Assembly (NCBI RefSeq): GCF_007097265.1
Contig: NZ_VJZP01000001.1
Span: 1-64,000, forward strand
Length of the DNA: 64,000 nucleotides
DNA from: Flavobacterium gawalongense
Lineage (GTDB): Bacteria > Bacteroidota > Bacteroidia > Flavobacteriales > Flavobacteriaceae
Direction of reading: 5' to 3'
A program made the translations under genes and the position numbers. Shown in pieces: positions 1-64,000 of the stretch. The stretch's first letter is position 1; each line of letters begins with the position of its first letter. The notes under the pieces were generated by a model. That model worked only from the letters and a program-made list of their open reading frames with translations. It ran no database searches and was not told where the DNA came from.

Positions 1-3000
1 AATTAACAGCTCCAAGTGCTTCAGATAATTGTACAACGGTAACCGTAACACGTTCACCAGCGAGTTTGGTGAAAGGATTAAACACCGTAACTTGGACCGC
101 AACAGACGGAAATAGTAATACAGCAACTTCAACACAATCAGTTACCGTAACCGATAATATCAATCCAACAATTACGTCAGGAGCGAATCAATCTGCTTTT
201 ACCGCTGCAGGAGTTTGTACTGCATCGGTAGTAGTATCGAATGCTACTTTTGGCGACAACTGTACTGGTTCAACGATTGCTTATACATTGAGTGGAGCTA
301 CAACAAAAGTTTCAACAGCTGGTCAAGTAGGCACTTATACATTTAATAAAGGAGTGACCACGATTACCTATACAGTTACAGATGGCGCAACCCCAGCCAA
401 TACAATAACGGATACAAAGACAATCACGGTAGTAGATAATATAACACCAACCGTAACGCCAGGAGTGAGTCAATCTGCTTTTACTGCTGCAGGAGTCTGT
501 ACTGCAACGGTAGTGGTGCCAGATGCTACTTTTGCAGACAACTGTACTGGTTCAACGATTGCTTATACATTGAGTGGAGCTACAACAAAAGTTTCAACAG
601 CTGGTCAAGTAGGCACTTATACATTTAATAAAGGAGTGACCACGATTACCTATACGGTTACTGATAGTGCTACACCGGCCAATACAATAACTGGCACAAA
701 GACAATCACGGTAGTAGATAATATAGCACCAACAGTACCCGTATTACCAAATATAACAGCTCAATGTTCAGTAACTGTCCAAGCGCCAACAACTACAGAT
801 AACTGTGCAGGAACTGTAACCGGAACAACAGGAGATTATTCGATACCTCATACATTTAGTACTGAAGGGACTTATTCTATTACATGGAAATTTGATGATG
901 GAAATGGGAACTCAATAACAAAAATTCAAAATGTAATCATTGATGACACAATAGCGCCGGTACCAAACGCATTATCTGGATTAAATATTTCAGGTTGCGA
1001 AATAAAAACAGGAGATTTAACACCACCCACAGCAACTGATAATTGCAGAGGAACAATTACTGGTACAACAACAACTCCATTCCCAATCACTGCGCAAGGA
1101 ACGACTGTCGTGACTTGGACTTTCAATGATGGTAACGGAAACACAACAACTCAAACACAAAATGTAACGCTAACAGCGCCACAAATTTCTGGAGGATCTT
1201 TGAAAGGTTTTGTCTCTGACATTTATACTGTAGCAGATGCTACTGACAATATAGCCATAACTTCTTGTCCAAATGAATCAAATCCAATAACATTGAATTT
1301 ATCAGGCGAAACAGGGACTATAGTGCAGTGGGAAAAATTTGAAGCTGGAGATATCAATTGGCAAGTTATTCCAAACACTGCTAGCACCACCGCCTATAAT
1401 ACTACCTTTTATTTTCAAAATACGAAATCCACTTTATTTAGAGTCAAAGTGCAAGTGGGAACCTGTACACAATATTCAAATATGGTAAATGTACATGCAA
1501 TACCTCCAGATGTCCCTCCAATTCTAGAACAAAATAATTTTACTATATGTCTAAATGATCCTATAACCTTAGTGGCACATAACGGTTACACTTCTACAGT
1601 AAACATAGGTCAGGGTGGGGATTTTAATACGGGGCAATTTCCTGCCAAGTGGGATCCCACTCAATGGAAAATCGATGGAGAAGTAGCAGGAACGGCATGG
1701 ACAGCATCAGCTAATAACACAAAAGTCAACAATTGGACAGGAACCAATGATGCTAAAAATGTAGGTACTGCCTATATAATAAAATATGATAATGGCACAG
1801 CGGGGAAGAAATTTGGAATAGCCCATGGCAATTATAATAGCACAGCTTATACTGATAAGTATGGTGTAGGACCAACAACCTTAGAAACCCCTATATTTAG
1901 TTTGAAAGGTTTAGCAGAAGCGTCTATTTGCTTCGACCAAGCGTATCACCTACGTGTGGGAGATTATGCCAAGTTAGAGTTGTCATTAGATGGCGGAGCA
2001 AATTACACCATTACCTTACGAGAATTAATAGGGAAAGACCCGCCATTAACTTGGTATGACAATATGCCTATAAGCTGTCCTCCAACTTCTTCAACTCCCA
2101 GTTATTATATGTTCGCATGCGATGACTCCTGTTTTAATTTATATAAATATATTGAACTAATGCCTGCTGGTGGCTATACTAATCTTAGAGTGAAATGGAC
2201 ATTTTTCGGAACGACTGATGAAAGCGTATGGGCAATAGATAATATTACTATCCCTGTAAAACCTGTAGGTGCTCAATTAGAATGGACTGATGGTATTGGA
2301 GACCCGATCATTCCACCACTTGCATCCGGAGCGATTGATGTTGCATACTCATTTGTTCCAACATCACCAGGCGTTCACCAATATGGAGCAACAAGTTTAG
2401 TTAACGGGTGCAGAGCATATGATCCAGCCGGAACGGCAATAGCTACCGTAAAAGTAAATTATGCCTATGCTGGTAAAGCAATGGAATATACCAATGCAGA
2501 GTGTGGAGAAAGAACGGTTAATCTTAATGCCTATGACAACACTAAAACTGCAAAACAAAATAAGGATAAAGATGCCTACCCATTGGCAACTAATGATTTT
2601 AGTGACGATCCTGGTACGGGAGCAACAGGAACATGGTCTGTCTTTAATACTACAAATACATGCGGAACCTATAGTTTTTCTGATGCGAAGAGTCCAACTT
2701 CATCATTTTCGGGTGATGCGGGAGTCTATACTTTGAGATGGAAGCTAGATGTTTCCGGCTGTTATAGTGATGTTCAAGTAACACTAACCAATTGTAAAGT
2801 TATTGATTTTGACGGCGTTGATGATTATGTAGCCTTTAAAAACAATTATGGATTAGGTAGTGCATTTAGTATAGAAGTTTGGGTAAAACCAGATCCACAA
2901 CCTGCAAACCCACCAAGTACCATCCAAACCATTCTATCTAAACGGAATGCAAACAGTCTTATTGATGGCTATGATCTAAGACTTGTCGGAAGTACATTGT

Positions 3001-5540
3001 CATTTAATTGGAATAATGGAAGTAAAATAACTTCGCCTTTCCCATTAACTACCAGTAGATGGTATCATGTTGCCGTCACCTATAGTGGCGGAATCTATAG
3101 ATTATATGTTGATGGAATTGAAGTTATTACTGCTGCCGGTTCTACACCGATAACTAATAGTTTTGAGTGTATTGCGGGAGCCATGGATCAAGCAAATAAC
3201 CCTCCAAATAAACCAGTAAATTATTTTTCAGGATGGATGGATGAATTACGAATTTGGGAAGTAAGCTTAAGTCCTGACCATGTACGACAAATGATGAATC
3301 AACAAATTGTTAACAATGGCGCTGCTGTTAGAGGAGAAATAATACCTATTGACATTAATGGTCCGGATGCCAATAAAGACGGAACCGATGACCAGCCCTT
3401 ATATTGGTCCAATTTAAAAGGCTATTACCGTATGGACCTAATTGTTTGTGGTTATCTTAACCCTTTTGGAGGAAAGGGCGTTGATGGCAAATTAAGAAAC
3501 ATTACGACTTCCGAAGAACAAACCGCTCCTTTACCTTATGTTTCAATAAGAGATGGTAATTGGACCGATAGAGGGGCCGGTACAACTCCATGGAAATATG
3601 GCGATTCTGTTTGGGATTATCCAAATAGTACCGGCTATAATGGAACTCTTATAGATTGGAATATTGTACAAGCGGCACACAATATTAGTTCAGGAAATAA
3701 AGATATTACGGTATTAGGTTTAATTTCGACTGCCGGTAGATTAACCATTGCAGATCCTGCGGTAACCGCTCCAATTGAAAAAAATGACGGTCAGGGCTTA
3801 TGGATTACCCATTATTTAAAATTGAATGGTACTATTGATCTGGTAGGGGAATCCCAATTGGTGCAAAAGAGATATGGCACCTATAATGCAACTAACCTAT
3901 TTACTACGACTCAATTCAGTGAAAGTATTTTTGACGCAACCAGTTTAGGATATCTCGAGCGTGACCAACAAGGCAAAAAAAACAGTTTCAATTACAATTA
4001 TTGGTCATCACCCGTAAGTATTATTCAAGGGGTCGAAAATAATAAGCCATACACGCTTCCAAATGTTTTGAAGGATGGCACAACTTCTGATATTCCAAAA
4101 ACTATAACTTTTGGCGACGGTGCTTTTTATGCTGATGGTGCATTAGAAATTCCAATAAAAATTAGTAACCGTTGGATATGGTCCTACAATTCAGCAACAC
4201 CAGATTCTAATACGGATTGGCAAGACTATTTTCAATGGAACTATATTGCAAATACAGGGTCATTAAAAGTGGGAGAAGGATTTACCATGAAGGGTACAGG
4301 TGGAACAGCAGCAATCAATGCGCTACAAAATCATGTTTTTGTTGGAAAGCCTAATTCTGGAACTATTACGCTACCCTTACCTGCAATCCAAACCTATTTA
4401 ATTGGAAATCCCTATCCCTGCGCACTCGATGCCGATGAATTTATTTTAGATAATTTGGCAGGCAGAAGAGCTGGCAAGAATATTTTCAATGGCGCACTCT
4501 ATTTTTGGGATCATTTTGGCATATCAGATAATCACATATTGGCCGAATATAAGGGTGGTTATGCAACCTATACTTTAACGGGAGGTGTTCCAGGTATCAA
4601 TGACAGTTCATTAACTTTAAATAATGGTGCTTCTGGATTAAATACACCAGGGCGCTATATACCTGTGGGTCAAGGCTTTTTTGTGGATGCCGATCTAGCT
4701 TTAACTCCAGCCATATCCGGGACAACAGCAACCGTCGATGGTGGTTTAATTAATTTTAAAAATAGTCAACGTGTATTTGTAAGAGAAACTTCGGCGAGTT
4801 CATTATTTATGAAATCAAGCGGTACTAAAAAAACAAAAACACAAGAAATAACAGACACTAGGTTAAAAATCAGATTGGGTTTTGACTCAACTGTTGGTGC
4901 GCACCGTCAATTATTAGTTGGTGCGGACAATAACACCACGAATCAATTTGATATTGGTTATGATGCACAAATGTTTGACATGAATGATAATGATATGTAT
5001 TGGGAATTAAGTAATAGCGAGTTTGTGATTCAGGCAGTTCCAAACTTTAATGATGATCAAATAATCCCTTTCGGTATTATCGTGGCTAATGAAGGTAAAG
5101 CGACTATCAAAATTGACGCTTTAGAAAATATACCCGAAACCCTCGAAATTTATTTACATGACAACATAACCGGAATCTATCACGACATTAAAAATAATAC
5201 TTTCCCAATTTCACTCGCGATTGGCGAATATAAAAATCGCTTCTCCTTACAATTTGTGAATAAGTTATATGGTGTTGACAAAACCAATTTGGATGAAGGA
5301 ATTATGGTATATTACACCAATAACAATAAAGTTCTAAACATCAAGAATAATTTTATTGACGCAACGGTAAACACAGTATATCTTTTCAATATATTAGGTC
5401 AACCTATGGCAGATTGGATTGTTGAAGATATAAAACAAAACAATATACAAATTCCAATTAAAAATTTAAATACAGGAATCTATATTGCAAAAATTATGAC
5501 TTCCAAAGGCGATTTTAGTAAAAAGATAATTATTAAATAA
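1..5540 (+). CDS. HYR/LamG repeat surface protein with T9SS type A sorting domain (5' partial)
   Basis: The reading frame is open from base 3, so the gene begins upstream of the window. At least 1,845 residues are visible. The N-terminal part is a row of HYR-like immunoglobulin-fold repeats, each ending in a T-x-T-V-x-D-N type strand. Two of these are near-identical 94-residue units. The middle (about nt 2800-3300) is a concanavalin-like LamG domain starting VIDFDGVDDYV and containing WYHVAVTYSGG. The last ~75 residues (NNKVLNIKN, YLFNILGQ, LNTGIYIAKI, KKIIIK at the very end) match the type A C-terminal sorting signal of the type IX secretion system. The product is therefore probably exported through T9SS and anchored to the cell surface or released, acting as an adhesin or carbohydrate binder; the ligand is unknown. 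The gene stands alone, with the next gene 134 bp away behind its own promoter. Confidence 0.9.
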   Translation, partial: LTAPSASDNCTTVTVTRSPASLVKGLNTVTWTATDGNSNTATSTQSVTVTDNINPTITSGANQSAFTAAGVCTASVVVSNATFGDNCTGSTIAYTLSGATTKVSTAGQVGTYTFNKGVTTITYTVTDGATPANTITDTKTITVVDNITPTVTPGVSQSAFTAAGVCTATVVVPDATFADNCTGSTIAYTLSGATTKVSTAGQVGTYTFNKGVTTITYTVTDSATPANTITGTKTITVVDNIAPTVPVLPNITAQCSVTVQAPTTTDNCAGTVTGTTGDYSIPHTFSTEGTYSITWKFDDGNGNSITKIQNVIIDDTIAPVPNALSGLNISGCEIKTGDLTPPTATDNCRGTITGTTTTPFPITAQGTTVVTWTFNDGNGNTTTQTQNVTLTAPQISGGSLKGFVSDIYTVADATDNIAITSCPNESNPITLNLSGETGTIVQWEKFEAGDINWQVIPNTASTTAYNTTFYFQNTKSTLFRVKVQVGTCTQYSNMVNVHAIPPDVPPILEQNNFTICLNDPITLVAHNGYTSTVNIGQGGDFNTGQFPAKWDPTQWKIDGEVAGTAWTASANNTKVNNWTGTNDAKNVGTAYIIKYDNGTAGKKFGIAHGNYNSTAYTDKYGVGPTTLETPIFSLKGLAEASICFDQAYHLRVGDYAKLELSLDGGANYTITLRELIGKDPPLTWYDNMPISCPPTSSTPSYYMFACDDSCFNLYKYIELMPAGGYTNLRVKWTFFGTTDESVWAIDNITIPVKPVGAQLEWTDGIGDPIIPPLASGAIDVAYSFVPTSPGVHQYGATSLVNGCRAYDPAGTAIATVKVNYAYAGKAMEYTNAECGERTVNLNAYDNTKTAKQNKDKDAYPLATNDFSDDPGTGATGTWSVFNTTNTCGTYSFSDAKSPTSSFSGDAGVYTLRWKLDVSGCYSDVQVTLTNCKVIDFDGVDDYVAFKNNYGLGSAFSIEVWVKPDPQPANPPSTIQTILSKRNANSLIDGYDLRLVGSTLSFNWNNGSKITSPFPLTTSRWYHVAVTYSGGIYRLYVDGIEVITAAGSTPITNSFECIAGAMDQANNPPNKPVNYFSGWMDELRIWEVSLSPDHVRQMMNQQIVNNGAAVRGEIIPIDINGPDANKDGTDDQPLYWSNLKGYYRMDLIVCGYLNPFGGKGVDGKLRNITTSEEQTAPLPYVSIRDGNWTDRGAGTTPWKYGDSVWDYPNSTGYNGTLIDWNIVQAAHNISSGNKDITVLGLISTAGRLTIADPAVTAPIEKNDGQGLWITHYLKLNGTIDLVGESQLVQKRYGTYNATNLFTTTQFSESIFDATSLGYLERDQQGKKNSFNYNYWSSPVSIIQGVENNKPYTLPNVLKDGTTSDIPKTITFGDGAFYADGALEIPIKISNRWIWSYNSATPDSNTDWQDYFQWNYIANTGSLKVGEGFTMKGTGGTAAINALQNHVFVGKPNSGTITLPLPAIQTYLIGNPYPCALDADEFILDNLAGRRAGKNIFNGALYFWDHFGISDNHILAEYKGGYATYTLTGGVPGINDSSLTLNNGASGLNTPGRYIPVGQGFFVDADLALTPAISGTTATVDGGLINFKNSQRVFVRETSASSLFMKSSGTKKTKTQEITDTRLKIRLGFDSTVGAHRQLLVGADNNTTNQFDIGYDAQMFDMNDNDMYWELSNSEFVIQAVPNFNDDQIIPFGIIVANEGKATIKIDALENIPETLEIYLHDNITGIYHDIKNNTFPISLAIGEYKNRFSLQFVNKLYGVDKTNLDEGIMVYYTNNNKVLNIKNNFIDATVNTVYLFNILGQPMADWIVEDIKQNNIQIPIKNLNTGIYIAKIMTSKGDFSKKIIIK
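153..716 (+). repeat. Two tandem 282-bp coding repeats (HYR units)
   Basis: Units at 153-434 and 435-716 each encode 94 residues beginning DN-I-x-PT. The central 119 bases (255-373 versus 537-655) are identical, including silent positions, whereas both ends of the unit have diverged. This pattern points to a recent duplication or gene conversion inside the adhesin gene. Confidence 0.9.
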
Positions 5541-5603
5541 CTAAATCTATCTCTAATGATAAAAACTGGCTTAATTAATTAAATATTAACCCTAATTATA
5601 AAA

Positions 5604-5631
5604 TTGATATTAATTATTCTTTTTATATTTG
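5604..5631 (+). promoter_or_regulatory. Bacteroidetes-type promoter for the small Cys-rich protein
   Basis: TATATTTG at 5624-5631 fits the TAnnTTTG -7 element. A TTG at 5604-5606 sits 17 bp upstream, as expected for the -33 element. The start codon lies 43 bp downstream. Confidence 0.6.
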
Positions 5632-5674
5632 AAAATTAATTCAACTAATAATACAATTTTAACTATAAAACAAA

Positions 5675-5908
5675 ATGAAGAAAATAGGTACCCTTTTAGC
5701 AATATTTTTATTTGCAATTAATGCCAGCGCTCAAGAAGTAAAAACTGTTGCAAAAGAAAAAGCTAAAAAAGAATCTTGTTGTGCAAAAAAAGATTCAAAA
5801 TCAAAAGCGATGAGTGCAGCAGAAGTAGAAAAATGTAACACAAAATGCAAAGCGGAAGGAAAAAAATGTGATGCATCAATGGCTAAAGCCAGTGGAAAAA
5901 AATGCTAA
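5675..5908 (+). CDS. Small secreted Cys/Lys-rich protein
   Basis: A 77-residue protein with a clear signal peptide (MKKIGTLLAIFLFAINASAQ, cleavage probably after SAQ or nearby). The mature part is only ~57 residues, very rich in lysine and alanine, and has six cysteines: a CC pair, a CNTKC pair, one before DASM and one as the last residue. No family is recognised with certainty. The cysteine spacing suggests metal binding or disulfides in the periplasm or outside the cell, but this is inference. The gene is monocistronic, between its own promoter and a strong terminator, which argues that it is a real expressed gene. Confidence 0.75.
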   Translation: MKKIGTLLAIFLFAINASAQEVKTVAKEKAKKESCCAKKDSKSKAMSAAEVEKCNTKCKAEGKKCDASMAKASGKKC

Positions 5909-5936
5909 ACTAAAGCGAAATTATTCGATTCTCCAT

Positions 5937-5968
5937 AAAAAACGCCTCTAAATTTAGAGACGTTTTTC
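5937..5968 (+). terminator. Rho-independent terminator after the Cys-rich gene
   Basis: An A-rich left arm and CTCTAAATTTAGAG core form a long near-perfect hairpin (AAAAACG...CGTTTTT) followed by a T-rich run. The A-tract on the other side lets it also serve the convergent gene that ends at 6007. Confidence 0.8.
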
Positions 5969-6006
5969 TATTTTTACAATTCCGATATAAATAATTTACG
6001 CATATT

Positions 6007-6459
6007 TTATTTAACTCTTACACTCCATTCAAAATCCATTTCGGAAACCTGGATTCCTTTTTCGTCTGTTCCAATGGATTTCATCCAGAAGGTTTGCCCT
6101 TCTCCAGTAGCAATAGTTCCTTGAATGGCTTTTTCTATTAAATAGCCGTCATTACAAGTAAAAGTGATTCTTCCAGTCGCTTTTTTTGTAAAATTCCCTT
6201 TATTGTTAGCCACTAACATCGATATTTTTTTACCGCTTTTTTGAATTTGATACATAACCAAAGCTCCCGTAGAAAGCTCAGCAGCCATAGCTTGCACTGC
6301 AAAATACATGGAATTAAATGGATTTTGGTTAATCCAACGGTGTTTTACTGACACTACACATTGATGCGCATCTATCTCTTTTACACGTACGCCACAGATA
6401 AATGCCGATGGTAACTTGAAGAGTAGAAATCTATTAAGTTTTGATACGGTAAGTTTCAT
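6007..6459 (-). CDS. DUF4442 hotdog-fold thioesterase-like protein
   Basis: A 150-residue protein resembling the DUF4442 / PaaI-like hotdog family (short N-terminal helix, PSAFICGVRV, then the HRWINQNPFNSMYFAVQAMA helix region). Hotdog proteins of this group are thought to act as acyl-CoA thioesterases or acyl carriers. No catalytic acid can be assigned with certainty here, so the substrate is unknown. No signal peptide; predicted cytoplasmic. It is monocistronic and convergent with the Cys-rich gene. Its 5' leader is nearly identical to that of the unrelated lipoprotein gene starting at 56485. Confidence 0.75.
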   Translation of the reverse strand: MKLTVSKLNRFLLFKLPSAFICGVRVKEIDAHQCVVSVKHRWINQNPFNSMYFAVQAMAAELSTGALVMYQIQKSGKKISMLVANNKGNFTKKATGRITFTCNDGYLIEKAIQGTIATGEGQTFWMKSIGTDEKGIQVSEMDFEWSVRVK

Positions 6460-6483
6460 ATGAAGCTAATATTTGTTTTTTAT

Positions 6484-6515
6484 AGGACTCGAGCGACAGC
6501 GAACAGGCGAAGCAA
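6484..6515. repeat. Fragment of dispersed intergenic repeat
   Basis: The stretch beginning AGGACTCGAGCGACAGCGAA resembles the 3' flank of the larger element at 7209-7425 (AGGACACGAGCGAAGCGAAC). It lies upstream of the DUF4442 gene and is probably a decayed copy. Confidence 0.5.
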
Positions 6516-6685
6516 TATGGTATCGCCATTCTTTATTATTTTTGGGATTTTGAATCATGGCGAGTTCATTATTGCTGGTTTTTTTGCTAAAATACAAAAA
6601 AATATTATGCGTACATATTAAAATATTTTGTTAATATAATGTTAATATTTGGTATTATGCTAAACAAGATACTGTCTTTTAACCA

Positions 6686-6693
6686 TATATTTG
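6686..6693 (+). promoter_or_regulatory. -7 element upstream of DUF4870 gene
   Basis: TATATTTG, a match to TAnnTTTG, lies 28 bp before the start codon. No convincing -33 TTG is seen. Confidence 0.5.
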
Positions 6694-6721
6694 TATAAGA
6701 AATTACTATATACTTTTAATC

Positions 6722-7177
6722 ATGGAAACAACTACCGAAAAAAACACCGCAACATTTACTCATTTGAGTTCCTTAACTCAATATTTTATTCCTTTTGGAA
6801 ATTACATTTTCCCAATATTGATTTGGTCTTCAAAAAAAGACAAATCGGAATTTGTGGATCATAATGGTAAACAAGTGCTGAATTTCCAATTGAGTTTGTT
6901 ATTGTATTCTTTAGTACTAATTATGATAGCCGTACCTACATTTCTAATTACTTTCTTTAAGAATATTCCTTTTGAAGCGCTAATAAATGATCACGATATT
7001 GTTTTAAGAAACTTTAGCTTTGAAGGTAACATCGGAATGTTAACAGTAGGTTTAGTGGCTCTTTTTATTATTGGCCTTTTAAAAATAGTGGAATTCTTTT
7101 TAATTATTTATGCCGCTATAAAAACATCAAATGGAGAAAAATACAACTACCCAATAACGATTCCATTTATTAAATAG
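6722..7177 (+). CDS. DUF4870 domain membrane protein
   Basis: A 151-residue protein with the DUF4870 (Tic20-like) layout: a short polar N-terminus, a first segment around YFIPFGNYIFPILIW, the conserved HNGKQVLNFQLSLLLY helix, and a third membrane helix near residues 105-130 ending in AAIKTSNGEKYNYP. Its function is unknown; members sit in the inner membrane and often lie beside PadR/PspC genes in Bacteroidetes, as here. It has its own promoter and is separated from padR by about 300 bp that contains a repeat element, so it may be transcribed separately. Confidence 0.85.
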   Translation: METTTEKNTATFTHLSSLTQYFIPFGNYIFPILIWSSKKDKSEFVDHNGKQVLNFQLSLLLYSLVLIMIAVPTFLITFFKNIPFEALINDHDIVLRNFSFEGNIGMLTVGLVALFIIGLLKIVEFFLIIYAAIKTSNGEKYNYPITIPFIK

Positions 7178-7208
7178 TAAATACTAAATTAGGTAAGCAG
7201 TTTCTAAA

Positions 7209-7425
7209 TAGCCCTGATTACTTCACATTTTATATATTTCCATAGGAGTTCAGTGAATTTCATTTGCAATGGAAATCCTTTTTTATTTTTCCTTTAAAAA
7301 TAAAAAAGATTGAAATAGAAAGCAGGACACGAGCGAAGCGAACTGACGAAGTAAATAGCTCCAAAAAGAAAGAGTGCTAAGCAATGAGAGATTGCTTCGT
7401 TCCTCGCAATGACAAAATCAATCAT
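7209..7425. repeat. Dispersed intergenic element with AT-only hairpin and REP-like tail
   Basis: This fills the 298-bp gap between the DUF4870 and padR genes. It begins GCCCTGATT, then carries a perfect 13-bp inverted repeat (7278-7290 and 7296-7308, CTTTTTTATTTTT and its complement) flanked by TGCAATGGAAAT and GAAAGCAGGAC, then TAAATAGCTCC. From about 7380 a second motif (GCAATGAGAGATTGC, CTCGCAATGAC) resembles a REP palindrome. Related copies are at 12700-12860 and 38448-38520. Confidence 0.7.
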
Positions 7426-7475
7426 CAATCAAAAAATGAATAGTTTAATCAACCAAAAATCAAAAAAAAGAAATT

Positions 7476-7808
7476 ATGAACATTGAAAACACAAAAGCCC
7501 AGATGCGTAAAGGTGTTCTCGAGTTTTGCATCTTATCCGTATTGAAAGAAAAAGATGCCTACACATCGGAAATATTAGACACTTTGAAAAACGCAAAATT
7601 GTTAGTGGTGGAGGGAACCATTTATCCGCTGCTCACCCGATTGAAAAATGACGGATTACTCAACTACCGTTGGGAAGAATCCACATCAGGACCACCAAGA
7701 AAATATTATGGTCTAACCGAAATAGGACAAGCTTTTTTAAACGAACTTAGTAGCACTTGGGCTGAATTATCTGATGCCGTAAACCTTATAACCAACCAAA
7801 AACAATAG
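7476..7808 (+). CDS. PadR family transcriptional regulator
   Basis: A 110-residue winged-helix protein with the PadR pattern: GVLEFCILSVLKEKDAYTSE (helix 1-2), the recognition region EGTIYPLLTRLKNDGLL, and a wing with SGPPRKYYGLTEIGQ. It lacks the long C-terminal dimerisation helices of classical PadR, so it belongs to the short PadR-s2 type. Only 2 bp separate its stop from the start of the PspC gene, and the next gene follows at 2 bp, so it is the first gene of a three-gene operon that it probably autoregulates. The ligand or signal is unknown. Confidence 0.93.
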   Translation: MNIENTKAQMRKGVLEFCILSVLKEKDAYTSEILDTLKNAKLLVVEGTIYPLLTRLKNDGLLNYRWEESTSGPPRKYYGLTEIGQAFLNELSSTWAELSDAVNLITNQKQ

Positions 7809-7810
7809 TC

Positions 7811-9550
7811 ATGAACAAAACTGTAAATATAAACCTAGGCGGAATGTTCTTTCATATAGATGAAGATGCATACCAAAAATTAACACGATACTTTGATGCC
7901 ATAAAACGTTCTTTAAATAATTCATCAGGGCATGATGAGATTATAAAAGATATTGAAATGCGTGTTTCAGAATTATTGAACGAGAAACAAATAAGCGACA
8001 AACACGTTGTAGGATTAAAAGATGTTGATGAGGTAATTGCTGTAATGGGACAACCTGAAGATTACATCATTGAAGATGAATTGAAAGGTTCTCAAACGTA
8101 TAGTGACAACTCCAATAGAAGATCTAAAAAACTGTATCGCGATAAAGAAAAAGGAATGATTGGCGGTGTTGCCGCAGGATTAGGACACTATTTTGGAATC
8201 GATGCTGTTTGGATCAGAATTGTTTTAATATTATTAGTTTTTGCTGGATTTGGAACCGGTATTCTTGCTTACATTATCCTTTGGGTGGTAACACCGGAAG
8301 CCATTACGACATCAGAAAAACTAGAAATGACAGGGGAACCGGTTAACATTTCTAATATCGAAAAAAAAGTTAGAGAAGAGTTTGAAAGCGTTTCAGGAAA
8401 AATAAAAAATGTTGATTACGACAAATATGGCAATCAAATAAAAACAGGTGCCAATAAAATAGGAAGCTCATTTGGTGATTTTATCATTACTGTTTTCAAG
8501 GTTTTTGCAAAATTTTTAGGTGTGATTTTGATTATGTCAAGTTTAGCAATACTAATCGTTTTCTTAATTGGTGTTTTATCACTGGGCTCAACAGGTTTCA
8601 CTAATTTCCCATTTCATGACTTTATCGAATCTGGAAATTTCACGGATTATCCGATTTGGTTTTTTGGAGTTTTATTTTACATCGCTGTAAGTATTCCGGC
8701 ATTTTTCCTAATGCTTTTGGGCTTCAAATTATTAGCCCCAAATATGAAATCTATCGGAAATATCGCTAAATATACTTTATTGGCAATTTGGATAATTTCA
8801 ATTGCATTGTTAATATCAATAGGTGTAAAACAAATGTCAGCGTTTTCGGCTAACGGTAGAGTTGTAAATAAGCAAATCATACCATTGAAAGAAAATGACA
8901 CCTTGCGTATAAAATTTGTACATAATGATTATTTTTCAAAAAATATAAATGACAATCACGATTTCATGGTTACCGAGGATTCAACCGGTGCAAAAGTGAT
9001 TTATTCTAATCAAGTACGTATCAATATCCGCAAAACGGATGAAAAATCACCTTATATCCAAATTGAAAAAGAAGCGAAGGGAAAATCATTGTTTGAAGCT
9101 AAGAAAACAGCTGAAAAAATTCAATATGGCTATACGATTATTGGTAATCAATTGATTTTAGACAACTATCTATTAACTGATTTCAAAAATAAATTCCGTG
9201 ATCAAGAAGTAGAAATAACGTTGTATTTACCAGAAGGAACTTTACTAAAACCAGATTCTTCTGTTGAAAATTATGATCGTTCTGATAATGATTTTTTCAA
9301 CTTGCATTACAGTTCAGACAATTACATTTACAAAGTGGAAAACTCTCAAATAAAATGTTTAAATTGTCCTGCTGATGAAAATGAATATGATGACGTTGAT
9401 AATGACATGGATGACAACGACAGCACTCAAACCTCTGTTACTATTAATAAAAACGGAGTTTCTGTAAAAAATGACACGATCATTAATTCAAAAAACAACA
9501 TTCAAGAATTAAAAATTAATAAAGACGGCATTATCATTAAAACCAAATAG
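7811..9550 (+). CDS. PspC domain membrane protein with C-terminal beta-rich region
   Basis: 579 residues. The N-terminal ~95 residues are cytoplasmic (MNKTVNINLGGMFFHIDEDA, probable regulatory region). The PspC domain covers about 100-170, with KLYRDKEKGMIGGVAAGLG and the following membrane helix. Three or four further membrane helices (about 225-340) follow. The C-terminal ~220 residues are extracytoplasmic, beta-rich and resemble GIN/DUF4097-like modules, ending in an acidic stretch (DDVDNDMDDNDS) and repeated KING/KNG strands. PspC proteins sense or relieve inner-membrane stress in other bacteria; here there is no pspA nearby and the partner is PadR. The layout suggests an envelope sensor, which is inference. 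Confidence 0.9.
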   Translation: MNKTVNINLGGMFFHIDEDAYQKLTRYFDAIKRSLNNSSGHDEIIKDIEMRVSELLNEKQISDKHVVGLKDVDEVIAVMGQPEDYIIEDELKGSQTYSDNSNRRSKKLYRDKEKGMIGGVAAGLGHYFGIDAVWIRIVLILLVFAGFGTGILAYIILWVVTPEAITTSEKLEMTGEPVNISNIEKKVREEFESVSGKIKNVDYDKYGNQIKTGANKIGSSFGDFIITVFKVFAKFLGVILIMSSLAILIVFLIGVLSLGSTGFTNFPFHDFIESGNFTDYPIWFFGVLFYIAVSIPAFFLMLLGFKLLAPNMKSIGNIAKYTLLAIWIISIALLISIGVKQMSAFSANGRVVNKQIIPLKENDTLRIKFVHNDYFSKNINDNHDFMVTEDSTGAKVIYSNQVRINIRKTDEKSPYIQIEKEAKGKSLFEAKKTAEKIQYGYTIIGNQLILDNYLLTDFKNKFRDQEVEITLYLPEGTLLKPDSSVENYDRSDNDFFNLHYSSDNYIYKVENSQIKCLNCPADENEYDDVDNDMDDNDSTQTSVTINKNGVSVKNDTIINSKNNIQELKINKDGIIIKTK

Positions 9551-9552
9551 CC

Positions 9553-10293
9553 ATGATAAAAATCATCACATTAATCACAAAATTCATTAGTGTCACTTTG
9601 GTTGCATTATTGTTTGCATCATGTAATCATATGGTCAACATGAAATCAATAGAAGGAAGTGGCCATGTCACCACTGAAAAGCGAATTGTACAAGGCGATT
9701 TTAAAAGCGTTAAAGTCAGCAATGCTATAGAGCTTGTTATTGAACAATCAGACAAAACAGAAATCATTGTTGAAGCTGATGATAATTTGCAAAAAGAAAT
9801 CACCACCAAAGTGGAAAACGGCGTTCTTATTATTGCCTGTGATTATAATTCTTTCAACAATATAAAATCCAAAAAAGTAACGGTAAAGATGCCTGTTATT
9901 AATCGATTAGAGGCTTCCGGTGCAGCTACAATCAAAAGCAGCAATACATTAAAAGGGGAAAATATTAAACTGGAAGCCTCTAGCGCAGCTTCAATAGATC
10001 TAAATATTGAATCGGATGCTATTTTTTGTGAATCCAGTAGCGGAAGTACTATTGTCATCAATGGAAAAGCTCTTAAACTAGATGCAGCAGCGTCAAGTGG
10101 AAGTACTATAGATGCCAAAAATTTATTGGCAAATGAAATCAAAGCTAACGCTTCAAGTGGCGCTTCTGTTAATGTACATCCAATTGTAAGCTTGGATGCA
10201 GAAGCATCTAGTGGAGGAAGCGTGAGTTATAATACAGTTCCAAAATCAATTCGAAAAGAAGAGAATTCAGGAGGAAGCATTCATCAGGAATAA
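9553..10293 (+). CDS. GIN domain (DUF2807) lipoprotein
   Basis: 246 residues with a lipoprotein signal (lipobox FASC, Cys at about residue 24). The mature part is a head-GIN-type right-handed beta-helix (DUF2807): GDFKSVKVSNAIELVIEQSD, then repeated S-S-G-S/A turns such as EASSAAS, ESSSGST, ASSGAS, EASSGGS. These are stacked solenoid turns. It is the third gene of the PadR-PspC operon, 2 bp after PspC. The lipid anchor would place it on the inner leaflet of the outer membrane or at the cell surface. Its biochemical role is unknown. Confidence 0.9.
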   Translation: MIKIITLITKFISVTLVALLFASCNHMVNMKSIEGSGHVTTEKRIVQGDFKSVKVSNAIELVIEQSDKTEIIVEADDNLQKEITTKVENGVLIIACDYNSFNNIKSKKVTVKMPVINRLEASGAATIKSSNTLKGENIKLEASSAASIDLNIESDAIFCESSSGSTIVINGKALKLDAAASSGSTIDAKNLLANEIKANASSGASVNVHPIVSLDAEASSGGSVSYNTVPKSIRKEENSGGSIHQE

Positions 10294-10320
10294 GAATTTC
10301 TTTTTAATCAAAAATTAGAT

Positions 10321-10352
10321 AAAATCATCCATCAAAAGTGGATGGTTTTTTT
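10321..10352 (+). terminator. Terminator of the PadR-PspC-GIN operon
   Basis: An 8-bp stem (ATCATCCA / TGGATGGT, one G-U pair), a 7-nt loop and a T7 run. The T run leads directly into the promoter of the next gene. Confidence 0.75.
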
Positions 10353-10359
10353 ATATTTG
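10352..10359 (+). promoter_or_regulatory. -7 element of the second GIN gene
   Basis: TATATTTG lies 18 bp before the ATG at 10377 and abuts the preceding terminator. The second GIN gene is thus likely transcribed on its own, with a very short leader. Confidence 0.6.
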
Positions 10360-10376
10360 TATACATCCTAATCCAA

Positions 10377-11216
10377 ATGAAAATGAAAAAATATACTGCC
10401 ATACTCTTAGTGCTTTTATCAACCACATTGACACTGGCTCAGAAAAAAGAGAAAATAAAAGGATCAAAAACGGTTACCGTTGAGCAAAGGGAAGTTGGTA
10501 ATTTTGAAGCGCTTGAAGTAGAAGACAATCTCGAAGTTCATTTGGAAAGAGGAGAAAAAACCGAAATAAAAATTGAAGCCGATGACAATTTACACGATAT
10601 TATTTCATTCGATTTAAGAGACAATATACTGCGCATTTATACCACTAAAGAAGCGGTGAATTACAAAAACCTAATTGTAAGAGTTACCTATACCAATGAT
10701 TTAAATCTGGTCACTTCAAAAAATGAATCAACTATAAACGCAATACAAGAAATTCAATTAGACAATTTAACATTTAAAGCCCATGATTTTTCCCAACTTT
10801 ATTTGAATGTCAATACCAAGAATTTCATATTACAAGCTGATGACAAATCAAAAACGGAACTGAATTTAAAATCAGAAAATGCAATCATCGAATTGAGTAA
10901 AAATTCATCTCTAAAAGCATTAGTTACTACTATTGATTTGAAAGTTGATATCTACCAAAAATCAAATGCGACTATAGAAGGTGACGCGACTAATGCGATA
11001 ATCCGATTGGATAATAATTCAACCTTAACAGGAAATAAACTTACCATAAAAAATGCCGATGTAACCACCGAAAGTTATTCCACTTGCAGTTTAAACGCAG
11101 CAACAGCCGTTATTATCGATGCCGCTGATAAATCAGAAATTCAACTTGTGGGGACACCAAAAATTGAAATGCGACAATTTGCTGATGAAGCTAAATTGAT
11201 TAAAAAATTGAAATAA
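10377..11216 (+). CDS. Second GIN domain (DUF2807) secreted protein
   Basis: The start is placed at 10377, where MKMKKYTAILLVLLSTTLTL forms a signal peptide. An upstream in-frame start at 10338 would include the terminator and promoter. The product is 279 residues. After the signal comes the GIN beta-solenoid: VGNFEALEVEDNLEVHLERG, EIKIEADDNLHDI, then turns rich in N, S and T. Unlike its neighbour it has no lipobox, so it is predicted to be soluble and periplasmic or secreted. The two proteins are clear paralogues (shared EIxxEADDNL segment). The gene sits downstream of the PadR operon with an independent promoter. Confidence 0.85.
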   Translation: MKMKKYTAILLVLLSTTLTLAQKKEKIKGSKTVTVEQREVGNFEALEVEDNLEVHLERGEKTEIKIEADDNLHDIISFDLRDNILRIYTTKEAVNYKNLIVRVTYTNDLNLVTSKNESTINAIQEIQLDNLTFKAHDFSQLYLNVNTKNFILQADDKSKTELNLKSENAIIELSKNSSLKALVTTIDLKVDIYQKSNATIEGDATNAIIRLDNNSTLTGNKLTIKNADVTTESYSTCSLNAATAVIIDAADKSEIQLVGTPKIEMRQFADEAKLIKKLK

Positions 11217-11220
11217 AAAA

Positions 11221-11265
11221 TCCTCCCCCAACCCCTTCCTCCCCCAACCCCTCCGAAGGAGGGGA
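11221..11265. repeat. C-rich palindromic repeat
   Basis: Two copies of CCTCCCCCAACCCC-like sequence followed by the palindrome CCCCTCCGAAGGAGGGG (11248-11264). This unusually GC-rich block in an AT-rich spacer resembles CCC...GAAGG...GGG palindromes scattered through many Bacteroidetes genomes. Confidence 0.55.
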
Positions 11266-11300
11266 GTAAAAATTGGATTAATTAATATCTCCAAACCAAC

Positions 11301-11336
11301 AAAAATTCCCACTTGCTAATGCAAATGGGAATTTTT
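11301..11336. terminator. Bidirectional terminator between GIN gene and trxB
   Basis: The arms AAAAATTCCCA / TGGGAATTTTT, with an inner TTGC/GCAA stem, form a long hairpin ending in T runs on both strands. It suits the convergent ends of the GIN gene and trxB. Confidence 0.8.
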
Positions 11337-11406
11337 CATTTTGAAAAGTTAGCAAGATTAAAAAATAATCTAACAAATCTATTATCTCAAAAAAATCTAA
11401 TTGATT

Positions 11407-12354
11407 TTATTCCTTAGAAGCCAAATATCTTTCGGCATCAAGAGCAGCCATACAACCTGTTCCGGCAGCAGTAATGGCCTGACGGTACACGTGATCTGCA
11501 GCGTCACCGGCTACGAAAACTCCGTCAACATTCGTTTTTGAAGTTCCAGGAGTATTGATAATATATCCTGTCTCGTCTAAAGTGACAAATTCATTAAAAA
11601 TATCCGTATTTGGTTTGTGACCAATAGCCACAAAGAAACCCGTAGCAGGAATATCAAAAATAGCCCCTGTAGTTTTATTTTTTGCTTTTACACCCTCAAC
11701 TACTTGTTCATCTCCTAATACTTCCACCGTATCGTGATTCATTAATATCGTGATATTCTCCGTTTTACGAACGCGTTCTTCCATGATTTTAGAAGCCCTG
11801 AATTTTTCACTTCGCACCAACATCGTTACTTTTTTACAAAGTTTTGACAAATAGTGTGCTTCTTCACAAGCTGAATCTCCTGCTCCAACGATTACTACTT
11901 CTTGATTTCTATAGAAAAATCCGTCACAAACAGCACAGGCAGAAACTCCGCCACCCATTTTCAAATAGTGTTGTTCAGAGGGTAAGCCTAAATATTTAGC
12001 TGATGCTCCAGTTGAAATAATTACAGTTTCGCAATGCAATTCTTTAGTACCGTTGATCCAAACTTTATGAATAGCTCCAGAAAAATCTACTTTGGTTGCC
12101 CAACCATCACGCACATCCGTACCAAAGCGTTGTGCTTGCGCTTGTAATTGAACCATCATTTCAGGCCCTGTAACACCATCCACATAACCCGGGAAGTTCT
12201 CTACCTCATTGGTTGTTGTCAATTGGCCTCCAGGCTGGATTCCTTGATATAAAACTGGATTCATATTAGCTCTGGCGGCATAAATAGCTGCAGTATACCC
12301 TGCTGGACCAGAACCTATAATAAGACATTTAATTTTTTCGATTGTATCTGACAT
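11407..12354 (-). CDS. trxB: Thioredoxin-disulfide reductase
   Basis: 315 residues, the normal family length. The N-terminal FAD-binding motif is IIGSGPAGYTAAIYAARA. The redox-active CAVC lies near residues 139-142 (GGGVSACAVCDGFF), inside the NADPH domain with VVIVGAGDSACEEA. The C-terminal FAD motif is GVFVAGDAADHVYRQAITAA. The enzyme reduces thioredoxin with NADPH in the cytoplasm. It is monocistronic, with its own promoter and a shared downstream terminator. Confidence 0.98.
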   Translation of the reverse strand: MSDTIEKIKCLIIGSGPAGYTAAIYAARANMNPVLYQGIQPGGQLTTTNEVENFPGYVDGVTGPEMMVQLQAQAQRFGTDVRDGWATKVDFSGAIHKVWINGTKELHCETVIISTGASAKYLGLPSEQHYLKMGGGVSACAVCDGFFYRNQEVVIVGAGDSACEEAHYLSKLCKKVTMLVRSEKFRASKIMEERVRKTENITILMNHDTVEVLGDEQVVEGVKAKNKTTGAIFDIPATGFFVAIGHKPNTDIFNEFVTLDETGYIINTPGTSKTNVDGVFVAGDAADHVYRQAITAAGTGCMAALDAERYLASKE

Positions 12355-12384
12355 AGTATGGTTATATTATAATTTTTAACAGTG

Positions 12385-12392
12385 CAAAAATA
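12385..12392 (-). promoter_or_regulatory. trxB promoter -7 element
   Basis: On the minus strand TATTTTTG (TAnnTTTG) is followed by CAC and lies 30 bp before the trxB start. Confidence 0.6.
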
Positions 12393-12449
12393 AGTTATAA
12401 TTAGTGCATTATGGCACCTGGATAATCAGTTTTAGCTATTCTATAATAA

Positions 12450-12484
12450 AAAAAATCCCTTCTGTAAAGACAGAAAGGATTTTT
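12450..12484 (-). terminator. Terminator of tRNA-Pro
   Basis: The hairpin AAAATCCcTTCTGT / ACAGAAaGGATTTT lies immediately 3' of the tRNA on the minus strand, followed by a T tract in that orientation. Confidence 0.75.
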
Positions 12485-12486
12485 AG

Positions 12487-12561
12487 TCGGGGTGGCAGGA
12501 TTCGAACCTGCGGCCTCCTGCTCCCAAAGCAGGCGCGATAACCGAGCTACGCTACACCCCG
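12487..12561 (-). tRNA. tRNA-Pro (anticodon TGG)
   Basis: Read on the minus strand, the acceptor stem CGGGGTG pairs with CACCCCG. The anticodon arm is CCTGC-TTTGGGA-GCAGG, giving anticodon TGG. The T arm is GCAGG-TTCGAAT-CCTGC and the discriminator base is A. CCA is not encoded. The length is 75 nt and all four arms fold. Confidence 0.97.
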
Positions 12562-12571
12562 AAAGCGTCGG

Positions 12572-12579
12572 CAAATATA
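12572..12579 (-). promoter_or_regulatory. tRNA-Pro promoter -7 element
   Basis: TATATTTG on the minus strand, about 10 bp before the mature tRNA 5' end. Confidence 0.6.
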
Positions 12580-12699
12580 TAACTATTTTTTGCTTCTCCA
12601 AAACTATTTTCAAAATAAGAAATAATTTATTTGGCGTTAAAATACGGTTAGATTCTATTAAAGAAATTGGCTTCTAAAAACAGTATCGCAATCGAACTC

Positions 12700-12860
12700 T
12701 CCTAATCCAGATGGCAGTGAAAAGCTTTGCCTGCCCCCTATTTTTCTTGACACAGAAGAGCGACTAGGCCAAACTCCTTTTAGGGCTTTAGAAAAAAAGG
12801 GGGCGTTCAAGAACTTGAAACGAACAACTACAGCAGCTCTTGAAAATCCAATTCAGTTTT
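12700..12860. repeat. Dispersed intergenic element with GC/AT-run hairpin
   Basis: This occupies much of the 413-bp gap between tRNA-Pro and parA. It begins CCTAATCCAGATGGCAGTG and has 15-bp arms with one mismatch: GCCCCCTATTTTTCT at 12733-12747 and AGAAAAAAAGGGGGC at 12790-12804. It ends with ACGAACAACTACAGCAGCTC. The flanks match the elements at 7209 and 38448 but the hairpin sequence is entirely different. No open frame of note lies here; the rest of the gap (12862-12974) shows nothing beyond the parA leader. Confidence 0.6.
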
Positions 12861-12974
12861 AAAAATTCGAATCTGTCAAATGACGACAAATCAAGCTTTA
12901 ACAAATGTTAACAAAATAGATTTTTAGAAACCATAAATAATTGTATTTTTACGGTTCAAAATTTAGAAAAACAA

Positions 12975-13742
12975 ATGGGCAAAATCATCGCGATTGCTAA
13001 TCAAAAAGGTGGAGTTGGAAAGACTACAACGTCTGTAAATCTTGCTGCTTCACTGGGTGTTTTAGAAAAAAAAGTGTTACTTATAGATGCTGATCCACAG
13101 GCGAATGCCTCTTCAGGATTGGGTATTGATGTCGAATCTGTTGAGATTGGCACCTATCAAATTTTGGAACACAGTCATACACCAATAGAGGCCATTATAA
13201 AATGTTCAGCCCCAAATGTGGACGTGATTCCCTCACATATCGATCTTGTTGCTATTGAAATCGAATTGGTTGATAAAGAAAACAGGGAATATATGCTTAA
13301 AAAAGCATTGGAAAGTATCAAAGACGAGTACGATTATATCATTATAGATTGTGCACCATCTCTTGGATTACTTACATTGAATGCTTTGACTGCTGCTGAT
13401 TCGGTAATTATTCCTATTCAATGTGAATATTTCGCCTTGGAAGGTTTAGGCAAATTATTGAATACCATAAAAAGCATCCAAAAAATTCACAATCCAGATT
13501 TAGACATTGAAGGGTTATTGTTGACCATGTTTGACTCGAGATTGCGTTTATCAAACCAGGTAGTTGAAGAGGTTCAAAAACATTTCAACGACATGGTTTT
13601 TGATACCATTATTCAAAGAAATGTAAAACTGAGCGAAGCACCAAGCTTTGGAGAAAGTATAATAAACTACGATGCGACAAGCAAAGGAGCTACCAATTAC
13701 TTACATCTTGCTCAAGAAGTTATAAAGAAAAACAGTAAATAG
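12975..13742 (+). CDS. parA: Chromosome partitioning ATPase ParA
   Basis: 255 residues. The deviant Walker A motif is NQKGGVGKTTTSVNLAASLG near residues 9-28. Further motifs are DADPQANASSGLG and YDYIIIDCAPSLGLLT (Walker B), with a C-terminal RNVKLSEAPSFG typical of Soj/ParA. It is a cytoplasmic ATPase that forms gradients on DNA to segregate ParB-parS complexes. It is the first gene of a long plus-strand train; parB follows after 4 bp. No parS-like palindrome was recognised in the window. Confidence 0.97.
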   Translation: MGKIIAIANQKGGVGKTTTSVNLAASLGVLEKKVLLIDADPQANASSGLGIDVESVEIGTYQILEHSHTPIEAIIKCSAPNVDVIPSHIDLVAIEIELVDKENREYMLKKALESIKDEYDYIIIDCAPSLGLLTLNALTAADSVIIPIQCEYFALEGLGKLLNTIKSIQKIHNPDLDIEGLLLTMFDSRLRLSNQVVEEVQKHFNDMVFDTIIQRNVKLSEAPSFGESIINYDATSKGATNYLHLAQEVIKKNSK

Positions 13743-13746
13743 TTTT

Positions 13747-14646
13747 ATGGCAAAAGCACTAAAAAAACAAGCCTTAGGAAGAGGATTATCTGCATTATTG
13801 AAAGATCCGGAAAACGATATAAAATCCGTTGATGATAAAAATGCTGATAAAGTTGTAGGAAATATTATTGAGCTTGAAATAAATGCGATTGAAATAAATC
13901 CGTTCCAGCCAAGAAGCAATTTCAATGAAGAATCGCTGAGAGAATTAGCAACTTCCATTAAAGAGTTAGGCGTTATTCAGCCTATTACCGTACGTAAATT
14001 AGACTTCAATAAATACCAGTTGATTTCGGGTGAACGCCGTCTTCGTGCGTCAACTCTTGTGGGATTGACTACTGTTCCTGCTTACATTCGTATTGCAAAT
14101 GACAATGAATCACTAGTGATGGCATTGGTTGAAAATATTCAGCGCCATGATTTGGATCCAATTGAGATTGCACTTTCGTACCAACGTTTAATTGATGAAA
14201 TTCAATTGACTCAAGAACAAATGAGTGAGCGTGTGGGAAAAAAACGTTCTACAATTGCCAATTATTTGAGACTTTTAAAATTAGACCCGATAATTCAAAC
14301 CGGAATTCGCGATGGTTTCATCAGTATGGGTCATGGTCGTGCGATAATCAACATTGAAGACCAAGATATTCAAACTGACATTTATCAAAAAATCGTTAGT
14401 CAAAATTTATCTGTTCGTGATACCGAATCATTGGTAAAAAACTATCATGAAAGTTTAAAACCAAAACCCGCCGGTAAACCTAAAGCGGCATCGTTTGAAA
14501 TTGCAGATTCTCACAAAAGCACTTTTACGAATTATTTCGGAACCAAAGTCGATGTAAAAGTAGCCGGAAACGGTAAAGGAAAAATCACTATTCCATTTCA
14601 CTCTGAAGAAGATTTCAACAGAATTATTAAACTAATAAACGAGTAG
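13747..14646 (+). CDS. parB: Chromosome partitioning protein ParB
   Basis: 299 residues. The ParB/Srx CTPase domain shows NPFQPRSNFNEESL, the signature SGERRLRASTLVG and the ENIQRHDLDPIE box. The helix-turn-helix is around residues 155-180 (LTQEQMSERVGKKRSTIANY). The C-terminal dimerisation region follows, after a proline/lysine-rich linker (KPKPAGKPK). It starts 4 bp after parA, and its stop codon overlaps the start of the next gene (TAGTG), which indicates translational coupling. Confidence 0.97.
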   Translation: MAKALKKQALGRGLSALLKDPENDIKSVDDKNADKVVGNIIELEINAIEINPFQPRSNFNEESLRELATSIKELGVIQPITVRKLDFNKYQLISGERRLRASTLVGLTTVPAYIRIANDNESLVMALVENIQRHDLDPIEIALSYQRLIDEIQLTQEQMSERVGKKRSTIANYLRLLKLDPIIQTGIRDGFISMGHGRAIINIEDQDIQTDIYQKIVSQNLSVRDTESLVKNYHESLKPKPAGKPKAASFEIADSHKSTFTNYFGTKVDVKVAGNGKGKITIPFHSEEDFNRIIKLINE

Positions 14647-15209
14647 TGCATAAAATCATTTTCATAGGTCTATTCCTCTTTATAGCAGGAAACGCTACTG
14701 TTTTTGGGCAATCGAAAACTGAGGAAGCGATTCTGATAGCAAAAGATACTTTGAAATCGAATGATATCGATCCTTTGACACCTGCAAAAGCAGCCTTTTA
14801 TTCGGCAGTTTTACCGGGACTGGGTCAAGCTTACAACAAAAAATACTGGAAAATACCTCTTGTTTACGGTGCTATAGGAACTAGTCTTTATTTTTACATT
14901 AGCAATAATAAAAAATACCATCAATATAGAGATGCCTATAAAAGCAGATTAGAAGGATATACTACGGATGATTTTGCTTTCTTAGACAATAACCGATTAA
15001 TTGCCGGACAAAAATTTTATCAAAGAAATCGGGACTTATCTGCTTTGGTAACTTTGGGATTTTATGTTCTAAATATTGTTGACGCCAATGTTGATGCTGC
15101 CTTGTTGCAGTTTAATGTTGACGAAAACTTATCCGTAAGACCAAATATTTATCCCAATGATGTAACATTCAAAACAACCTTCGGACTAACTCTTAATTAT
15201 AACTTTTAA
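14646..15209 (+). CDS. DUF5683 membrane protein
   Basis: 187 residues starting with GTG that shares its G with the parB stop. A signal peptide (MHKIIFIGLFLFIAGNATVF) is followed by AFYSAVLPGLGQAYNKKYWK, the hallmark of the DUF5683 family, with two hydrophobic segments and a C-terminal FGLTLNYNF suggestive of a beta-strand end. Its function is unknown. The gene lies between parB and dapB in many Flavobacteria (recalled synteny), so it is expected to be part of this operon. Confidence 0.85.
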   Translation: MHKIIFIGLFLFIAGNATVFGQSKTEEAILIAKDTLKSNDIDPLTPAKAAFYSAVLPGLGQAYNKKYWKIPLVYGAIGTSLYFYISNNKKYHQYRDAYKSRLEGYTTDDFAFLDNNRLIAGQKFYQRNRDLSALVTLGFYVLNIVDANVDAALLQFNVDENLSVRPNIYPNDVTFKTTFGLTLNYNF

Positions 15210-15268
15210 CTTCAGGACGATACAACCCGTCAGGTTAATGTTTATTTAAATTTAAAAAATTAAAACAA

Positions 15269-15970
15269 ATGAAAATTGCGCTTTTAGGATACGGAAAAAT
15301 GGGTCAGGTAATAGAAAGAATTGCTCTTGAAAGAGGTCATGAAATTGTTTTGAAAAAAGATGAATTCAACACTTATGAAGGCCTTTCAAATGCTGATGTG
15401 GCTATCGATTTCAGTGTTCCAACAGCAGCTGTCAGTAATATTTCCAATTGTTTCCATGCTAATGTTCCTGTGATTTCCGGAACAACCGGCTGGTTAGAAC
15501 ATTATGATGAAATGTTAGCACTTTGCGCAGCAAAAAACGGAGGATTTATATCCAGTTCTAATTTTAGTTTAGGCGTGAATATTTTCTTTGAACTCAATGA
15601 GTATTTGGCTAAAATAATGTCAAAATTCGACAGCTACACGGTTGACATGGAAGAAATTCATCATACCCAAAAACTGGATGCACCAAGTGGAACTGCCATT
15701 TCATTAGCAAAAGGAGTAATTGAAAATAGTTCCTACACGAATTGGACATTAGAGAGTCCTAAAGCAAATGAAATCCATATTGAAGCCAAAAGAATTGGAT
15801 CGGTTCCAGGAACTCATACGGTAACCTACAATTCATCAGTTGATGCTATAGAAATAAAACACACTGCACACAATCGTGAAGGTTTTGCCCTTGGAGCTGT
15901 AATTGCTGCTGAATGGATTATAGGCAAACAAGGTGTTTTTACAATGAAAGATGTTTTAAATTTAGAATAA
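15269..15970 (+). CDS. dapB: 4-hydroxy-tetrahydrodipicolinate reductase
   Basis: 233 residues, slightly shorter than the Gram-negative enzyme (~270). Motifs: LLGYGKMGQVIERIA (dinucleotide binding), SGTTGW, the catalytic HHTQKLDAPSGTA region and GTHTVTYNS. It catalyses the NAD(P)H-dependent reduction step of the diaminopimelate/lysine pathway, providing a peptidoglycan precursor. It is followed by a heptad repeat and lepB. Confidence 0.97.
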   Translation: MKIALLGYGKMGQVIERIALERGHEIVLKKDEFNTYEGLSNADVAIDFSVPTAAVSNISNCFHANVPVISGTTGWLEHYDEMLALCAAKNGGFISSSNFSLGVNIFFELNEYLAKIMSKFDSYTVDMEEIHHTQKLDAPSGTAISLAKGVIENSSYTNWTLESPKANEIHIEAKRIGSVPGTHTVTYNSSVDAIEIKHTAHNREGFALGAVIAAEWIIGKQGVFTMKDVLNLE

Positions 15971-15974
15971 ACTT

Positions 15975-16041
15975 GTTTCAAACTTAAGGTTTAAAGTTCT
16001 AAATTGAACAACCTTAAACTTTGAACTTTAAACAAAAAATT
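15975..16041. repeat. Heptad intergenic repeat before first lepB
   Basis: Built of GTTTAAA/AACTTTA-like 7-bp units arranged around a dyad (ATTGAACAACC region), ending in TTTAAACAAAAAATT directly before the ATG. The same design recurs before the second lepB, wbqC, gap and the Nif3 gene. Confidence 0.65.
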
Positions 16042-17616
16042 ATGACTCCATATCAATGGTTTGTATTTTTCCTAATTATTCAGGTAGTTCACTTTTTAGG
16101 AACTTGGAAACTATACGAAAGCGCGGGAAGAAAACGTTGGGAAGCCGCCATTCCTGTTTATAATGCTATTGTATTAATGAAAATAATAGGCCGCCCTACT
16201 TGGTGGACGATTTTACTTTTCATCCCTATTATTAACCTAATTATGTTTCCGGTGATTTGGGTTGAAACACTGAGAAGTTTCGGAAAAAGATCTTCTTTAG
16301 ATACTTTTTTAGGAATTATTACTTTTGGATTCTACATCTATTATATCAACTATACTCAAAAAGTAGAGTACATAGCTGACAGAAGTTTACAACCTGAAAA
16401 TAAAACAGCAGATACTGTTAGTTCTTTACTTTTTGCTGTTATCGTGGCTACATTAGTTCATACCTATTTTATCCAACCGTACACCATTCCTACATCATCA
16501 TTGGAGAAATCGTTGTTAATTGGTGATTTTTTATTTGTGAGTAAAATGAATTATGGAGCTAGAGTTCCTATGACCACTGTAGCATTGCCTATGGTTCATG
16601 ATTCAATTCCTTTAACCAAAAGGAAATCTTATTTGACTTGGCCACAATTACCTTATTTAAGATTACCAGGAATTCAAAATATTGATCGCACTGATATTGT
16701 AGTGTTCAACTGGCCTGTTGATACCGTTTATAAGTTTTTTGACACATCTAAAAGACGCGCTTACAAACCCGTAGATAAAAAATCGAATTATGTAAAAAGA
16801 TGCGTTGGGATTCCTGGCGATAGCCTGTCTATAAAAGATGGTATTATTTATATTAATGGCAAAATATTACAATTGCCGGAAAGAGCAAAACCACAATTCT
16901 CCTATAAAATAACCTTAGACGGAAAAACACCCATCGATTTTGAATATCTGTTTAAAGATATGGATGTGACTGATCCGGCTGGATTTATGGACCAGACTAA
17001 AAGGGATACGCTGTTTATGGGTGCTTTGACTGAAGCTGGAGCCAAAAGATTAGAAAATGTACCTGGCATTACTGCTGTGACCAGAGAGATTTCAAAAAAA
17101 TCTGATAACGGCATATTCCCTCATATTAACAAATGGAACCGCGATAATTACGGTCCGATATACATTCCGGAAAAAGGAAAAACAGTCGCTTTAACAACAG
17201 AATCATTACCATTTTACAAAGCTATAATTACTGATTATGAGACGAATAAAAATGGAGAGAAGAATGACCTTAAGGTAACAGGAAACGAAATCAGACTAAA
17301 TGGTCAGGTTGTTGACAAATATACTTTTCAGCAAAATTATTATTGGATGATGGGAGACAATCGCCATAACTCCGAAGACAGCCGTTATTGGGGTTATGTT
17401 CCTGAAGATCATATCGTAGGAAAACCAATTTTTATATGGTTAAGCATAGACCCTCATGGAAAAGGGTTAAATAAAATACGTTGGGACAGAATTTTTACAA
17501 CTGTTAGCGGAGAAGGTCAGCCTCAATCGTATTTTAAATTATTTTTGCTTGGTTTAGTAGCCTTCTTTGTTGGAGAATATTTTTGGAAAAAAAGAAAGAC
17601 AAAAAAGGATATTTAG
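16042..17616 (+). CDS. lepB: Signal peptidase I (first of tandem pair)
   Basis: The start is at ATG 16042, aligned with its paralogue; an upstream TTG at 16021 lies inside the repeat. 524 residues. The N-terminal ~110 residues are a multi-helix membrane domain (DUF5684-like; PTWWTILLFIPIINLIMFPV). Then comes an S26 catalytic domain: Ser153 in IPTSSLEKSLLIGD, the Lys box YVKRCVGIPGDSL and the MGDNRHNSEDSRYWGYVP box. A large insertion separates the Lys and GDNR boxes, common in Bacteroidetes. The usual SGSMxPT motif is TSSLEKS here. It cleaves signal peptides of exported proteins at the inner membrane. A C-terminal membrane helix ends in KKRKTKKDI. Confidence 0.93.
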   Translation: MTPYQWFVFFLIIQVVHFLGTWKLYESAGRKRWEAAIPVYNAIVLMKIIGRPTWWTILLFIPIINLIMFPVIWVETLRSFGKRSSLDTFLGIITFGFYIYYINYTQKVEYIADRSLQPENKTADTVSSLLFAVIVATLVHTYFIQPYTIPTSSLEKSLLIGDFLFVSKMNYGARVPMTTVALPMVHDSIPLTKRKSYLTWPQLPYLRLPGIQNIDRTDIVVFNWPVDTVYKFFDTSKRRAYKPVDKKSNYVKRCVGIPGDSLSIKDGIIYINGKILQLPERAKPQFSYKITLDGKTPIDFEYLFKDMDVTDPAGFMDQTKRDTLFMGALTEAGAKRLENVPGITAVTREISKKSDNGIFPHINKWNRDNYGPIYIPEKGKTVALTTESLPFYKAIITDYETNKNGEKNDLKVTGNEIRLNGQVVDKYTFQQNYYWMMGDNRHNSEDSRYWGYVPEDHIVGKPIFIWLSIDPHGKGLNKIRWDRIFTTVSGEGQPQSYFKLFLLGLVAFFVGEYFWKKRKTKKDI

Positions 17617-17661
17617 TATAAAGTTCCAAGTTGAACAACCTTAAATTTTAAACAAAAAATT
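17617..17661. repeat. Heptad intergenic repeat before second lepB
   Basis: AAGTTGAACAACCTTAAATTTTAAACAAAAAATT directly precedes the ATG. It is a shortened copy of the repeat before the first lepB, so the spacer was duplicated with the gene. Confidence 0.6.
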
Positions 17662-19272
17662 ATGACACTATATCAATGGTTTTTATTTTTTCTAATTATT
17701 CAAGTAGTTCACTTTTTAGGAACTTGGAAACTATACGAAAGCGCAGGAAGAAAACGTTGGGAAGCAGCTATTCCTGTTTATAATGCTATAATTTTAATGA
17801 AAATAATAGGCCGTCCTACTTGGTGGACGATTTTGCTTTTTATTCCTATTATTAACCTTATTATGTTTCCCGTAATTTGGGTCGAAACTTTAAGAAGTTT
17901 TGGAAAAAAATCTACTTTAGATACTTTTTTAGGGATTGTTACTTTTGGATTCTACATCTATTATATCAACTATACTCAAAAGTTAGATTACAAAGCAGAG
18001 AGAAACTTAATCCCCGAGAATAAAACTTCCGATACCATTAGTTCATTACTATTTGCTGTCATTGTTGCTACTTTGGTTCACACCTATTTTATACAGCCAT
18101 TTACGATTCCGTCTTCTTCATTAGAAAAAACATTATACGTTGGCGATTATTTATTTGTGAGTAAATTAAATTTTGGAGCAAGAACTCCTATGACTGCAAT
18201 TGCGTTGCCTATGGTACATGATTCAATCCCATTTTTAGGCGTTAAGTCATACCTATTCAATGATGATATTACAAAAAAGGAAACTTCGATTTTGAACAAG
18301 TTTCAATTACCCTATTTTAGATTCCCTTCGATTGAAACGATTAAACGCAATGAAATTGTAGTGTTTAATCAACCCGCAGATACTTTATTGGATATGGATA
18401 ATTTTAAACCAACAAGAAATTATTACAAACCTATTGACAAAAAAACAAATTTAGTAAAACGCTGTGTTGGAATACCTGGAGATTCTTTGGAGATTCGTGA
18501 AGGAAACATTTATATCAATGGAAAACCAACCAAATTACCAGAAAGTGCAAAACTTCAATATAACTTTTTTGTAAATACTCAAGGTACAAATATGGATCAA
18601 AATTCCCTAGTAAACAGGTATGGCGCTAGAGATGGTTTGAAGGATGGGAATGGAGATTTTGCATTGACCAATAATGGAGAATATGTATTGACATTAACCG
18701 ATAACGAAGCAGCCAGGATAGCGAACAATCCAGTAGTTAAAGGTGTCAAAAAGTATTTACTTCCAAAGGGAGAAGATGGAGATGTATTTCCTCACATTCA
18801 TTCGTTAGGATGGAACATAGACAATTTTGGACCTATTTATATTCCAAAAAAAGGAGAGACAATCAAATTAGACAAAAACACACTTCCATTTTATAAACGC
18901 ATTATACAGGAATACGAAAAAAATACATTACAGATTAACGGTGACAAAATTATAATAAACGGAAAACCAGTTAGCAGTTATACTTTTAAACAAGATTATT
19001 ATTGGATGATGGGAGATAATCGCCAAAACTCTTTAGACGCAAGATTTTGGGGATATGTTCCTTTTGACCATATAGTTGGTAAACCTGTATTCATTTGGTT
19101 TAGTTGGGATAAGGATGGTAAAGGGTTTCAAAAAATAAGGTGGAATCGTGTTTTCTCTTTCGTAAATGGAAATGGGGAACCTAAATCTTATTTAATCCAT
19201 TTCTTATTTGCCCTAACAGCCTTTTTTGTTGGTGAGCATTTCTGGAAAAAGAGAAAAGAGAAAAAGGGGTAA
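17662..19272 (+). CDS. lepB: Signal peptidase I (second of tandem pair)
   Basis: 536 residues and a direct paralogue of the preceding gene. The N-terminal ~110 residues differ at only a handful of positions and the DNA there is almost identical, while the catalytic part is clearly more diverged. The motifs are kept: IPSSSLEKTLYVGD (Ser nucleophile), LVKRCVGIPGDSL (Lys) and MGDNRQNSLDARFWGYVP. The insertion between the Lys and GDNR boxes differs from its partner, which suggests different substrates. The C-terminus has a membrane helix and KKRKEKKG tail. Confidence 0.93.
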   Translation: MTLYQWFLFFLIIQVVHFLGTWKLYESAGRKRWEAAIPVYNAIILMKIIGRPTWWTILLFIPIINLIMFPVIWVETLRSFGKKSTLDTFLGIVTFGFYIYYINYTQKLDYKAERNLIPENKTSDTISSLLFAVIVATLVHTYFIQPFTIPSSSLEKTLYVGDYLFVSKLNFGARTPMTAIALPMVHDSIPFLGVKSYLFNDDITKKETSILNKFQLPYFRFPSIETIKRNEIVVFNQPADTLLDMDNFKPTRNYYKPIDKKTNLVKRCVGIPGDSLEIREGNIYINGKPTKLPESAKLQYNFFVNTQGTNMDQNSLVNRYGARDGLKDGNGDFALTNNGEYVLTLTDNEAARIANNPVVKGVKKYLLPKGEDGDVFPHIHSLGWNIDNFGPIYIPKKGETIKLDKNTLPFYKRIIQEYEKNTLQINGDKIIINGKPVSSYTFKQDYYWMMGDNRQNSLDARFWGYVPFDHIVGKPVFIWFSWDKDGKGFQKIRWNRVFSFVNGNGEPKSYLIHFLFALTAFFVGEHFWKKRKEKKG

Positions 19273-19340
19273 CATAAAAATTAAGGCTTAAGGTTCCATG
19301 TTGAACAACCTTAAACTTTAAACCTTAAACAAATCAACAA
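19273..19340. repeat. Heptad intergenic repeat before wbqC
   Basis: AAGGCTTAAGGTTCCATGTTGAACAACCTTAAACTTTAAACCTTAAAC: the same 7-bp period and central GTTGAACAAC as upstream of both lepB genes, ending 14 bp before the ATG. Confidence 0.6.
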
Positions 19341-19961
19341 ATGAACACACTAATACATCCCACCTATTTCCCATCGATTAGCCATTTTGCAGCGATCGCT
19401 CAGGCTGAAAGTATTATGTTCGAAATAGAGGATAATTTTCAAAAACAAACCAATCGCAATCGCACTTATATTTATAGTCCAAATGGAATTCAGTTATTGA
19501 ATATCCCTGTAAAACATTCGAAAGAAAGTCATCAAAAGACAAAAGATATCAAAATAGAAACTGATTTTGACTGGCAGAAACAACATTTTAAATCACTGGA
19601 AGCGGCATACAGAAGCTCTCCTTTTTTTGAATTTTTCGAAGATGACTTACGTCCAATATTCGAAAAAAAACATACCTTTCTTTTGGATTTGAATTTTGAA
19701 ACTTTAGCTATTATGACTAAATGTTTGAGAATGAAATTGGATTTTACTACTACAACTGAATATTTTCATGAAGTGGATACAAATGCCATAAAAGACTTTA
19801 GATTTTTGGTAGATGGAAAAAAGGATCCTTCTTCCTTTGAAACTTATACCCAGGTTTTTGATGATAAACATGGATTTATCAACAATCTAAGTATTCTGGA
19901 TTTATTATTTAATGAAGGAAAATATGCAATGGACTATTTGAAGAAACAGAAAATAGAATGA
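19341..19961 (+). CDS. WbqC family protein
   Basis: 206 residues resembling the WbqC-like family: HPTYFPSISHFAAIAQAES at the N-terminus, TNRNRTYIYSPNGIQLLNIP, then HSKESHQKTKDIKI, and a FDWQKQHFKSLEAAYRSSPFFEFF segment. WbqC-like proteins are linked to sugar or O-antigen nucleotide pathways, but the reaction is not established. It is the last gene of the parA-lepB train. Its last 39 codons (19845-19961) are duplicated in decayed form at 20878-21001, on the far side of the toxin-antitoxin pair. Confidence 0.85.
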   Translation: MNTLIHPTYFPSISHFAAIAQAESIMFEIEDNFQKQTNRNRTYIYSPNGIQLLNIPVKHSKESHQKTKDIKIETDFDWQKQHFKSLEAAYRSSPFFEFFEDDLRPIFEKKHTFLLDLNFETLAIMTKCLRMKLDFTTTTEYFHEVDTNAIKDFRFLVDGKKDPSSFETYTQVFDDKHGFINNLSILDLLFNEGKYAMDYLKKQKIE

Positions 19962-19991
19962 GACTGAAAACAATTTTATATCTTTGTTTAA

Positions 19992-20297
19992 ATGAAAACC
20001 AAATACACCATATCTCAATTATCTCCTCATATTTTTTGGGATGTTAATACAATGTCTTTGGATTTTGAAAAATCAAAAGAACAAATCATCTATAAGGTAC
20101 TCGAATTTGGCGTTATGAACGATTGGAACATCATCAAAAAAGTTTACGGTTTAGAAGTAATAAAAAATATTTCTCTTCAATTCAGAAGCTTGGATGTTGT
20201 TACACTTTCTTTTTTAGCCAACCTATTTCAAATAGAAAAATCCAATTTCAGATGTTACAAACTCAAACAATCGAACCAAAACTCCTGGAATTATTAA
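19992..20297 (+). CDS. Probable antitoxin (DUF6922-like) of an AbiEii-type pair
   Basis: 101 residues with the opening ISQLSPHIFWDVNTMSLDFE, a helical middle (VLEFGVMNDWNIIKKVYG) and a C-terminal segment resembling the small partner proteins found before AbiEii nucleotidyltransferases. Its 3' end overlaps the toxin gene by 46 bases in another frame, typical of coupled antitoxin-toxin expression. No DNA-binding motif is obvious. The antitoxin assignment rests mainly on position and the recalled family resemblance. Confidence 0.75.
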   Translation: MKTKYTISQLSPHIFWDVNTMSLDFEKSKEQIIYKVLEFGVMNDWNIIKKVYGLEVIKNISLQFRSLDVVTLSFLANLFQIEKSNFRCYKLKQSNQNSWNY

Positions 20298-20863
20298 ACA
20301 AGATAATGACTTCGGAAATATTTGAAGGATTTAATCTCGTTGGAGGAACTTCGTTAGCATTACAAATTGGACATCGCTTTTCGGTAGATATCGATATGTT
20401 TGGGAATTCCGAAATAAACGAAGTCGAATTCACTGAAGAACTATCTAATTTCGGAAAAGTTATTACTCTAAAAAAAAGCAAAAGTATCATTATTTTCTCC
20501 GTAGATGGCATTAAAGTTGATTTTGTAAATTATAAATATCCTTTGATCGAAAGCCCAAATAGTATTAAAAACATAAGAATGGTTTCAGACAAGGATGTTG
20601 CGGCTATGAAACTCAATGCTATTGCAGGAAGGGGAAGCCGGAAGGACTTCATTGATTTGTATTTTCTTCTAAAAAAATACTCCCTAAAAGAACTGTTTTC
20701 ATTTTACAATAAAAAATATACAGATGGTTCTGAATTTATGGTTTTAAAAAGTTTAACTTATTTCGACGATGCTGAAAATGAAGAAATGCCAATTATGTTT
20801 GAAGAGGTTGATTGGAATGAAATAAAAAACACAATAGTAAAAGCAGAACATAACTTAGTTTAA
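20252..20863 (+). CDS. AbiEii/AbiGii-type nucleotidyltransferase toxin
   Basis: The start is taken at ATG 20252 (MLQTQTIEPKLLELL); a longer in-frame start at 20123 would read far into the antitoxin gene. 203 residues. Motifs of the type IV toxin nucleotidyltransferases: LVGGTSLALQIGHRFSVDID with the DxD metal-binding pair, and the downstream VAAMKLNAIAGRGSRKDFID box with the conserved Lys-Asp-x-x-Asp. Family members transfer nucleotides to cellular targets and cause growth arrest or phage abortive infection. The pair lies between two copies of the wbqC 3' end, a sign of horizontal acquisition. Confidence 0.88.
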   Translation: MLQTQTIEPKLLELLNKIMTSEIFEGFNLVGGTSLALQIGHRFSVDIDMFGNSEINEVEFTEELSNFGKVITLKKSKSIIIFSVDGIKVDFVNYKYPLIESPNSIKNIRMVSDKDVAAMKLNAIAGRGSRKDFIDLYFLLKKYSLKELFSFYNKKYTDGSEFMVLKSLTYFDDAENEEMPIMFEEVDWNEIKNTIVKAEHNLV

Positions 20864-20877
20864 ATTTCTAGAAAATT

Positions 20878-21001
20878 TACACCCAATTTTTTGATGACAA
20901 ATATGGTTTCATCAAATAATTTAAGCATTCTGGATTTATTATTTAATGAAGGGAAATATGCAATGGATTATTTGAAGAAACAAAAACTTATAATAAAATA
21001 G
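20878..21001 (+). pseudogene. Decayed duplicate of wbqC 3' end
   Basis: Aligned with 19845-19961, the last ~37 codons of wbqC match at about 88% of bases, and 10 of 13 differences are at third codon positions. One extra T after ATCAAA breaks the frame, and no start codon belongs to it. Because most differences are silent, this copy was once coding in another lineage or for a long time before it was cut off. Confidence 0.85.
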
Positions 21002-21012
21002 ATTCCAAAGTT

Positions 21013-22059
21013 TTATTCGAAAGACAATCTGGCCATTATAGGAAAATGATCGGAATTTATAAATTCCGGGAAACTTTCAAATTTCTTGACTTTCATTTTT
21101 TCGTCAGCAAATATATAATCGATACGGGCAGGATAGTATCTAAATTTATAAGTGGCGCCAAAACCTTTTCCAGCTTCTTCAAAACTGTCTTTCAGCTTTC
21201 CTTTAATACTGCGGTAAACATAAGAAAAAGCACTATTATTCATGTCTCCACAAATTATAATAGGATATTTACAATCCTTTTTATGCTCCATAAAAATCTC
21301 TGCTTGCTCTTGTTGTTGTTTAAAAGCAATACTAATTCTTTTAAACATCATTTGAGATTTATCCTGATTAATTGCTTCAATATTCTCATCAATTTCATTA
21401 ACATCAGGAGATATTTTTAAGGATTGTAAATGCATATTATAAACCCTGATAACATCTTTTCCTTTTTTAATATCTGCAAAAACAACATTATTAGTGGAGT
21501 TAGGAAAAATAACATTTCCTTGGTCAATAATGGGGAATTTAGAAAAAATAGCCTGCCCACTTTTAATATTGTTTCCATCTGTAAAAATATACCGATGCGG
21601 ATATACTTTCAGATCAATGTTGGCTGAAGAAGAATATTCCTGAATGCACAATATATCGGGATTTTTATCATTTATAAAGGTTAGAATCTCAGAAGGGACA
21701 TCGTCCCTATCAATCCATTTGAACACATTGAATAGGTGAACATTGTAGCTCATTATAGTAAAATCATTCTCTGCTTTGGGCAATTCGACTGAAGAAAATT
21801 TATAGAATTTATTTATAAAAGTAATTCCTATCAAAAGTACCAGACCGGAAACAATCATTCGTTTTTTGAATTGAATTGCCCAATACGCAAAAAACAACCC
21901 ATTTATAATAAAAAAAAGAGGCATAAAAAGCGTCAACACCGACAAAAGAGGAAAGGATTTTGGCGCTAAAAAAGGCAAAACGTAGGCAATGAAAGTCATT
22001 ACAGCGAGTGCTATATTTAATACAAACATTACTTTATTGAACCATGAAAGGTTTTTCAT
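21013..22059 (-). CDS. Endonuclease/exonuclease/phosphatase family protein
   Basis: The start is chosen at ATG 22059 (MKNLSWFNKVMFVLN); an upstream GTG at 22095 adds 12 residues without domain content. 348 residues. Two or three N-terminal membrane helices (about 1-90) are followed by an EEP domain: FTIMSYNVHLF, NPDILCIQEYS (metal-binding Glu), IICGDMNNSAFS and the final SDHFPIMARL. The catalytic part would face the periplasm or cytoplasm depending on topology. The substrate (DNA, phospholipid or other phosphodiester) cannot be told. It lies 43 bp downstream of a rhomboid gene, in one minus-strand operon with mutL. Confidence 0.88.
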   Translation of the reverse strand: MKNLSWFNKVMFVLNIALAVMTFIAYVLPFLAPKSFPLLSVLTLFMPLFFIINGLFFAYWAIQFKKRMIVSGLVLLIGITFINKFYKFSSVELPKAENDFTIMSYNVHLFNVFKWIDRDDVPSEILTFINDKNPDILCIQEYSSSANIDLKVYPHRYIFTDGNNIKSGQAIFSKFPIIDQGNVIFPNSTNNVVFADIKKGKDVIRVYNMHLQSLKISPDVNEIDENIEAINQDKSQMMFKRISIAFKQQQEQAEIFMEHKKDCKYPIIICGDMNNSAFSYVYRSIKGKLKDSFEEAGKGFGATYKFRYYPARIDYIFADEKMKVKKFESFPEFINSDHFPIMARLSFE

Positions 22060-22102
22060 TTTTTCATTTTTTTCTGCAGACTGAAAACGGAACACTGCTA
22101 AC

Positions 22103-22966
22103 TTACTTACCCGCTTTGAACAAAAATTCTTTTTCTTCTTTTGTCAAACTATCATAACCCGACTGACTAATTTTATCTAAAATTTCATCAATCTGTTGCT
22201 GTGCTTTGTCCTTTGTAATTATTCTTGAACTACTTTTCTCAACTGGTTTACTATAATTTTTATGAACCCTTTTGAATGGCGTTGATGCACTTTTTTTGAA
22301 CAAATTTGTAAAAAAATCAAAAACACGTGATACTATTTTACTCAAATCAATTCCATTCTTGAGCAATTTAATAAAAATAAAACCAAAAAACGCACCGGAT
22401 AGATGAGAAATATGTCCGCCAGTATTTCCTAATCTAAATTGCATTAAATCAATTAAAATAATCACAAAAGTGATATGCCACAGTTTTACATTCCCAATTA
22501 ACAACAATCGTAAATTCATCAATGGATGATAGGTTGTTGTGGCTACTAAAACAGCCATAATTGCTGCAGAAGCACCAACAATGGAAGAACTTAAATTCAA
22601 AAAATAATAACCGGCGACAAAAGCTATTCCGGCAAATATAGCGCTCAATACATACAACCCTAAATATTGCTTCGGTGTAAAAAAGGTCAAAAACAAAGTG
22701 CTTGAAAAGTTTAAAACCACCATATTAAATAACAAATGCCAAAATCCATCGTGAAAAAAGGCATAGGTTAGAAAAGTCCAAGGTTTCACAATAAAATTAG
22801 AAGGTTCCGAAGAAAGGGCAATCCAGGTTGGAAAATCAAATGCGCCAACCTTAAATTGGTAGAAAAACAATAATGAAACCAAAAAGCAAACCACGTTCCA
22901 GAAAATTAGCTTAATTGCTATTCCTCCCATCTTGTATTGTAATTTCAGGTCGTCAATAATATTCAT
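22103..22966 (-). CDS. Rhomboid family intramembrane serine protease
   Basis: 287 residues with six predicted membrane helices. Motifs: FFHDGFWHLLFNMVVL (conserved His/Asn of helix 2), SIVGASAAIMAVL (GxSx nucleophile Ser) and GGHISHLSGAFFGF (catalytic His). The serine motif reads GASAA instead of GxSG. The C-terminal ~75 residues are cytoplasmic, basic, and include KDKAQQQIDEILDKISQSG, a feature seen in Bacteroidetes rhomboids. It lies in tandem with a second rhomboid upstream. Confidence 0.93.
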   Translation of the reverse strand: MNIIDDLKLQYKMGGIAIKLIFWNVVCFLVSLLFFYQFKVGAFDFPTWIALSSEPSNFIVKPWTFLTYAFFHDGFWHLLFNMVVLNFSSTLFLTFFTPKQYLGLYVLSAIFAGIAFVAGYYFLNLSSSIVGASAAIMAVLVATTTYHPLMNLRLLLIGNVKLWHITFVIILIDLMQFRLGNTGGHISHLSGAFFGFIFIKLLKNGIDLSKIVSRVFDFFTNLFKKSASTPFKRVHKNYSKPVEKSSSRIITKDKAQQQIDEILDKISQSGYDSLTKEEKEFLFKAGK

Positions 22967-23039
22967 AATTTAATTAGGATTTAATATCAGATGTTTTAGC
23001 CATAATACTGAAGACTACTACTAGAAACAGATTACTTTT

Positions 23040-23786
23040 TTAATTCCAACGGTTTTTATTAAACTGATTTTTCTTCCAGTACCACATAATTATAAAACCA
23101 AATAAAGCGCCTCCTACATGGGCAAAATGTGCTATTCCGCCACCGCCTCCAAAAATTGATTGACCGGATACTCCTAAATACAAATCTACTAAAACTAACC
23201 CTGGTACAAAATATTTTGCTTTTATTGGAACAGGAATAAACATCAAAGCCAATTCAGCATTAGGAAACATAAAAGCAAAAGCAACAATTACACCATATAT
23301 AGCTCCTGAAGCTCCAACTACAGTTCCAAAATAGGCACTTACGAAATTTTGAAAACTAGGACTGTTTAAAAGCGGTACAATCTGATCATTGCCTTTTCCA
23401 TTTAAAACAGCTAAAATTTCCGTTTTAGAAAATCCCTGTTCTATCAAAATATTTACTCCATCCTGAAAATAATAATAGTTAATCCCTGTATGGAGCAATG
23501 CTGCACCTAAACCACAGGAAATATAAAAAAACAGAAATTTTTTGCTCCCCCAAATGCTTTCCAATGCAGAACCAAAAGAGTATAAGGCAAACATATTGAA
23601 GAAAATATGCATAAATCCACCATGCATAAACATGTGTGAAATAGGCTGCCAAACCTGGAAATTTGGATTTTCAGGAAAATACATGGAAAGCATTTTATAG
23701 GCTGGATCTCCTAATGCAAGCGTTCCAACGAAAAATAATATATTTATAATGATTAATTGCTTAACCGTCTCCGTTACGTTTCTCAT
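23040..23786 (-). CDS. Rhomboid family intramembrane serine protease
   Basis: 248 residues. The classical motifs are complete: MFMHGGFMHIFFNMFALYSFG, the nucleophile GASGAIYGV and the catalytic His in AHFAHVGGALFGF. Helices 2 and 3 are separated by an extended loop (NYYYFQDGVNILIEQGFSKTE) that faces the periplasm. Its start overlaps the mutL stop by 4 bases (ATGA), so the two are translationally coupled. Substrates are unknown. Confidence 0.95.
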   Translation of the reverse strand: MRNVTETVKQLIIINILFFVGTLALGDPAYKMLSMYFPENPNFQVWQPISHMFMHGGFMHIFFNMFALYSFGSALESIWGSKKFLFFYISCGLGAALLHTGINYYYFQDGVNILIEQGFSKTEILAVLNGKGNDQIVPLLNSPSFQNFVSAYFGTVVGASGAIYGVIVAFAFMFPNAELALMFIPVPIKAKYFVPGLVLVDLYLGVSGQSIFGGGGGIAHFAHVGGALFGFIIMWYWKKNQFNKNRWN

Positions 23787-25624
23787 AGTGCAAATTTTTT
23801 ATCTAAATCTTCCACACGCATCGTGATGAAAGTGGGTTTATGAAATGGAGAAACATTGGGATCTTTACAGGCAAAAAGCCCGTTTACCAAGTTCTCCTGT
23901 TCTTTTTCTGTAAGGTGCGCTCCCGTTTTTACAGCCAAACTTTTCGCCATAGATTTGGCAATTGTATCGTTCTGGCTAAAACTGCTTTCTGGAATTCCAT
24001 CCTGCAAATCGCTTAACAATTGTTCTAAAACCAGTGAAACTTCACTCTCTGTCACATTCACTGGAATTCCCGAAATGACGATATGATCTATATTATTTTC
24101 TTCGAAAACAAATCCAGTATTCCTTAATGACAATTGTAATTCAGCGATGAGATCCATCTCGCTTGTTGAAAAGAACAAATTCAATGGAAATAATAATTGC
24201 TGGCTTGAAGCTTGATTAACCGTCATATTTACCAAAAACTGCTCATACAAAACGCGTTGATGTGCTCGTTGTTGATCGACAATTACCATTCCTGATTTTA
24301 TCGATGAAACAATGTATTTTTTATGTATTTGATAGGTTTTATGAACTGCATGTTCCACTTCTTCGTCATTGAATAAAGACGAAGTTACTTCTTCGTTTTC
24401 AAAAGTAATATGCCCAATTTCATCTGTATCCTGTTTTAAGCCCACGTACAAACTTTCCCAATTTGCCGTTGGTTCAGGCTTCTTGTAATTTGAAAAATGT
24501 TTGTTGGGTTTATCATCAGAGAACGGATTGAAGTTTCCATCAACCTGAATCGTAGGTGTTGCCCCTTCTAAATCTTTGTAATGATATGGCGTGTCTAAAT
24601 TAGAATCCCTATCAAAATCCAAAACGGGAGCTACATTAAATTGTCCCAAACTATGCTTAATTGACGCTCTTAAAATAGCATATAATGCATGCTCGTCATC
24701 AAACTTGATCTCCGTTTTAGTAGGATGAATATTGATATCAATTGTATTGGGAGGCACAGATAAATATAAAAAATAACTGGGTTGTGCACCGTCTTTCAAA
24801 ATCCCGTCATAAGCAGCCATAACCGCATGGTGCAAATAACCGCTTTTTATAAAACGGTCGTTCACGAAGAAAAATTGTTCGCCACGATTTTTTTTGGCAA
24901 ATTCAGGTTTACTTACAAATCCTTGTATAGCGACTATTTCGGTTTCTTCCTGAACCGGTACTAATTTCTCATTGGTTTTACCCGAAAAAATATTGACAAT
25001 TCGTTGTCGTAAAGTGGAAGGCGGCAAATTAAACATTTCACTGCCGTTGTGATAAAACGTAAAATGTATTTTTGGGTGAGCCAAAGCCACACGTTGAAAC
25101 TCATCAATAATGTGGCGGTATTCCACCGTATCCGACTTCAAGAAATTGCGTCGTGCAGGAATATTAAAGAATAAGTTTTTGACTGCAAATGAAGTGCCTT
25201 TGGGCAAAACAGCAACATCTTGAGATACAAATTTACTGCCTTCAATGATGATATGCGTTCCAAGTTCTTCTTGATCTTGCTTGGTTTTCATTTCTACATG
25301 GGCAATAGCCGCAATAGATGCCAATGCTTCTCCACGAAAACCTTTGGTATGCAAAGAAAATAAATCTTCGGCCTGACGAATTTTGGAAGTGGCATGACGT
25401 TCAAAACACAAACGTGCATCAGTCACACTCATACCTAAACCATTATCAATTACTTGTACTAATGCCTTTCCCGCATCTTTAATAATTAATTTGATGTCCG
25501 TTGCTCTTGCATCAACTGCATTTTCAAGCAATTCTTTGACCACCGAAGCCGGTCTTTGAACAACTTCTCCAGCAGCAATTTGATTGGCAACGTGATCAGG
25601 AAGTAATTGAATAATACTCGACAT
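23783..25624 (-). CDS. mutL: DNA mismatch repair protein MutL (endonuclease motifs absent)
   Basis: 613 residues. The N-terminal GHKL ATPase is intact: VANQIAAGEVVQRPASVVKE, DNGLGM, GFRGEALASIA. The C-terminal dimerisation domain is present, but the metal-binding endonuclease motifs are altered. DQHAxxExxxxE reads DQQRAHQRVLYE, the ACHxAVK-like motif reads AKSLAVKTG, and the terminal CPHGRP motif reads SPFHKP. It should therefore match-make in mismatch repair but may not nick DNA itself. It is the first gene of an operon with two rhomboids and the EEP protein. Confidence 0.96.
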   Translation of the reverse strand: MSSIIQLLPDHVANQIAAGEVVQRPASVVKELLENAVDARATDIKLIIKDAGKALVQVIDNGLGMSVTDARLCFERHATSKIRQAEDLFSLHTKGFRGEALASIAAIAHVEMKTKQDQEELGTHIIIEGSKFVSQDVAVLPKGTSFAVKNLFFNIPARRNFLKSDTVEYRHIIDEFQRVALAHPKIHFTFYHNGSEMFNLPPSTLRQRIVNIFSGKTNEKLVPVQEETEIVAIQGFVSKPEFAKKNRGEQFFFVNDRFIKSGYLHHAVMAAYDGILKDGAQPSYFLYLSVPPNTIDINIHPTKTEIKFDDEHALYAILRASIKHSLGQFNVAPVLDFDRDSNLDTPYHYKDLEGATPTIQVDGNFNPFSDDKPNKHFSNYKKPEPTANWESLYVGLKQDTDEIGHITFENEEVTSSLFNDEEVEHAVHKTYQIHKKYIVSSIKSGMVIVDQQRAHQRVLYEQFLVNMTVNQASSQQLLFPLNLFFSTSEMDLIAELQLSLRNTGFVFEENNIDHIVISGIPVNVTESEVSLVLEQLLSDLQDGIPESSFSQNDTIAKSMAKSLAVKTGAHLTEKEQENLVNGLFACKDPNVSPFHKPTFITMRVEDLDKKFAL

Positions 25625-25678
25625 TAAAAAATTTAGGTTTAAAGTTTAGGATTTAAAGTTTTTCAAACCCAAGATGTA

Positions 25679-25765
25679 CAAATTTAATGAATTTCTATTG
25701 GCTTTTGTAGTTTAGAAAATCATAAAAAAACAAAAAAAGCATAACAATCTGTATAACAGAATAAG
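25679..25765. repeat. Duplicated intergenic segment, copy next to mutL
   Basis: CAAATTTAATGAATTTCTAT through AATCATAAAAAAACAAAAAA matches 26527-26587. On the minus strand it carries TAAATTTG (25679-25686, a -7 element for mutL) preceded by the T tract and a weak hairpin (CTGTATAACAG) ending the DUF6624 gene. Confidence 0.7.
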
Positions 25766-25801
25766 TCAATTTAACAATCCTAATTATTATTGAATTGCAA
25801 A

Positions 25802-26485
25802 CTATTTTATATTATTTATTTCATCAAGAGAATAAACCTTATATACTATTTCCATTCTTTTTGCATTTTCTTCAACTGTACTTGTAAAACCTGCTTTTTT
25901 TCTACGTTCGTTAACTGATTCCGGATCTTTTATTGGTGAAATATATCTGAGATATTCTGCTAATCCAGTTTCTTTATTTGTTGTTTTTTTCCACCCTCCT
26001 TGTGTTCCATAAATTTGCTCTTTTCCTTCAGATGTTAATAATCGATCTTGCATCATTGCAAACAGCGTAAAAGGAATTTCACTTTTATTTGCGGCTTCTT
26101 TAATTAAAGGAAAATATTTTGGAATTTCATTACTGTGTTGAATCACGTACCAAGTCGCTTCATTTGTAGGTTCACCAACTAGGGATTTCCCTGGATAACC
26201 ATATTCTGCAATTATTTTTTCAACTTTGACCAAATTAATAGAATCTCGCTTTTTTAAAATCATGAAAACATTATCTTGAAACAACTCTTCTTTGGAATAA
26301 CCCGTTTCTTTAAGTATTTCAACTTTTCTATTTTCGGTTGTCTCAGAATCTATATATTCTCTAAGGATTTGATCAGATTTTAAAATAATATTCAACTCAT
26401 TTTTTAAATTTTGGTCTATTCTAGTTTGAGATTGAGTCAATCCAAAAATTAATAGTACAATACTATTTAGTAAATACTTTTTCAT
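25802..26485 (-). CDS. DUF6624-like secreted protein
   Basis: 227 residues with a signal peptide (MKKYLLNSIVLLIFGLTQSQ). The mature part is helical and charged. Its centre and C-terminus carry the features recalled for DUF6624: EYGYPGKSLVGEPTNEATWY, VIQHSNEIPKYFPLIKEA, MMQDRLLTSEGKEQIYGTQG. Family function is unknown; the protein is predicted to be periplasmic. It lies between ribH and mutL, and both its flanking spacers are copies of one another, which suggests it was inserted there. Confidence 0.75.
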   Translation of the reverse strand: MKKYLLNSIVLLIFGLTQSQTRIDQNLKNELNIILKSDQILREYIDSETTENRKVEILKETGYSKEELFQDNVFMILKKRDSINLVKVEKIIAEYGYPGKSLVGEPTNEATWYVIQHSNEIPKYFPLIKEAANKSEIPFTLFAMMQDRLLTSEGKEQIYGTQGGWKKTTNKETGLAEYLRYISPIKDPESVNERRKKAGFTSTVEENAKRMEIVYKVYSLDEINNIK

Positions 26486-26526
26486 ATGTAAATTAATATG
26501 TAATTTATTATTTGTAGCATAAACAT

Positions 26527-26620
26527 CAAATTTAATGAAATTCTATTTGGGAATGGTAGCTTATTTAATCATAAAAAAAACAAAAAACCTATACTATTTA
26601 TAAAACAGTATAGGTTTAAT
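26527..26620. repeat. Duplicated intergenic segment, copy next to ribH
   Basis: This matches the spacer at 25679-25765 over its first ~60 bases. On the minus strand it provides TAAATTTG (26527-26534) 42 bp before the DUF6624 start. Confidence 0.7.
26583..26620 (-). terminator. ribH terminator
   Basis: Perfect 11-bp arms AAACCTATACT (26585-26595) and AGTATAGGTTT (26607-26617), with a T-rich tract beyond on the minus strand. Confidence 0.75.
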
Positions 26621-26638
26621 AATTATTAATTTTATTAT

Positions 26639-27214
26639 TTATTCCTTTAACTCTAAAGGCGATCCTTCTTCTATTTGGATAGCCCCTGCAGACAATAAAT
26701 GTTGATTATCTATTTGATGTGACAACGAAGCTTGTTGACGAATATAGGCCATTTTTATAGCCGCAATAGCAGCTTCAGTACCTTTGTTACCGTGAATTCC
26801 TCCACTTCTATCAATGGATTGTTGCATGGTATTATCAGTCAAAACACAAAAAATAACCGGAATATCAGTTTGTACATTCAAATCTTTAATTCCTTGAGTT
26901 ACTCCTTCACACACAAAATCAAAATGCTTGGTTTGCCCCTGAATTACACATCCAATAGCAATAACAGCATCAACATTCTGCGTTTGCAACATTTTCTTTG
27001 ATCCATATATAAGCTCAAAGCTTCCTGGAACATTCCAGCGAATAATATGCTGGGATGGAACTTGGTTTTCCAAAAGGGCTTCTATAGCACCTTTATAAAG
27101 TCCTTCAGTTATAGAATCATTCCATTCTGAAACAACAATCCCAAAGCGAAAATCTTTCGCATTTGGGACTGAATTTTTATCGTAGTCGGATAAATTTTTA
27201 TTTACGGTAGCCAT
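26639..27214 (-). CDS. ribH: 6,7-dimethyl-8-ribityllumazine synthase
   Basis: 191 residues, with a ~20-residue N-terminal extension and a C-terminal tail beyond the ~155-residue core. Core motifs: FGIVVSEWNDSITEGLYKGA, VPGSFELIYGSKKM, VIAIGCVIQGQTKHFDFVCE and PVIFCVLTDNTMQQSIDRSG. It condenses 5-amino-6-ribitylaminouracil with dihydroxybutanone phosphate in the penultimate step of riboflavin synthesis, in an icosahedral assembly. It follows the TPR gene on the minus strand. Confidence 0.97.
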   Translation of the reverse strand: MATVNKNLSDYDKNSVPNAKDFRFGIVVSEWNDSITEGLYKGAIEALLENQVPSQHIIRWNVPGSFELIYGSKKMLQTQNVDAVIAIGCVIQGQTKHFDFVCEGVTQGIKDLNVQTDIPVIFCVLTDNTMQQSIDRSGGIHGNKGTEAAIAAIKMAYIRQQASLSHQIDNQHLLSAGAIQIEEGSPLELKE

Positions 27215-27221
27215 TTTTTTT

Positions 27222-27298
27222 AGTTTTTAGTGTACAGTTTTCCGTTTTCAGTGTGCAGAATAAACTGCTTACTTCAAACTGATAACTGAATACTTATT
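27222..27298. repeat. Heptad-type intergenic repeat (CAGT variant) between ribH and TPR gene
   Basis: AGTGTACAGTTTTCCGTTTTCAGTGTGCAG and, after a gap, AACTGATAACTGAATACT: 7- to 8-bp units of the same general design as the GTTTAAA repeats but with a different core word. Confidence 0.45.
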
Positions 27299-27300
27299 TA

Positions 27301-28074
27301 TTATTGTGCTAATCCTATCAAAACGTCAATTGAAGCCGCTTCTGGAGTTGCATCAAAATTATCTTTAATATCTGTGAAATATTTTAAGGCGTCTTCTTTA
27401 TTTCCTAATCCTAAAGCAGTTTTTCCAGCTTTTAGCAAGAAACGTGGTGTTGTAAAATCATTTTTATTTGACTCAGCAGCTTTTACGTAATTTTCCAAAG
27501 CTTCTTTCGGTTGATTTTTTTGAGAATAGGCATCTCCTATTGCTCCTTTTGCCAAAGCACCCAAAACAATATCTTCAGACTTGAATTTACCTAAATACTC
27601 AATCGCTTCAGTGTATTTTCCTGTATTCAAATAAGCAATACCTGCATAATAATTAGCTAAATTTCCTGCATCTGTTCCAGAATATTCATCAGCAATTTTT
27701 AAAAATCCAAATTTCCCTTCTGAACCATTCAAAGACAACTTATATAATGAATCACTCGCCACTCCATCGGTAGCTTTTTGAAAATTTTGTTGAGCAACAA
27801 ACATTTCATTTGCAGCCTCGTCTTGTTGTGGAGCAGCAATAAATTTTTGGTAGGCTAAATAACCAACAGTTAATATCGCAACACCTGCAACTAATCCAAT
27901 AATGATTTTTTGATTTCTGGCTACCCAATTCTCCGTTAACGAAGCTGTTTCATCTAATTTAGAAAAAACACCTGCAGTTGTGCTATCTTTTTCGTCAACC
28001 TTTACCTCTTCAACTGTATCTTTTACTTCTTTTTCTTTTGGTGCTTTATATCCTCTTTTACTGTAAGTAGCCAT
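27301..28074 (-). CDS. Tetratricopeptide repeat membrane protein
   Basis: 257 residues with YfgM-like organisation: a cytoplasmic lysine-rich N-terminus, one membrane helix near residues 58-76 (IIIGLVAGVAILTVGYLAYQ), then a periplasmic TPR solenoid (NYYAGIAYLNTGKYTEAIEY, GDAYSQKNQPKEALENYVKA, ALGLGNKEDALKYFTDIKDN). YfgM-type proteins help periplasmic folding at the Sec translocon; whether that holds here is inference. It heads the TPR-ribH transcript, divergent from recF. Confidence 0.88.
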   Translation of the reverse strand: MATYSKRGYKAPKEKEVKDTVEEVKVDEKDSTTAGVFSKLDETASLTENWVARNQKIIIGLVAGVAILTVGYLAYQKFIAAPQQDEAANEMFVAQQNFQKATDGVASDSLYKLSLNGSEGKFGFLKIADEYSGTDAGNLANYYAGIAYLNTGKYTEAIEYLGKFKSEDIVLGALAKGAIGDAYSQKNQPKEALENYVKAAESNKNDFTTPRFLLKAGKTALGLGNKEDALKYFTDIKDNFDATPEAASIDVLIGLAQ

Positions 28075-28096
28075 TTAATTTTAATTTAGTGAGTCG

Positions 28097-28104
28097 CAAA
28101 AATA
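28097..28104 (-). promoter_or_regulatory. -7 element of the TPR-ribH transcript
   Basis: TATTTTTG on the minus strand followed by CGAC, 23 bp before the start codon. Confidence 0.55.
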
Positions 28105-28306
28105 AAATTTTTATTCAAACCGACATAAAAAATATGCTTTTATATTTAAAAAAAATATCCTAAGAGGTTCTTTCTTTCCAAAGACAAAATAATTACCATA
28201 GAAAAAATGGAAAAGCCATTTTTATCGATATTTTTCAATAATTTGCACCCACTTTGAAAAACTCATTCAAAAACATCAAAGTTCTCAATACCAGCAAGCC
28301 TTACCC

Positions 28307-29386
28307 ATGTATTTAAAAAAAATTTCATTATTCAATTATAAGAATTTTTCGGAAGCAAATTTCGATTTTGACAGCAAAATAAATTGTTTTGTAGGTAAAA
28401 ATGGTATTGGAAAGACTAATGTGCTGGATGCGATCTACCATTTGTCTTATGGAAAAAGCTATTTCAACCCATTAGCCGTTCAGAATATAAAACACGGAGA
28501 AGAGTTCTTTGTAATTGATGCTGAATTTGAAAAAAACGAAAGAAATGAACAAATCCTTTGCAGTTTAAAGAAAGGCCAAAAAAAAATATTGAAACGCAAC
28601 GGGAAAGCGTACGATAAATTTTCAGATCATATCGGTTTTATTCCTTTGGTTATCATTTCACCAGCCGACAGGGATTTGATTGTAGAAGGCAGCGAAACCA
28701 GAAGAAAATTCATGGATAGCGTCATTTCGCAACTGGACTCCCATTATTTGCAACAACTCATTCAATATCAAAAAGTAATGAGTCAACGTAATGCATTGCT
28801 GAAATATTTTGCACTGAACCATGTTTTCGAAAACGATACGCTCTCTATATATAATGAGCAGCTCAACAGTTTTGGGAATTATATTTTCGAAAAAAGAAAA
28901 CAATTTATCGACCAGTTCATTCCTATTTTCAATGTTCACCATCAAGCTATAACCGGTTCGCAGGAAACCGTTCAACTCGTATATGAAAGTCATTTATTCG
29001 AAAAAGATTTGCTGACCCTTTTACAGGAAAACATCAACAAGGATCGCGCTTTACATTATACAAGTGTGGGGATTCATAAAGACGATTTAGCATTTGAAAT
29101 TGACCAACATCCTATCAAAAAATTTGGCTCTCAGGGTCAACAAAAATCGTTTTTAATCGCTTTAAAATTAGCACAATTTGAATTTCTAAAAAAGCAAAGT
29201 GGTGTGAAACCGATTTTACTTTTTGATGACATCTTTGATAAACTGGATGAAAGTCGCGTAGCCAAAATAATCGAAATGGTCAACAGCGATACTTTTGGAC
29301 AACTTTTTATTTCAGACACACATCCGGAGCGCACGGAAGCCATTGTAAAATCGACACATCAGACGTATAAAATTTTCAACTTATAA
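28307..29386 (+). CDS. recF: DNA replication and repair protein RecF
   Basis: 359 residues. Walker A is [20 protein letters not shown] near residues 30-50; the ABC signature region is [20 protein letters not shown]; Walker B is [16 protein letters not shown]. An SMC-like ATPase that loads RecA at gaps through RecO/RecR. The N-terminus [20 protein letters not shown] is typical for the family. It is divergent from the TPR gene. Confidence 0.97.
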
Positions 29387-29463
29387 CTTTTATTTAATAA
29401 TTTAAAAGGTTCGGAAATTTAAAAATTACCTAATTTAGCCTATTCCAATTTAAAATCACATCA

Positions 29464-30162
29464 ATGAAATTTCATTCTATATTTCTGTTAATCCTATCTT
29501 TTATAGTTTTATCCTGCAACGGTCAAACTTCAAAAAACGTAAAAACTATTGAAGCCGAAGCTTTTGCAGAAAAAATTGCAGCAACTCCAAATCCACAAAT
29601 CCTTGATGTACGAACTCCTGAAGAATTTGCATCGGATCATATTGACAATGCGAAAAATGTAAATTGGCTTAGCAATGATTTTGTTACAAATGCCGAAAAA
29701 TTCGACAAATCAAAACCTGTTTTTGTGTATTGCAAAAGCGGAGGAAGAAGTCAAAAAGCTGCTGAAAAACTAAACGAATTAGGTTTTACAACCATATACC
29801 AATTAGAAGGCGGAATATTAAAATGGGATGCTGCGGAACTTTCTAAACCAAGTGATAAAATCATAGGCCTATCAGTTCAGAAATACAACAAACTATTAAA
29901 CTCAGATAAAAAAGTACTGATTAATTTTTATGCTGAATGGTGTGCACCATGCAAAAAAATGACACCATATATTTTGCAAATGCAAAAAGAATTAGCGGAC
30001 AAAGTGACCATAATTCGATTAAATGCCGACGAAAATAAAACCCTGCTTTCAGAAATGAAAATCAGTGAACTTCCTACCTTATTATTATATGAAAACAAAG
30101 AAGTAAAATGGAAACATTCTGGTTTTATAAGTGAAAACGATTTAAGAAAACAATTACAATAG
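29464..30162 (+). CDS. Rhodanese-thioredoxin fusion lipoprotein
   Basis: 232 residues. A lipoprotein signal (IVLSCNGQ, Cys 18) is followed by a rhodanese domain (about 35-120) with QILDVRTPEEFASDHIDNA and the persulfide loop VYCKSGGRSQKA. A thioredoxin domain (about 135-232) follows, with FYAEWCAPCKKMTPY. The lipobox predicts membrane attachment in the periplasm. A membrane-bound sulfur-handling plus dithiol/disulfide activity on one chain is suggested, but substrates are unknown. It starts a plus-strand group, 8 bp before the DUF2461 gene. Confidence 0.92.
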   Translation: MKFHSIFLLILSFIVLSCNGQTSKNVKTIEAEAFAEKIAATPNPQILDVRTPEEFASDHIDNAKNVNWLSNDFVTNAEKFDKSKPVFVYCKSGGRSQKAAEKLNELGFTTIYQLEGGILKWDAAELSKPSDKIIGLSVQKYNKLLNSDKKVLINFYAEWCAPCKKMTPYILQMQKELADKVTIIRLNADENKTLLSEMKISELPTLLLYENKEVKWKHSGFISENDLRKQLQ

Positions 30163-30169
30163 CTTCAAG

Positions 30170-30841
30170 ATGCTTTCAAAAGATACACTACAATTTCTGG
30201 ATGATTTACAAGCCAATAACAATAGGGATTGGTTTTTGGAAAATAAAAAACGTTACGAAGCTTTCAAGAAAGACTATCATCAATTAGTTAGTGATTTCCT
30301 TGATGCCATGAAACCATTAGACTCATCGCTGGAAATGCTGGAAGTCAAAAATTGTACTTTCAGAATCAATCGTGATATCCGATTTTCTAAAGACAAGTCT
30401 CCCTATAAATCACATTTGGGTGTTTGGCTTTCTTCTGGTGCCAAAGGTCAGAATCGCTCCGGTTATTACATTCATTTAGAAAAAGGAGCCAGTTTTATTG
30501 CCGGTGGATTGTATTGTCCCGAAGCGGAGGATTTGAAAAAAATGCGAAAGGAAATTGCTTATTTCCATGATGATTTAGAAGCAATTCTTGACGAGAAACA
30601 TTTCAAAAAAGAATTTAAAGATTTTGATCGGAATGAAAAAAATACGCTAAAAAACCCACCACGAGGTTACGAAAAAGAACATCCGGCAATTGAATTTTTA
30701 AAATTAAAAAGCTTTGAGTCTTCTCAAAGAATTGATATTTCAGAAGTGACAAAAAAAGATTTTGTTGCTACAATGAGCAAAAAACTAATTGCACTAAAGC
30801 CGCTAAATGATTTTATAAATCGCGCCTTAACTTCTGAGTAA
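30170..30841 (+). CDS. DUF2461 domain protein
   Basis: 223 residues with the full DUF2461 pattern: TLQFLDDLQANNNRDWFLEN at the start, the RINRDIRFSKDKSPYKSHLG core and YYIHLEKGASFIAGGLYCPE. Function is unknown; predicted cytoplasmic. It lies 8 bp downstream of the rhodanese-thioredoxin gene and 16 bp upstream of a glycosyltransferase, so co-transcription is likely but functional linkage is not evident. Confidence 0.93.
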   Translation: MLSKDTLQFLDDLQANNNRDWFLENKKRYEAFKKDYHQLVSDFLDAMKPLDSSLEMLEVKNCTFRINRDIRFSKDKSPYKSHLGVWLSSGAKGQNRSGYYIHLEKGASFIAGGLYCPEAEDLKKMRKEIAYFHDDLEAILDEKHFKKEFKDFDRNEKNTLKNPPRGYEKEHPAIEFLKLKSFESSQRIDISEVTKKDFVATMSKKLIALKPLNDFINRALTSE

Positions 30842-30856
30842 TTTCAATTTATACCG

Positions 30857-31924
30857 ATGAAAAAAAAGAAAATACTTTTTCTGGGAGAATCCTATAGAGC
30901 TGATGCCATCACTTGGATGAACGGTCTCAGGGAATTTGGTGATTTTGAAATTATCACTTGGGAATTAAAAACATCCAACAATAATCTTAAAAACCGAATT
31001 TTAAGGATTTTCGAATTTGAATTAGCATTTTTTAGAATTAGAAAAATAATAAAATTACACAAACCAGATATGGTAATTGCAGAGAGAACTACAAGTTACG
31101 GCTTTCTTGCTGCATTATGCGGTGTAAAACCAGTGGCGATTGCACAACAAGGCAGAACCGATTTATGGCCTGAAAAATCCATTCTATTACCTTTAAAAAA
31201 ACTTATTCAGCACTATGCCTTTCAAAAAGCGGATTTAATTCATGCTTGGGGACCAGTGATGACTATTTCTATGATCAAGGCCAATGTTGATATGAATAAA
31301 GTTTTGGTTTTACCAAAGGGAATTAATTTGGAAAAATTCGGGAATAAAAACAATGCTAATCCTGAAAAAATCAGCGCTATCGTAACGCGCTCTTTATTGC
31401 CGGAATACCGTCATGCTATTATTTTAAAATCTTTTGCCATTCTAAACCAAAAGGGAATTGATTTCGTACTTACCATTATAGGAGAAGGAACACAACTATC
31501 GACTTTGAAAGATTTATCAAAAAAATTAAATATCGAAAACAAAGTCAACTTTACAGGGAGAATTCCAAATACAGCATTACCAAAATTATTGCAAAAATCT
31601 AACATTTACATCAGCATGCCTATTACTGAAGGTGTTTCGGCCTCTTTATTTGAAGCGATGGCTACTAATTGTTATCCAATTGTAACCGATATTCCAGGAA
31701 ATCAAAGTTGGATTAAACACCGAGAAAATGGACAATTAGTCACCGTTGATGATTTTGAAATGCTCGCAGAAGAATTAATCTGGGCATTTGAAAATAGCGA
31801 ATATCGAAATAATGTCGTTTTGAAAAACAGAAAGTTTGTAGAACAAAATGCTGATTACAATATAAACATGAAAATTATTGCCAACAAATACCACGAATTA
31901 ATCAACACAAACAGCCCCAACTAA
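30857..31924 (+). CDS. Glycosyltransferase (GT4-like)
   Basis: 355 residues with GT-B features: an N-terminal half with KKILFLGESYRADAITWMNG, and a C-terminal nucleotide-sugar half with LTIIGEGTQLSTLKDLSKKL, VNFTGRIPN and the E-x7-E region ITEGVSASLFEAMATNCYP. No membrane helix. The donor and acceptor are unknown. The start of asnB follows after 2 bp, which suggests joint expression and a possible role in making an amidated surface glycan. Confidence 0.9.
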   Translation: MKKKKILFLGESYRADAITWMNGLREFGDFEIITWELKTSNNNLKNRILRIFEFELAFFRIRKIIKLHKPDMVIAERTTSYGFLAALCGVKPVAIAQQGRTDLWPEKSILLPLKKLIQHYAFQKADLIHAWGPVMTISMIKANVDMNKVLVLPKGINLEKFGNKNNANPEKISAIVTRSLLPEYRHAIILKSFAILNQKGIDFVLTIIGEGTQLSTLKDLSKKLNIENKVNFTGRIPNTALPKLLQKSNIYISMPITEGVSASLFEAMATNCYPIVTDIPGNQSWIKHRENGQLVTVDDFEMLAEELIWAFENSEYRNNVVLKNRKFVEQNADYNINMKIIANKYHELINTNSPN

Positions 31925-31926
31925 CT

Positions 31927-33774
31927 ATGTGTGGAATTAATGGAATCTTGCATTTACAATCACAAAAAAAAGTGGACGAACGTATTCTTACTAAGATGCG
32001 CGATTTACTGGAACACCGCGGACCTGATGATAAAGGATTATTCATCGAAAATAATATTGGTTTTGGACACAGAAGACTTTCAATTCTGGATGTTTCCTCA
32101 GCAGGACACCAACCTTTTCTGTCGGATGATGGGAGATATGTGCTCGTTTATAATGGTGAAATCTATAATTACAAAGAATTTTATCCTGAATTAAAAAGCA
32201 ATGGATTTGATATTAGAACCACTTCGGATACCGAAGTTTTAATGAAATTATTCCAACTGCATGGTTTAAAAATGCTCAACCGCCTCAACGGAATGTTTGC
32301 TTTTGCTATTTGGGATAAAATGGAAAAAAAGTTAATTGTTGTTCGGGACAGAATGGGCGTTAAACCTTTATATTATTCTTTTTACAACGAAACTTTTTAT
32401 TTTGCATCCGAACAAAAAGCACTTTTCACGGCTGGAGTTCCTACTAAAATGGCACAAGACGGACTGGAAGAATACATTTTTAACCGATTTGTAGCCGGTG
32501 AAAATACATTGTATCAAAATGTAAAAAAAATATTGCCCGGACATATCATGACCATTCATGAAGATGGAAAAACCACTACCGAAAAATGGTGGAATTTAAA
32601 AAAGGAAATTCAAAATCAACCCAAAATTCAAAATCCGGTGGAATGGTTTCGAGAAACTTTTGACGATTCCATAAAATTGCGAATGGTAAGTGACGTTCCT
32701 GTTGGTGTATTATTGAGTGGCGGACTGGATTCTTCCTCCATTTTAGCTTCATTACACCACCAAAATTACAAAGACATACAAACTTTTAATATTGGTTTCA
32801 AAGAAAAAGAACATAACGAAGCACATTTAGCTAAAATGATGGCTGAGAAATTCGATTATGGTTTTCATACGATGCAATTGGAGGATACAAATCTGTATGA
32901 TAAATTAATAAGTTCGACTTATTTTCAGGACGAACCAATTATGCATTTGAGTGAACCACATCTTTTGGCAGTTTCACAAATGGCAAAACCATCGGTAAAA
33001 GTAGTGCTTTCCGGTGAAGGCGCTGATGAATTAATGGGAGGTTATGTGCGATACAAAGCCTTGCAATATCCATCGTTATTGAATTCCATAGCAACCATTG
33101 GTAATTTAGATGTTTTTACAAAAAAACCACGGTACGAAAAGTTAACACGTTACGCACAAATCATTAAAAAATCTGATTTAGTAATATATAACGGCTCTAA
33201 TATTTATCCCAATGATATTGCGGAAACCTTTGGAATTAATACGCCTCCAAAAAACGAATACAGAAAACAAATTTATAAAGAAGCAAAATCTTTATATCCG
33301 AATAATTTACGCCGACAAGCACTTTATTTTGACCAACATACCTATTTATGCTCGCTTCTGGACAGGAATGACCGTTGCACAATGGGCGCATCCATTGAAT
33401 GTCGGGAACCATTTTTAGATCCAAGATTAATTGTTGGATTAGGTTCATTGGAAGATAAATGGCTATTTACAGGAAAAAAATGGAAATTCATTCTAAAAAA
33501 AGCAATGCAAGAACGCTTGCCAGACGAAATTCTAAAATTCAGGAAAGTAGGATTGAGTGCTCCTTGGGGAGATTACATCACAAAAAGCCCCGCTTTTAAA
33601 GAAGAGTTAGAATCTTTTTCCAAAAGTGATTTGTTCCAAATTCCTTATTTTGAACATATAAACATTGAGAAACTCGTTCAGAATTTACAAAAAGGAGACA
33701 GTCGAATGACTTCTTACATCATGCCTTTATTTATGATGCATATCTGGATGAAAACGTATGCAACTAAATTTTAA
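31927..33774 (+). CDS. asnB: Asparagine synthase (glutamine-hydrolysing)
   Basis: 615 residues. It begins MCGINGIL, exposing Cys2 as the class II glutamine amidotransferase nucleophile, with EHRGPDDKG and YNGEIYNYKEF. The synthetase domain has the PP-loop GVLLSGGLDSSSILAS near residue 260 and SGEGADELMGGYVRYK. It transfers ammonia from glutamine to an AMP-activated carboxylate. Its length and neighbouring glycosyltransferase fit the AsnB variants found in surface-polysaccharide loci, so the true acceptor may be a sugar acid rather than aspartate. Confidence 0.93.
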   Translation: MCGINGILHLQSQKKVDERILTKMRDLLEHRGPDDKGLFIENNIGFGHRRLSILDVSSAGHQPFLSDDGRYVLVYNGEIYNYKEFYPELKSNGFDIRTTSDTEVLMKLFQLHGLKMLNRLNGMFAFAIWDKMEKKLIVVRDRMGVKPLYYSFYNETFYFASEQKALFTAGVPTKMAQDGLEEYIFNRFVAGENTLYQNVKKILPGHIMTIHEDGKTTTEKWWNLKKEIQNQPKIQNPVEWFRETFDDSIKLRMVSDVPVGVLLSGGLDSSSILASLHHQNYKDIQTFNIGFKEKEHNEAHLAKMMAEKFDYGFHTMQLEDTNLYDKLISSTYFQDEPIMHLSEPHLLAVSQMAKPSVKVVLSGEGADELMGGYVRYKALQYPSLLNSIATIGNLDVFTKKPRYEKLTRYAQIIKKSDLVIYNGSNIYPNDIAETFGINTPPKNEYRKQIYKEAKSLYPNNLRRQALYFDQHTYLCSLLDRNDRCTMGASIECREPFLDPRLIVGLGSLEDKWLFTGKKWKFILKKAMQERLPDEILKFRKVGLSAPWGDYITKSPAFKEELESFSKSDLFQIPYFEHINIEKLVQNLQKGDSRMTSYIMPLFMMHIWMKTYATKF

Positions 33775-33822
33775 TTCTTACTTTTGACCTGGAATTAAAA
33801 AATTCAAAAAGCACTTTCTTTT

Positions 33823-34836
33823 ATGGAAATACTACATAATTTCTCTTTAAAAAAATACAATACATTTAGCATTGAAGCCAAAGCAAAACATTTCGTTGCG
33901 GTACATTCGGCAGCCGATTTGAAAACTATTTTACAAGAAAATAAATCCCAGAGAAAATTTATTTTGGGCGGCGGAAGCAATATGCTTTTGACAAAAGATA
34001 TTGATGCATTGGTTATTCATATCGATTTGAAAGGCAAAAAAATTATAGCAGAAAACGATGATTTTGTCTGGGTCGAAAGTCAGGCTGGCGAAAACTGGCA
34101 TCAATTTGTGCTTTGGGCCATCGACCAAAATTTTGGCGGTTTAGAAAACATGTCGCTAATTCCCGGAAATGTGGGAACCACTCCAGTACAAAATATTGGC
34201 GCTTATGGCGCTGAGATTAAAGACACTTTTGTTTCCTGTGAAGCGATGACCAGAGAAAATCAGGAAATTAAAACGTTTACAAAAGACGAGTGTCATTTTG
34301 GCTACCGAGAAAGCGTTTTCAAGAACGAAGTAAAAGACCAATATGTGATTACATCCGTTGTTTTTAAATTGACAAAGCGCAACCATAAAATCAATACTTC
34401 ATACGGAGATATCACAACTGAATTAGCAAAAAACAGCATCTCCAATCCTACACTAAAAGACGTTAGTAATGCCGTAATTGCTATTCGCCAAAGTAAACTA
34501 CCAGATCCGGCAGCACTGGGAAACAGCGGCAGTTTCTTTAAAAATCCTATTCTGTTGAAATCGGATTTCGAGAAAATTCATCAGCAATTTCCAGAAATGA
34601 AATATTATGACGTTTCTGAAACCGAAGTAAAAGTTCCTGCAGGATGGCTGATTGAGCAAGCCGGATTCAAAGGAAAACGTTTTGGCGATGCCGGAATCCA
34701 TAAAAACCAAGCTTTGGTTTTAGTGAATTATGGTAATGCCACCGGACAGGAAATTTTGAATATTTCGAAGAATATTCAAGAGACTATTTTTAAGACGTTT
34801 GGCATTCACATTGAGGCCGAAGTCAATGTGATATAG
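33823..34836 (+). CDS. murB: UDP-N-acetylenolpyruvoylglucosamine reductase
   Basis: 337 residues, type I MurB. Motifs: NTFSIEAKAKHFV, FILGGGSNMLLTKDIDAL (FAD binding), SLIPGNVGTTPVQNIGAYG, ECHFGYRESVFKN, and GNSGSFFKNPIL with the catalytic Ser, and AGWLIEQAGFKGKRFGDAG. It makes UDP-MurNAc with NADPH in the cytoplasm for peptidoglycan synthesis. It stands apart from other mur genes. Confidence 0.97.
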   Translation: MEILHNFSLKKYNTFSIEAKAKHFVAVHSAADLKTILQENKSQRKFILGGGSNMLLTKDIDALVIHIDLKGKKIIAENDDFVWVESQAGENWHQFVLWAIDQNFGGLENMSLIPGNVGTTPVQNIGAYGAEIKDTFVSCEAMTRENQEIKTFTKDECHFGYRESVFKNEVKDQYVITSVVFKLTKRNHKINTSYGDITTELAKNSISNPTLKDVSNAVIAIRQSKLPDPAALGNSGSFFKNPILLKSDFEKIHQQFPEMKYYDVSETEVKVPAGWLIEQAGFKGKRFGDAGIHKNQALVLVNYGNATGQEILNISKNIQETIFKTFGIHIEAEVNVI

Positions 34837-34957
34837 GTTTTAGTGTTCAGTATTCAGTCGCAGTGTTCAGCTCCGATAGAAATCGGAATATAGATTTCAG
34901 ATTATCAATTTCAAAATAGTATTTCAAAATCCCTAAATCCTAATTCTTAAATTAAAA
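34837..34957. repeat. Heptad-type intergenic repeat (GTTCAGT variant)
   Basis: TTAGTGTTCAGTATTCAGTCGCAGTGTTCAG shows 7- to 8-bp spacing of TTCAGT words, followed by an AT-rich stretch before the PaiB-like gene. It looks like a decayed member of the heptad repeat class. Confidence 0.4.
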
Positions 34958-35572
34958 ATGCACACTCCAGATATTTATAAAAACGAAAATCAAGAAGAAA
35001 TTAAAGATTTTCTAATACAGAATAGTTTTGGTATTCTAATCAATCAAACCAATGGAAAATTATGGGCAACTCATATCCCATTAGAATTGGACACTAATAA
35101 AGACGGAAAGGAAATTTTACATGGACACATTGCCAAGGAAAATCCACAATGGAAAGGTTTTGCCGATAATGACCAAGTTTTAGCTATTTTTTCCGGACCG
35201 CATTCTTATATTTCTTCCTCTTGGTATGATCATGAAAATGTACCAACATGGAACTATATTGCAGTTCATGTTTACGGGAAAATTAAAATTATCGAAGGCG
35301 ACGCGGTAATAGAATCCCTAAAAAAATTAGTGGATAAATACGAACAAAATTCTGAAAACCCTATTCGTGTGGAAGATTTGTCAAAAAAAACCATGATGCA
35401 AACACGAGGCATTGTAGCATTCGAAATAGAAATTACAGCAATTCAGGCCACGAAAAAAATGTCACAAAACCGAGATGATAAAAACTACCAAAACATCATT
35501 TCAGAGTTGGAAAAAACCAACACAAATCAGTCCATCGCTGTAGCAAATGAAATGAAGAAATGCCCCAGATAA
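34958..35572 (+). CDS. FMN-binding negative transcriptional regulator (PaiB-like)
   Basis: 204 residues with the PaiB split-barrel signature: a start MHTPDIYKNENQEEIKDFL, then LWATHIPLELD, GHIAKENPQW, FSGPHSYISSSWYDHENVPT and TWNYIAVHVYGKI. Family members bind FMN; some repress sporulation or protease genes in Bacillus, but no such role is known in Bacteroidetes, so it may be an oxidoreductase or heme-related protein. Single gene. Confidence 0.92.
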   Translation: MHTPDIYKNENQEEIKDFLIQNSFGILINQTNGKLWATHIPLELDTNKDGKEILHGHIAKENPQWKGFADNDQVLAIFSGPHSYISSSWYDHENVPTWNYIAVHVYGKIKIIEGDAVIESLKKLVDKYEQNSENPIRVEDLSKKTMMQTRGIVAFEIEITAIQATKKMSQNRDDKNYQNIISELEKTNTNQSIAVANEMKKCPR

Positions 35573-35621
35573 ATTCTTTCAAAATTCATACTTTATAATT
35601 TACAATTCATAATTCTATTCA

Positions 35622-35629
35622 TACCTTTG
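35622..35629 (+). promoter_or_regulatory. -7 element for the GT2 / sigma factor transcript
   Basis: TACCTTTG followed by CAC, 43 bp before the GT2 start. Confidence 0.55.
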
Positions 35630-35671
35630 CACTCTCCCGAAATTTCGGTATTAAAAACTCATTAAACTCAG

Positions 35672-36778
35672 ATGCTTATACTAATTCTTTACTTTTTTAT
35701 TTTTATTGTTGTTGTTCAAATTTCGTATTATCTAGGTGTTTTTGGGAAATTTGCTTTCGTCAAAGCACAGAAGATAATGCCAAAAAGAATCCCGATTTCG
35801 GTTATTGTTTGTGCCAAAAACGAAGAAGAAAATGTAGCGAATTTTATCCCGCTACTTGCGGAACAAAACTATCCTGATTTTGAAATTGTCTTGATTGATG
35901 ATGCTTCAAGTGATAATACTTTGGCTATTTTTGAAGGTTTTGAAAAGCAATACCCAAATGTTCGCTTGGTAAAAGTGGAGAACAACGAAGCCTTTTGGGG
36001 AAACAAAAAATACGCACTGACTTTAGGAATAAAAGCGGCTAAAAAAGAATATTTATTATTCACTGATGCGGATTGTTACCCAACTTCAAAAGATTGGATA
36101 ATTGCAATGAGTTCTCAATTTACGATGCAAAAAACAATTGTTTTAGGTTATGGAAAATATGAAAAAATTGCTAATTCATTCCTGAATAAAATAATTCGTT
36201 TTGAAACTTTACTTACGGCAATTCAATATTTTTCTTGGGCAAAAATAGGACATCCGTATATGGGTGTAGGGAGAAATTTAGCTTATAAAAAAGAAGAATT
36301 TTTTAATGTAAATGGTTTCATAGAACACATGCAAATTCGTTCTGGTGATGATGATTTATTTGTAAACCAAGCGGCAAATGCCAGAAATACAACTATCGCT
36401 TACACACCGGAAAGTTTTACACTTTCTAAACCAAAAACTACATACAAAGACTGGTTTACCCAAAAAAGAAGACACGTAGCTACGGCAAATTATTATAAAC
36501 CTCTCGATAAATTACAACTAGGAGTTTTCTATTGCTCTCAATTGCTATTTATTTTATTGCCTATTATCTTATTAGCTTTCCAATTTCAATGGATATTAGT
36601 TTTGAGTTTAATTGTTCTCAGATACCTTGTCGCTTGGATTGTTGTTGGATTTTCTGCAGGAAAATTAAAAGAAAATGACATTAAATTCTGGTTTCCTATC
36701 GTTGAGATAGTACTTATATTCACACAAATCAATATCTTTATAACAAATATATTCTCAAAACCGGTACATTGGAAATAA
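35672..36778 (+). CDS. GT2 family glycosyltransferase, membrane-bound
   Basis: 368 residues. An N-terminal membrane helix (LILILYFFIFIVVVQISYYL) is followed by a GT-A catalytic domain: PISVIVCAKNEEENV, EIVLIDDASSDNT, LLFTDADCYP (DxD metal site), QIRSGDDDLFVNQ and a QKRRH motif in place of QxxRW. Three C-terminal helices follow. This is the plan of processive or lipid-sugar glycosyltransferases at the inner membrane. Acceptor unknown. Its last codons overlap the start of the sigma-factor gene. Confidence 0.9.
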   Translation: MLILILYFFIFIVVVQISYYLGVFGKFAFVKAQKIMPKRIPISVIVCAKNEEENVANFIPLLAEQNYPDFEIVLIDDASSDNTLAIFEGFEKQYPNVRLVKVENNEAFWGNKKYALTLGIKAAKKEYLLFTDADCYPTSKDWIIAMSSQFTMQKTIVLGYGKYEKIANSFLNKIIRFETLLTAIQYFSWAKIGHPYMGVGRNLAYKKEEFFNVNGFIEHMQIRSGDDDLFVNQAANARNTTIAYTPESFTLSKPKTTYKDWFTQKRRHVATANYYKPLDKLQLGVFYCSQLLFILLPIILLAFQFQWILVLSLIVLRYLVAWIVVGFSAGKLKENDIKFWFPIVEIVLIFTQINIFITNIFSKPVHWK

Positions 36779-37320
36779 ACAAACAAATAGAAAAAGCAAA
36801 ACAAGGCGATCAGGTTGCCTTTACTTTTCTATTGGATTATTATTGGAATGAAGTATATGGTTTTATGCTGAAACGTACTGAAAACGAAACCAATGCAGAA
36901 GATATTACCATCGAAACTTTCTCGAAAGCTTTTGACAAAATAGCCACTTACAACTCCGAATTCCAGTTTAACACTTGGCTTATCGCTATTGCAAAAAATG
37001 TTCACATCGATTTATTACGAAAAAAAAAATCGAGCCTTTTTGTTGAAATTACTGAGGAAGAAGACCAACAAGCCTACAACATTGCCGACACTACTCCATC
37101 GGCAGAAGATGAATTGATTACGGAACAAAACCTTTCGCAATTACTGCAATTCATAAAAGAATTAAAACCACATTATCAAGAAGTCATCCAATTGCGCTAT
37201 TTTCAGGAAATGAGTTACCAGGAAATCGCCAACAAAATTAACGAACCGTTGAGTAATGTCAAAATTAAATTGCTTCGCGCCAAAAAACTTCTGGCGGAAA
37301 TCATTCAGAGTAGAAGATAG
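36769..37320 (+). CDS. RNA polymerase sigma-70 factor, ECF type
   Basis: 183 residues. The start is TTG 36769, overlapping the GT2 gene by 10 bases; the next Met is 33 codons in and would remove region 2. Region 2: GDQVAFTFLLDYYWNEVYGF and ITIETFSKAFDKIATYNSEF. Region 4: LKPHYQEVIQLRYFQEMSYQ and EIANKINEPLSNVKIKLLRA. No anti-sigma gene follows; tonB is ~200 bp downstream. The overlapping rare start suggests translation coupled to the glycosyltransferase. Confidence 0.92.
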   Translation: MEINKQIEKAKQGDQVAFTFLLDYYWNEVYGFMLKRTENETNAEDITIETFSKAFDKIATYNSEFQFNTWLIAIAKNVHIDLLRKKKSSLFVEITEEEDQQAYNIADTTPSAEDELITEQNLSQLLQFIKELKPHYQEVIQLRYFQEMSYQEIANKINEPLSNVKIKLLRAKKLLAEIIQSRR

Positions 37321-37523
37321 TTTTTTGATTTGGGGTTTATTCGTTTATTTGGTTATTCGTTTAATCGATATTAGAGATACCAGTTAATCGAATAAACGGT
37401 TAAACAATTAAACTAAAAAATAATCCACAGTTTTGATACTAAATTTCTTGTTATTTACGTTGTTAAAAATAAACAACACTTGCTTATGATTTAACTGATA
37501 CTTAACCTTTAAATCCATAAATT

Positions 37524-38345
37524 ATGTCAAAATTAAGCATTTACGAGACCCGCTGGATTGACCTTGTTTTTCAATACAGAAACAAAGAATATGGAGCGTA
37601 TCAGTTGCGCCAGGAAAGCACCAAAACTTCAATAATGGCACTTTTTATGGGAATATTACTTTTAACTTCTGCTTTGAGTATTCCTGTGATTCTGAATTAT
37701 TTTAATCCTCAAAATAGGATAACGATACCAGAATTCACAAATACCATAGTCAACGTAACTGACATTATACCCAATCAGCTTCAGGAAATAGCAAAGTCGG
37801 TTATTCCCGAAGTAAAAACACAAAATACCGAAGTGCCTATTCAAGGCGACCAACTTGTGAATCCTATTATCGTTCAGGCACAACTGGCAAATCAAGATAT
37901 AGCAAAAAACACTGATAATACTACGGTTACAAACACGAGTACTGAAGGAACAACAACTGTTGGTATAAATCCGTCTTCTACATCCGGAACAGGAACGGAA
38001 ACGACAGGTTCTATCGATCCCGGAAATACAATTGTAGCCACTCTAACTCTAGATAAACTTCCTGAATTTCCGGGAGGAATCAATAAGTTCTATACTTATG
38101 TAGGAAATAATTTTGAAAGACCAGATATTGACAGCGGCAGCACCATGAAAGTTTATGTGTCTTTTGTAATAGAAAAAGACGGAAGCATGACTGACATTCA
38201 AGTGAAAAGAGATCCTGGTTATGGTTTAGGAAAAGAAGCCATCCGAGTATTGAAATCATTGAAAACGAAATGGTCGCCCGGAATGATTGGCTCAAAACCG
38301 GTTCGAACTGCCTATAATCTCCCTATTACGGTTCAGATGAATTAA
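37524..38345 (+). CDS. Energy transducer TonB
   Basis: 273 residues. The N-terminus LSIYETRWIDLVFQYRNKEY is the conserved leader seen in Bacteroidetes TonB proteins. One membrane helix lies at about 35-55 (IMALFMGILLLTSALSIPVI). A Thr/Gly-rich spacer (about 100-175) replaces the usual Pro-rich one. The C-terminal TonB domain includes LPEFPGGINKFYTYV, VSFVIEKDGSMTDIQVKRDP and a final YNLPITVQMN. It couples proton motive force to outer-membrane receptors such as the one encoded at 58187. ExbB/ExbD are not in the window. Confidence 0.92.
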   Translation: MSKLSIYETRWIDLVFQYRNKEYGAYQLRQESTKTSIMALFMGILLLTSALSIPVILNYFNPQNRITIPEFTNTIVNVTDIIPNQLQEIAKSVIPEVKTQNTEVPIQGDQLVNPIIVQAQLANQDIAKNTDNTTVTNTSTEGTTTVGINPSSTSGTGTETTGSIDPGNTIVATLTLDKLPEFPGGINKFYTYVGNNFERPDIDSGSTMKVYVSFVIEKDGSMTDIQVKRDPGYGLGKEAIRVLKSLKTKWSPGMIGSKPVRTAYNLPITVQMN

Positions 38346-38447
38346 TTAAAAAAACAGAAAAGCTTCATTTAATTTTGAATCTTTTTTTGAATACTGCCTT
38401 TATTTTTTTTTAAATATTTTATCTTAAAAACAACCAAAAGTTCTCTT

Positions 38448-38520
38448 TAGCCCTGATTGCAGTGGCATCCCACACATTTTTTTGCGTGGATACAACGAAA
38501 AGCAGGACAACTATTTCCTA
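38448..38520. repeat. Dispersed intergenic element with mixed-sequence hairpin
   Basis: GCCCTGATTGCAGTGGCATCC leads into arms ATCCCACACA (38467-38476) and TGCGTGGAT (38483-38491) around a T6 loop, then ACGAAAAGCAGGACAACTA. The flanks match the elements at 7209 and 12700 while the stem differs. It occupies much of the 289-bp gap between tonB and lipA; the rest (38346-38447) is AT-rich with no clear feature. Confidence 0.65.
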
Positions 38521-38608
38521 AAAAAACGCAAATATTGTGCTCCAACTGCTTCAACTTCTCTTCCTTCAAATAAACAAATAAACAAATCCACAAATAAACT
38601 ACATTCCT

Positions 38609-38616
38609 TATCTTTG
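38609..38616 (+). promoter_or_regulatory. lipA promoter -7 element
   Basis: TATCTTTG, 18 bp before the lipA start codon, preceded by AAATAAAC heptad-like repeats (38565-38600). Confidence 0.6.
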
Positions 38617-38634
38617 TCCTTTGAAAATTGATAT

Positions 38635-39504
38635 ATGGAAACTGTTTTAGAAAATACTTTACCTGTAGGAAAACCGAAATGGTTGAAGGTAAAACTCCCA
38701 ATTGGCCAAAAATATACGGAGCTTCGCGGCTTAGTAGATAAATATAGTTTGAACACGATATGTACTTCAGGAAGTTGTCCTAATATGGGCGAATGTTGGG
38801 GTGAAGGCACAGCTACTTTTATGATTTTAGGAAATGTGTGTACACGTTCCTGTGGTTTTTGTGGTGTAAAAACCGGAAGACCGGAAACTGTAGATTGGGA
38901 TGAGCCGGAAAAAGTGGCGCGCTCCATAAAAATCATGAATATCAAACATGCTGTAATTACCAGTGTTGACAGAGATGATTTGAAAGATGGCGGATCCATT
39001 ATTTGGATAGAAACCGTAAAAGCCATTCGCAGAATGAACCCAAACACAACGCTTGAAACGTTGATTCCGGATTTTCAAGGTATCGAAAGAAATATTGACC
39101 GTATCGTGGAAGCTAATCCTGAAGTGGTTTCGCATAATGTGGAAACCGTTCGCAGATTGACTCGTGAAGTGCGCATTCAGGCAAAATACGATAGAAGCCT
39201 TGAAGTGTTGCGTTACTTGAAAGAAAAAGGTATCAACAGAACGAAGTCAGGAATTATGCTTGGCCTTGGTGAAAAAGAAGAAGAAGTTTTCCAAACGATG
39301 CGAGATTTACGCGAGGCTAATGTTGATATTGTTACGATAGGTCAATACTTGCAACCCAGTAAAAAACACTTGCCGGTAAAGGAATTCATAACGCCGGATC
39401 AATTTGCAATATATGAGAAATTTGGTTTGGAATTGGGTTTCCGTCATGTAGAAAGCGGACCGTTAGTTCGTTCTTCATACAAAGCACAAAAACATATTCT
39501 TTAA
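38635..39504 (+). CDS. lipA: Lipoyl synthase
   Basis: 289 residues. Auxiliary cluster cysteines: [13 protein letters not shown] (about residues 43-55). Radical-SAM cluster motif: CTRSCGFC (about 70-77). Further signatures: [34 protein letters not shown]-like [13 protein letters not shown] and the C-terminal [11 protein letters not shown] with the conserved Ser ligand. It inserts two sulfurs into octanoyl-lipoyl domains. Its partner lipB is not in the window. Confidence 0.98.
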
Positions 39505-39578
39505 AAAATTGTTTCAAGTTTAAGGTTTAAAGTTGCTCAACTTGAAACTTTAAACATGTGACTTTAAACAAAAAAATA
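39505..39578. repeat. Heptad intergenic repeat before gap
   Basis: GTTTCAA-GTTTAAG-GTTTAAA-GTTGCTC-AACTTGA-AACTTTA-AAC (39514-39555): exact 7-bp phasing and overall dyad symmetry, able to form a hairpin, followed by TTTAAACAAAAAAATA just before the gap start. Confidence 0.75.
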
Positions 39579-40583
39579 TTGAAAACAAGAATTGCCATTA
39601 ATGGTTTTGGAAGAATTGGTCGGAATTTATTTCGCTTACTTTTAAACCATCCCAACATTGAAGTCGTTGCCATAAATGATATTGCAGATACTAAAACAAT
39701 GGCACATTTAGTGAAGTACGATAGTATTCACGGTGTTTTACCATTCTCGGTAAGTCCTGATGAAAAAGGTTTTTTTGTAGACGGAAAACATTTTTTGTTT
39801 TTTCACGAAAAAAGCATTTCAAATCTGGATTGGAAAAGTTTAGATATCGATTACGTAATTGAGTCGACTGGAAAGTATTGTACTTTTGAAGATATAAATG
39901 CCCATATTTTAGTTGGCGCCAAGAAAGTGATTCTTTCTGCACCTTCAGAAGTGGATACGATAAAAACTGTCGTTCTGGGTGTGAATGAAAATATTCTTGA
40001 TGGTACTGAAAGCATTATATCCAATGCCAGTTGCACAACGAACAATGCAGCACCAATGATGAAAGTTATCGATGAACTTTGTGGCATTGAGCAGGCTTAT
40101 ATTACAACTATTCACTCGTACACTACGGATCAAAGTTTACACGATCAACCGCATAAAGACTTACGCAGAGCACGTGGGGCAAGTCAATCTATTGTACCTA
40201 CAACAACTGGAGCTGCTAAGGCATTAACAAAAATTTTTACTGAATTGCAAGGGAAAATTGGAGGATGCGGTATTAGAGTTCCTGTTCCGGACGGTTCCCT
40301 GACGGACATTACGTTCAATGTAAAACGAGCCGTTACTATAAATGAGATAAATGCCGCTTTCAAAATTGCAGCACAAACTAACTTAAAAGGAATTCTTGAT
40401 TATACTGAAGATCCAATTGTTTCTGTTGATGTCATTGGAAATACAAACTCTTGCCTTTTTGATGCGCAACTCACTTCAGTAATTGATAAAATGGTAAAAG
40501 TAGTAGGCTGGTATGATAATGAAATAGGGTATTCATCCAGAATTATTGATTTGATTCTTTTGATTGAAAGTAAAAATAACTAA
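39579..40583 (+). CDS. gap: Glyceraldehyde-3-phosphate dehydrogenase, type I
   Basis: The start is placed at TTG 39579 because the sequence before it is the same repeat-plus-ACAAAAAAT leader that precedes ATG in lepB; a GTG at 39558 inside the repeat would add 7 residues. 334 residues, the usual length. Rossmann motif INGFGRIGRNLFR, catalytic Cys in ISNASCTTNNAAP, catalytic His in TTIHSYTTDQ, and VGWYDNEIGYSSR at the C-terminus. It converts GAP to 1,3-bisphosphoglycerate. Position after CTTN is Asn rather than Cys. Confidence 0.95.
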   Translation: MKTRIAINGFGRIGRNLFRLLLNHPNIEVVAINDIADTKTMAHLVKYDSIHGVLPFSVSPDEKGFFVDGKHFLFFHEKSISNLDWKSLDIDYVIESTGKYCTFEDINAHILVGAKKVILSAPSEVDTIKTVVLGVNENILDGTESIISNASCTTNNAAPMMKVIDELCGIEQAYITTIHSYTTDQSLHDQPHKDLRRARGASQSIVPTTTGAAKALTKIFTELQGKIGGCGIRVPVPDGSLTDITFNVKRAVTINEINAAFKIAAQTNLKGILDYTEDPIVSVDVIGNTNSCLFDAQLTSVIDKMVKVVGWYDNEIGYSSRIIDLILLIESKNN

Positions 40584-40605
40584 TAAGAAAAAAATTTAGC
40601 TACAA

Positions 40606-42771
40606 ATGAAATATCTTTTCATTTTTATCTTTTTTTTAAATTCGTTTCTGTATTCTCAGACTAATGAGAAAACAGATAGCATTCCGTATTACAGTAATTT
40701 AAGTAGCTCAAATATCTTAAACAATAAATACAAAAACGCACTTTTTTACACACAAAAGGCTATAAACTATTCTAAGGCAATTCGTAATACTCAAGCTCAG
40801 GCTAATCAAATCTATAACTTAGGTAAAATTTATTTTGATTTAAAAAAATATAATGATGCTATTGAAACCTTTCATAAAAGCATTACGTTATATAAAAACT
40901 TAAAACCAACCGCTACATACGCCTATTCCTATTATTACCTTGGAGTATGTTATATAGAAAAATCAAATTTTGCTGATGCCGAAATTTGTTTTACTGAAAC
41001 ACAATCATTATTTGACGAACTAAAAATTACCAACACTGCCGAAATACTACCGCTTCAAAGAGGAATTATAAGCAAGTCAAAAGCAAATTACGATGTCGCG
41101 TCAACAATTTTCAAAACCATCATTGCTAAACCTGATAGTCAGGCAATATTAAATTCAAAGGTAGAAGCATTATACCAAATAGGAACAATTGAAGCCTCAA
41201 AAAATAGATATAATTTAGCTTTAAACTATCTTAATAAAGCATTGGAGTTGAATGAAAAGGATGAAAATCTAGAACAAAAATCAAATATTTTACTTGCCTT
41301 AAGTACTGTTTTTGAAAAAATGTTGGATAAAAACAATGCCTATTCCTATTTGAAACAACATCTCAATCTGAAAGAAAGTATTTCTATTTTAAATAACGAA
41401 AGACTAGGAATTGATGATTACGATAAATTCAAAGAAACCGAACGTCTAAAGGAACTGGCACAAATTGATAGAGATACCAAACAGCAGGAGAAGACCAGTA
41501 AATTCTCTAAATTAATCAGCATTCTGGCTATTGCCTTAATTTCTATTTTATCATTACTAAGTTTGTCTTTGTATAAAAACAACATCATTAGAACGCAGTC
41601 CAATCTAATGTTGAAAGAAAAAAATAAAGAGTTAGAAATCGCAAAAGAGAAAGCAGAAAGAGCCTCTAATGCCCGATCAGAATTTTTATCGACCGTGAGT
41701 CATGAACTTCGGACACCATTAAATGCCATAAATGGAATAGCCCATTTATTGTTGGAAGAAAACCCGAAAAAATCCCAAATGAACTATTTATCTTCATTAA
41801 AATTTTCAGGAGATTATCTGACAAAATTTATAAATGAAATTCTGGAAATCAACAAAATTGATTCTAATAAACTTGAAATAGAATACATCAGCTTTAATCT
41901 TAAACAATTATTAGAAGACATAAAAAACTCTTTAAAAGAATTAGCATCTGTAAATAACAACATTTTTAAACTCGAAGTTGACCCGGCTATTCCAGATTAT
42001 TTGATTGGTGATCCTACAAAATTATCTCAGATAATGATGAATTTGATTAACAATGCACTAAAATTCACAAAAAACGGTACCGTAAGCGTAATTGCAAAAC
42101 TCCATTCTTTAGAGGATAAAAATGCAACTTTATATTTTGAAGTAATTGATACTGGAATTGGAATCCCGGCAGACAAGCTACAAAGTGTTTTTGATAGTTT
42201 TTCACAAGGCTCGATAGAAATCAATCGTAAATATGGTGGAACTGGTTTAGGTTTAACAATCGTAAAAAAATTGATTAAAATTCTGGGAGGAAGGATAAAT
42301 TTAAAAAGTGTAGTAGGAAAAGGCTCTTCTTTTTCATTCGAATTACAATTTAAACTAGGTTCGCAATTAGTAACCATTGAAGAAAAACCGAAAACATACA
42401 ATGACTCTTCCTTAAAAAACAAAAAAATACTTTTGGTAGAAGACAATAAAATCAATCAAATGATCACAGAAAAAATGCTTCGCAATAAAGGAGTTTTATG
42501 TGAGATTATTGATAATGGTGAAGATGCTATAGAAATAGTCAAAAAGAATAAATTTGACTTGATTCTTATGGATGTCCATTTACCAGGAATCAACGGAACT
42601 ATTGCTACAGAAGAAATTAGAAAATTTGATACTAAAACACCTATAATTGCACTCACCGCTATCTCATTAGATGAAAATCGGGAAATGCTTTTATCCTTTG
42701 GCATGAATGATGTTGTTACCAAACCATTCATACCAGAAGAATTCTATGCTGTTATTGCTAAAAATGTATAG
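40606..42771 (+). CDS. TPR-containing hybrid histidine kinase / response regulator
   Basis: 721 residues. A signal peptide (YLFIFIFFLNSFLYSQ), then about seven TPR units facing the periplasm (ANQIYNLGKIYFDLKKYNDA, SYYYLGVCYIEKSNFADAEI). A membrane helix at about 302-322 is followed by a coiled coil, HisKA with FLSTVSHELRTPLNAINGIA (phospho-His), HATPase with NALKF, DTGIGIP and GTGLGLTIV, and a C-terminal receiver with LLVEDNKINQ, LILMDVHLPGING (phospho-Asp) and ALTAIS. No HPt or DNA-binding output is attached. It lies 22 bp after gap; the signal is unknown. Confidence 0.94.
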   Translation: MKYLFIFIFFLNSFLYSQTNEKTDSIPYYSNLSSSNILNNKYKNALFYTQKAINYSKAIRNTQAQANQIYNLGKIYFDLKKYNDAIETFHKSITLYKNLKPTATYAYSYYYLGVCYIEKSNFADAEICFTETQSLFDELKITNTAEILPLQRGIISKSKANYDVASTIFKTIIAKPDSQAILNSKVEALYQIGTIEASKNRYNLALNYLNKALELNEKDENLEQKSNILLALSTVFEKMLDKNNAYSYLKQHLNLKESISILNNERLGIDDYDKFKETERLKELAQIDRDTKQQEKTSKFSKLISILAIALISILSLLSLSLYKNNIIRTQSNLMLKEKNKELEIAKEKAERASNARSEFLSTVSHELRTPLNAINGIAHLLLEENPKKSQMNYLSSLKFSGDYLTKFINEILEINKIDSNKLEIEYISFNLKQLLEDIKNSLKELASVNNNIFKLEVDPAIPDYLIGDPTKLSQIMMNLINNALKFTKNGTVSVIAKLHSLEDKNATLYFEVIDTGIGIPADKLQSVFDSFSQGSIEINRKYGGTGLGLTIVKKLIKILGGRINLKSVVGKGSSFSFELQFKLGSQLVTIEEKPKTYNDSSLKNKKILLVEDNKINQMITEKMLRNKGVLCEIIDNGEDAIEIVKKNKFDLILMDVHLPGINGTIATEEIRKFDTKTPIIALTAISLDENREMLLSFGMNDVVTKPFIPEEFYAVIAKNV

Positions 42772-42777
42772 TAATTA

Positions 42778-43590
42778 CTAATATTTCAAAATCAATTCTT
42801 TGATTAGACTTCTTACCTTTGGTTCGGCATTTTTAGCGGCTTCCAAAACTTCATCGTGAGAAATTGTCCCTATACTTTTTTCATCTCCCATATCAGTAAT
42901 TACAGAAATTCCGAATGTTTCCAGATCCATGTGACGCGCCACAATCACCTCGGGAACAGTTGACATTCCTACGCAATCAGCCCCAAGAATTTTCACCATC
43001 CTATATTCAGCCAAAGTTTCAAAAGTTGGACCCTGCAAGCCAAGATAAATCCCTTCGTGAACCTCAATATTTAATTCCTGTGCTAATTCGGTAGCTTTAG
43101 CAATCATTTTTCTGGAATAGGGTTCACTCATATTTACAAAACGAGGTCCGAAACGTTCATCATTTTTTCCACGCAAAGGATGTTCCGGTGTCATATTGAT
43201 ATGATCTGTAATCATGACAATAGAACCCACTTTATAATTTGGATTTACGCCTCCTGAAGCATTTGAAACAATTAATTTTTCAACGCCTAAAAATTTCATC
43301 ACTCGAACGGGAAAAGTCACTTCTTTCATCGAATAGCCTTCGTAGAAATGAAATCTTCCCTGCATGGCAACTACTTTTTTATCTCCTATTGTTCCAAAAA
43401 CCAATGCTCCTTTATGACCTTGAACGGTTGACACAGGGAAATTTGGAATTTCGTTGTAAGGCAAAATAAATTCTACTTTCATTTCATTAGTAAAACTACC
43501 TAAACCTGACCCTAAAATCACACCATATTCAGGTGTAAAATAGATCCTTTCTTTAATATAACTTACGGTTTGTTGTACTTCTTTCCACAT
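42778..43590 (-). CDS. Purine-nucleoside phosphorylase
   Basis: 270 residues, class I trimeric PNP/MTAP family. Motifs: GVILGSGLGSFTNEM, VQGHKGALVFGTIGDKKVVA, GRFHFYEGYSMKEVTFPVRV, SNASGGVNP, and GLQGPTFETLAEYRMVKILG leading to MSTVPEVIVARH. It phosphorolyses guanosine/inosine-type nucleosides in purine salvage. Its first 38 bases overlap the 3' end of lpxK in another frame, and its stop is 6 bp from the convergent kinase gene. Confidence 0.96.
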   Translation of the reverse strand: MWKEVQQTVSYIKERIYFTPEYGVILGSGLGSFTNEMKVEFILPYNEIPNFPVSTVQGHKGALVFGTIGDKKVVAMQGRFHFYEGYSMKEVTFPVRVMKFLGVEKLIVSNASGGVNPNYKVGSIVMITDHINMTPEHPLRGKNDERFGPRFVNMSEPYSRKMIAKATELAQELNIEVHEGIYLGLQGPTFETLAEYRMVKILGADCVGMSTVPEVIVARHMDLETFGISVITDMGDEKSIGTISHDEVLEAAKNAEPKVRSLIKELILKY

Positions 43591-44587
43591 AATTTAAAAT
43601 GGTTTTATCAAAATTTTCACTTCCTGAAATAAAAGAGCTTTTTATAGGCAGATAGAAAAGTTGTTCGTTTGGCAAACTTCCTTTCAATCGTACATAATCT
43701 TTTTCGGTAGTAATAATAATGTTGTTTTGCGCTAAATTTTTAATTTCTAAAATATCTTTATCGGTAAAATTATGATGATCAGGAAAAGACAAACTGGCAT
43801 CATTTGCATTTTGCAAATAAGCAAAAAACGGTTCGGGCTTTGCAATTCCTGCCACTAGTACCTTATCAAAAGATTTAATTTCATCGACTTTTATCTTTTT
43901 ATTTTCGGAATAAATATACTCATCATAATCGATGTAAGTAAAATACAATTGCTGATTTTCAGCAATTTTCAATTTATTTTTAATCTCATTTTGCTCGTCA
44001 AGCGAAAGATTCGAAGGGCATTTCGTAACAATAACCACGTTGGCTCGTTTTGCTCCACTGCTACTCTCCCGTAAATTTCCTGTTGGAAGCACAATATCAT
44101 TCGAATACAAATCACCATAGGAAGTCAGTAAAATATAGAAACCTGCTTTGACTTTTCGGTGTTGAAAAGCATCATCTAACAAAATAACTTCTGGTTTTTC
44201 TTGTTGCCCAAGCAATCGTTCAATTCCATTTTTTCTATCAGCATCTACGGCAACTTGAATGGTTGCGAATTTTTGAAAAAACTGAAAAGGTTCGTCTCCA
44301 AGAATCGTAGCATCCGAAGTGGCATCTGCTAAAACAAACCCATTTGATTGTCTTTTATAACCCCTGCTTAAAGTAGCTATTTTATATTTATCAGAAAGCA
44401 ATCGAATCAAATATTCAATTTGAGGGGTTTTTCCGGTTCCGCCAACGCTTAGATTTCCAACAGCAATAATAGGTAAATCAAAAGAATAGGATTTTAAAAT
44501 CCCTTTGTCGAAAAGAAAATTCCGAATACTCGTTATCAGACCATATAAAATGGCAAACGGAAACAGTAATTTTCGCAGTAAATTCAT
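43553..44587 (-). CDS. lpxK: Tetraacyldisaccharide 4'-kinase
   Basis: 344 residues. The P-loop is AVGNLSVGGTGKTPQIEYL near residues 42-60. Further motifs: DEPFQF, VILLDDAFQHRKV (with the DDGFQHR-like box) and FPDHHNFTDKDI. It phosphorylates the lipid A disaccharide at the inner membrane. One N-terminal amphipathic/membrane segment (FPFAILYGLITSIRNFLFDK) is present. It overlaps the PNP gene downstream. Confidence 0.96.
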   Translation of the reverse strand: MNLLRKLLFPFAILYGLITSIRNFLFDKGILKSYSFDLPIIAVGNLSVGGTGKTPQIEYLIRLLSDKYKIATLSRGYKRQSNGFVLADATSDATILGDEPFQFFQKFATIQVAVDADRKNGIERLLGQQEKPEVILLDDAFQHRKVKAGFYILLTSYGDLYSNDIVLPTGNLRESSSGAKRANVVIVTKCPSNLSLDEQNEIKNKLKIAENQQLYFTYIDYDEYIYSENKKIKVDEIKSFDKVLVAGIAKPEPFFAYLQNANDASLSFPDHHNFTDKDILEIKNLAQNNIIITTEKDYVRLKGSLPNEQLFYLPIKSSFISGSENFDKTILNYVERSTTNRKLY

Positions 44588-44607
44588 TTTACGAAAGTAG
44601 AATAAAT

Positions 44608-44615
44608 TATCTTTG
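44608..44615 (+). promoter_or_regulatory. -7 element upstream of the Nif3 gene
   Basis: TATCTTTG between the divergent lpxK and Nif3 genes, 83 bp before the Nif3 start, with the heptad repeat downstream inside the leader. Confidence 0.45.
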
Positions 44616-44635
44616 ATTTAAAATTTTGTTTCTTT

Positions 44636-44697
44636 TGTTTAATGTTTAAAGTTGATCAACATTAAACTTTAAACCTTAGACTTTAAACTAAAAAATC
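44636..44697. repeat. Heptad intergenic repeat before Nif3 gene
   Basis: GTTTAAT-GTTTAAA-GTTGATC-AACATTA-AACTTTA-AACCTTA-GACTTTA-AACTA: unbroken 7-bp phase with a dyad at GTTGATCAAC, ending 9 bp before the ATG. Confidence 0.75.
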
Positions 44698-45792
44698 ATG
44701 AAAATCAAAGAAATCATTTCCGTGCTTGAAGAAATGGCGCCACTCGCCTATGCTGAAGATTTTGACAATGTGGGTTTATTGGTTGGAGATCAAGAATCAG
44801 AAGCGACAGGTGTTTTAGTTTGCCATGATGCTTTAGAAAATATAATAGACGAAGCGATTGCCAAAAAATGCAATTTGGTGGTTTGTTTTCATCCCATATT
44901 ATTTTCCGGATTAAAGAAAATTACGGGTAAAAACTACGTGGAGCGAGCGGTTATTAAAGCCATAAAAAATGACATCGCCATTTATGCCGTTCATACTGCT
45001 TTGGACAATCATCAAGAAGGCGTGAATAAAATATTTTGTGATGCATTAGGATTAATAAAGACTAAAATCCTGATTCCGAAGCAAAATTTTATTCGGAAAT
45101 TAGTAACCTATACTATTCCTGAAAATGCAGAAGAAGTTCGAAATGCATTATTTGATGCCGGTGCGGGAACGATTGGGAATTATGAAAATTGCAGTTTTAA
45201 TTCGAAAGGAATCGGAACCTATATGGGAAACGAGCACAGTAACCCTCAAGTCGGCGAGCAATTTGAATTTGTACAAGGAGATGAAATCAAAATCGAAGTC
45301 ACTTTCGAAAAGCATTTAGAAAATAAAATTCTAAAAGCATTATTTAGAAGCCATGCCTACGAAGAGATCGCTTATGAAATTTATGATTTACAAAACAAAC
45401 ATCAAAATATTGGTTTGGGAATGATTGGGGAATTGAAAAATCCCATGAAAGAAAAAGAGTTTCTACTTTTTGCAAAAGAAAAAATGCAAGCTGATGGCAT
45501 TCGACATTCCAACTTTATAGGAAAGGAAATAAAAAAAGTGGCAGTTCTTGGCGGAGCAGGAAGTTTTGCGATAAAAAATGCGATTCAGGCTGGTGCGGAT
45601 GCTTATTTAACTGCTGATTTGAAGTATCATCAGTTTTATGAAGCCGAAAATAGGCTTTTATTGGCTGATATTGGACATTTTGAAAGCGAACGCTATACAA
45701 AAAATTATATTGTTGAGTATCTTCGGAAAAAAAACCTTAATTTTGCAGTTATTTTATCAGAAGAAAATTCAAATCCAGTTAAGTACTTATAG
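44698..45792 (+). CDS. Nif3-like dinuclear metal centre hexameric protein
   Basis: 364 residues: a Nif3/YbgI core split by an inserted ~100-residue PII-like domain, the layout known in this family. Motifs: APLAYAEDFDNVGLLVGDQE, NLVVCFHPILFSGLKKI (metal-binding His), YAVHTALDN, and the C-terminal VAVLGGAGSFAIKNAIQAGA and LADIGHFESERYT. It is annotated by similarity as a GTP cyclohydrolase I type 2 or metal-dependent hydrolase; the reaction is uncertain. It starts a two-gene operon with the coiled-coil protein after 3 bp. Confidence 0.95.
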   Translation: MKIKEIISVLEEMAPLAYAEDFDNVGLLVGDQESEATGVLVCHDALENIIDEAIAKKCNLVVCFHPILFSGLKKITGKNYVERAVIKAIKNDIAIYAVHTALDNHQEGVNKIFCDALGLIKTKILIPKQNFIRKLVTYTIPENAEEVRNALFDAGAGTIGNYENCSFNSKGIGTYMGNEHSNPQVGEQFEFVQGDEIKIEVTFEKHLENKILKALFRSHAYEEIAYEIYDLQNKHQNIGLGMIGELKNPMKEKEFLLFAKEKMQADGIRHSNFIGKEIKKVAVLGGAGSFAIKNAIQAGADAYLTADLKYHQFYEAENRLLLADIGHFESERYTKNYIVEYLRKKNLNFAVILSEENSNPVKYL

Positions 45793-45795
45793 AAT

Positions 45796-46575
45796 ATGGC
45801 GAATACGAAAGAATTAAGTGTTGAGGACAAGTTAAGAGCGATTTACGATTTACAACTAATTGACTCTAGAATTGACGAAATCAGAAACGTAAGAGGAGAA
45901 CTTCCTTTAGAAGTAGAGGATTTAGAAGATGAAGTTGCAGGTTTAAGCACACGTTCAGAGAAATTGAAAAGTGAACTCGAAGTTATCGAAGATCTAATCA
46001 AGGTAAAAAAGAATGCAATTGATGAGCACAAAGAGGCTATCAAAAAATATACAAAGCAACAAGAAACTGTTCGTAATAACAGAGAATTTAATTCGTTGAC
46101 TAAAGAGGTTGAATTTCAAGAATTAGAAATTCAATTGTCTGAAAAACAAATTAAAGAAATGAAAGCTTCTATCGAACATAAGAAAGAAGTAATCTCAAAT
46201 TCAAAAGAAAGATTAGAAGCAAAATCTAACCATTTGAAACACAAAAAATCAGAATTAGACGCTATTATGTCTGAAACTGCTAAAGAAGAAGCGTTTTTAT
46301 CTGAGAAATCAGCTGAATATCAAGCTTTAATCGAAGAAAGACTATTGAAAGCTTATACCAGAATCAGAACAAGTGTTCGTAATGGATTAGCTGTTGTTTC
46401 TATTGAAAGAGGAGCATCTGCAGGATCATTCTTCACCATTCCACCTCAGACACAAGTAGAAATTGCTTCAAGAAAGAAAATCATCACTGATGAACATTCA
46501 GGAAGAATATTAGTCGACAGCACACTGGCTGACGAAGAAAAAGAGAAAATGGAACAATTGTTTTCTAAATTCTAA
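45796..46575 (+). CDS. CdsZ-like coiled-coil protein without zinc-ribbon cysteines
   Basis: 259 residues. A long antiparallel coiled coil (about 10-180; YDLQLIDSRIDEIRNVRGEL, NNREFNSLTKEVEFQELEIQ) is followed by a degenerate C4 zinc-ribbon (PF02591-like) domain: GASAGSFFTIPPQTQVEIAS and ITDEHSGRILVD. In the family the two pairs read CxxC; here the aligned positions are S/A-x-x-S and D-x-x-S, and the whole protein contains no cysteine. It directly follows the Nif3 gene, a widely conserved pairing. Likely a nucleic-acid or ribosome-linked structural protein; function unproven. Confidence 0.9.
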   Translation: MANTKELSVEDKLRAIYDLQLIDSRIDEIRNVRGELPLEVEDLEDEVAGLSTRSEKLKSELEVIEDLIKVKKNAIDEHKEAIKKYTKQQETVRNNREFNSLTKEVEFQELEIQLSEKQIKEMKASIEHKKEVISNSKERLEAKSNHLKHKKSELDAIMSETAKEEAFLSEKSAEYQALIEERLLKAYTRIRTSVRNGLAVVSIERGASAGSFFTIPPQTQVEIASRKKIITDEHSGRILVDSTLADEEKEKMEQLFSKF

Positions 46576-46583
46576 TTACTTTT

Positions 46584-46613
46584 AAGTCCCGATAAACATC
46601 GGGACTTTTTTAT
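46584..46613 (+). terminator. Terminator after the Nif3 operon
   Basis: Perfect AAGTCCCGAT / ATCGGGACTT arms with an AAAC loop and a T run. The next ATG lies directly behind it. Confidence 0.85.
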
Positions 46614-46614
46614 T

Positions 46615-47463
46615 ATGAAAAAAATGTTGTTTTTTATATTCACTAAATCTATTGGATTATACATTAACCTTTTGAGCTTTGTATTTCCAAAAAAAGCATC
46701 GCAACTCGCGTATGCCTTTTTTAGTGAACCCAGAGAAGGTAAATTATCTAAAACTAATCTGCCGGAAATTCTACAGGAAGCACAGTCCGAAACGTTCCAA
46801 CAAGAAGAACATTGCTTTCAAACGTATACTTGGAAAGGAAATGATTCTATAATTCTTTTGGTTCACGGATGGGAAAGCAACGCTTCTCGCTGGGAGAACT
46901 TCCTACCCTATCTAAAAAAATCAGGAAGTACTATTATAGCCATCGACGGTCCGGCTCATGGATTATCCAGCGGAAAAGAATTTAGCATTCCTAAATATGC
47001 CGAATTTATTCATATCGCTGTAGAAAAGTTTCAGCCACAGTACCTGATTGGTCATTCCATTGGTGGAAAAACCTGTTTGTATTACCAATCGGTATATCAA
47101 AACAATCTGCTTAAAAAAATGGTAATTCTGGGAGCACCAAGTGATTTCAAGATTATCCTGCACAATTACATTGCGTTATTGAGTTTGAATTCTAAAATTT
47201 CAAAATCTTTAGAAGATCATTATTTGAATAATTTTAAACTTAACCTGGAACAATTTTCCGGAAAACTATTCGCTTCAAAATTAAACATAAAAGGATTGAT
47301 TGCCCATGACATTGACGACACGGTAGTTTTATTCGAAGAAGGAAAAAAAATTGCAAGTACCTGGAAGAATGTGGTTTTTATTGAAACTAAGGGTTTAGGA
47401 CACAGCATGCATGACGACGAGTTATATGAAAAAGTCTCCCGTTTTTTATTTGAAGCGGAGTAA
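46615..47463 (+). CDS. Alpha/beta hydrolase
   Basis: 282 residues. After an N-terminal hydrophobic segment (SIGLYINLLSFVFPKKASQL) comes an alpha/beta hydrolase fold: LLVHGWESNASRWENF (oxyanion region), IDGPAHGLSSGKE, the nucleophile elbow YLIGHSIGGKTC, the acid near AHDIDDTVVLFEEG and the catalytic His in GLGHSMHDDE. Substrate is unknown. The start follows immediately after the terminator, so expression may depend on read-through or on a promoter inside the upstream gene. Confidence 0.9.
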   Translation: MKKMLFFIFTKSIGLYINLLSFVFPKKASQLAYAFFSEPREGKLSKTNLPEILQEAQSETFQQEEHCFQTYTWKGNDSIILLVHGWESNASRWENFLPYLKKSGSTIIAIDGPAHGLSSGKEFSIPKYAEFIHIAVEKFQPQYLIGHSIGGKTCLYYQSVYQNNLLKKMVILGAPSDFKIILHNYIALLSLNSKISKSLEDHYLNNFKLNLEQFSGKLFASKLNIKGLIAHDIDDTVVLFEEGKKIASTWKNVVFIETKGLGHSMHDDELYEKVSRFLFEAE

Positions 47464-47477
47464 TTAAAATGAGATCG

Positions 47478-47495
47478 CAGTAAAATCTTTTACTG
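47478..47495. repeat. Short perfect palindrome after the hydrolase gene
   Basis: CAGTAAAATCTTTTACTG, 8-bp arms with a two-base centre, 15 bp after the stop codon. There is only a weak T tract beyond, so it is a poor terminator candidate. A run of ATAAAC-type heptad words follows at 47510-47545. Confidence 0.45.
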
Positions 47496-47551
47496 ACTTC
47501 TTAATTTTCAAATAAACAAATAACCACATAAACGATTAAACAATTTAGTAC

Positions 47552-47559
47552 TACTTTTG
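47552..47559 (+). promoter_or_regulatory. rluF promoter -7 element (possibly leaderless)
   Basis: TACTTTTG followed by CATC lies only 4 bp before the ATG. If it is used, transcription would begin at or within the start codon, giving a leaderless mRNA. Confidence 0.45.
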
Positions 47560-47563
47560 CATC

Positions 47564-48376
47564 ATGGAAGAAAATCTAAAACGCCTCAATAAATTCATAG
47601 GAGAAACCGGGTATTGCTCCCGCCGAGAAGCCGATAAAATCATTGAAGAAGGTCGTGTAACCATCAATGGAGTCGTTCCGGAATTAGGGACAAAAGTTTC
47701 GCCAGATGATGAAGTGCGTATCGACGGTAAACTCATCCGTGAGAAAAACGAAAAACCCGTTTATCTTGCTTTCTATAAACCTGTTGGAATTGAATGTACC
47801 ACAAACCTAGACGTTCGTAATAACATTGTAGATTACATCAATTATCCCAAACGTATTTTCCCTATTGGTCGACTAGACAAAGCCAGTGAAGGATTGATTT
47901 TCATGACCAATGATGGTGACATTGTTAATAAAATATTGCGCGCCAGAAACAATCACGAAAAAGAATATACGGTAACGGTAAACAAACCTATTACAGATCG
48001 TTTTATAGAACGAATGGGGAATGGAGTCCCAATTTTGGACACGGTAACCCGAAAATGTAAAGTGGAACAAATCAGTAAATTCACTTTCAAAATTATCCTG
48101 ACGCAAGGATTGAATCGCCAAATTCGTAGAATGACAGAATATTTAGGTTACGAAGTTACGGCTTTGAAACGCATTCGCATCATCAATATTTCATTAGATG
48201 TTCCTGTAGGGCGTTACCGTGATCTGACTGATGCCGAAATCAAAGAATTGAACGAGCTTATTGAGCCTTCCAGTAAAACAGAAGAAGCCAGTTTACCTAA
48301 AACGGAAGCACCAAAAAGAAGAACCGAATTCATCAAAAGAGACGATCCAAGGTTTAAAGGAAGAGGGGATTATTAA
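47564..48376 (+). CDS. rluF: 23S rRNA pseudouridine synthase, RluF type
   Basis: 270 residues. An N-terminal S4 RNA-binding domain (RLNKFIGETGYCSRREADKI, about 5-60) is followed by an RsuA-type catalytic domain: LAFYKPVGIECTT, the catalytic Asp in IFPIGRLDKASEGLIFMTND, RARNNHEKEYTVTV, and LTQGLNRQIRRMTEYLGY. RluF-type sequence features (NHEKEY, GDIVNKILRA) favour RluF over RluB/RsuA. A charged disordered tail (about 235-270, KTEAPKRRTEFIKRDDPRF) is present. Confidence 0.92.
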   Translation: MEENLKRLNKFIGETGYCSRREADKIIEEGRVTINGVVPELGTKVSPDDEVRIDGKLIREKNEKPVYLAFYKPVGIECTTNLDVRNNIVDYINYPKRIFPIGRLDKASEGLIFMTNDGDIVNKILRARNNHEKEYTVTVNKPITDRFIERMGNGVPILDTVTRKCKVEQISKFTFKIILTQGLNRQIRRMTEYLGYEVTALKRIRIINISLDVPVGRYRDLTDAEIKELNELIEPSSKTEEASLPKTEAPKRRTEFIKRDDPRFKGRGDY

Positions 48377-48422
48377 ACCATAATCAACTATTAAACAACG
48401 ATTAACTTATTATCATTCTATT

Positions 48423-48511
48423 TTCGGGATACAATTTATAAATCCAAACAAGGCCTCCACAGGCTTATTAAATAGTGATACCCACTGACTATTTCAATTC
48501 GGGATACAATT
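48423..48511. repeat. Direct repeat TTCGGGATACAATT upstream of hybrid kinase
   Basis: The 14-base word occurs at 48423-48436 and 48498-48511, 75 bp apart (about seven helical turns), in the 216-bp gap before the kinase gene. It also contains a short AGGCCTCCACAGGCTT hairpin. It could be a paired regulator site; untested. Confidence 0.5.
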
Positions 48512-48592
48512 ACTTAACCTTTTGTTTGAAGTATTTTAATCTGTTTTTTTAATGAACGCAATAAATTTGCAGGACATCTAAAAAAATAGTAC

Positions 48593-50824
48593 TTGAAATT
48601 TTTCTTCAACAATTTTCGTTACTTCAGAACACAAATATTTTTATCATTTTCATTAATGATTGTTTTGATAGTTGTTTGGTTTATGTTTTATCTGTATATC
48701 GACCGTAAAGTGCATCATCTGAATAACTTCACTTACAAATCGTATCGGGTTTCACAAGACTTTAGTGCTAACATAAGAAATTTTCAAACTTTTTTATTGT
48801 TTGGATATAAGGAAAAAGACTTTTATATTAATCATAATCAGAAAGACCTTAAACTATATATAGACAACTTAAAAAGCCAAAGAAAGGAAGTTGATCTAAT
48901 TTTCAAAGAATCGAAAGAGTTGAACATTGGAACAAATCAATCTATGATTACGCTTTCAAAAGAAATAGATAATCTTTATGTTATTGTAAATCAATTTAAA
49001 AAAATAGCATTAATTCGGGGGTTTAAAGATTATGGAATTGAAGGAAAAATGAGAGACAAAGCACATTTTTTAGAAAAAAAGTCTTCATTAAATAAAATTA
49101 CTTTACTTCAATTTCGCAGACATGAAAAAGACTATTTGTTACGTTCAGACGATACTTATATTAAAAATTTTGAGGATTTGTATAATTCTACTATAAGAGA
49201 AAAAAATATTGATTCAGCAACCAGGCAAGTTCTTATAGATTACAAAAATGATTTTGATTCTTTGGTGAAATTGAGTTCAAAACTAGGAGTTGCTCAAAAT
49301 CAAGGTCTATATGGAAAAATAAATCAAATCAATGAGGTTGTTGAAAATTCATTTGTTCAAATTATAGCCCATAATAAAAAAAGAATAAATGAATTAAAAG
49401 AAACCTTATTCTATTTTCAATTATGCCAAACACTACTCATGATGCTAATTGCTTTAATATTAAGTACTTATATATCTAAATATTTCACAAAAGACATCAA
49501 ATTACTTTCTTTAGATATTTCAAATTATATAAAGTCCAATTTCAAAGAACCTATATCTAATTTAAATCATAAATCATCAATTAGAGAAGTTGATTTCTTA
49601 TTAAAAAGTTACGGAATATTAAAAGAAAAGCTATCTGAAAACATTATTTTTTTAGAAAAAAAAACCGAGCAAGCAAATAAAATAGCAACATTCAAAACAC
49701 AATTTCTTGCCAATATGAGTCATGAAATTCGCTCACCCCTTAATGGAGTTATCGGAATGTTAAACATGCTCAAAACAAGCGCATTGAATAGCGAACAAAC
49801 CGAATACATCGAAATAGCAGAACACAGTGCAGACCATCTTTTGGGGATTGTAAATATGATTTTAGATCATTCAAAAATGGAAGCTGGTAAAATGAAGGTA
49901 GAACAATATCCAATAAATCTTAAAAAAGAACTCACTAAACTAATCCGATTATTTGAATACCGAATAAATGATAAAAACATAGAACTACATTTTATTTATG
50001 ATGATAAAATCTCTAATAATATACTTGGTGATAATTTAAGATTGCAACAAGTATTGATTAACCTTATTGACAATGCAATTAAGTTTACAACTCATGGTGA
50101 TGTTAAACTTGAGGTAAATTTATTAAATCGAATAGATGATTTACAATATTTGAATTTTAAAATCACGGATTCTGGTATAGGTATTGACCCTGATAAAACA
50201 GAACAAATGCTTTTAGCATTTGAACAAGCAGATTTAACAACCACGAGAAAATATGGTGGCACAGGATTGGGTTTAACAATTTCTAACCAATTAGTACAAC
50301 TAATGGGAGGAACTAAATTAAATATTATAGCTTTAGAAAGTGGCGGATCGAGTTTTAGTTTTGAAATTCCATTTAAAATTAATACCAATGTGCTTTCAAT
50401 TGAAGACAACAATGAAACTCAGTTTAATACTATAAAAGATGTAATTATTAATAAAGCATTAATTGTTGAAGATAATTTAATCAATCAAAAAGTATTGTAT
50501 AAACTTCTGGATAAACTAAATATCCCTTCAGATATTGCAATTAATGGAAAAGAAGCGGTTTCACTTTATAATGAAAACGATTATGACATTATTTTTATGG
50601 ACTTACACATGCCTGAAATGGATGGGTTTGAAGCTACAGAAAAAATACATTCCTCTCCAAAATATCAAATAAACGCGATACCAATTATTGCTGTAACTGC
50701 AAGTGCATTTGATGAAGACAAGGTAAAAGCCATTTCTAACGGTATGGATGATTTTATAACGAAACCCGTTGTTTTAAAAAACCTGGAAGAAATAATAGCT
50801 AAACAAATGCAGCTCCAGATGTAA
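48593..50824 (+). CDS. Hybrid histidine kinase / response regulator with periplasmic helical sensor
   Basis: The start is TTG 48593; the next Met (residue 22) would cut the first membrane helix. 743 residues. TM1 about 14-37, a ~240-residue helical periplasmic domain without a recognised family, TM2 about 273-293, then coiled coil and HisKA with FLANMSHEIRSPLNGVIGML. The HATPase has NAIKF, DSGIGIDPDK and GTGLGLTISNQL. The receiver has LIVEDNLINQ, IIFMDLHMPEMDGFEATE and AVTASA. No HPt or effector domain is attached. It lies alone between rluF and corA; signal unknown. Confidence 0.93.
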   Translation: MKFFFNNFRYFRTQIFLSFSLMIVLIVVWFMFYLYIDRKVHHLNNFTYKSYRVSQDFSANIRNFQTFLLFGYKEKDFYINHNQKDLKLYIDNLKSQRKEVDLIFKESKELNIGTNQSMITLSKEIDNLYVIVNQFKKIALIRGFKDYGIEGKMRDKAHFLEKKSSLNKITLLQFRRHEKDYLLRSDDTYIKNFEDLYNSTIREKNIDSATRQVLIDYKNDFDSLVKLSSKLGVAQNQGLYGKINQINEVVENSFVQIIAHNKKRINELKETLFYFQLCQTLLMMLIALILSTYISKYFTKDIKLLSLDISNYIKSNFKEPISNLNHKSSIREVDFLLKSYGILKEKLSENIIFLEKKTEQANKIATFKTQFLANMSHEIRSPLNGVIGMLNMLKTSALNSEQTEYIEIAEHSADHLLGIVNMILDHSKMEAGKMKVEQYPINLKKELTKLIRLFEYRINDKNIELHFIYDDKISNNILGDNLRLQQVLINLIDNAIKFTTHGDVKLEVNLLNRIDDLQYLNFKITDSGIGIDPDKTEQMLLAFEQADLTTTRKYGGTGLGLTISNQLVQLMGGTKLNIIALESGGSSFSFEIPFKINTNVLSIEDNNETQFNTIKDVIINKALIVEDNLINQKVLYKLLDKLNIPSDIAINGKEAVSLYNENDYDIIFMDLHMPEMDGFEATEKIHSSPKYQINAIPIIAVTASAFDEDKVKAISNGMDDFITKPVVLKNLEEIIAKQMQLQM

Positions 50825-50912
50825 CCAATAAAACCCTAAACATCAATACGAAACACTCTTCCGTAACGGTGTATTTTATGCATTCCTATTTTAAGGATGG
50901 GATAACAGATTT

Positions 50913-50944
50913 AAAAACGTTTCAAAATTCGAAACGTTTTTTTA
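50913..50944. terminator. Bidirectional terminator between kinase and corA
   Basis: AAAAACGTTTC / GAAACGTTTTT arms with A- and T-tracts on both sides, between convergent genes; it overlaps the last codons of corA. Confidence 0.8.
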
Positions 50945-51868
50945 AAACCATCTTTTTCTTTTAAATAAAAACACACCAAAAGCAGATAACAGAACTGATA
51001 TTGAAATGATAATCCCTATTCCATACGGATTATTTTGCAGGTCATTGGGCACATTCATTCCATACAAACTCGCAATCAATGTTGGAATCATCAGAATAAT
51101 CGAAATCGAAGTCATCTGTTTCATAATAGTATTCATATTATTAGAAATCACAGAGGCATACGCATCCATCGTTCCAGTCAGGATGTCACTGTAAATATTG
51201 GTGGTTTCCTGTGCCTGACGCAATTCAATCTCAACATCTTCCAGTAATTCGAGATCAAAATGTTCTTTTTGTGATTTTATATTCCGAATTCGGTGTAATA
51301 AAATATCATTCCCTTTCAGCGAAGTCATGAAGAACACCAAACATTTTTCTATTTGAAGCAAAGCTTGTAATTCTTCATTCTTAATCGATTTTTCCAGATT
51401 ATCTTCTGCCAATTTAATTTTTTGATTGACTTGTTTGAGGTATTTTAGATACCAAACACTCGAAGACAACAACAATTTCAATACGAGATCAAAGTTATCT
51501 TTTATATCAATATTCTTGCGTTGGGTGTAAGTTACAAAATCGATAAGCATTTCTGTTTTCTGAAAACTTATGGTAACACAAATGTCGTCTTTGAAAATTA
51601 CGCCTACAGGAATCGTATGAAAAGGCAATTTTACATCATTGCTCTTTACAGGAATTCGCATGAGAATCAATGTCCACCCATTTTCAATCTCAATACGGGG
51701 TCTTTCGTCAATATCTTCGATATCATTATAGAATGCCTCGGGAATTTGCAATTCCTCAAGTAAGTATTTCTTTTCTGCTTCAGTTGGACATTCAATATTT
51801 ATCCAGCAGTTTGGAGACCATTCTTTAGTGGCAATTAATCCGTTATTGTTTTTGTAAAAAGCTCTCAT
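50942..51868 (-). CDS. corA: CorA family divalent cation transporter
   Basis: 308 residues. A cytoplasmic N-terminal domain with long helices, the signature YGMNVP at about residue 269 at the end of TM1 (MTSISIILMIPTLIASLYGM), then TM2 (IGIIISISVLLSAFGVFLF) and a basic KRKRWF end. CorA proteins form pentameric Mg2+/Co2+ channels in the inner membrane. Ion preference cannot be read from sequence. No riboswitch was seen upstream. Confidence 0.95.
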   Translation of the reverse strand: MRAFYKNNNGLIATKEWSPNCWINIECPTEAEKKYLLEELQIPEAFYNDIEDIDERPRIEIENGWTLILMRIPVKSNDVKLPFHTIPVGVIFKDDICVTISFQKTEMLIDFVTYTQRKNIDIKDNFDLVLKLLLSSSVWYLKYLKQVNQKIKLAEDNLEKSIKNEELQALLQIEKCLVFFMTSLKGNDILLHRIRNIKSQKEHFDLELLEDVEIELRQAQETTNIYSDILTGTMDAYASVISNNMNTIMKQMTSISIILMIPTLIASLYGMNVPNDLQNNPYGIGIIISISVLLSAFGVFLFKRKRWF

Positions 51869-51983
51869 TTCAAAATTCTATAGGTTTATTCATAGCATTT
51901 TGAATGGTGTATCAAGTGCTATATTAATTCAATATTTCCGAATAATAATCGTCCATTTTAAATGGCCTGTTTTTTAAGTGTTG

Positions 51984-51991
51984 CAAAAGTA
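51984..51991 (-). promoter_or_regulatory. corA promoter -7 element
   Basis: TACTTTTG on the minus strand followed by CAAC, 116 bp before corA. Confidence 0.45.
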
Positions 51992-52046
51992 TTCTTTATA
52001 TTTTGTTACAGTAATCAATTATCAGAATTTTAAGCGTTTTTTAAGA

Positions 52047-52078
52047 TAAAAAAAGCCTTAAACTATCGTTTAAGGCTC
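52047..52078 (-). terminator. folD terminator
   Basis: Perfect 10-bp arms AGCCTTAAAC (52054-52063) and GTTTAAGGCT (52068-52077), with a T7 run on the minus strand. Confidence 0.85.
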
Positions 52079-52097
52079 TAAGTAAAGTATATTGTTC

Positions 52098-52979
52098 TTA
52101 CTTGTTTATTCTCATTTCTCTTGCCAAAAGTGTATTTTTCAATAACATCGCAATCGTCATGGGTCCTACTCCACCGGGAACTGGGGTAATAAACGATGCT
52201 TTTTTACTCACATGTTCAAAATCAACATCACCGGTTATTACATAACCTTTGTCATTTGTTTCATCAGGAACACGAGTAATACCAACGTCAATAACCACAA
52301 CTCCATCTTTCACCATATCCGCTTTTAGATAATTAGGAACACCAAGAGCGGTGATAATGATATCAGCCTGAATCGTAATTTCTTCAATATTTTTAGTGTA
52401 GCTATGCGTCAAGGTTACCGTTGAGTTTCCTGGAAAGCCTTTTCTTCCCATTAAAATACTCATAGGACGACCTACAATATGGCTACGACCAATAACTACG
52501 GTATGTTTTCCTTTAGTTTCCACACCGTATCTTTCTAACAATTCTAGAATTCCGAAAGGCGTTGCAGGAATAAAAGTGGTCATGTCTAATGCCATTTTTC
52601 CAAAATTCTCTGGATGAAATCCATCAACATCTTTACTTGGATCCACTGCCATCAATACTTTTTGCTCATCGATTTGTTCAGGAAGCGGCAATTGAACGAT
52701 AAACCCATCAATGTTATCATCTTCATTCAACTCTTTAATCTTATTCAACAACTCAATTTCAGTTGTAGTACTTGGCATTTTCACTAAAGTCGATTCAAAA
52801 CCCACTCGTTCACAAGCTTTTACCTTACTTCCAACATACGTTAAACTAGCACCATCGTTACCCACAATTACTGCTGCTAAATGAGGTACTTTCTCCCCAT
52901 TGCTTTTCATTTTTTGTACTTCGGCAGCGATTTCGCTTTTAATATCTTCTGCTGTTTTTTTTCCGTCTAGTAGTTGCAT
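52098..52979 (-). CDS. folD: Bifunctional methylene-THF dehydrogenase / methenyl-THF cyclohydrolase
   Basis: 293 residues. Motifs: VGNDGASLTYVGSKVKACER (YVxxKxKxC with the catalytic Lys), DGFIVQLPLPEQID, KDVDGFHPENFGKM, VVIGRSHIVGRPMSILM and the C-terminal PVPGGVGPMTIAMLLKNTL. It interconverts one-carbon folates in the cytoplasm. It lies 136 bp downstream of ffh on the same strand, separated by a heptad repeat. Confidence 0.98.
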   Translation of the reverse strand: MQLLDGKKTAEDIKSEIAAEVQKMKSNGEKVPHLAAVIVGNDGASLTYVGSKVKACERVGFESTLVKMPSTTTEIELLNKIKELNEDDNIDGFIVQLPLPEQIDEQKVLMAVDPSKDVDGFHPENFGKMALDMTTFIPATPFGILELLERYGVETKGKHTVVIGRSHIVGRPMSILMGRKGFPGNSTVTLTHSYTKNIEEITIQADIIITALGVPNYLKADMVKDGVVVIDVGITRVPDETNDKGYVITGDVDFEHVSKKASFITPVPGGVGPMTIAMLLKNTLLAREMRINK

Positions 52980-52981
52980 TT

Positions 52982-53110
52982 TTAAAATTGTTTAAAGTTT
53001 AAAGTTTAAAGTTTTGAAAACTAGAAACTTTAAGGTTTAGTAGTGGTTTATTTTTATATAAAAGTTAAGGTTTAAAAGTTCAAAAAATTGGAACCTTTAA
53101 ACCTTAAATA
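52982..53110. repeat. Heptad intergenic repeats between folD and ffh
   Basis: Two blocks: GTTTAAA repeated three times in phase with a later GAAACTTTAAGG (52990-53036), and AAGGTTTAAAAGTTC...GAACCTTTAAACCTT (53066-53106), an imperfect hairpin around CAAAAAATTG. Confidence 0.7.
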
Positions 53111-53115
53111 AATAA

Positions 53116-54465
53116 TTAACGCATTCCTGGCATACCACCTTGCATGCCACCCATCATTTTCATTAGGTTTTTGCCTCCTGGTCCTTGCATCATTTTCATC
53201 ATTTTGCTCATTTGTTCAAACTGCTTCATCAATTGATTGACTTGCTCTATTTTTGTTCCGGAACCTTTTGCAATCCTAGCTTTTCTTTTCACGTCAATAA
53301 TAGCTGGCTTGCTTCTTTCTTTTGGAGTCATCGAATGAATGATAGCTTCAATATGCTTGAAAGCATCATCTTCAATTTCAACATCTTTCATGGCTTTTGA
53401 AGCACCTGGTATCATTCCAACCAAATCTTTCATATTACCCATTTTCTTTACTTGTTGAATTTGAGAAAGGAAATCATCAAAACCGAATTCGTTTTTGGCG
53501 ATTTTCTTTTGGATTTTTCTTGCTTCTTCTTCATCGAATTGCTCCTGCGCTCTTTCTACCAAAGACACGACGTCACCCATCCCAAGGATACGTTCCGCCA
53601 TACGAACAGGATAGAATACATCAATAGCATCCATTTTTTCCCCTGTCCCTACAAATTTAATTGGTTTATTTACAACCGATTTAATTGAAATTGCAGCTCC
53701 ACCACGGGTATCGCCATCTAATTTAGTTAAGATGACACCATCGAAATTTAATCTTTCGTTAAAGGTTTTTGCAGTATTTACAGCATCTTGCCCTGTCATG
53801 GCATCAACAACAAATAAAGTTTCCTGAGGTTGAATCGCTTTATGAACACGTTCAATCTCATTCATCATTTCCTCATCAACGGCCAAACGACCGGCTGTAT
53901 CGACAATCACCACATTAAAACCATTGGCTTTAGCATGTTTAATTGCATTTTGAGCGATCTCAACAGGATTTTTATTCTCTGGTTCAGAATACACCTCAAC
54001 TCCTATCGAATCTCCAACAACATACAATTGTTGAATAGCCGCAGGACGATAGATATCACAAGCTACTAATAATGGTTTCTTATTCTTTTTGGTCAATAAA
54101 TAATTCGCTAGTTTTCCAGAAAAAGTAGTTTTACCTGAACCTTGTAAACCCGACATTAAAATAACCGTTGGATTACCAGAAAGATTTATTCCGGCAACAT
54201 CGCCACCCATTAATTCCGTAAGCTCGTCTTTGACCAACTTTACCAATAATTGTCCCGGTTGAAGCGTGGTTAATACGTCTTGACCAATTGCTTTTTCTTT
54301 TACTTTGGTGGTAAAATCTTTGGCGATTTTAAAGTTAACATCGGCATCAAGTAAAGCTCTACGAACTTCTTTTAATGTTTCGGCTACGTTTACCTCGGTG
54401 ATTTTTCCGTGACCTTTTAGTATATGAAAGGCTTTGTCTAGTTTATCGCTTAAATTATCGAACAT
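53116..54465 (-). CDS. ffh: Signal recognition particle protein Ffh
   Basis: 449 residues. N domain, then GTPase motifs MSGLQGSGKTTFSGKLA, ACDIYRPAAI, VDTAGRLAVDEEMM and TKLDGDTRGGAA. The C-terminal M domain is methionine-rich (MKQFEQMSKMMKMMQGPGGK) and ends in a GGM-rich tail. It binds 4.5S RNA and signal sequences to target nascent membrane proteins to FtsY. The SRP RNA gene is not in the window. Confidence 0.98.
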   Translation of the reverse strand: MFDNLSDKLDKAFHILKGHGKITEVNVAETLKEVRRALLDADVNFKIAKDFTTKVKEKAIGQDVLTTLQPGQLLVKLVKDELTELMGGDVAGINLSGNPTVILMSGLQGSGKTTFSGKLANYLLTKKNKKPLLVACDIYRPAAIQQLYVVGDSIGVEVYSEPENKNPVEIAQNAIKHAKANGFNVVIVDTAGRLAVDEEMMNEIERVHKAIQPQETLFVVDAMTGQDAVNTAKTFNERLNFDGVILTKLDGDTRGGAAISIKSVVNKPIKFVGTGEKMDAIDVFYPVRMAERILGMGDVVSLVERAQEQFDEEEARKIQKKIAKNEFGFDDFLSQIQQVKKMGNMKDLVGMIPGASKAMKDVEIEDDAFKHIEAIIHSMTPKERSKPAIIDVKRKARIAKGSGTKIEQVNQLMKQFEQMSKMMKMMQGPGGKNLMKMMGGMQGGMPGMR

Positions 54466-54487
54466 GATTTTTTATTTTATTGAAGTG

Positions 54488-54495
54488 CAAATTTA
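54488..54495 (-). promoter_or_regulatory. ffh promoter -7 element
   Basis: TAAATTTG on the minus strand followed by CAC, 23 bp before ffh. Confidence 0.55.
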
Positions 54496-54531
54496 AGCAT
54501 TTGATTTTGAAGTTTAAATAGTATTACAAAT

Positions 54532-54568
54532 AAAAAGAGGCTGTCTTTTTAAGATAGCCCCTTTTTTA
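54532..54568. terminator. Terminator after the DUF4382-like lipoprotein gene
   Basis: AAAAGAGGCTGTCTT / AAGATAGCCCCTTTT arms with two non-Watson-Crick positions and A/T tracts on both ends. Confidence 0.7.
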
Positions 54569-54590
54569 ATAAAATTAAATTAACTTTTGA

Positions 54591-55319
54591 TTAATCCTTG
54601 TCATCTAAGTCTATTTCTTGTTCAAGTAAAGATTTTATTTGCTCTCCAAAATCATGGTGCCCATCATCATTATCAGTACTAATTTCGATAACACCATCTC
54701 CGTCAGTATCCAGAAGTAGATTTTGACTTGCTAATGATGTTAGTTTTGCCATTAGAGCATCAAGTTGTATTTTAATATTAAGAGTTACATCATTACTATT
54801 AACTGTAAAATCTTTAGTTGGATCATCAAAATCCATTTCAAGTTCAGCATCCTTGCCGCTCCAGATAATAAAGTTTTTACCGTCAATGGTACCTTTAATC
54901 AAAAAAGTTTTACCTTCCATTTCTCCAGGCTGAATACTTCTTTCAAACTTAAACTTAATTTCCTCATATTTCGCATTTGGAACATTAACAGAAGTAATAA
55001 ATTGACTCAAAGTTTTGTTTGGATCAAGTAAATCTAATAAAAAGGGGCCTACAAGTTTTACATCATCATCATAAATAGAATCTGTATGATGCATTTCACC
55101 TTCTTCATCTAGTTCAAATTTTACCTTACCAATGTTTATTTTAAAATCCGTGATTACCACTGTTGATGCAGCAGTACGAGCAGTGGTAGAAGTTTTCCCT
55201 GTTACAGAAACGGCCGAAGCTTTTAATGTCACATTTCCGCTTGTAGATGGATTATCCGTACAAGAACTTATCATAATGACAAGTAATGCTAAAATTGATG
55301 TTTTTTTCATTTTTTTCAT
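54591..55319 (-). CDS. DUF4382-like lipoprotein with an EF-hand-like loop
   Basis: 242 residues; a second possible start (MKKTSI) lies 3 codons in. Lipoprotein signal with lipobox ISSC. The mature part resembles DUF4382 proteins: VVITDFKINIGKVKFELDEE, GPFLLDLLDPNKTLSQF, YEEIKFKFERSIQPGE. A DTDGDGVIEIS stretch near residue 207 looks like a calcium-binding loop, and the C-terminus is strongly acidic. Predicted outer-membrane or surface lipoprotein of unknown function, 134 bp downstream of another lipoprotein gene on the same strand. Confidence 0.75.
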   Translation of the reverse strand: MKKMKKTSILALLVIMISSCTDNPSTSGNVTLKASAVSVTGKTSTTARTAASTVVITDFKINIGKVKFELDEEGEMHHTDSIYDDDVKLVGPFLLDLLDPNKTLSQFITSVNVPNAKYEEIKFKFERSIQPGEMEGKTFLIKGTIDGKNFIIWSGKDAELEMDFDDPTKDFTVNSNDVTLNIKIQLDALMAKLTSLASQNLLLDTDGDGVIEISTDNDDGHHDFGEQIKSLLEQEIDLDDKD

Positions 55320-55453
55320 TTTTTTAAAGGTTAAGTAATATATAATTAGGGGTTAATAATTAATATTTTTGGCAAACAATTTTTATAAATACATTTATAA
55401 AAATCGCTCTTTAAAATTTAAAGTAACTAATTAAGGTTTGTATTTGGTTGTAA

Positions 55454-56485
55454 TTAATTTTTAGTAAAATACAGATAATGAGTTTCTCCACTACTATTGC
55501 TTTCATTTTTCAGTCTAACGTTAGTAGTTGTGTATTCCGTAATTTTCCAATCGTCTTCTAATTCATCTAATTTACTGTCATCAAATTTTAACAGAAATAT
55601 ATCTTGACCACTATTTACAGAAGTTGACCAAGTTCCGCCAATATTATTTGTTCCTTTTACAGCCGCAACACTCCCATTAGAATTGAAAGTAAAATTATAA
55701 CCATTGTAATTTGAAGTTTCATCAATATTGTCAAAATAGTAAGAAACATGCCATGTTCCATCTGTCAAAATCGAAGTGAAATTCGGATTTCCTCCAGTGC
55801 CTGAATTAGTATCACAATCTTTTATACTATCTTCAATACTGTTTTCAAAATCAGAGTTGTTTGTAATTACAACATTTTGACCATTCAGGTTTGTAATAGA
55901 AATAGGGTAGTTAATGGAAATAAATACATTACTTTCTATATCTTCTAAAAAGTTATATAAATCTGTATCGTTTTGAACAGTAATAGTCTTTGCAATTTGA
56001 CTATTTGCATTATAAATATCAATCTTTATTGGGTAATTTATATGTATACAGTCAATCTCATCAAACCCATCATCTTCATCACAATTATCAATAACGTCGT
56101 CTAATTGATCAACATTTGTAATCAGTTGCGTACTGAAATTTTGATACTGAATTGTTATTGGATAAACAAAGTTTACTATATCATCATCATTTGAAAAAGC
56201 ATCTAATGCGTTTTGAACCGTGTGGTAATCATTTTGGTTAGATACTGTAATATGCGTTCCATTTACAATAACAATAACCGGCAACCGAACATTAAAACAG
56301 CTAGAATTATCCAAAATATTATCCTTAGACGTAGGGTTTTGTGATACCCTAGAAATCAAACTCGTAAGAGGAGATACAGCCGTTAAGTTTTGAGTAGTAT
56401 CTTGAATAACCAATGTTTCCTCATTTTGACAAGAAATAAATACTATTGCCGTAAAGCTCATTAATAAATATTTAATTGTTTTCAT
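55454..56485 (-). CDS. Lipoprotein with four internal repeats and lipocalin-like C-terminus
   Basis: 343 residues. Lipobox FISC. Residues ~65-225 hold four diverged ~40-residue repeats, each with a P-I/V-x-I strand, an N-rich turn, a T-V/I-x-N strand and a short acidic helix (for example INYPISITNLNGQNVVITNN). The C-terminal ~110 residues (LTDGTWHVSYYFDNIDET, YNFTFNSNGSVAAVKGTNN, GGTWSTS) resemble lipocalin-like domains. Function unknown. It is divergent from the ECF sigma / FecR / receptor operon, with 235 bp between, and probably belongs to the same system. Confidence 0.8.
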   Translation of the reverse strand: MKTIKYLLMSFTAIVFISCQNEETLVIQDTTQNLTAVSPLTSLISRVSQNPTSKDNILDNSSCFNVRLPVIVIVNGTHITVSNQNDYHTVQNALDAFSNDDDIVNFVYPITIQYQNFSTQLITNVDQLDDVIDNCDEDDGFDEIDCIHINYPIKIDIYNANSQIAKTITVQNDTDLYNFLEDIESNVFISINYPISITNLNGQNVVITNNSDFENSIEDSIKDCDTNSGTGGNPNFTSILTDGTWHVSYYFDNIDETSNYNGYNFTFNSNGSVAAVKGTNNIGGTWSTSVNSGQDIFLLKFDDSKLDELEDDWKITEYTTTNVRLKNESNSSGETHYLYFTKN

Positions 56486-56509
56486 ATGTAGCTAATATTT
56501 GTTTTTTAA
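56486..56509 (-). promoter_or_regulatory. 5' leader shared with the DUF4442 gene
   Basis: Directly upstream of the start codon the minus strand reads TTAAAAAACAAATATTAGCTA then CAT, nearly identical to the leader of the gene starting at 6459. The remaining spacer up to 56689 is AT-rich without clear signals. Confidence 0.4.
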
Positions 56510-56689
56510 TGGAATATGGAATTGATGACTTTTTATATTGTTTTTTTTCTGTCATCGAACTCCGTTTCGTATATCTTCATCGGTGTTTGTATCGAGTTTT
56601 CATTATGCTCATTTCATATAAAAAAATTAGCGGTTTAATAATAAAACAGTTTACATCAACATTACCCTACCAAAATTTAAAAATAAATA

Positions 56690-56697
56690 TATCTTTG
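56690..56697 (+). promoter_or_regulatory. -7 element of the ECF sigma operon
   Basis: TATCTTTG 23 bp before the sigma-factor start. An ACCCTACC word lies in the -33 region. Confidence 0.5.
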
Positions 56698-56720
56698 TAA
56701 GGTAAAAAATTACGAAATAA

Positions 56721-57242
56721 ATGACAAAAAATTCATTATCAGAAACTTGCGATAAAATTATTTTTTCAAACTTTTTCAGAAGTCATTCAAAGTCACTCCG
56801 CAATTTTATTTTTTATAAGTATGGAAATAAAGACCAAGCCGACGATTTAACCCAAGAAGCTTTTATTAAACTCTGGCAAAACTGTGCTGCGGTCCCCATT
56901 GAAAAAGCTAAATCCTATATATATATAATTGCCAATAATAACTCTCTTAACGAAATTGCACATCAAAAAGTAGTTTTGGAATATGAAAAGAATTTTACTG
57001 GTCTTGATAAAACAAATGAAAACCCGGAATTTATACTCGAAGAAAAACAATTCAAAAGCAAGCTCTTAAAATCAATTGAAAATTTGAATGAAACACAACG
57101 AGTTGCATTTTTGATGCATCGAATAGATGGTAAAAAATATAGCGAAATTGCAGAAGAATTAAATATAAGTGTTAAAGCAGTTGAAAAGCGAATACATTTG
57201 GCTTTAGTTGAACTAAGAAAAAAAATTGATACTATAAAGTAG
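56721..57242 (+). CDS. RNA polymerase sigma-70 factor, ECF type
   Basis: 173 residues. Region 2: SKSLRNFIFYKYGNKDQADD and LTQEAFIKLWQNCAAVPIEK. Region 4: LNETQRVAFLMHRIDGKKYS and EIAEELNISVKAVEKRIHLA. This is the FecI-like class paired with FecR in Bacteroidetes. It is followed after 44 bp by fecR and then a receptor, so it should transcribe its own operon or the divergent lipoprotein genes when released by FecR. Confidence 0.93.
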   Translation: MTKNSLSETCDKIIFSNFFRSHSKSLRNFIFYKYGNKDQADDLTQEAFIKLWQNCAAVPIEKAKSYIYIIANNNSLNEIAHQKVVLEYEKNFTGLDKTNENPEFILEEKQFKSKLLKSIENLNETQRVAFLMHRIDGKKYSEIAEELNISVKAVEKRIHLALVELRKKIDTIK

Positions 57243-57286
57243 GGTAAATTTGTTTTTACTTGTTTTAAACATATAAGATTAATACA

Positions 57287-58186
57287 ATGGAAGAGAATTA
57301 CATTTTAGCAAAATGGCTAAACAACGATTTGACAGAAGCTGAATTAGCTGATTTTAAAGCCAATCCTGATTATGAAAAATATGAAAAAATTAAAAACTAT
57401 ACTGCTCATTTAGAAGTACCGGATTTTAATGAAGAGAAAGTTTTAGAACATGTTATTAGTCATAAAAAAATTACGTCTAAAGTTATTCCTTTATACAAAA
57501 ACTGGCTGTTTAAAGTGGCTGCCGTTTTAGTCATTGGGTTAGGAATTACATTTATGATGCAAAATTTTGTTTTACAAACCCAATATGCACCTAATGGCAA
57601 AAGAACCACTTTTTCGTTACCCGATAATTCCGAAGTAGTTTTAAATGCTGGTTCAGAAATTGAATATAAAAAATGGAATTGGGACAATAAAAGATGTCTT
57701 GAATTACATGGAGAAGCATATTTTAAAGTAGCAAAAGGCAAAAAATTTGAAGTTGCAACTGATCTTGGAAAGGTTGCTGTTCTTGGAACTCAGTTTAATG
57801 TAAAAGCAAGAAAAAATCGGTTTGATGTAACTTGTTTTGAAGGAAGGGTAAAAGTAAATTACATAGAGAGAGAGGTAATTTTAACCCACGGGCAAAGTGT
57901 TACTTTTGAAAATGGAAAGCAGATAAATACAACCGTTAATGCTTCTAAACCAGAATGGCTAGAAAATAAAATTGCTTTTAATAAAGAAAATTTACACAAC
58001 ATATTAGATGAAATTCAAAGACAGTACAACGTTTCTATTGAAGTGAAAGCAAAATATTCAGGTGAATTATTTACTGGGAAAATTCCTATTGATAATCTCG
58101 ATGTTGCCCTTCAAATTATTGCAACTACTTATCATTTAGAACCGAATAAAATTGCTCCAAACAAAATAATTTTTGAAGGAAAATAA
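57287..58186 (+). CDS. FecR family anti-sigma / signal transducer
   Basis: 299 residues. Cytoplasmic N-terminus (ILAKWLNNDLTEAELADFKA, anti-sigma part), one membrane helix at ~72-90 (FKVAAVLVIGLGITFMM), then the periplasmic FecR domain with FSLPDNSEVVLNAGSEIEY, ELHGEAYFKVAKGKKFEVAT and VLGTQFNVKARK. A C-terminal DUF4974 domain (KENLHNILDEIQRQYNVSIE) would contact the receptor. It relays substrate binding from the outer membrane to the sigma factor. Its stop codon abuts the receptor start. Confidence 0.95.
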   Translation: MEENYILAKWLNNDLTEAELADFKANPDYEKYEKIKNYTAHLEVPDFNEEKVLEHVISHKKITSKVIPLYKNWLFKVAAVLVIGLGITFMMQNFVLQTQYAPNGKRTTFSLPDNSEVVLNAGSEIEYKKWNWDNKRCLELHGEAYFKVAKGKKFEVATDLGKVAVLGTQFNVKARKNRFDVTCFEGRVKVNYIEREVILTHGQSVTFENGKQINTTVNASKPEWLENKIAFNKENLHNILDEIQRQYNVSIEVKAKYSGELFTGKIPIDNLDVALQIIATTYHLEPNKIAPNKIIFEGK

Positions 58187-60730
58187 ATGTTTTTTATTAA
58201 ACGTATTTACGTCTTATTTTTTTGCTTTGTTTTTGCCTTGAGTATAAAAGCCCAAGACAGAAGCAAAGCAATTGCATTAAAAGATATTCTTCAATCAATA
58301 GAGAAACAACATTATATTTATTTTAATTATATTGATAATGAAATAGTTGTTTTTAAAATTGTCCCTCCAAAAAAAACCTTGTCTTTGAATGAGAAGATTA
58401 ATTATCTTCAAAAGAAAACCAATCTCTTCTTTGAAAACATAGACAATAAATTCATTAACGTTTTTAGCAATAATACATTAGACTCAAAAAATATTTGTGG
58501 ATATGTATTTTCGAAAGATGATAATTCTCCACTGGAAAATGTGAATATTAAGTTTGTAGGTGCCGGTACTGCAACTAATAAAAATGGATATTTTGAACTA
58601 AAAAAGGAGAAGGTAACTGATTTACTGGTCAGTTATGTGGGATTTGCCACTAAAAAAATTTCTGTTTCTGATTTACAAAATAAAAATTGCCTTAAAATTT
58701 ATCTTGAAGTTGAAGTTTCGGGGTTAAATAATATAATAGCCAATCATTTTTTAACATCCGGAATTTCAAAAACAATTGATGGGACATTTGCAATAAAACC
58801 AAAGAGACTCGGAATATTGCCTGGTTTAATTGAACCCGATGTATTGCAAACTATGTTGCAAATTCCCGGTATTTATAGTGTTGAAGAAAGTATTTCTAGC
58901 ATTAATGTGAGAGGAGGTACACATGATCAAAACTTATTTTTGTGGAATGGCATCAAAATGTACCAAACGGGACATTTTTTCGGATTAATTTCGGCGTTCA
59001 ATCCTAATTTAGCCCATACTATTTCCATAACTAAAAATGGGAGTTCTGCTTTTTTTGGCGAAAGTGTATCGAGTGTTGTTGACATGTCCTCTAACCCAAA
59101 TAACTCTGAAGGAAACAGTTTTGGTGCAGGAATAAATATGATTAATGCAGACATTTATTCAAAGTTTACTATCACCAAAAAAGGTTTCCTGGAAATTGCG
59201 GGAAGAAAATCCATAAGCGATTTTGTACAGACACCTACCTACAAACAATATTATAATAAAGCTTTTCAAAATACAAGTATTACTAATTTTTCCAATAATC
59301 AAAATGTAGATTATTCCAGTGACGAGAAATTTAATTTTTACGATATTACGGCAAAATACTCTCAAAAAATTGGACAAAAAGACCATTTCGTTTTTGATTT
59401 TATAACCATTAATGATCAGCTTAAAGTTTTTCAAACAACCAGAATTAACACTATAATTCAGTCTGAAAATAATGTTTTATTTCAAAAAAATTATGGCGGT
59501 AACCTTTCGTGGAAACGAATTTGGAATGCAAAAAATAGTAGTAATTTCAATGTTTACAGTAGCTCCTATGAACTTAATGCCCAAAAAAACAAAATACAAG
59601 ATAATCAGGTTGTAAGACAGGAAAATAAAGTGCTAGACAATGGTGTTAAGCTTGAGAATAGTCATGTTATCTCTTCAAAATTTACGTTTAATAATGGATA
59701 TCAGTTTAACGAAATTGGTACTATAAATTTAGATGAAGTAAATAGTCCAATATTTTACAGAAGAATTAAAGAAGTTCTACGAACTCATGCGCTGATAGTT
59801 GAAGGGAAATATAACGATACCTTATCCAAAATATATTTTAATCTCGGAGCGCGATTAAACTATATTGAAAAATTTAAAAAGCACCTTTTTGAACCAAGAT
59901 TGCAGTTTAATTATGCTGTCACAAAACATTTTAATTTAGAAGTATTAGGGGAATTCAAAAGTCAAAATTGTTATCAGGTTATTGATCTGCAGAAAGATTA
60001 TTTTGGCATAGAAAAAAGACGGTGGATATTGGCAAATGGCACTACAATTCCTATTCAAAAAAGCAAACAGGCATCAATTAGTTTGTTTTATACCCAAAAT
60101 AATTGGTTATTTACTTTAGAACATTTTTATAAAAAAGTAACCGGAATCAACAGCTCAAGTCAAGGATTTCAAAACCAATTAGAATTTGTAAAAATTAATG
60201 GTGATTACGAGGTCTTAGGAATTGAAATGCTGGTGCAAAAAAAAATAAATCATTTCATTACCTGGTTGAGTTATGCTTATAACAATAATAATTACCATTT
60301 TCCAAATATAGAACAACCTGTATTTCCGAACAACTTTAAATTGGATCATATTGTCTCTTGGGCTGGGATCTATCAAAGAAAAAATCTAAAAATAGCATTG
60401 GGTTCAAAATGGTATTCTGGAAAACCCGAAACAACTCCTATAAGTTCAGCGATAAATTATAGTAATTCCTCAAATCCAAAAATTGATTACAATACCCCTA
60501 ACAATAAAGTCTTGGATAACTTTTTTCAAGTTAATTTTTCGACAACATACAAATGGGAAAGCTTGAATAAAATTCAATATAAACTAGGTTTCTCCGTATT
60601 GAATGTATTCAATCGAAAAAATGAAATTAATGAATATTATAGAATAAATGCGATTACAAATTCTATTGAAGATGTAAAAACTTTTTCACTTCTACGAACT
60701 CCAAACTTAAGTTTTAGAATAACTTATTAA
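58187..60730 (+). CDS. TonB-dependent receptor with STN and carboxypeptidase-like domains
   Basis: 847 residues. Signal peptide (VLFFCFVFALSIKAQ). STN-like secretin/TonB short domain ~25-95 for contact with FecR, carboxypeptidase-regulatory-like domain ~103-180 (ICGYVFSKDDNSPLENVNIK), plug domain ~205-300 (LPGLIEPDVLQTMLQIPGIY, INVRGGTHDQNLFLWNGI), then a 22-strand-type barrel ending LSFRITY. No SusD partner is encoded, so it is not a classical SusCD pair. Substrate unknown. It is co-operonic with the sigma/FecR genes and tail-to-tail with argS with 2 bp between stops. Confidence 0.94.
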   Translation: MFFIKRIYVLFFCFVFALSIKAQDRSKAIALKDILQSIEKQHYIYFNYIDNEIVVFKIVPPKKTLSLNEKINYLQKKTNLFFENIDNKFINVFSNNTLDSKNICGYVFSKDDNSPLENVNIKFVGAGTATNKNGYFELKKEKVTDLLVSYVGFATKKISVSDLQNKNCLKIYLEVEVSGLNNIIANHFLTSGISKTIDGTFAIKPKRLGILPGLIEPDVLQTMLQIPGIYSVEESISSINVRGGTHDQNLFLWNGIKMYQTGHFFGLISAFNPNLAHTISITKNGSSAFFGESVSSVVDMSSNPNNSEGNSFGAGINMINADIYSKFTITKKGFLEIAGRKSISDFVQTPTYKQYYNKAFQNTSITNFSNNQNVDYSSDEKFNFYDITAKYSQKIGQKDHFVFDFITINDQLKVFQTTRINTIIQSENNVLFQKNYGGNLSWKRIWNAKNSSNFNVYSSSYELNAQKNKIQDNQVVRQENKVLDNGVKLENSHVISSKFTFNNGYQFNEIGTINLDEVNSPIFYRRIKEVLRTHALIVEGKYNDTLSKIYFNLGARLNYIEKFKKHLFEPRLQFNYAVTKHFNLEVLGEFKSQNCYQVIDLQKDYFGIEKRRWILANGTTIPIQKSKQASISLFYTQNNWLFTLEHFYKKVTGINSSSQGFQNQLEFVKINGDYEVLGIEMLVQKKINHFITWLSYAYNNNNYHFPNIEQPVFPNNFKLDHIVSWAGIYQRKNLKIALGSKWYSGKPETTPISSAINYSNSSNPKIDYNTPNNKVLDNFFQVNFSTTYKWESLNKIQYKLGFSVLNVFNRKNEINEYYRINAITNSIEDVKTFSLLRTPNLSFRITY

Positions 60731-60732
60731 TC

Positions 60733-62523
60733 CTACATTCTTTCCGGAACATTAATCCCTAACAGTCTGAAAGAAGCGGCGATAGTATCAGCCACTTTCT
60801 TAGACAATTGTACTCTGAATATTTTCTTCTCTAAATTTTCTTCTCCAAGAATAGGAACTGCCTGATAGAATGAATTGTATTCCCGTACCAAATCGTAAGT
60901 GAAGTTTGCCAATAAAGCCGGACTGTGATTATGAGCCGCATTCTGAATCACCTCAGGAAATAATTCCAATTGTTTCAATAATTCTTTCTCTTTTTCGTGC
61001 AAGGTCACCATTTGTGACGCATTGGAAAAATCAAAATTAGCTTTGCGAATAATCGATTGAATTCTGGCATAGGTATATTGAATAAACGGTCCTGTATTTC
61101 CTGCAAAATCTACTGATTCTTCCGGATTGAAAAGGATTCGTTTTTTTGGATCTACTTTTAAAATGTAATATTTCAAAGCACCCAGACCTATCGTATTGTA
61201 TAATTTTGCTTTTTCTTCGGCAGAATAGGTATCTAATTTCCCTAAATCCTCTGCAATTTTTTGGGCTGTATCTGTCATTTCCTGCATCAAATCATCGGCA
61301 TCGACAACGGTTCCTTCACGGCTTTTCATTTTTCCAGAAGGTAAATCTACCATTCCGTAAGATAAATGGAAGAGATTTTTAGACCAGTCAAAACCTAGTT
61401 TTTTCAGGATAAGAAATAAAACTTTAAAATGATAATCCTGTTCATTCCCCACCGTATAAACCATTCCGCCGACATCCGGATAATCTTTTACACGCTGAAT
61501 AGCCGTTCCAATATCCTGTGTCATATAAACAGCGGTTCCGTCTGAACGAAGCACAATTTTTCTGTCTAAACCTTCATCCGTTAAATCAATCCAAACCGAA
61601 CCGTCAGGATCTTTTTCGAAAACACCTTTCTCCAAACCAATTTGAACGACGTCTTTCCCTAACAAATAGGTATTGCTTTCATAATAGTAACAATCAAAAT
61701 CGACACCTAAATTTTTATACGTAATGGCAAAACCATCATAAACCCATTGGTTCATAGTTTTCCAAAGTGAAATCACTTCAGCATCCCCAGCTTCCCATTT
61801 CAACAACATTTCTTGAGCTTCCAAAATGATTGGCGCTTGTTTTTTGGCTTCTTCTTCAGTTTTTCCTGTGCTCATTAATTGGGCAATTTCTTCTTTATAC
61901 GCTTTATCGAAAGCAACATAAAAATTCCCAACTAATTTATCTCCTTTTAACCCTGTTGATTCTGGCGTTTGTCCGTTTCCGAATTTTTGCCAAGCTAACA
62001 TTGATTTACAAATATGAATTCCTCTATCGTTTATGATTTGGGTTTTATAGACTTTTTTACCCGAAGCTTTTATAATTTCAGCAACAGCATATCCTAAAAG
62101 ATTATTACGGACGTGACCTAAATGCAAGGGTTTATTCGTGTTTGGTGAAGAATATTCCACCATGACTGCTTTATCTTCAGTCCCGAAGCTTCGGGATGGT
62201 GTAACGAAACCAAATTTTGTATTGTCTCTGATTCCATTGAAGAAATCCAAATAATATTCGTCAGAAATAACAATGTTTAAAAATCCGGAAACTACATTAA
62301 AACGACTCACTTCGGTTACATTTTCCACCAAATAGTTACCAATTTTGTTTCCTAATTCTACAGGATTACTTTTTATAACTTTTAATAATGGAAAAATCAC
62401 CATGGTAATATCACCTTCAAATTCCTTCCGAGTGGTTTGAAATTCAACTTTGTCGATAGCAATGTCAAATAAAGCGAGAACCGCTTTTTCAATAGAAGGT
62501 GTAAGAATTTGAGATAATGTCAT
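60733..62523 (-). CDS. argS: Arginyl-tRNA synthetase
   Basis: The start is ATG 62523 (MTLSQILTPSIEKAVLALFD); a longer frame from 62601 would include the promoter. 596 residues. The N-terminal tRNA-D-loop recognition domain is followed by the catalytic core with EYSSPNTNKPLHLGHVRNNL (HIGH-type motif HLGH), DRGIHICKSMLAW, and KMKSREGTVVDADDLM in the KMSKS region. The C-terminal DALR anticodon domain ends LLGINVPERM. It charges tRNA-Arg in the cytoplasm. Monocistronic. Confidence 0.97.
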   Translation of the reverse strand: MTLSQILTPSIEKAVLALFDIAIDKVEFQTTRKEFEGDITMVIFPLLKVIKSNPVELGNKIGNYLVENVTEVSRFNVVSGFLNIVISDEYYLDFFNGIRDNTKFGFVTPSRSFGTEDKAVMVEYSSPNTNKPLHLGHVRNNLLGYAVAEIIKASGKKVYKTQIINDRGIHICKSMLAWQKFGNGQTPESTGLKGDKLVGNFYVAFDKAYKEEIAQLMSTGKTEEEAKKQAPIILEAQEMLLKWEAGDAEVISLWKTMNQWVYDGFAITYKNLGVDFDCYYYESNTYLLGKDVVQIGLEKGVFEKDPDGSVWIDLTDEGLDRKIVLRSDGTAVYMTQDIGTAIQRVKDYPDVGGMVYTVGNEQDYHFKVLFLILKKLGFDWSKNLFHLSYGMVDLPSGKMKSREGTVVDADDLMQEMTDTAQKIAEDLGKLDTYSAEEKAKLYNTIGLGALKYYILKVDPKKRILFNPEESVDFAGNTGPFIQYTYARIQSIIRKANFDFSNASQMVTLHEKEKELLKQLELFPEVIQNAAHNHSPALLANFTYDLVREYNSFYQAVPILGEENLEKKIFRVQLSKKVADTIAASFRLLGINVPERM

Positions 62524-62546
62524 TTTTTGTATTGATTTTAAGGGTG

Positions 62547-62554
62547 CAAAGATA
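62547..62554 (-). promoter_or_regulatory. argS promoter -7 element
   Basis: TATCTTTG on the minus strand followed by CACCC, 24 bp before the argS start. Confidence 0.6.
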
Positions 62555-62730
62555 GTTATAATGTCGCAATTAGGAAATTGGAAAATGAGATAATTTCCCA
62601 CTAAAAACGAAGAAATTACTTTGAGAAAACAATAATTTGTCCATTTTTTTAAAAATTACTGTAACATTTCATTCGTCCTACAGTCTACTTATTGTGTTTA
62701 TAAAGATTTCGATTACTACATATTTAGGTC

Positions 62731-62865
62731 ATGAACGGACAATTTAATTGGAAAAGTCAAACAGCCTATGTAGGATTTAATTACCGTTTTGGATCGGGAA
62801 AGAACAAGGTCGTCCAAGAAAAGAAAGAGAAAAAAAATGAAACCCAAAGTAGTGGAGGATTTTAA
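62731..62865 (+). pseudogene. Remnant: C-terminal end of an outer-membrane beta-barrel protein
   Basis: A 44-codon stretch (NGQFNWKSQTAYVGFNYRFG, then a lysine-rich GKNKVVQEKKEKKNE tail and GGF end) has the look of the last barrel strand and tail of a TonB-dependent receptor or outer-membrane beta-barrel family protein. The frame is closed by a TAG two codons upstream of its ATG and no upstream portion of the gene remains before argS. It keeps its stop codon and a strong terminator. It could also be a tiny gene, but nothing else supports this. The remaining spacer (62555-62730 and 62928-63087) shows nothing recognisable. Confidence 0.65.
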
Positions 62866-62892
62866 ATAGTTAGTTTTAATAATTTGTTGCCA

Positions 62893-62927
62893 AAGAAGCC
62901 CCGAAGTATGCCACTTCGGGGTTTCTT
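62893..62927 (+). terminator. Strong terminator after the barrel remnant
   Basis: AAGAAGCCCCGAAGT / ACTTCGGGGTTTCTT arms with an ATGCC loop. Confidence 0.85.
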
Positions 62928-63087
62928 GTATAGTTATATGAAATAATATCAGACCATTAGCTTTAATTTGATAATGGAAATAAGTGATTTTCCGGCCTGT
63001 TTTTCATTAATTTTTTTTGGAACCAAACTTGAAATTATTAATATTATTCGTTTTATTGATAAAAAATTCTTTAATTTGATTGCTTTA

Positions 63088-63095
63088 TATTTTTG
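63088..63095 (+). promoter_or_regulatory. -7 element upstream of the choice-of-anchor L gene
   Basis: TATTTTTG followed by CCCC, 18 bp before the ATG. Confidence 0.5.
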
Positions 63096-63113
63096 CCCCA
63101 AATATATTTCTTT

Positions 63114-64000
63114 ATGAAAAAAAGCCTACTTATAATAATTTCACTCTTTTGGACAGGGTGTTTTTCGCAGGCAATTACCGTAGATACAAATACTTATACT
63201 GTTCCGAAATTAGTAACTGATGTTTTGGTAAACAAATCCTGTGTTCCGGTAAATAACATTACTTGGAGAACTGGAACAAATTTTGGTTCTACAAACGGAA
63301 TTGGACATTTCGACAATACAAATCCAGCTTTTCCATTGTCAAGTGGCGTTATTCTGAGCACCGGAAATGCGGCCAATGCATCTGGACCAAACACAAGCCT
63401 ACTCAACGATGGAAATGCCTCTTGGACTGGCGATGCCGATTTAGAAGCCACACTTTTAGCCGCTGGAATCACAATGAACTCAACAAACGCAACGGTTTTA
63501 GAATTTGACTTTGTGCCTTTTTCTCCAAACTTTAATTTTCAATTTTTATTTGCTTCTGAAGAATACGGCAATTTTCAATGTCAATTTTCTGATGCTTTTG
63601 CTTTCTTGCTAACCAATACATCTACTGGAGTTACAACAAATCTTGCCGTTGTACCCAATACCACGATTCCAATTTCGGTAGTCACCATTCGGAATTCATT
63701 GTATAACTCGTCTTGCTCATCAGAAAACCCAACCTATTTTGGAGCATTCAATGGCGGTTCTAATGCTCTTGGTTCAGCCACAAACTTTAATGGTCAAACC
63801 GTTATGATGAATGCCACATCAACAACTTTAGTTCCAAACACACCTTACCACATAAAACTTGTAATTGCCGACAGGCAAGACAATCAAGCCGATTCTGCCA
63901 TATTTTTGGGGGCAAATAGTTTCAATGTGGGCCAAGATGTTTTGGGTCCAGATTTGACAATAGCGAGCAATACTGCAATTTGCAATGACGGTACACACAC
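63114..64000 (+). CDS. Choice-of-anchor L domain surface protein (3' partial)
   Basis: The frame is open from ATG 63114 to the window edge (295 full codons). A signal peptide (MKKSLLIIISLFWTGCFSQA) is followed by the choice-of-anchor L domain: YTVPKLVTDVLVNKSCVPVN, HFDNTNPAFPLSSGVILSTG, LEFDFVPFSPNFNFQFLFAS and EEYGNFQCQFSDAFAFLL, ending with YHIKLVIADRQDNQADSAIF. Such proteins are usually very large and carry a C-terminal T9SS sorting or other anchor domain; that part lies outside the window. The C in TGCFSQ could also serve as a lipobox, but SQA fits signal peptidase I better. Confidence 0.88.
   Translation, partial: MKKSLLIIISLFWTGCFSQAITVDTNTYTVPKLVTDVLVNKSCVPVNNITWRTGTNFGSTNGIGHFDNTNPAFPLSSGVILSTGNAANASGPNTSLLNDGNASWTGDADLEATLLAAGITMNSTNATVLEFDFVPFSPNFNFQFLFASEEYGNFQCQFSDAFAFLLTNTSTGVTTNLAVVPNTTIPISVVTIRNSLYNSSCSSENPTYFGAFNGGSNALGSATNFNGQTVMMNATSTTLVPNTPYHIKLVIADRQDNQADSAIFLGANSFNVGQDVLGPDLTIASNTAICNDGTH

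Follow-up and report, generated by a model that had tools for sequence, protein, structure and literature searches.

A DUF6922-AbiEii gene pair between two copies of the wbqC 3′ end in Flavobacterium gawalongense, and doubled ends of tex and polA in the genus

The 3′ end of wbqC is present twice in Flavobacterium gawalongense, on either side of a two-gene DUF6922-AbiEii cassette. It was found in a stretch of 64,000 nucleotides (contig NZ_VJZP01000001.1, positions 1 to 64,000), referred to here as the window. The same site is empty in relatives, gene ends are also doubled at tex and polA, cassettes are stacked into arrays at tex, and the two copies of an end differ mainly at third codon positions. 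The reading preferred here, with moderate confidence, is that a donor wbqC end and the pair entered together by recombination anchored in the gene end, and that the same process has acted at tex and polA. Genomes and loci compared are designated by G and L numbers, respectively, with G000 denoting the window.

Structure of the wbqC locus

Intact wbqC (19341-19961, + strand; Pfam WbqC PF08889, 122.7 bits) has the tail KIE* and its 3′ end is linked to the pair. The stretch TATCTTTG (19975-19985, + strand, first bases approximate), just 5′ of the antitoxin gene, contains TAnnTTTG, which we take to be a Bacteroidetes-type -7 box. The presumed antitoxin gene (19992-20297, + strand, 101 aa) matched DUF6922 (PF21956, 61.1 bits against a Pfam cut-off of 27) and had no NCBIfam match; none of the five proteins searched against NCBIfam was named. 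The presumed toxin (20252-20863, + strand, 203 aa) is an AbiEii-family nucleotidyltransferase, matched by PF08843 (58.4 bits, Pfam cut-off 22.5) and by the PADLOC AbiEii models, and weakly by phmmer to 3h37, a tRNA nucleotidyltransferase-related protein. Its ATG, at 20252, overlaps the antitoxin end; several toxin queries were started from the second codon (20255). An AbiEii-family toxin is common to this pair and to AbiE toxin-antitoxin systems; the partner here, however, matched only DUF6922 in Pfam and nothing in PADLOC, and is not AbiEi. The pair is presumed to be an active toxin-antitoxin system, and addiction or defence may help to retain it.

The second wbqC end (copy 2; 20873-21001, + strand) is broken in frame and has the tail KLIIK*. 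It repeats the functional end (copy 1; 19840-19961, + strand) in two registers, 19840-19882/20873-20915 at 81% and 19881-19952/20915-20986 at 92%, which are one repeat split by a one-base insertion. Comparison of the last 300 nt of wbqC with the downstream DNA (BLASTN) gave 114 columns at 86.8% identity, with one gap and 14 mismatches, distributed 3/1/10 over first, second and third codon positions; 10 of the 14 were synonymous. A wbqC 3′ end doubled around a toxin-antitoxin pair had been reported in a preliminary description, and the repeat stands. Two details were corrected: the interval between the copies is ~911 bp (19962-20872) and not ~916 bp, and the additional base of copy 2, given as a T, lies within an A/T run and is placed as an A by alignment with relatives. 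Only the DUF6922 and AbiEii genes lie between the copies, and no recombinase was encoded there (open reading frames and Pfam). The end of an EEP-family gene (21013-22056, - strand; Pfam Exo_endo_phos), the convergent neighbour of wbqC in relatives, lies 11 nt past copy 2. The start codon of this gene is uncertain, the open reading frame list placing it at 22095.

Copy 2 is most likely the old, native end, because the tail of the relatives (ELIIK*, resembled by KLIIK*) and their gap to the EEP gene are kept in it. The tail of copy 1 is shorter, like those of the pair-linked wbqC genes of G378 and G177, and we infer that copy 1 is a donor allele that arrived together with the pair. Sequence identity alone does not tell the native copy: over the whole alignment the copies share 84.4% identity, against 85.0% (copy 1) and 84.1% (copy 2) with the nearest of 23 relatives. 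The comparison of both ends proposed in the preliminary description gave no host match by identity, and the native copy was assigned from the tail and the EEP gap. Copy 2 has a base of its own at one position where 23/23 relatives agree, besides the frame-breaking insertion; at one position, within its stop codon, copy 1 departs from all 23. A donor from the G378 or G177 lineage is not supported, their wbqC ends (74% and 79% identical to copy 1) being no nearer than others. Tandem duplication of an ancestral wbqC-pair unit was ruled out by the empty-site tail on copy 2.

Of the 49 window genes tested, two had their 3′ end repeated in the next 5 kb. One is wbqC and the other is the first of two tandem lepB-type genes, where the match was a full-length paralogue. 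A random sample of 309 genes (800 kb, 20 genomes) gave two raw 3′-end matches. One was a paralogue in tandem and the other a 24-nt match that ended before the gene did; neither was counted. Controls on this sample (5′ end, middle, reverse direction) matched in one to three genes each, with three raw matches for the 5′ end. As the controls match as often, doubled 3′ ends are not common genome-wide and are confined to certain sites.

The wbqC site in relatives

A total of 109 relative wbqC loci were collected, 29 from one search and 80 from another, with some genomes in both. With G378 and G177 included, 93 of 111 wbqC sequences were distinct. The genus name is used for the panel because the named loci are nearly all Flavobacterium. 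Neither DUF6922 nor AbiEii was found by tblastn in any of the 109 loci. The EEP gene was in view at 108 of them (L084 ends before it), with a median gap of 32 bp between the wbqC and EEP matches: 60 bp or less in 72 loci, 61-150 in 25 and 151-330 in 10. The gap in L055 is 887 bp, with a TPR protein inside.

No second wbqC end was found in the 108 relatives, in 28 of which only ~1.5 kb downstream was searched. Among 111 loci (the 108, G378, G177 and the window), the end is doubled in the window only; matches of 13-24 nt at three other wbqC loci were taken for chance. An empty site with a single wbqC end in relatives had been predicted and is what was seen: all 109 loci lack the pair, and at 108 the EEP gene is in view. 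It had also been proposed that insertion would be contradicted by relatives carrying the second end without the pair, or by a pair general at this place; neither is the case. Long direct repeats of the target surround the insert in the window and are single copy in relatives.

The DUF6922-AbiEii pair at other sites

A strong toxin match (E < 1e-50) was present in 13 of 398 genomes of the genus, window included. Seventeen pair loci were read, comprising these 13 and four broken relatives (G153, G191, G044, G272). Weaker or shorter AbiEii matches occurred in 100 further genomes and were read in part: the same four and, outside the close family, G138, G363, G221 (second copy), G371 and G056. Distant matches only were found in plasmids (10 of 72,556 records; best covered match 40% identity) and in phages (2 of 50,697 records; 36% and 46%).

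The pair lies 3′ of wbqC at three loci (window, G378, G177), 3′ of polA at three (G089, G251, G200) and 3′ of tex in G221, G273, G165, G282, G362, G169, G153, G044 and G272. At a tenth tex locus, G156, the contig does not reach the upstream gene, and a tex end lies 3′ of the toxin. In G191 the pair follows a 777-aa gene, a helicase by its appearance. The wbqC end had been suggested as a hotspot for small defence modules. It does hold the pair in three of the 17 close relatives read, but as a minor site, tex being the main one and polA another.

Where a gene adjoins the pair, the antitoxin starts 19-109 nt past the stop of that gene, on the same strand; other DNA lies between tex and the pair in G221, G153, G169 and G272. 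Of 19 antitoxin starts (three from other genera), 16 were preceded by TAnnTTTG at no more than 32 nt, against 0.93 expected by shuffling. On a tree of 15 pairs, the neighbour gene changes four times, against a mean of 6.55 when shuffled (17 of 5000 shuffles as low). The tex-linked pairs cluster; wbqC- and polA-linked pairs mix, with weak support. The window toxin is nearest that of G089 at the polA site (82%), the wbqC-linked toxins being at 77% and 76%. The pair has switched genes (wbqC, polA, tex), and homology in the gene ends does not account for the switch.

A doubled gene end stands beside the pair at five of 16 assessable loci (G000, G251, G156, G169, G272) and is absent from 11; the downstream DNA of G362 was too short for inclusion. 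G378 and G177 have the pair at wbqC without a doubled end. Against 0/309 sampled genes, Fisher's test gave p = 1.5e-7 (3e-6 against the raw 2/309), figures that serve as a guide only, as the two sets were found and judged differently.

In the genome of the window, no AbiEii partner was recognised beside the DUF6922 genes of L142 and L144, and no doubled gene end was found at these or at the AbiEii genes of L145 and L147. A 57-column repeat at 74% is present in L145.

Doubled ends and cargo at tex and polA

Of 299 genomes, 233 had a match to a codon pattern for the tex end, 18 of them more than one; a reversed control pattern matched once in each of two genomes. Doubled tex ends on the same strand, 0.7-4 kb apart, were present in 14 of the 233, and a third copy lies at 4.8 kb in G204. 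G037, G131, G245 and G293 are outside the 14, their second tex end being on another contig. G007 is counted among the 14 by the pattern only, its second end being degenerate. Single-end tex loci (n = 7; G037, G153, G129, G139, G052, G059, G182) formed a comparison set.

Toxin-antitoxin or defence cargo was present in nine of the 14 doubled-tex genomes, five by family match and four by DNA alignment. It comprised DUF433-DUF5615 (G056; G106 by alignment), Septu (G169, G175), PDC-S01 (G169; by alignment G272 and a broken copy in G007), an ABC-3C/DUF2326 operon (G066) and a type IIG R-M enzyme (G204; G278 by alignment). The cargo of G065 (a sigma factor), G080, G099, G105 and G185 was without a defence match or unscanned. 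Different cassettes are found between the same conserved genes across genomes at tex. In L175 and L177, a common three-gene non-defence cargo on the opposite strand lies 3′ of tex, between doubled tex ends. The two are 95% alike over 2.7 kb and probably represent one event or one exchanged region.

Units are stacked at tex in some genomes. The order in G169 is tex, Septu, tex end, PDC-S01, tex end, AbiEii pair, and in G272 it is tex, PDC-S01, tex end, pair remnant. In G007, a PDC-S01 unit lies directly 3′ of tex and is 89.5% identical to the G169 unit over 1315 columns, tex ends included. Array units are common to these three genomes, and the Septu unit of G169 sits between tex and units that stand alone elsewhere. 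The order of entry suggested by the arrays is one in which new units enter at tex's own end, and Septu nearest tex in G169 is as expected from this.

At polA, doubled ends were confirmed in three of 286 matched genomes: G251 (81 columns), G131 (113) and G091 (198). Nine genomes had two polA-end matches; of these, G011, G146, G155 and G169 were left out because the matches were paralogues or unlinked, and G046 and G200 because they were split over contigs. The ends of the latter two are perhaps also doubled. Repeat lengths were 35-280 columns at tex, 81-198 at polA and 114 at wbqC, with no fixed length and core.

In L158 and L235 (G200), polA and the pair are followed by a transposase-looking open reading frame at the contig end, and a short polA end lies on a separate contig beside a LacI-like gene (names by eye). 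This doubled polA end may have been split by an insertion sequence. Elsewhere in G169 (L157), the 3′ end of a GH3-family gene is doubled (8015-8100 and 9596-9681, 86 nt, 86%) around a PagL-like gene, a non-defence cargo on the other strand.

Codon positions of the differences between copies

Two origins of the second copy were compared. In the first, donor and recipient alleles are brought together. In the second, the cassette was inserted in a gene end by a process that copied 35-280 bp of target, the copies being at first identical and later diverged. Both would give the same anatomy, and a cargo of toxin-antitoxin, R-M and defence type suits target copying.

Seventeen doubled ends could be aligned (13 tex, three polA, one wbqC; G156, G200 and the degenerate G007 end were left out). 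Third positions accounted for 141 of 203 differences (69%). Between functional tex ends of different genomes, the share was 78% (109 pairs). For one functional copy and a neutral relic, a simple model of our own, which allows copy 1 the neutral rate at third positions, gives an upper bound of 47%. The 17 pairs exceeded this bound (p = 5e-11), with 15 of the 17 individually above it. wbqC alone, at 10/14, is a small count (p = 0.057 against the bound). Because the tex search pattern tolerates third-position changes, the 30 nt stretch searched was removed as a check; 85 of 120 differences in tex pairs were then third-position (p = 8e-8), and 76 of 108 when G185 and G169, whose cargo is common with others, were also omitted.

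Under target copying, copy 2 would decay at all codon positions. The third-position excess argues otherwise and suggests that most copies diverged as coding alleles before coming together. On this evidence donor and recipient alleles were probably brought together, and of the two possibilities raised at the outset, a replacement end from another strain or an original end left behind, the replacement end is favoured. Target copying is left as a rather improbable account. It retains the G278 and G272 tex pairs, which lie below the bound and fit a decayed target duplication, two polA pairs that are 97% identical, and five of nine tex pairs tested in which the copies were nearer each other than any other end in the panel, the others not being so. 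Assignment of the native tex copy by the nearest relatives of the gene body gave mixed results, in a panel without close species. The donor type of an end is read from its codon positions, no donor itself having been found. Donor nearness varies among pairs, and at wbqC the similarity between the copies is about that of either copy to its nearest relative.

Discussion

Under the preferred reading, of donor and recipient ends joined by recombination, the donor DNA would have consisted of a wbqC 3′ end and the DUF6922-AbiEii pair from another strain or species. Recombination anchored by homology within the wbqC end would have given the recipient gene the donor end (copy 1), leaving the gene intact and the pair behind it, and the recipient's own end would have been left downstream as a relic (copy 2). 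The right-hand join could be illegitimate (homology-facilitated illegitimate recombination) or could come from a single crossover with a circle carrying the gene end and cassette, the products being identical. The same process would operate at tex and polA ends, repeated rounds giving arrays. Gene-end homology explains why the gene is intact and its end of donor type, why repeat lengths vary (35-280 columns) and how arrays arise; the route of DNA entry and the kind of right-hand join are the conjectural parts.

wbqC, and tex and polA where these are free of cargo, face a convergent neighbour (at tex and polA the gene names of the neighbours are presumptive, from their sequences), so additions there break nothing. 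Competence is reported for Riemerella and was not seen in F. johnsoniae, both Flavobacteriaceae (PMC7965970), and the missing competence of the latter is counted against the donor-DNA explanation. More speculatively, and on balance doubtfully, Flavobacterium may have an integrase-free cassette system. The travelling unit would be a gene 3′ end with a toxin-antitoxin or defence module, possibly as circles looped out between doubled ends, entering further genomes by crossover in the same housekeeping gene end, with the stacked units set off by gene ends. The arrays would then be an integron-like archive run by ordinary homologous recombination.

Phages can replace a host gene end, as phage 21 and e14 do at icd. 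Site-specific integration of this kind, with gene ends as attachment sites for a tyrosine or serine recombinase supplied in trans to end-carrying cassettes, would explain the fixed gene-end position and the donor-type end, and the 34-35 nt tex ends of G169 and G175 could be a core. It is nevertheless unlikely, as no recombinase lies between the copies in the window, the repeat length varies and three unrelated gene ends are involved. That the pair is ancestral at wbqC, the second end stemming from tandem duplication or the relatives having suffered losses, is very improbable: G378 and G177 also have it at wbqC with similar gene spacing (30, 28 and 24 nt), but it is absent from the 109 relative loci, copy 2 has the empty-site tail and not that of copy 1, and G378 and G177 lack a second end and have wbqC ends no nearer copy 1 than those of other relatives.

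The arrangement resembles several known systems. In the minimal mobile elements of Neisseria, two conserved genes enclose one or another of several small cassettes, as with the varied cassettes here; to our knowledge, that concept includes neither doubled gene ends nor arrays. Integrons hold serial small cassettes, often toxin-antitoxin, separated by a repeated site. The serial toxin-antitoxin cassettes and repeated site are shared, and the unit nearest the gene is the one missing from the shorter array. Unlike in integrons, it is the neighbouring housekeeping gene whose end serves as the repeated site, and no integrase was recognised in the reading of the loci.

Insertion with long target duplication has been proposed for R-M genes of Helicobacter pylori (Nobusato et al. 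2000, as described in PMC1643837 and PMC4978471). Selfish or defence genes between long direct target repeats, with an empty allele in relatives, are common to both cases; here, however, what is repeated is a conserved gene's 3′ end, the differences are mainly synonymous and the units stack into arrays. Homology-facilitated illegitimate recombination has been proposed for the T6SS immunity-gene arrays of Vibrio cholerae (PMC5361080). One homologous anchor, one illegitimate join and the downstream displacement of older 3′ parts are proposed there and may apply here. Parts of toxin genes are displaced there, whereas here it is housekeeping gene ends that are displaced, and the cargo forms no part of the anchor gene. 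Doubled gene ends around cassettes are a variant on known insertion patterns. In a literature survey thin on subscription papers, we recognised no account of Flavobacterium defence cassettes framed by doubled ends of housekeeping genes.

Where small toxin-antitoxin and defence genes move with no recombinase to carry them, as here, their points of entry are marked by doubled ends of ordinary genes, which preserve a record of donor and recipient alleles. They also give a search rule for cassettes, known or unknown: the 3′ end of a gene occurring again, on the same strand, no more than a few kb away. Since nine of the 14 doubled-tex genomes have toxin-antitoxin or defence cargo, unassigned cargo at doubled-end sites is worth a look.

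Other features of the wbqC region

A rhomboid-type gene lies next to the EEP gene (22103-22966; the same gene in L003-L111) and falls into two identity classes in relatives, ~60-75% and 75-90%, which do not track wbqC identity. These classes may be another sign of allele exchange at the wbqC locus. Upstream of wbqC, the tandem lepB-like signal-peptidase genes (16021-17616 and 17662-19272) are 93% alike over their first 120 nt and far less alike at their 3′ ends. The second lepB-like protein has 93% identity to those of G056 and G288 and ~50-64% to those of the other relatives compared, a pattern that suggests allele exchange or gene conversion.
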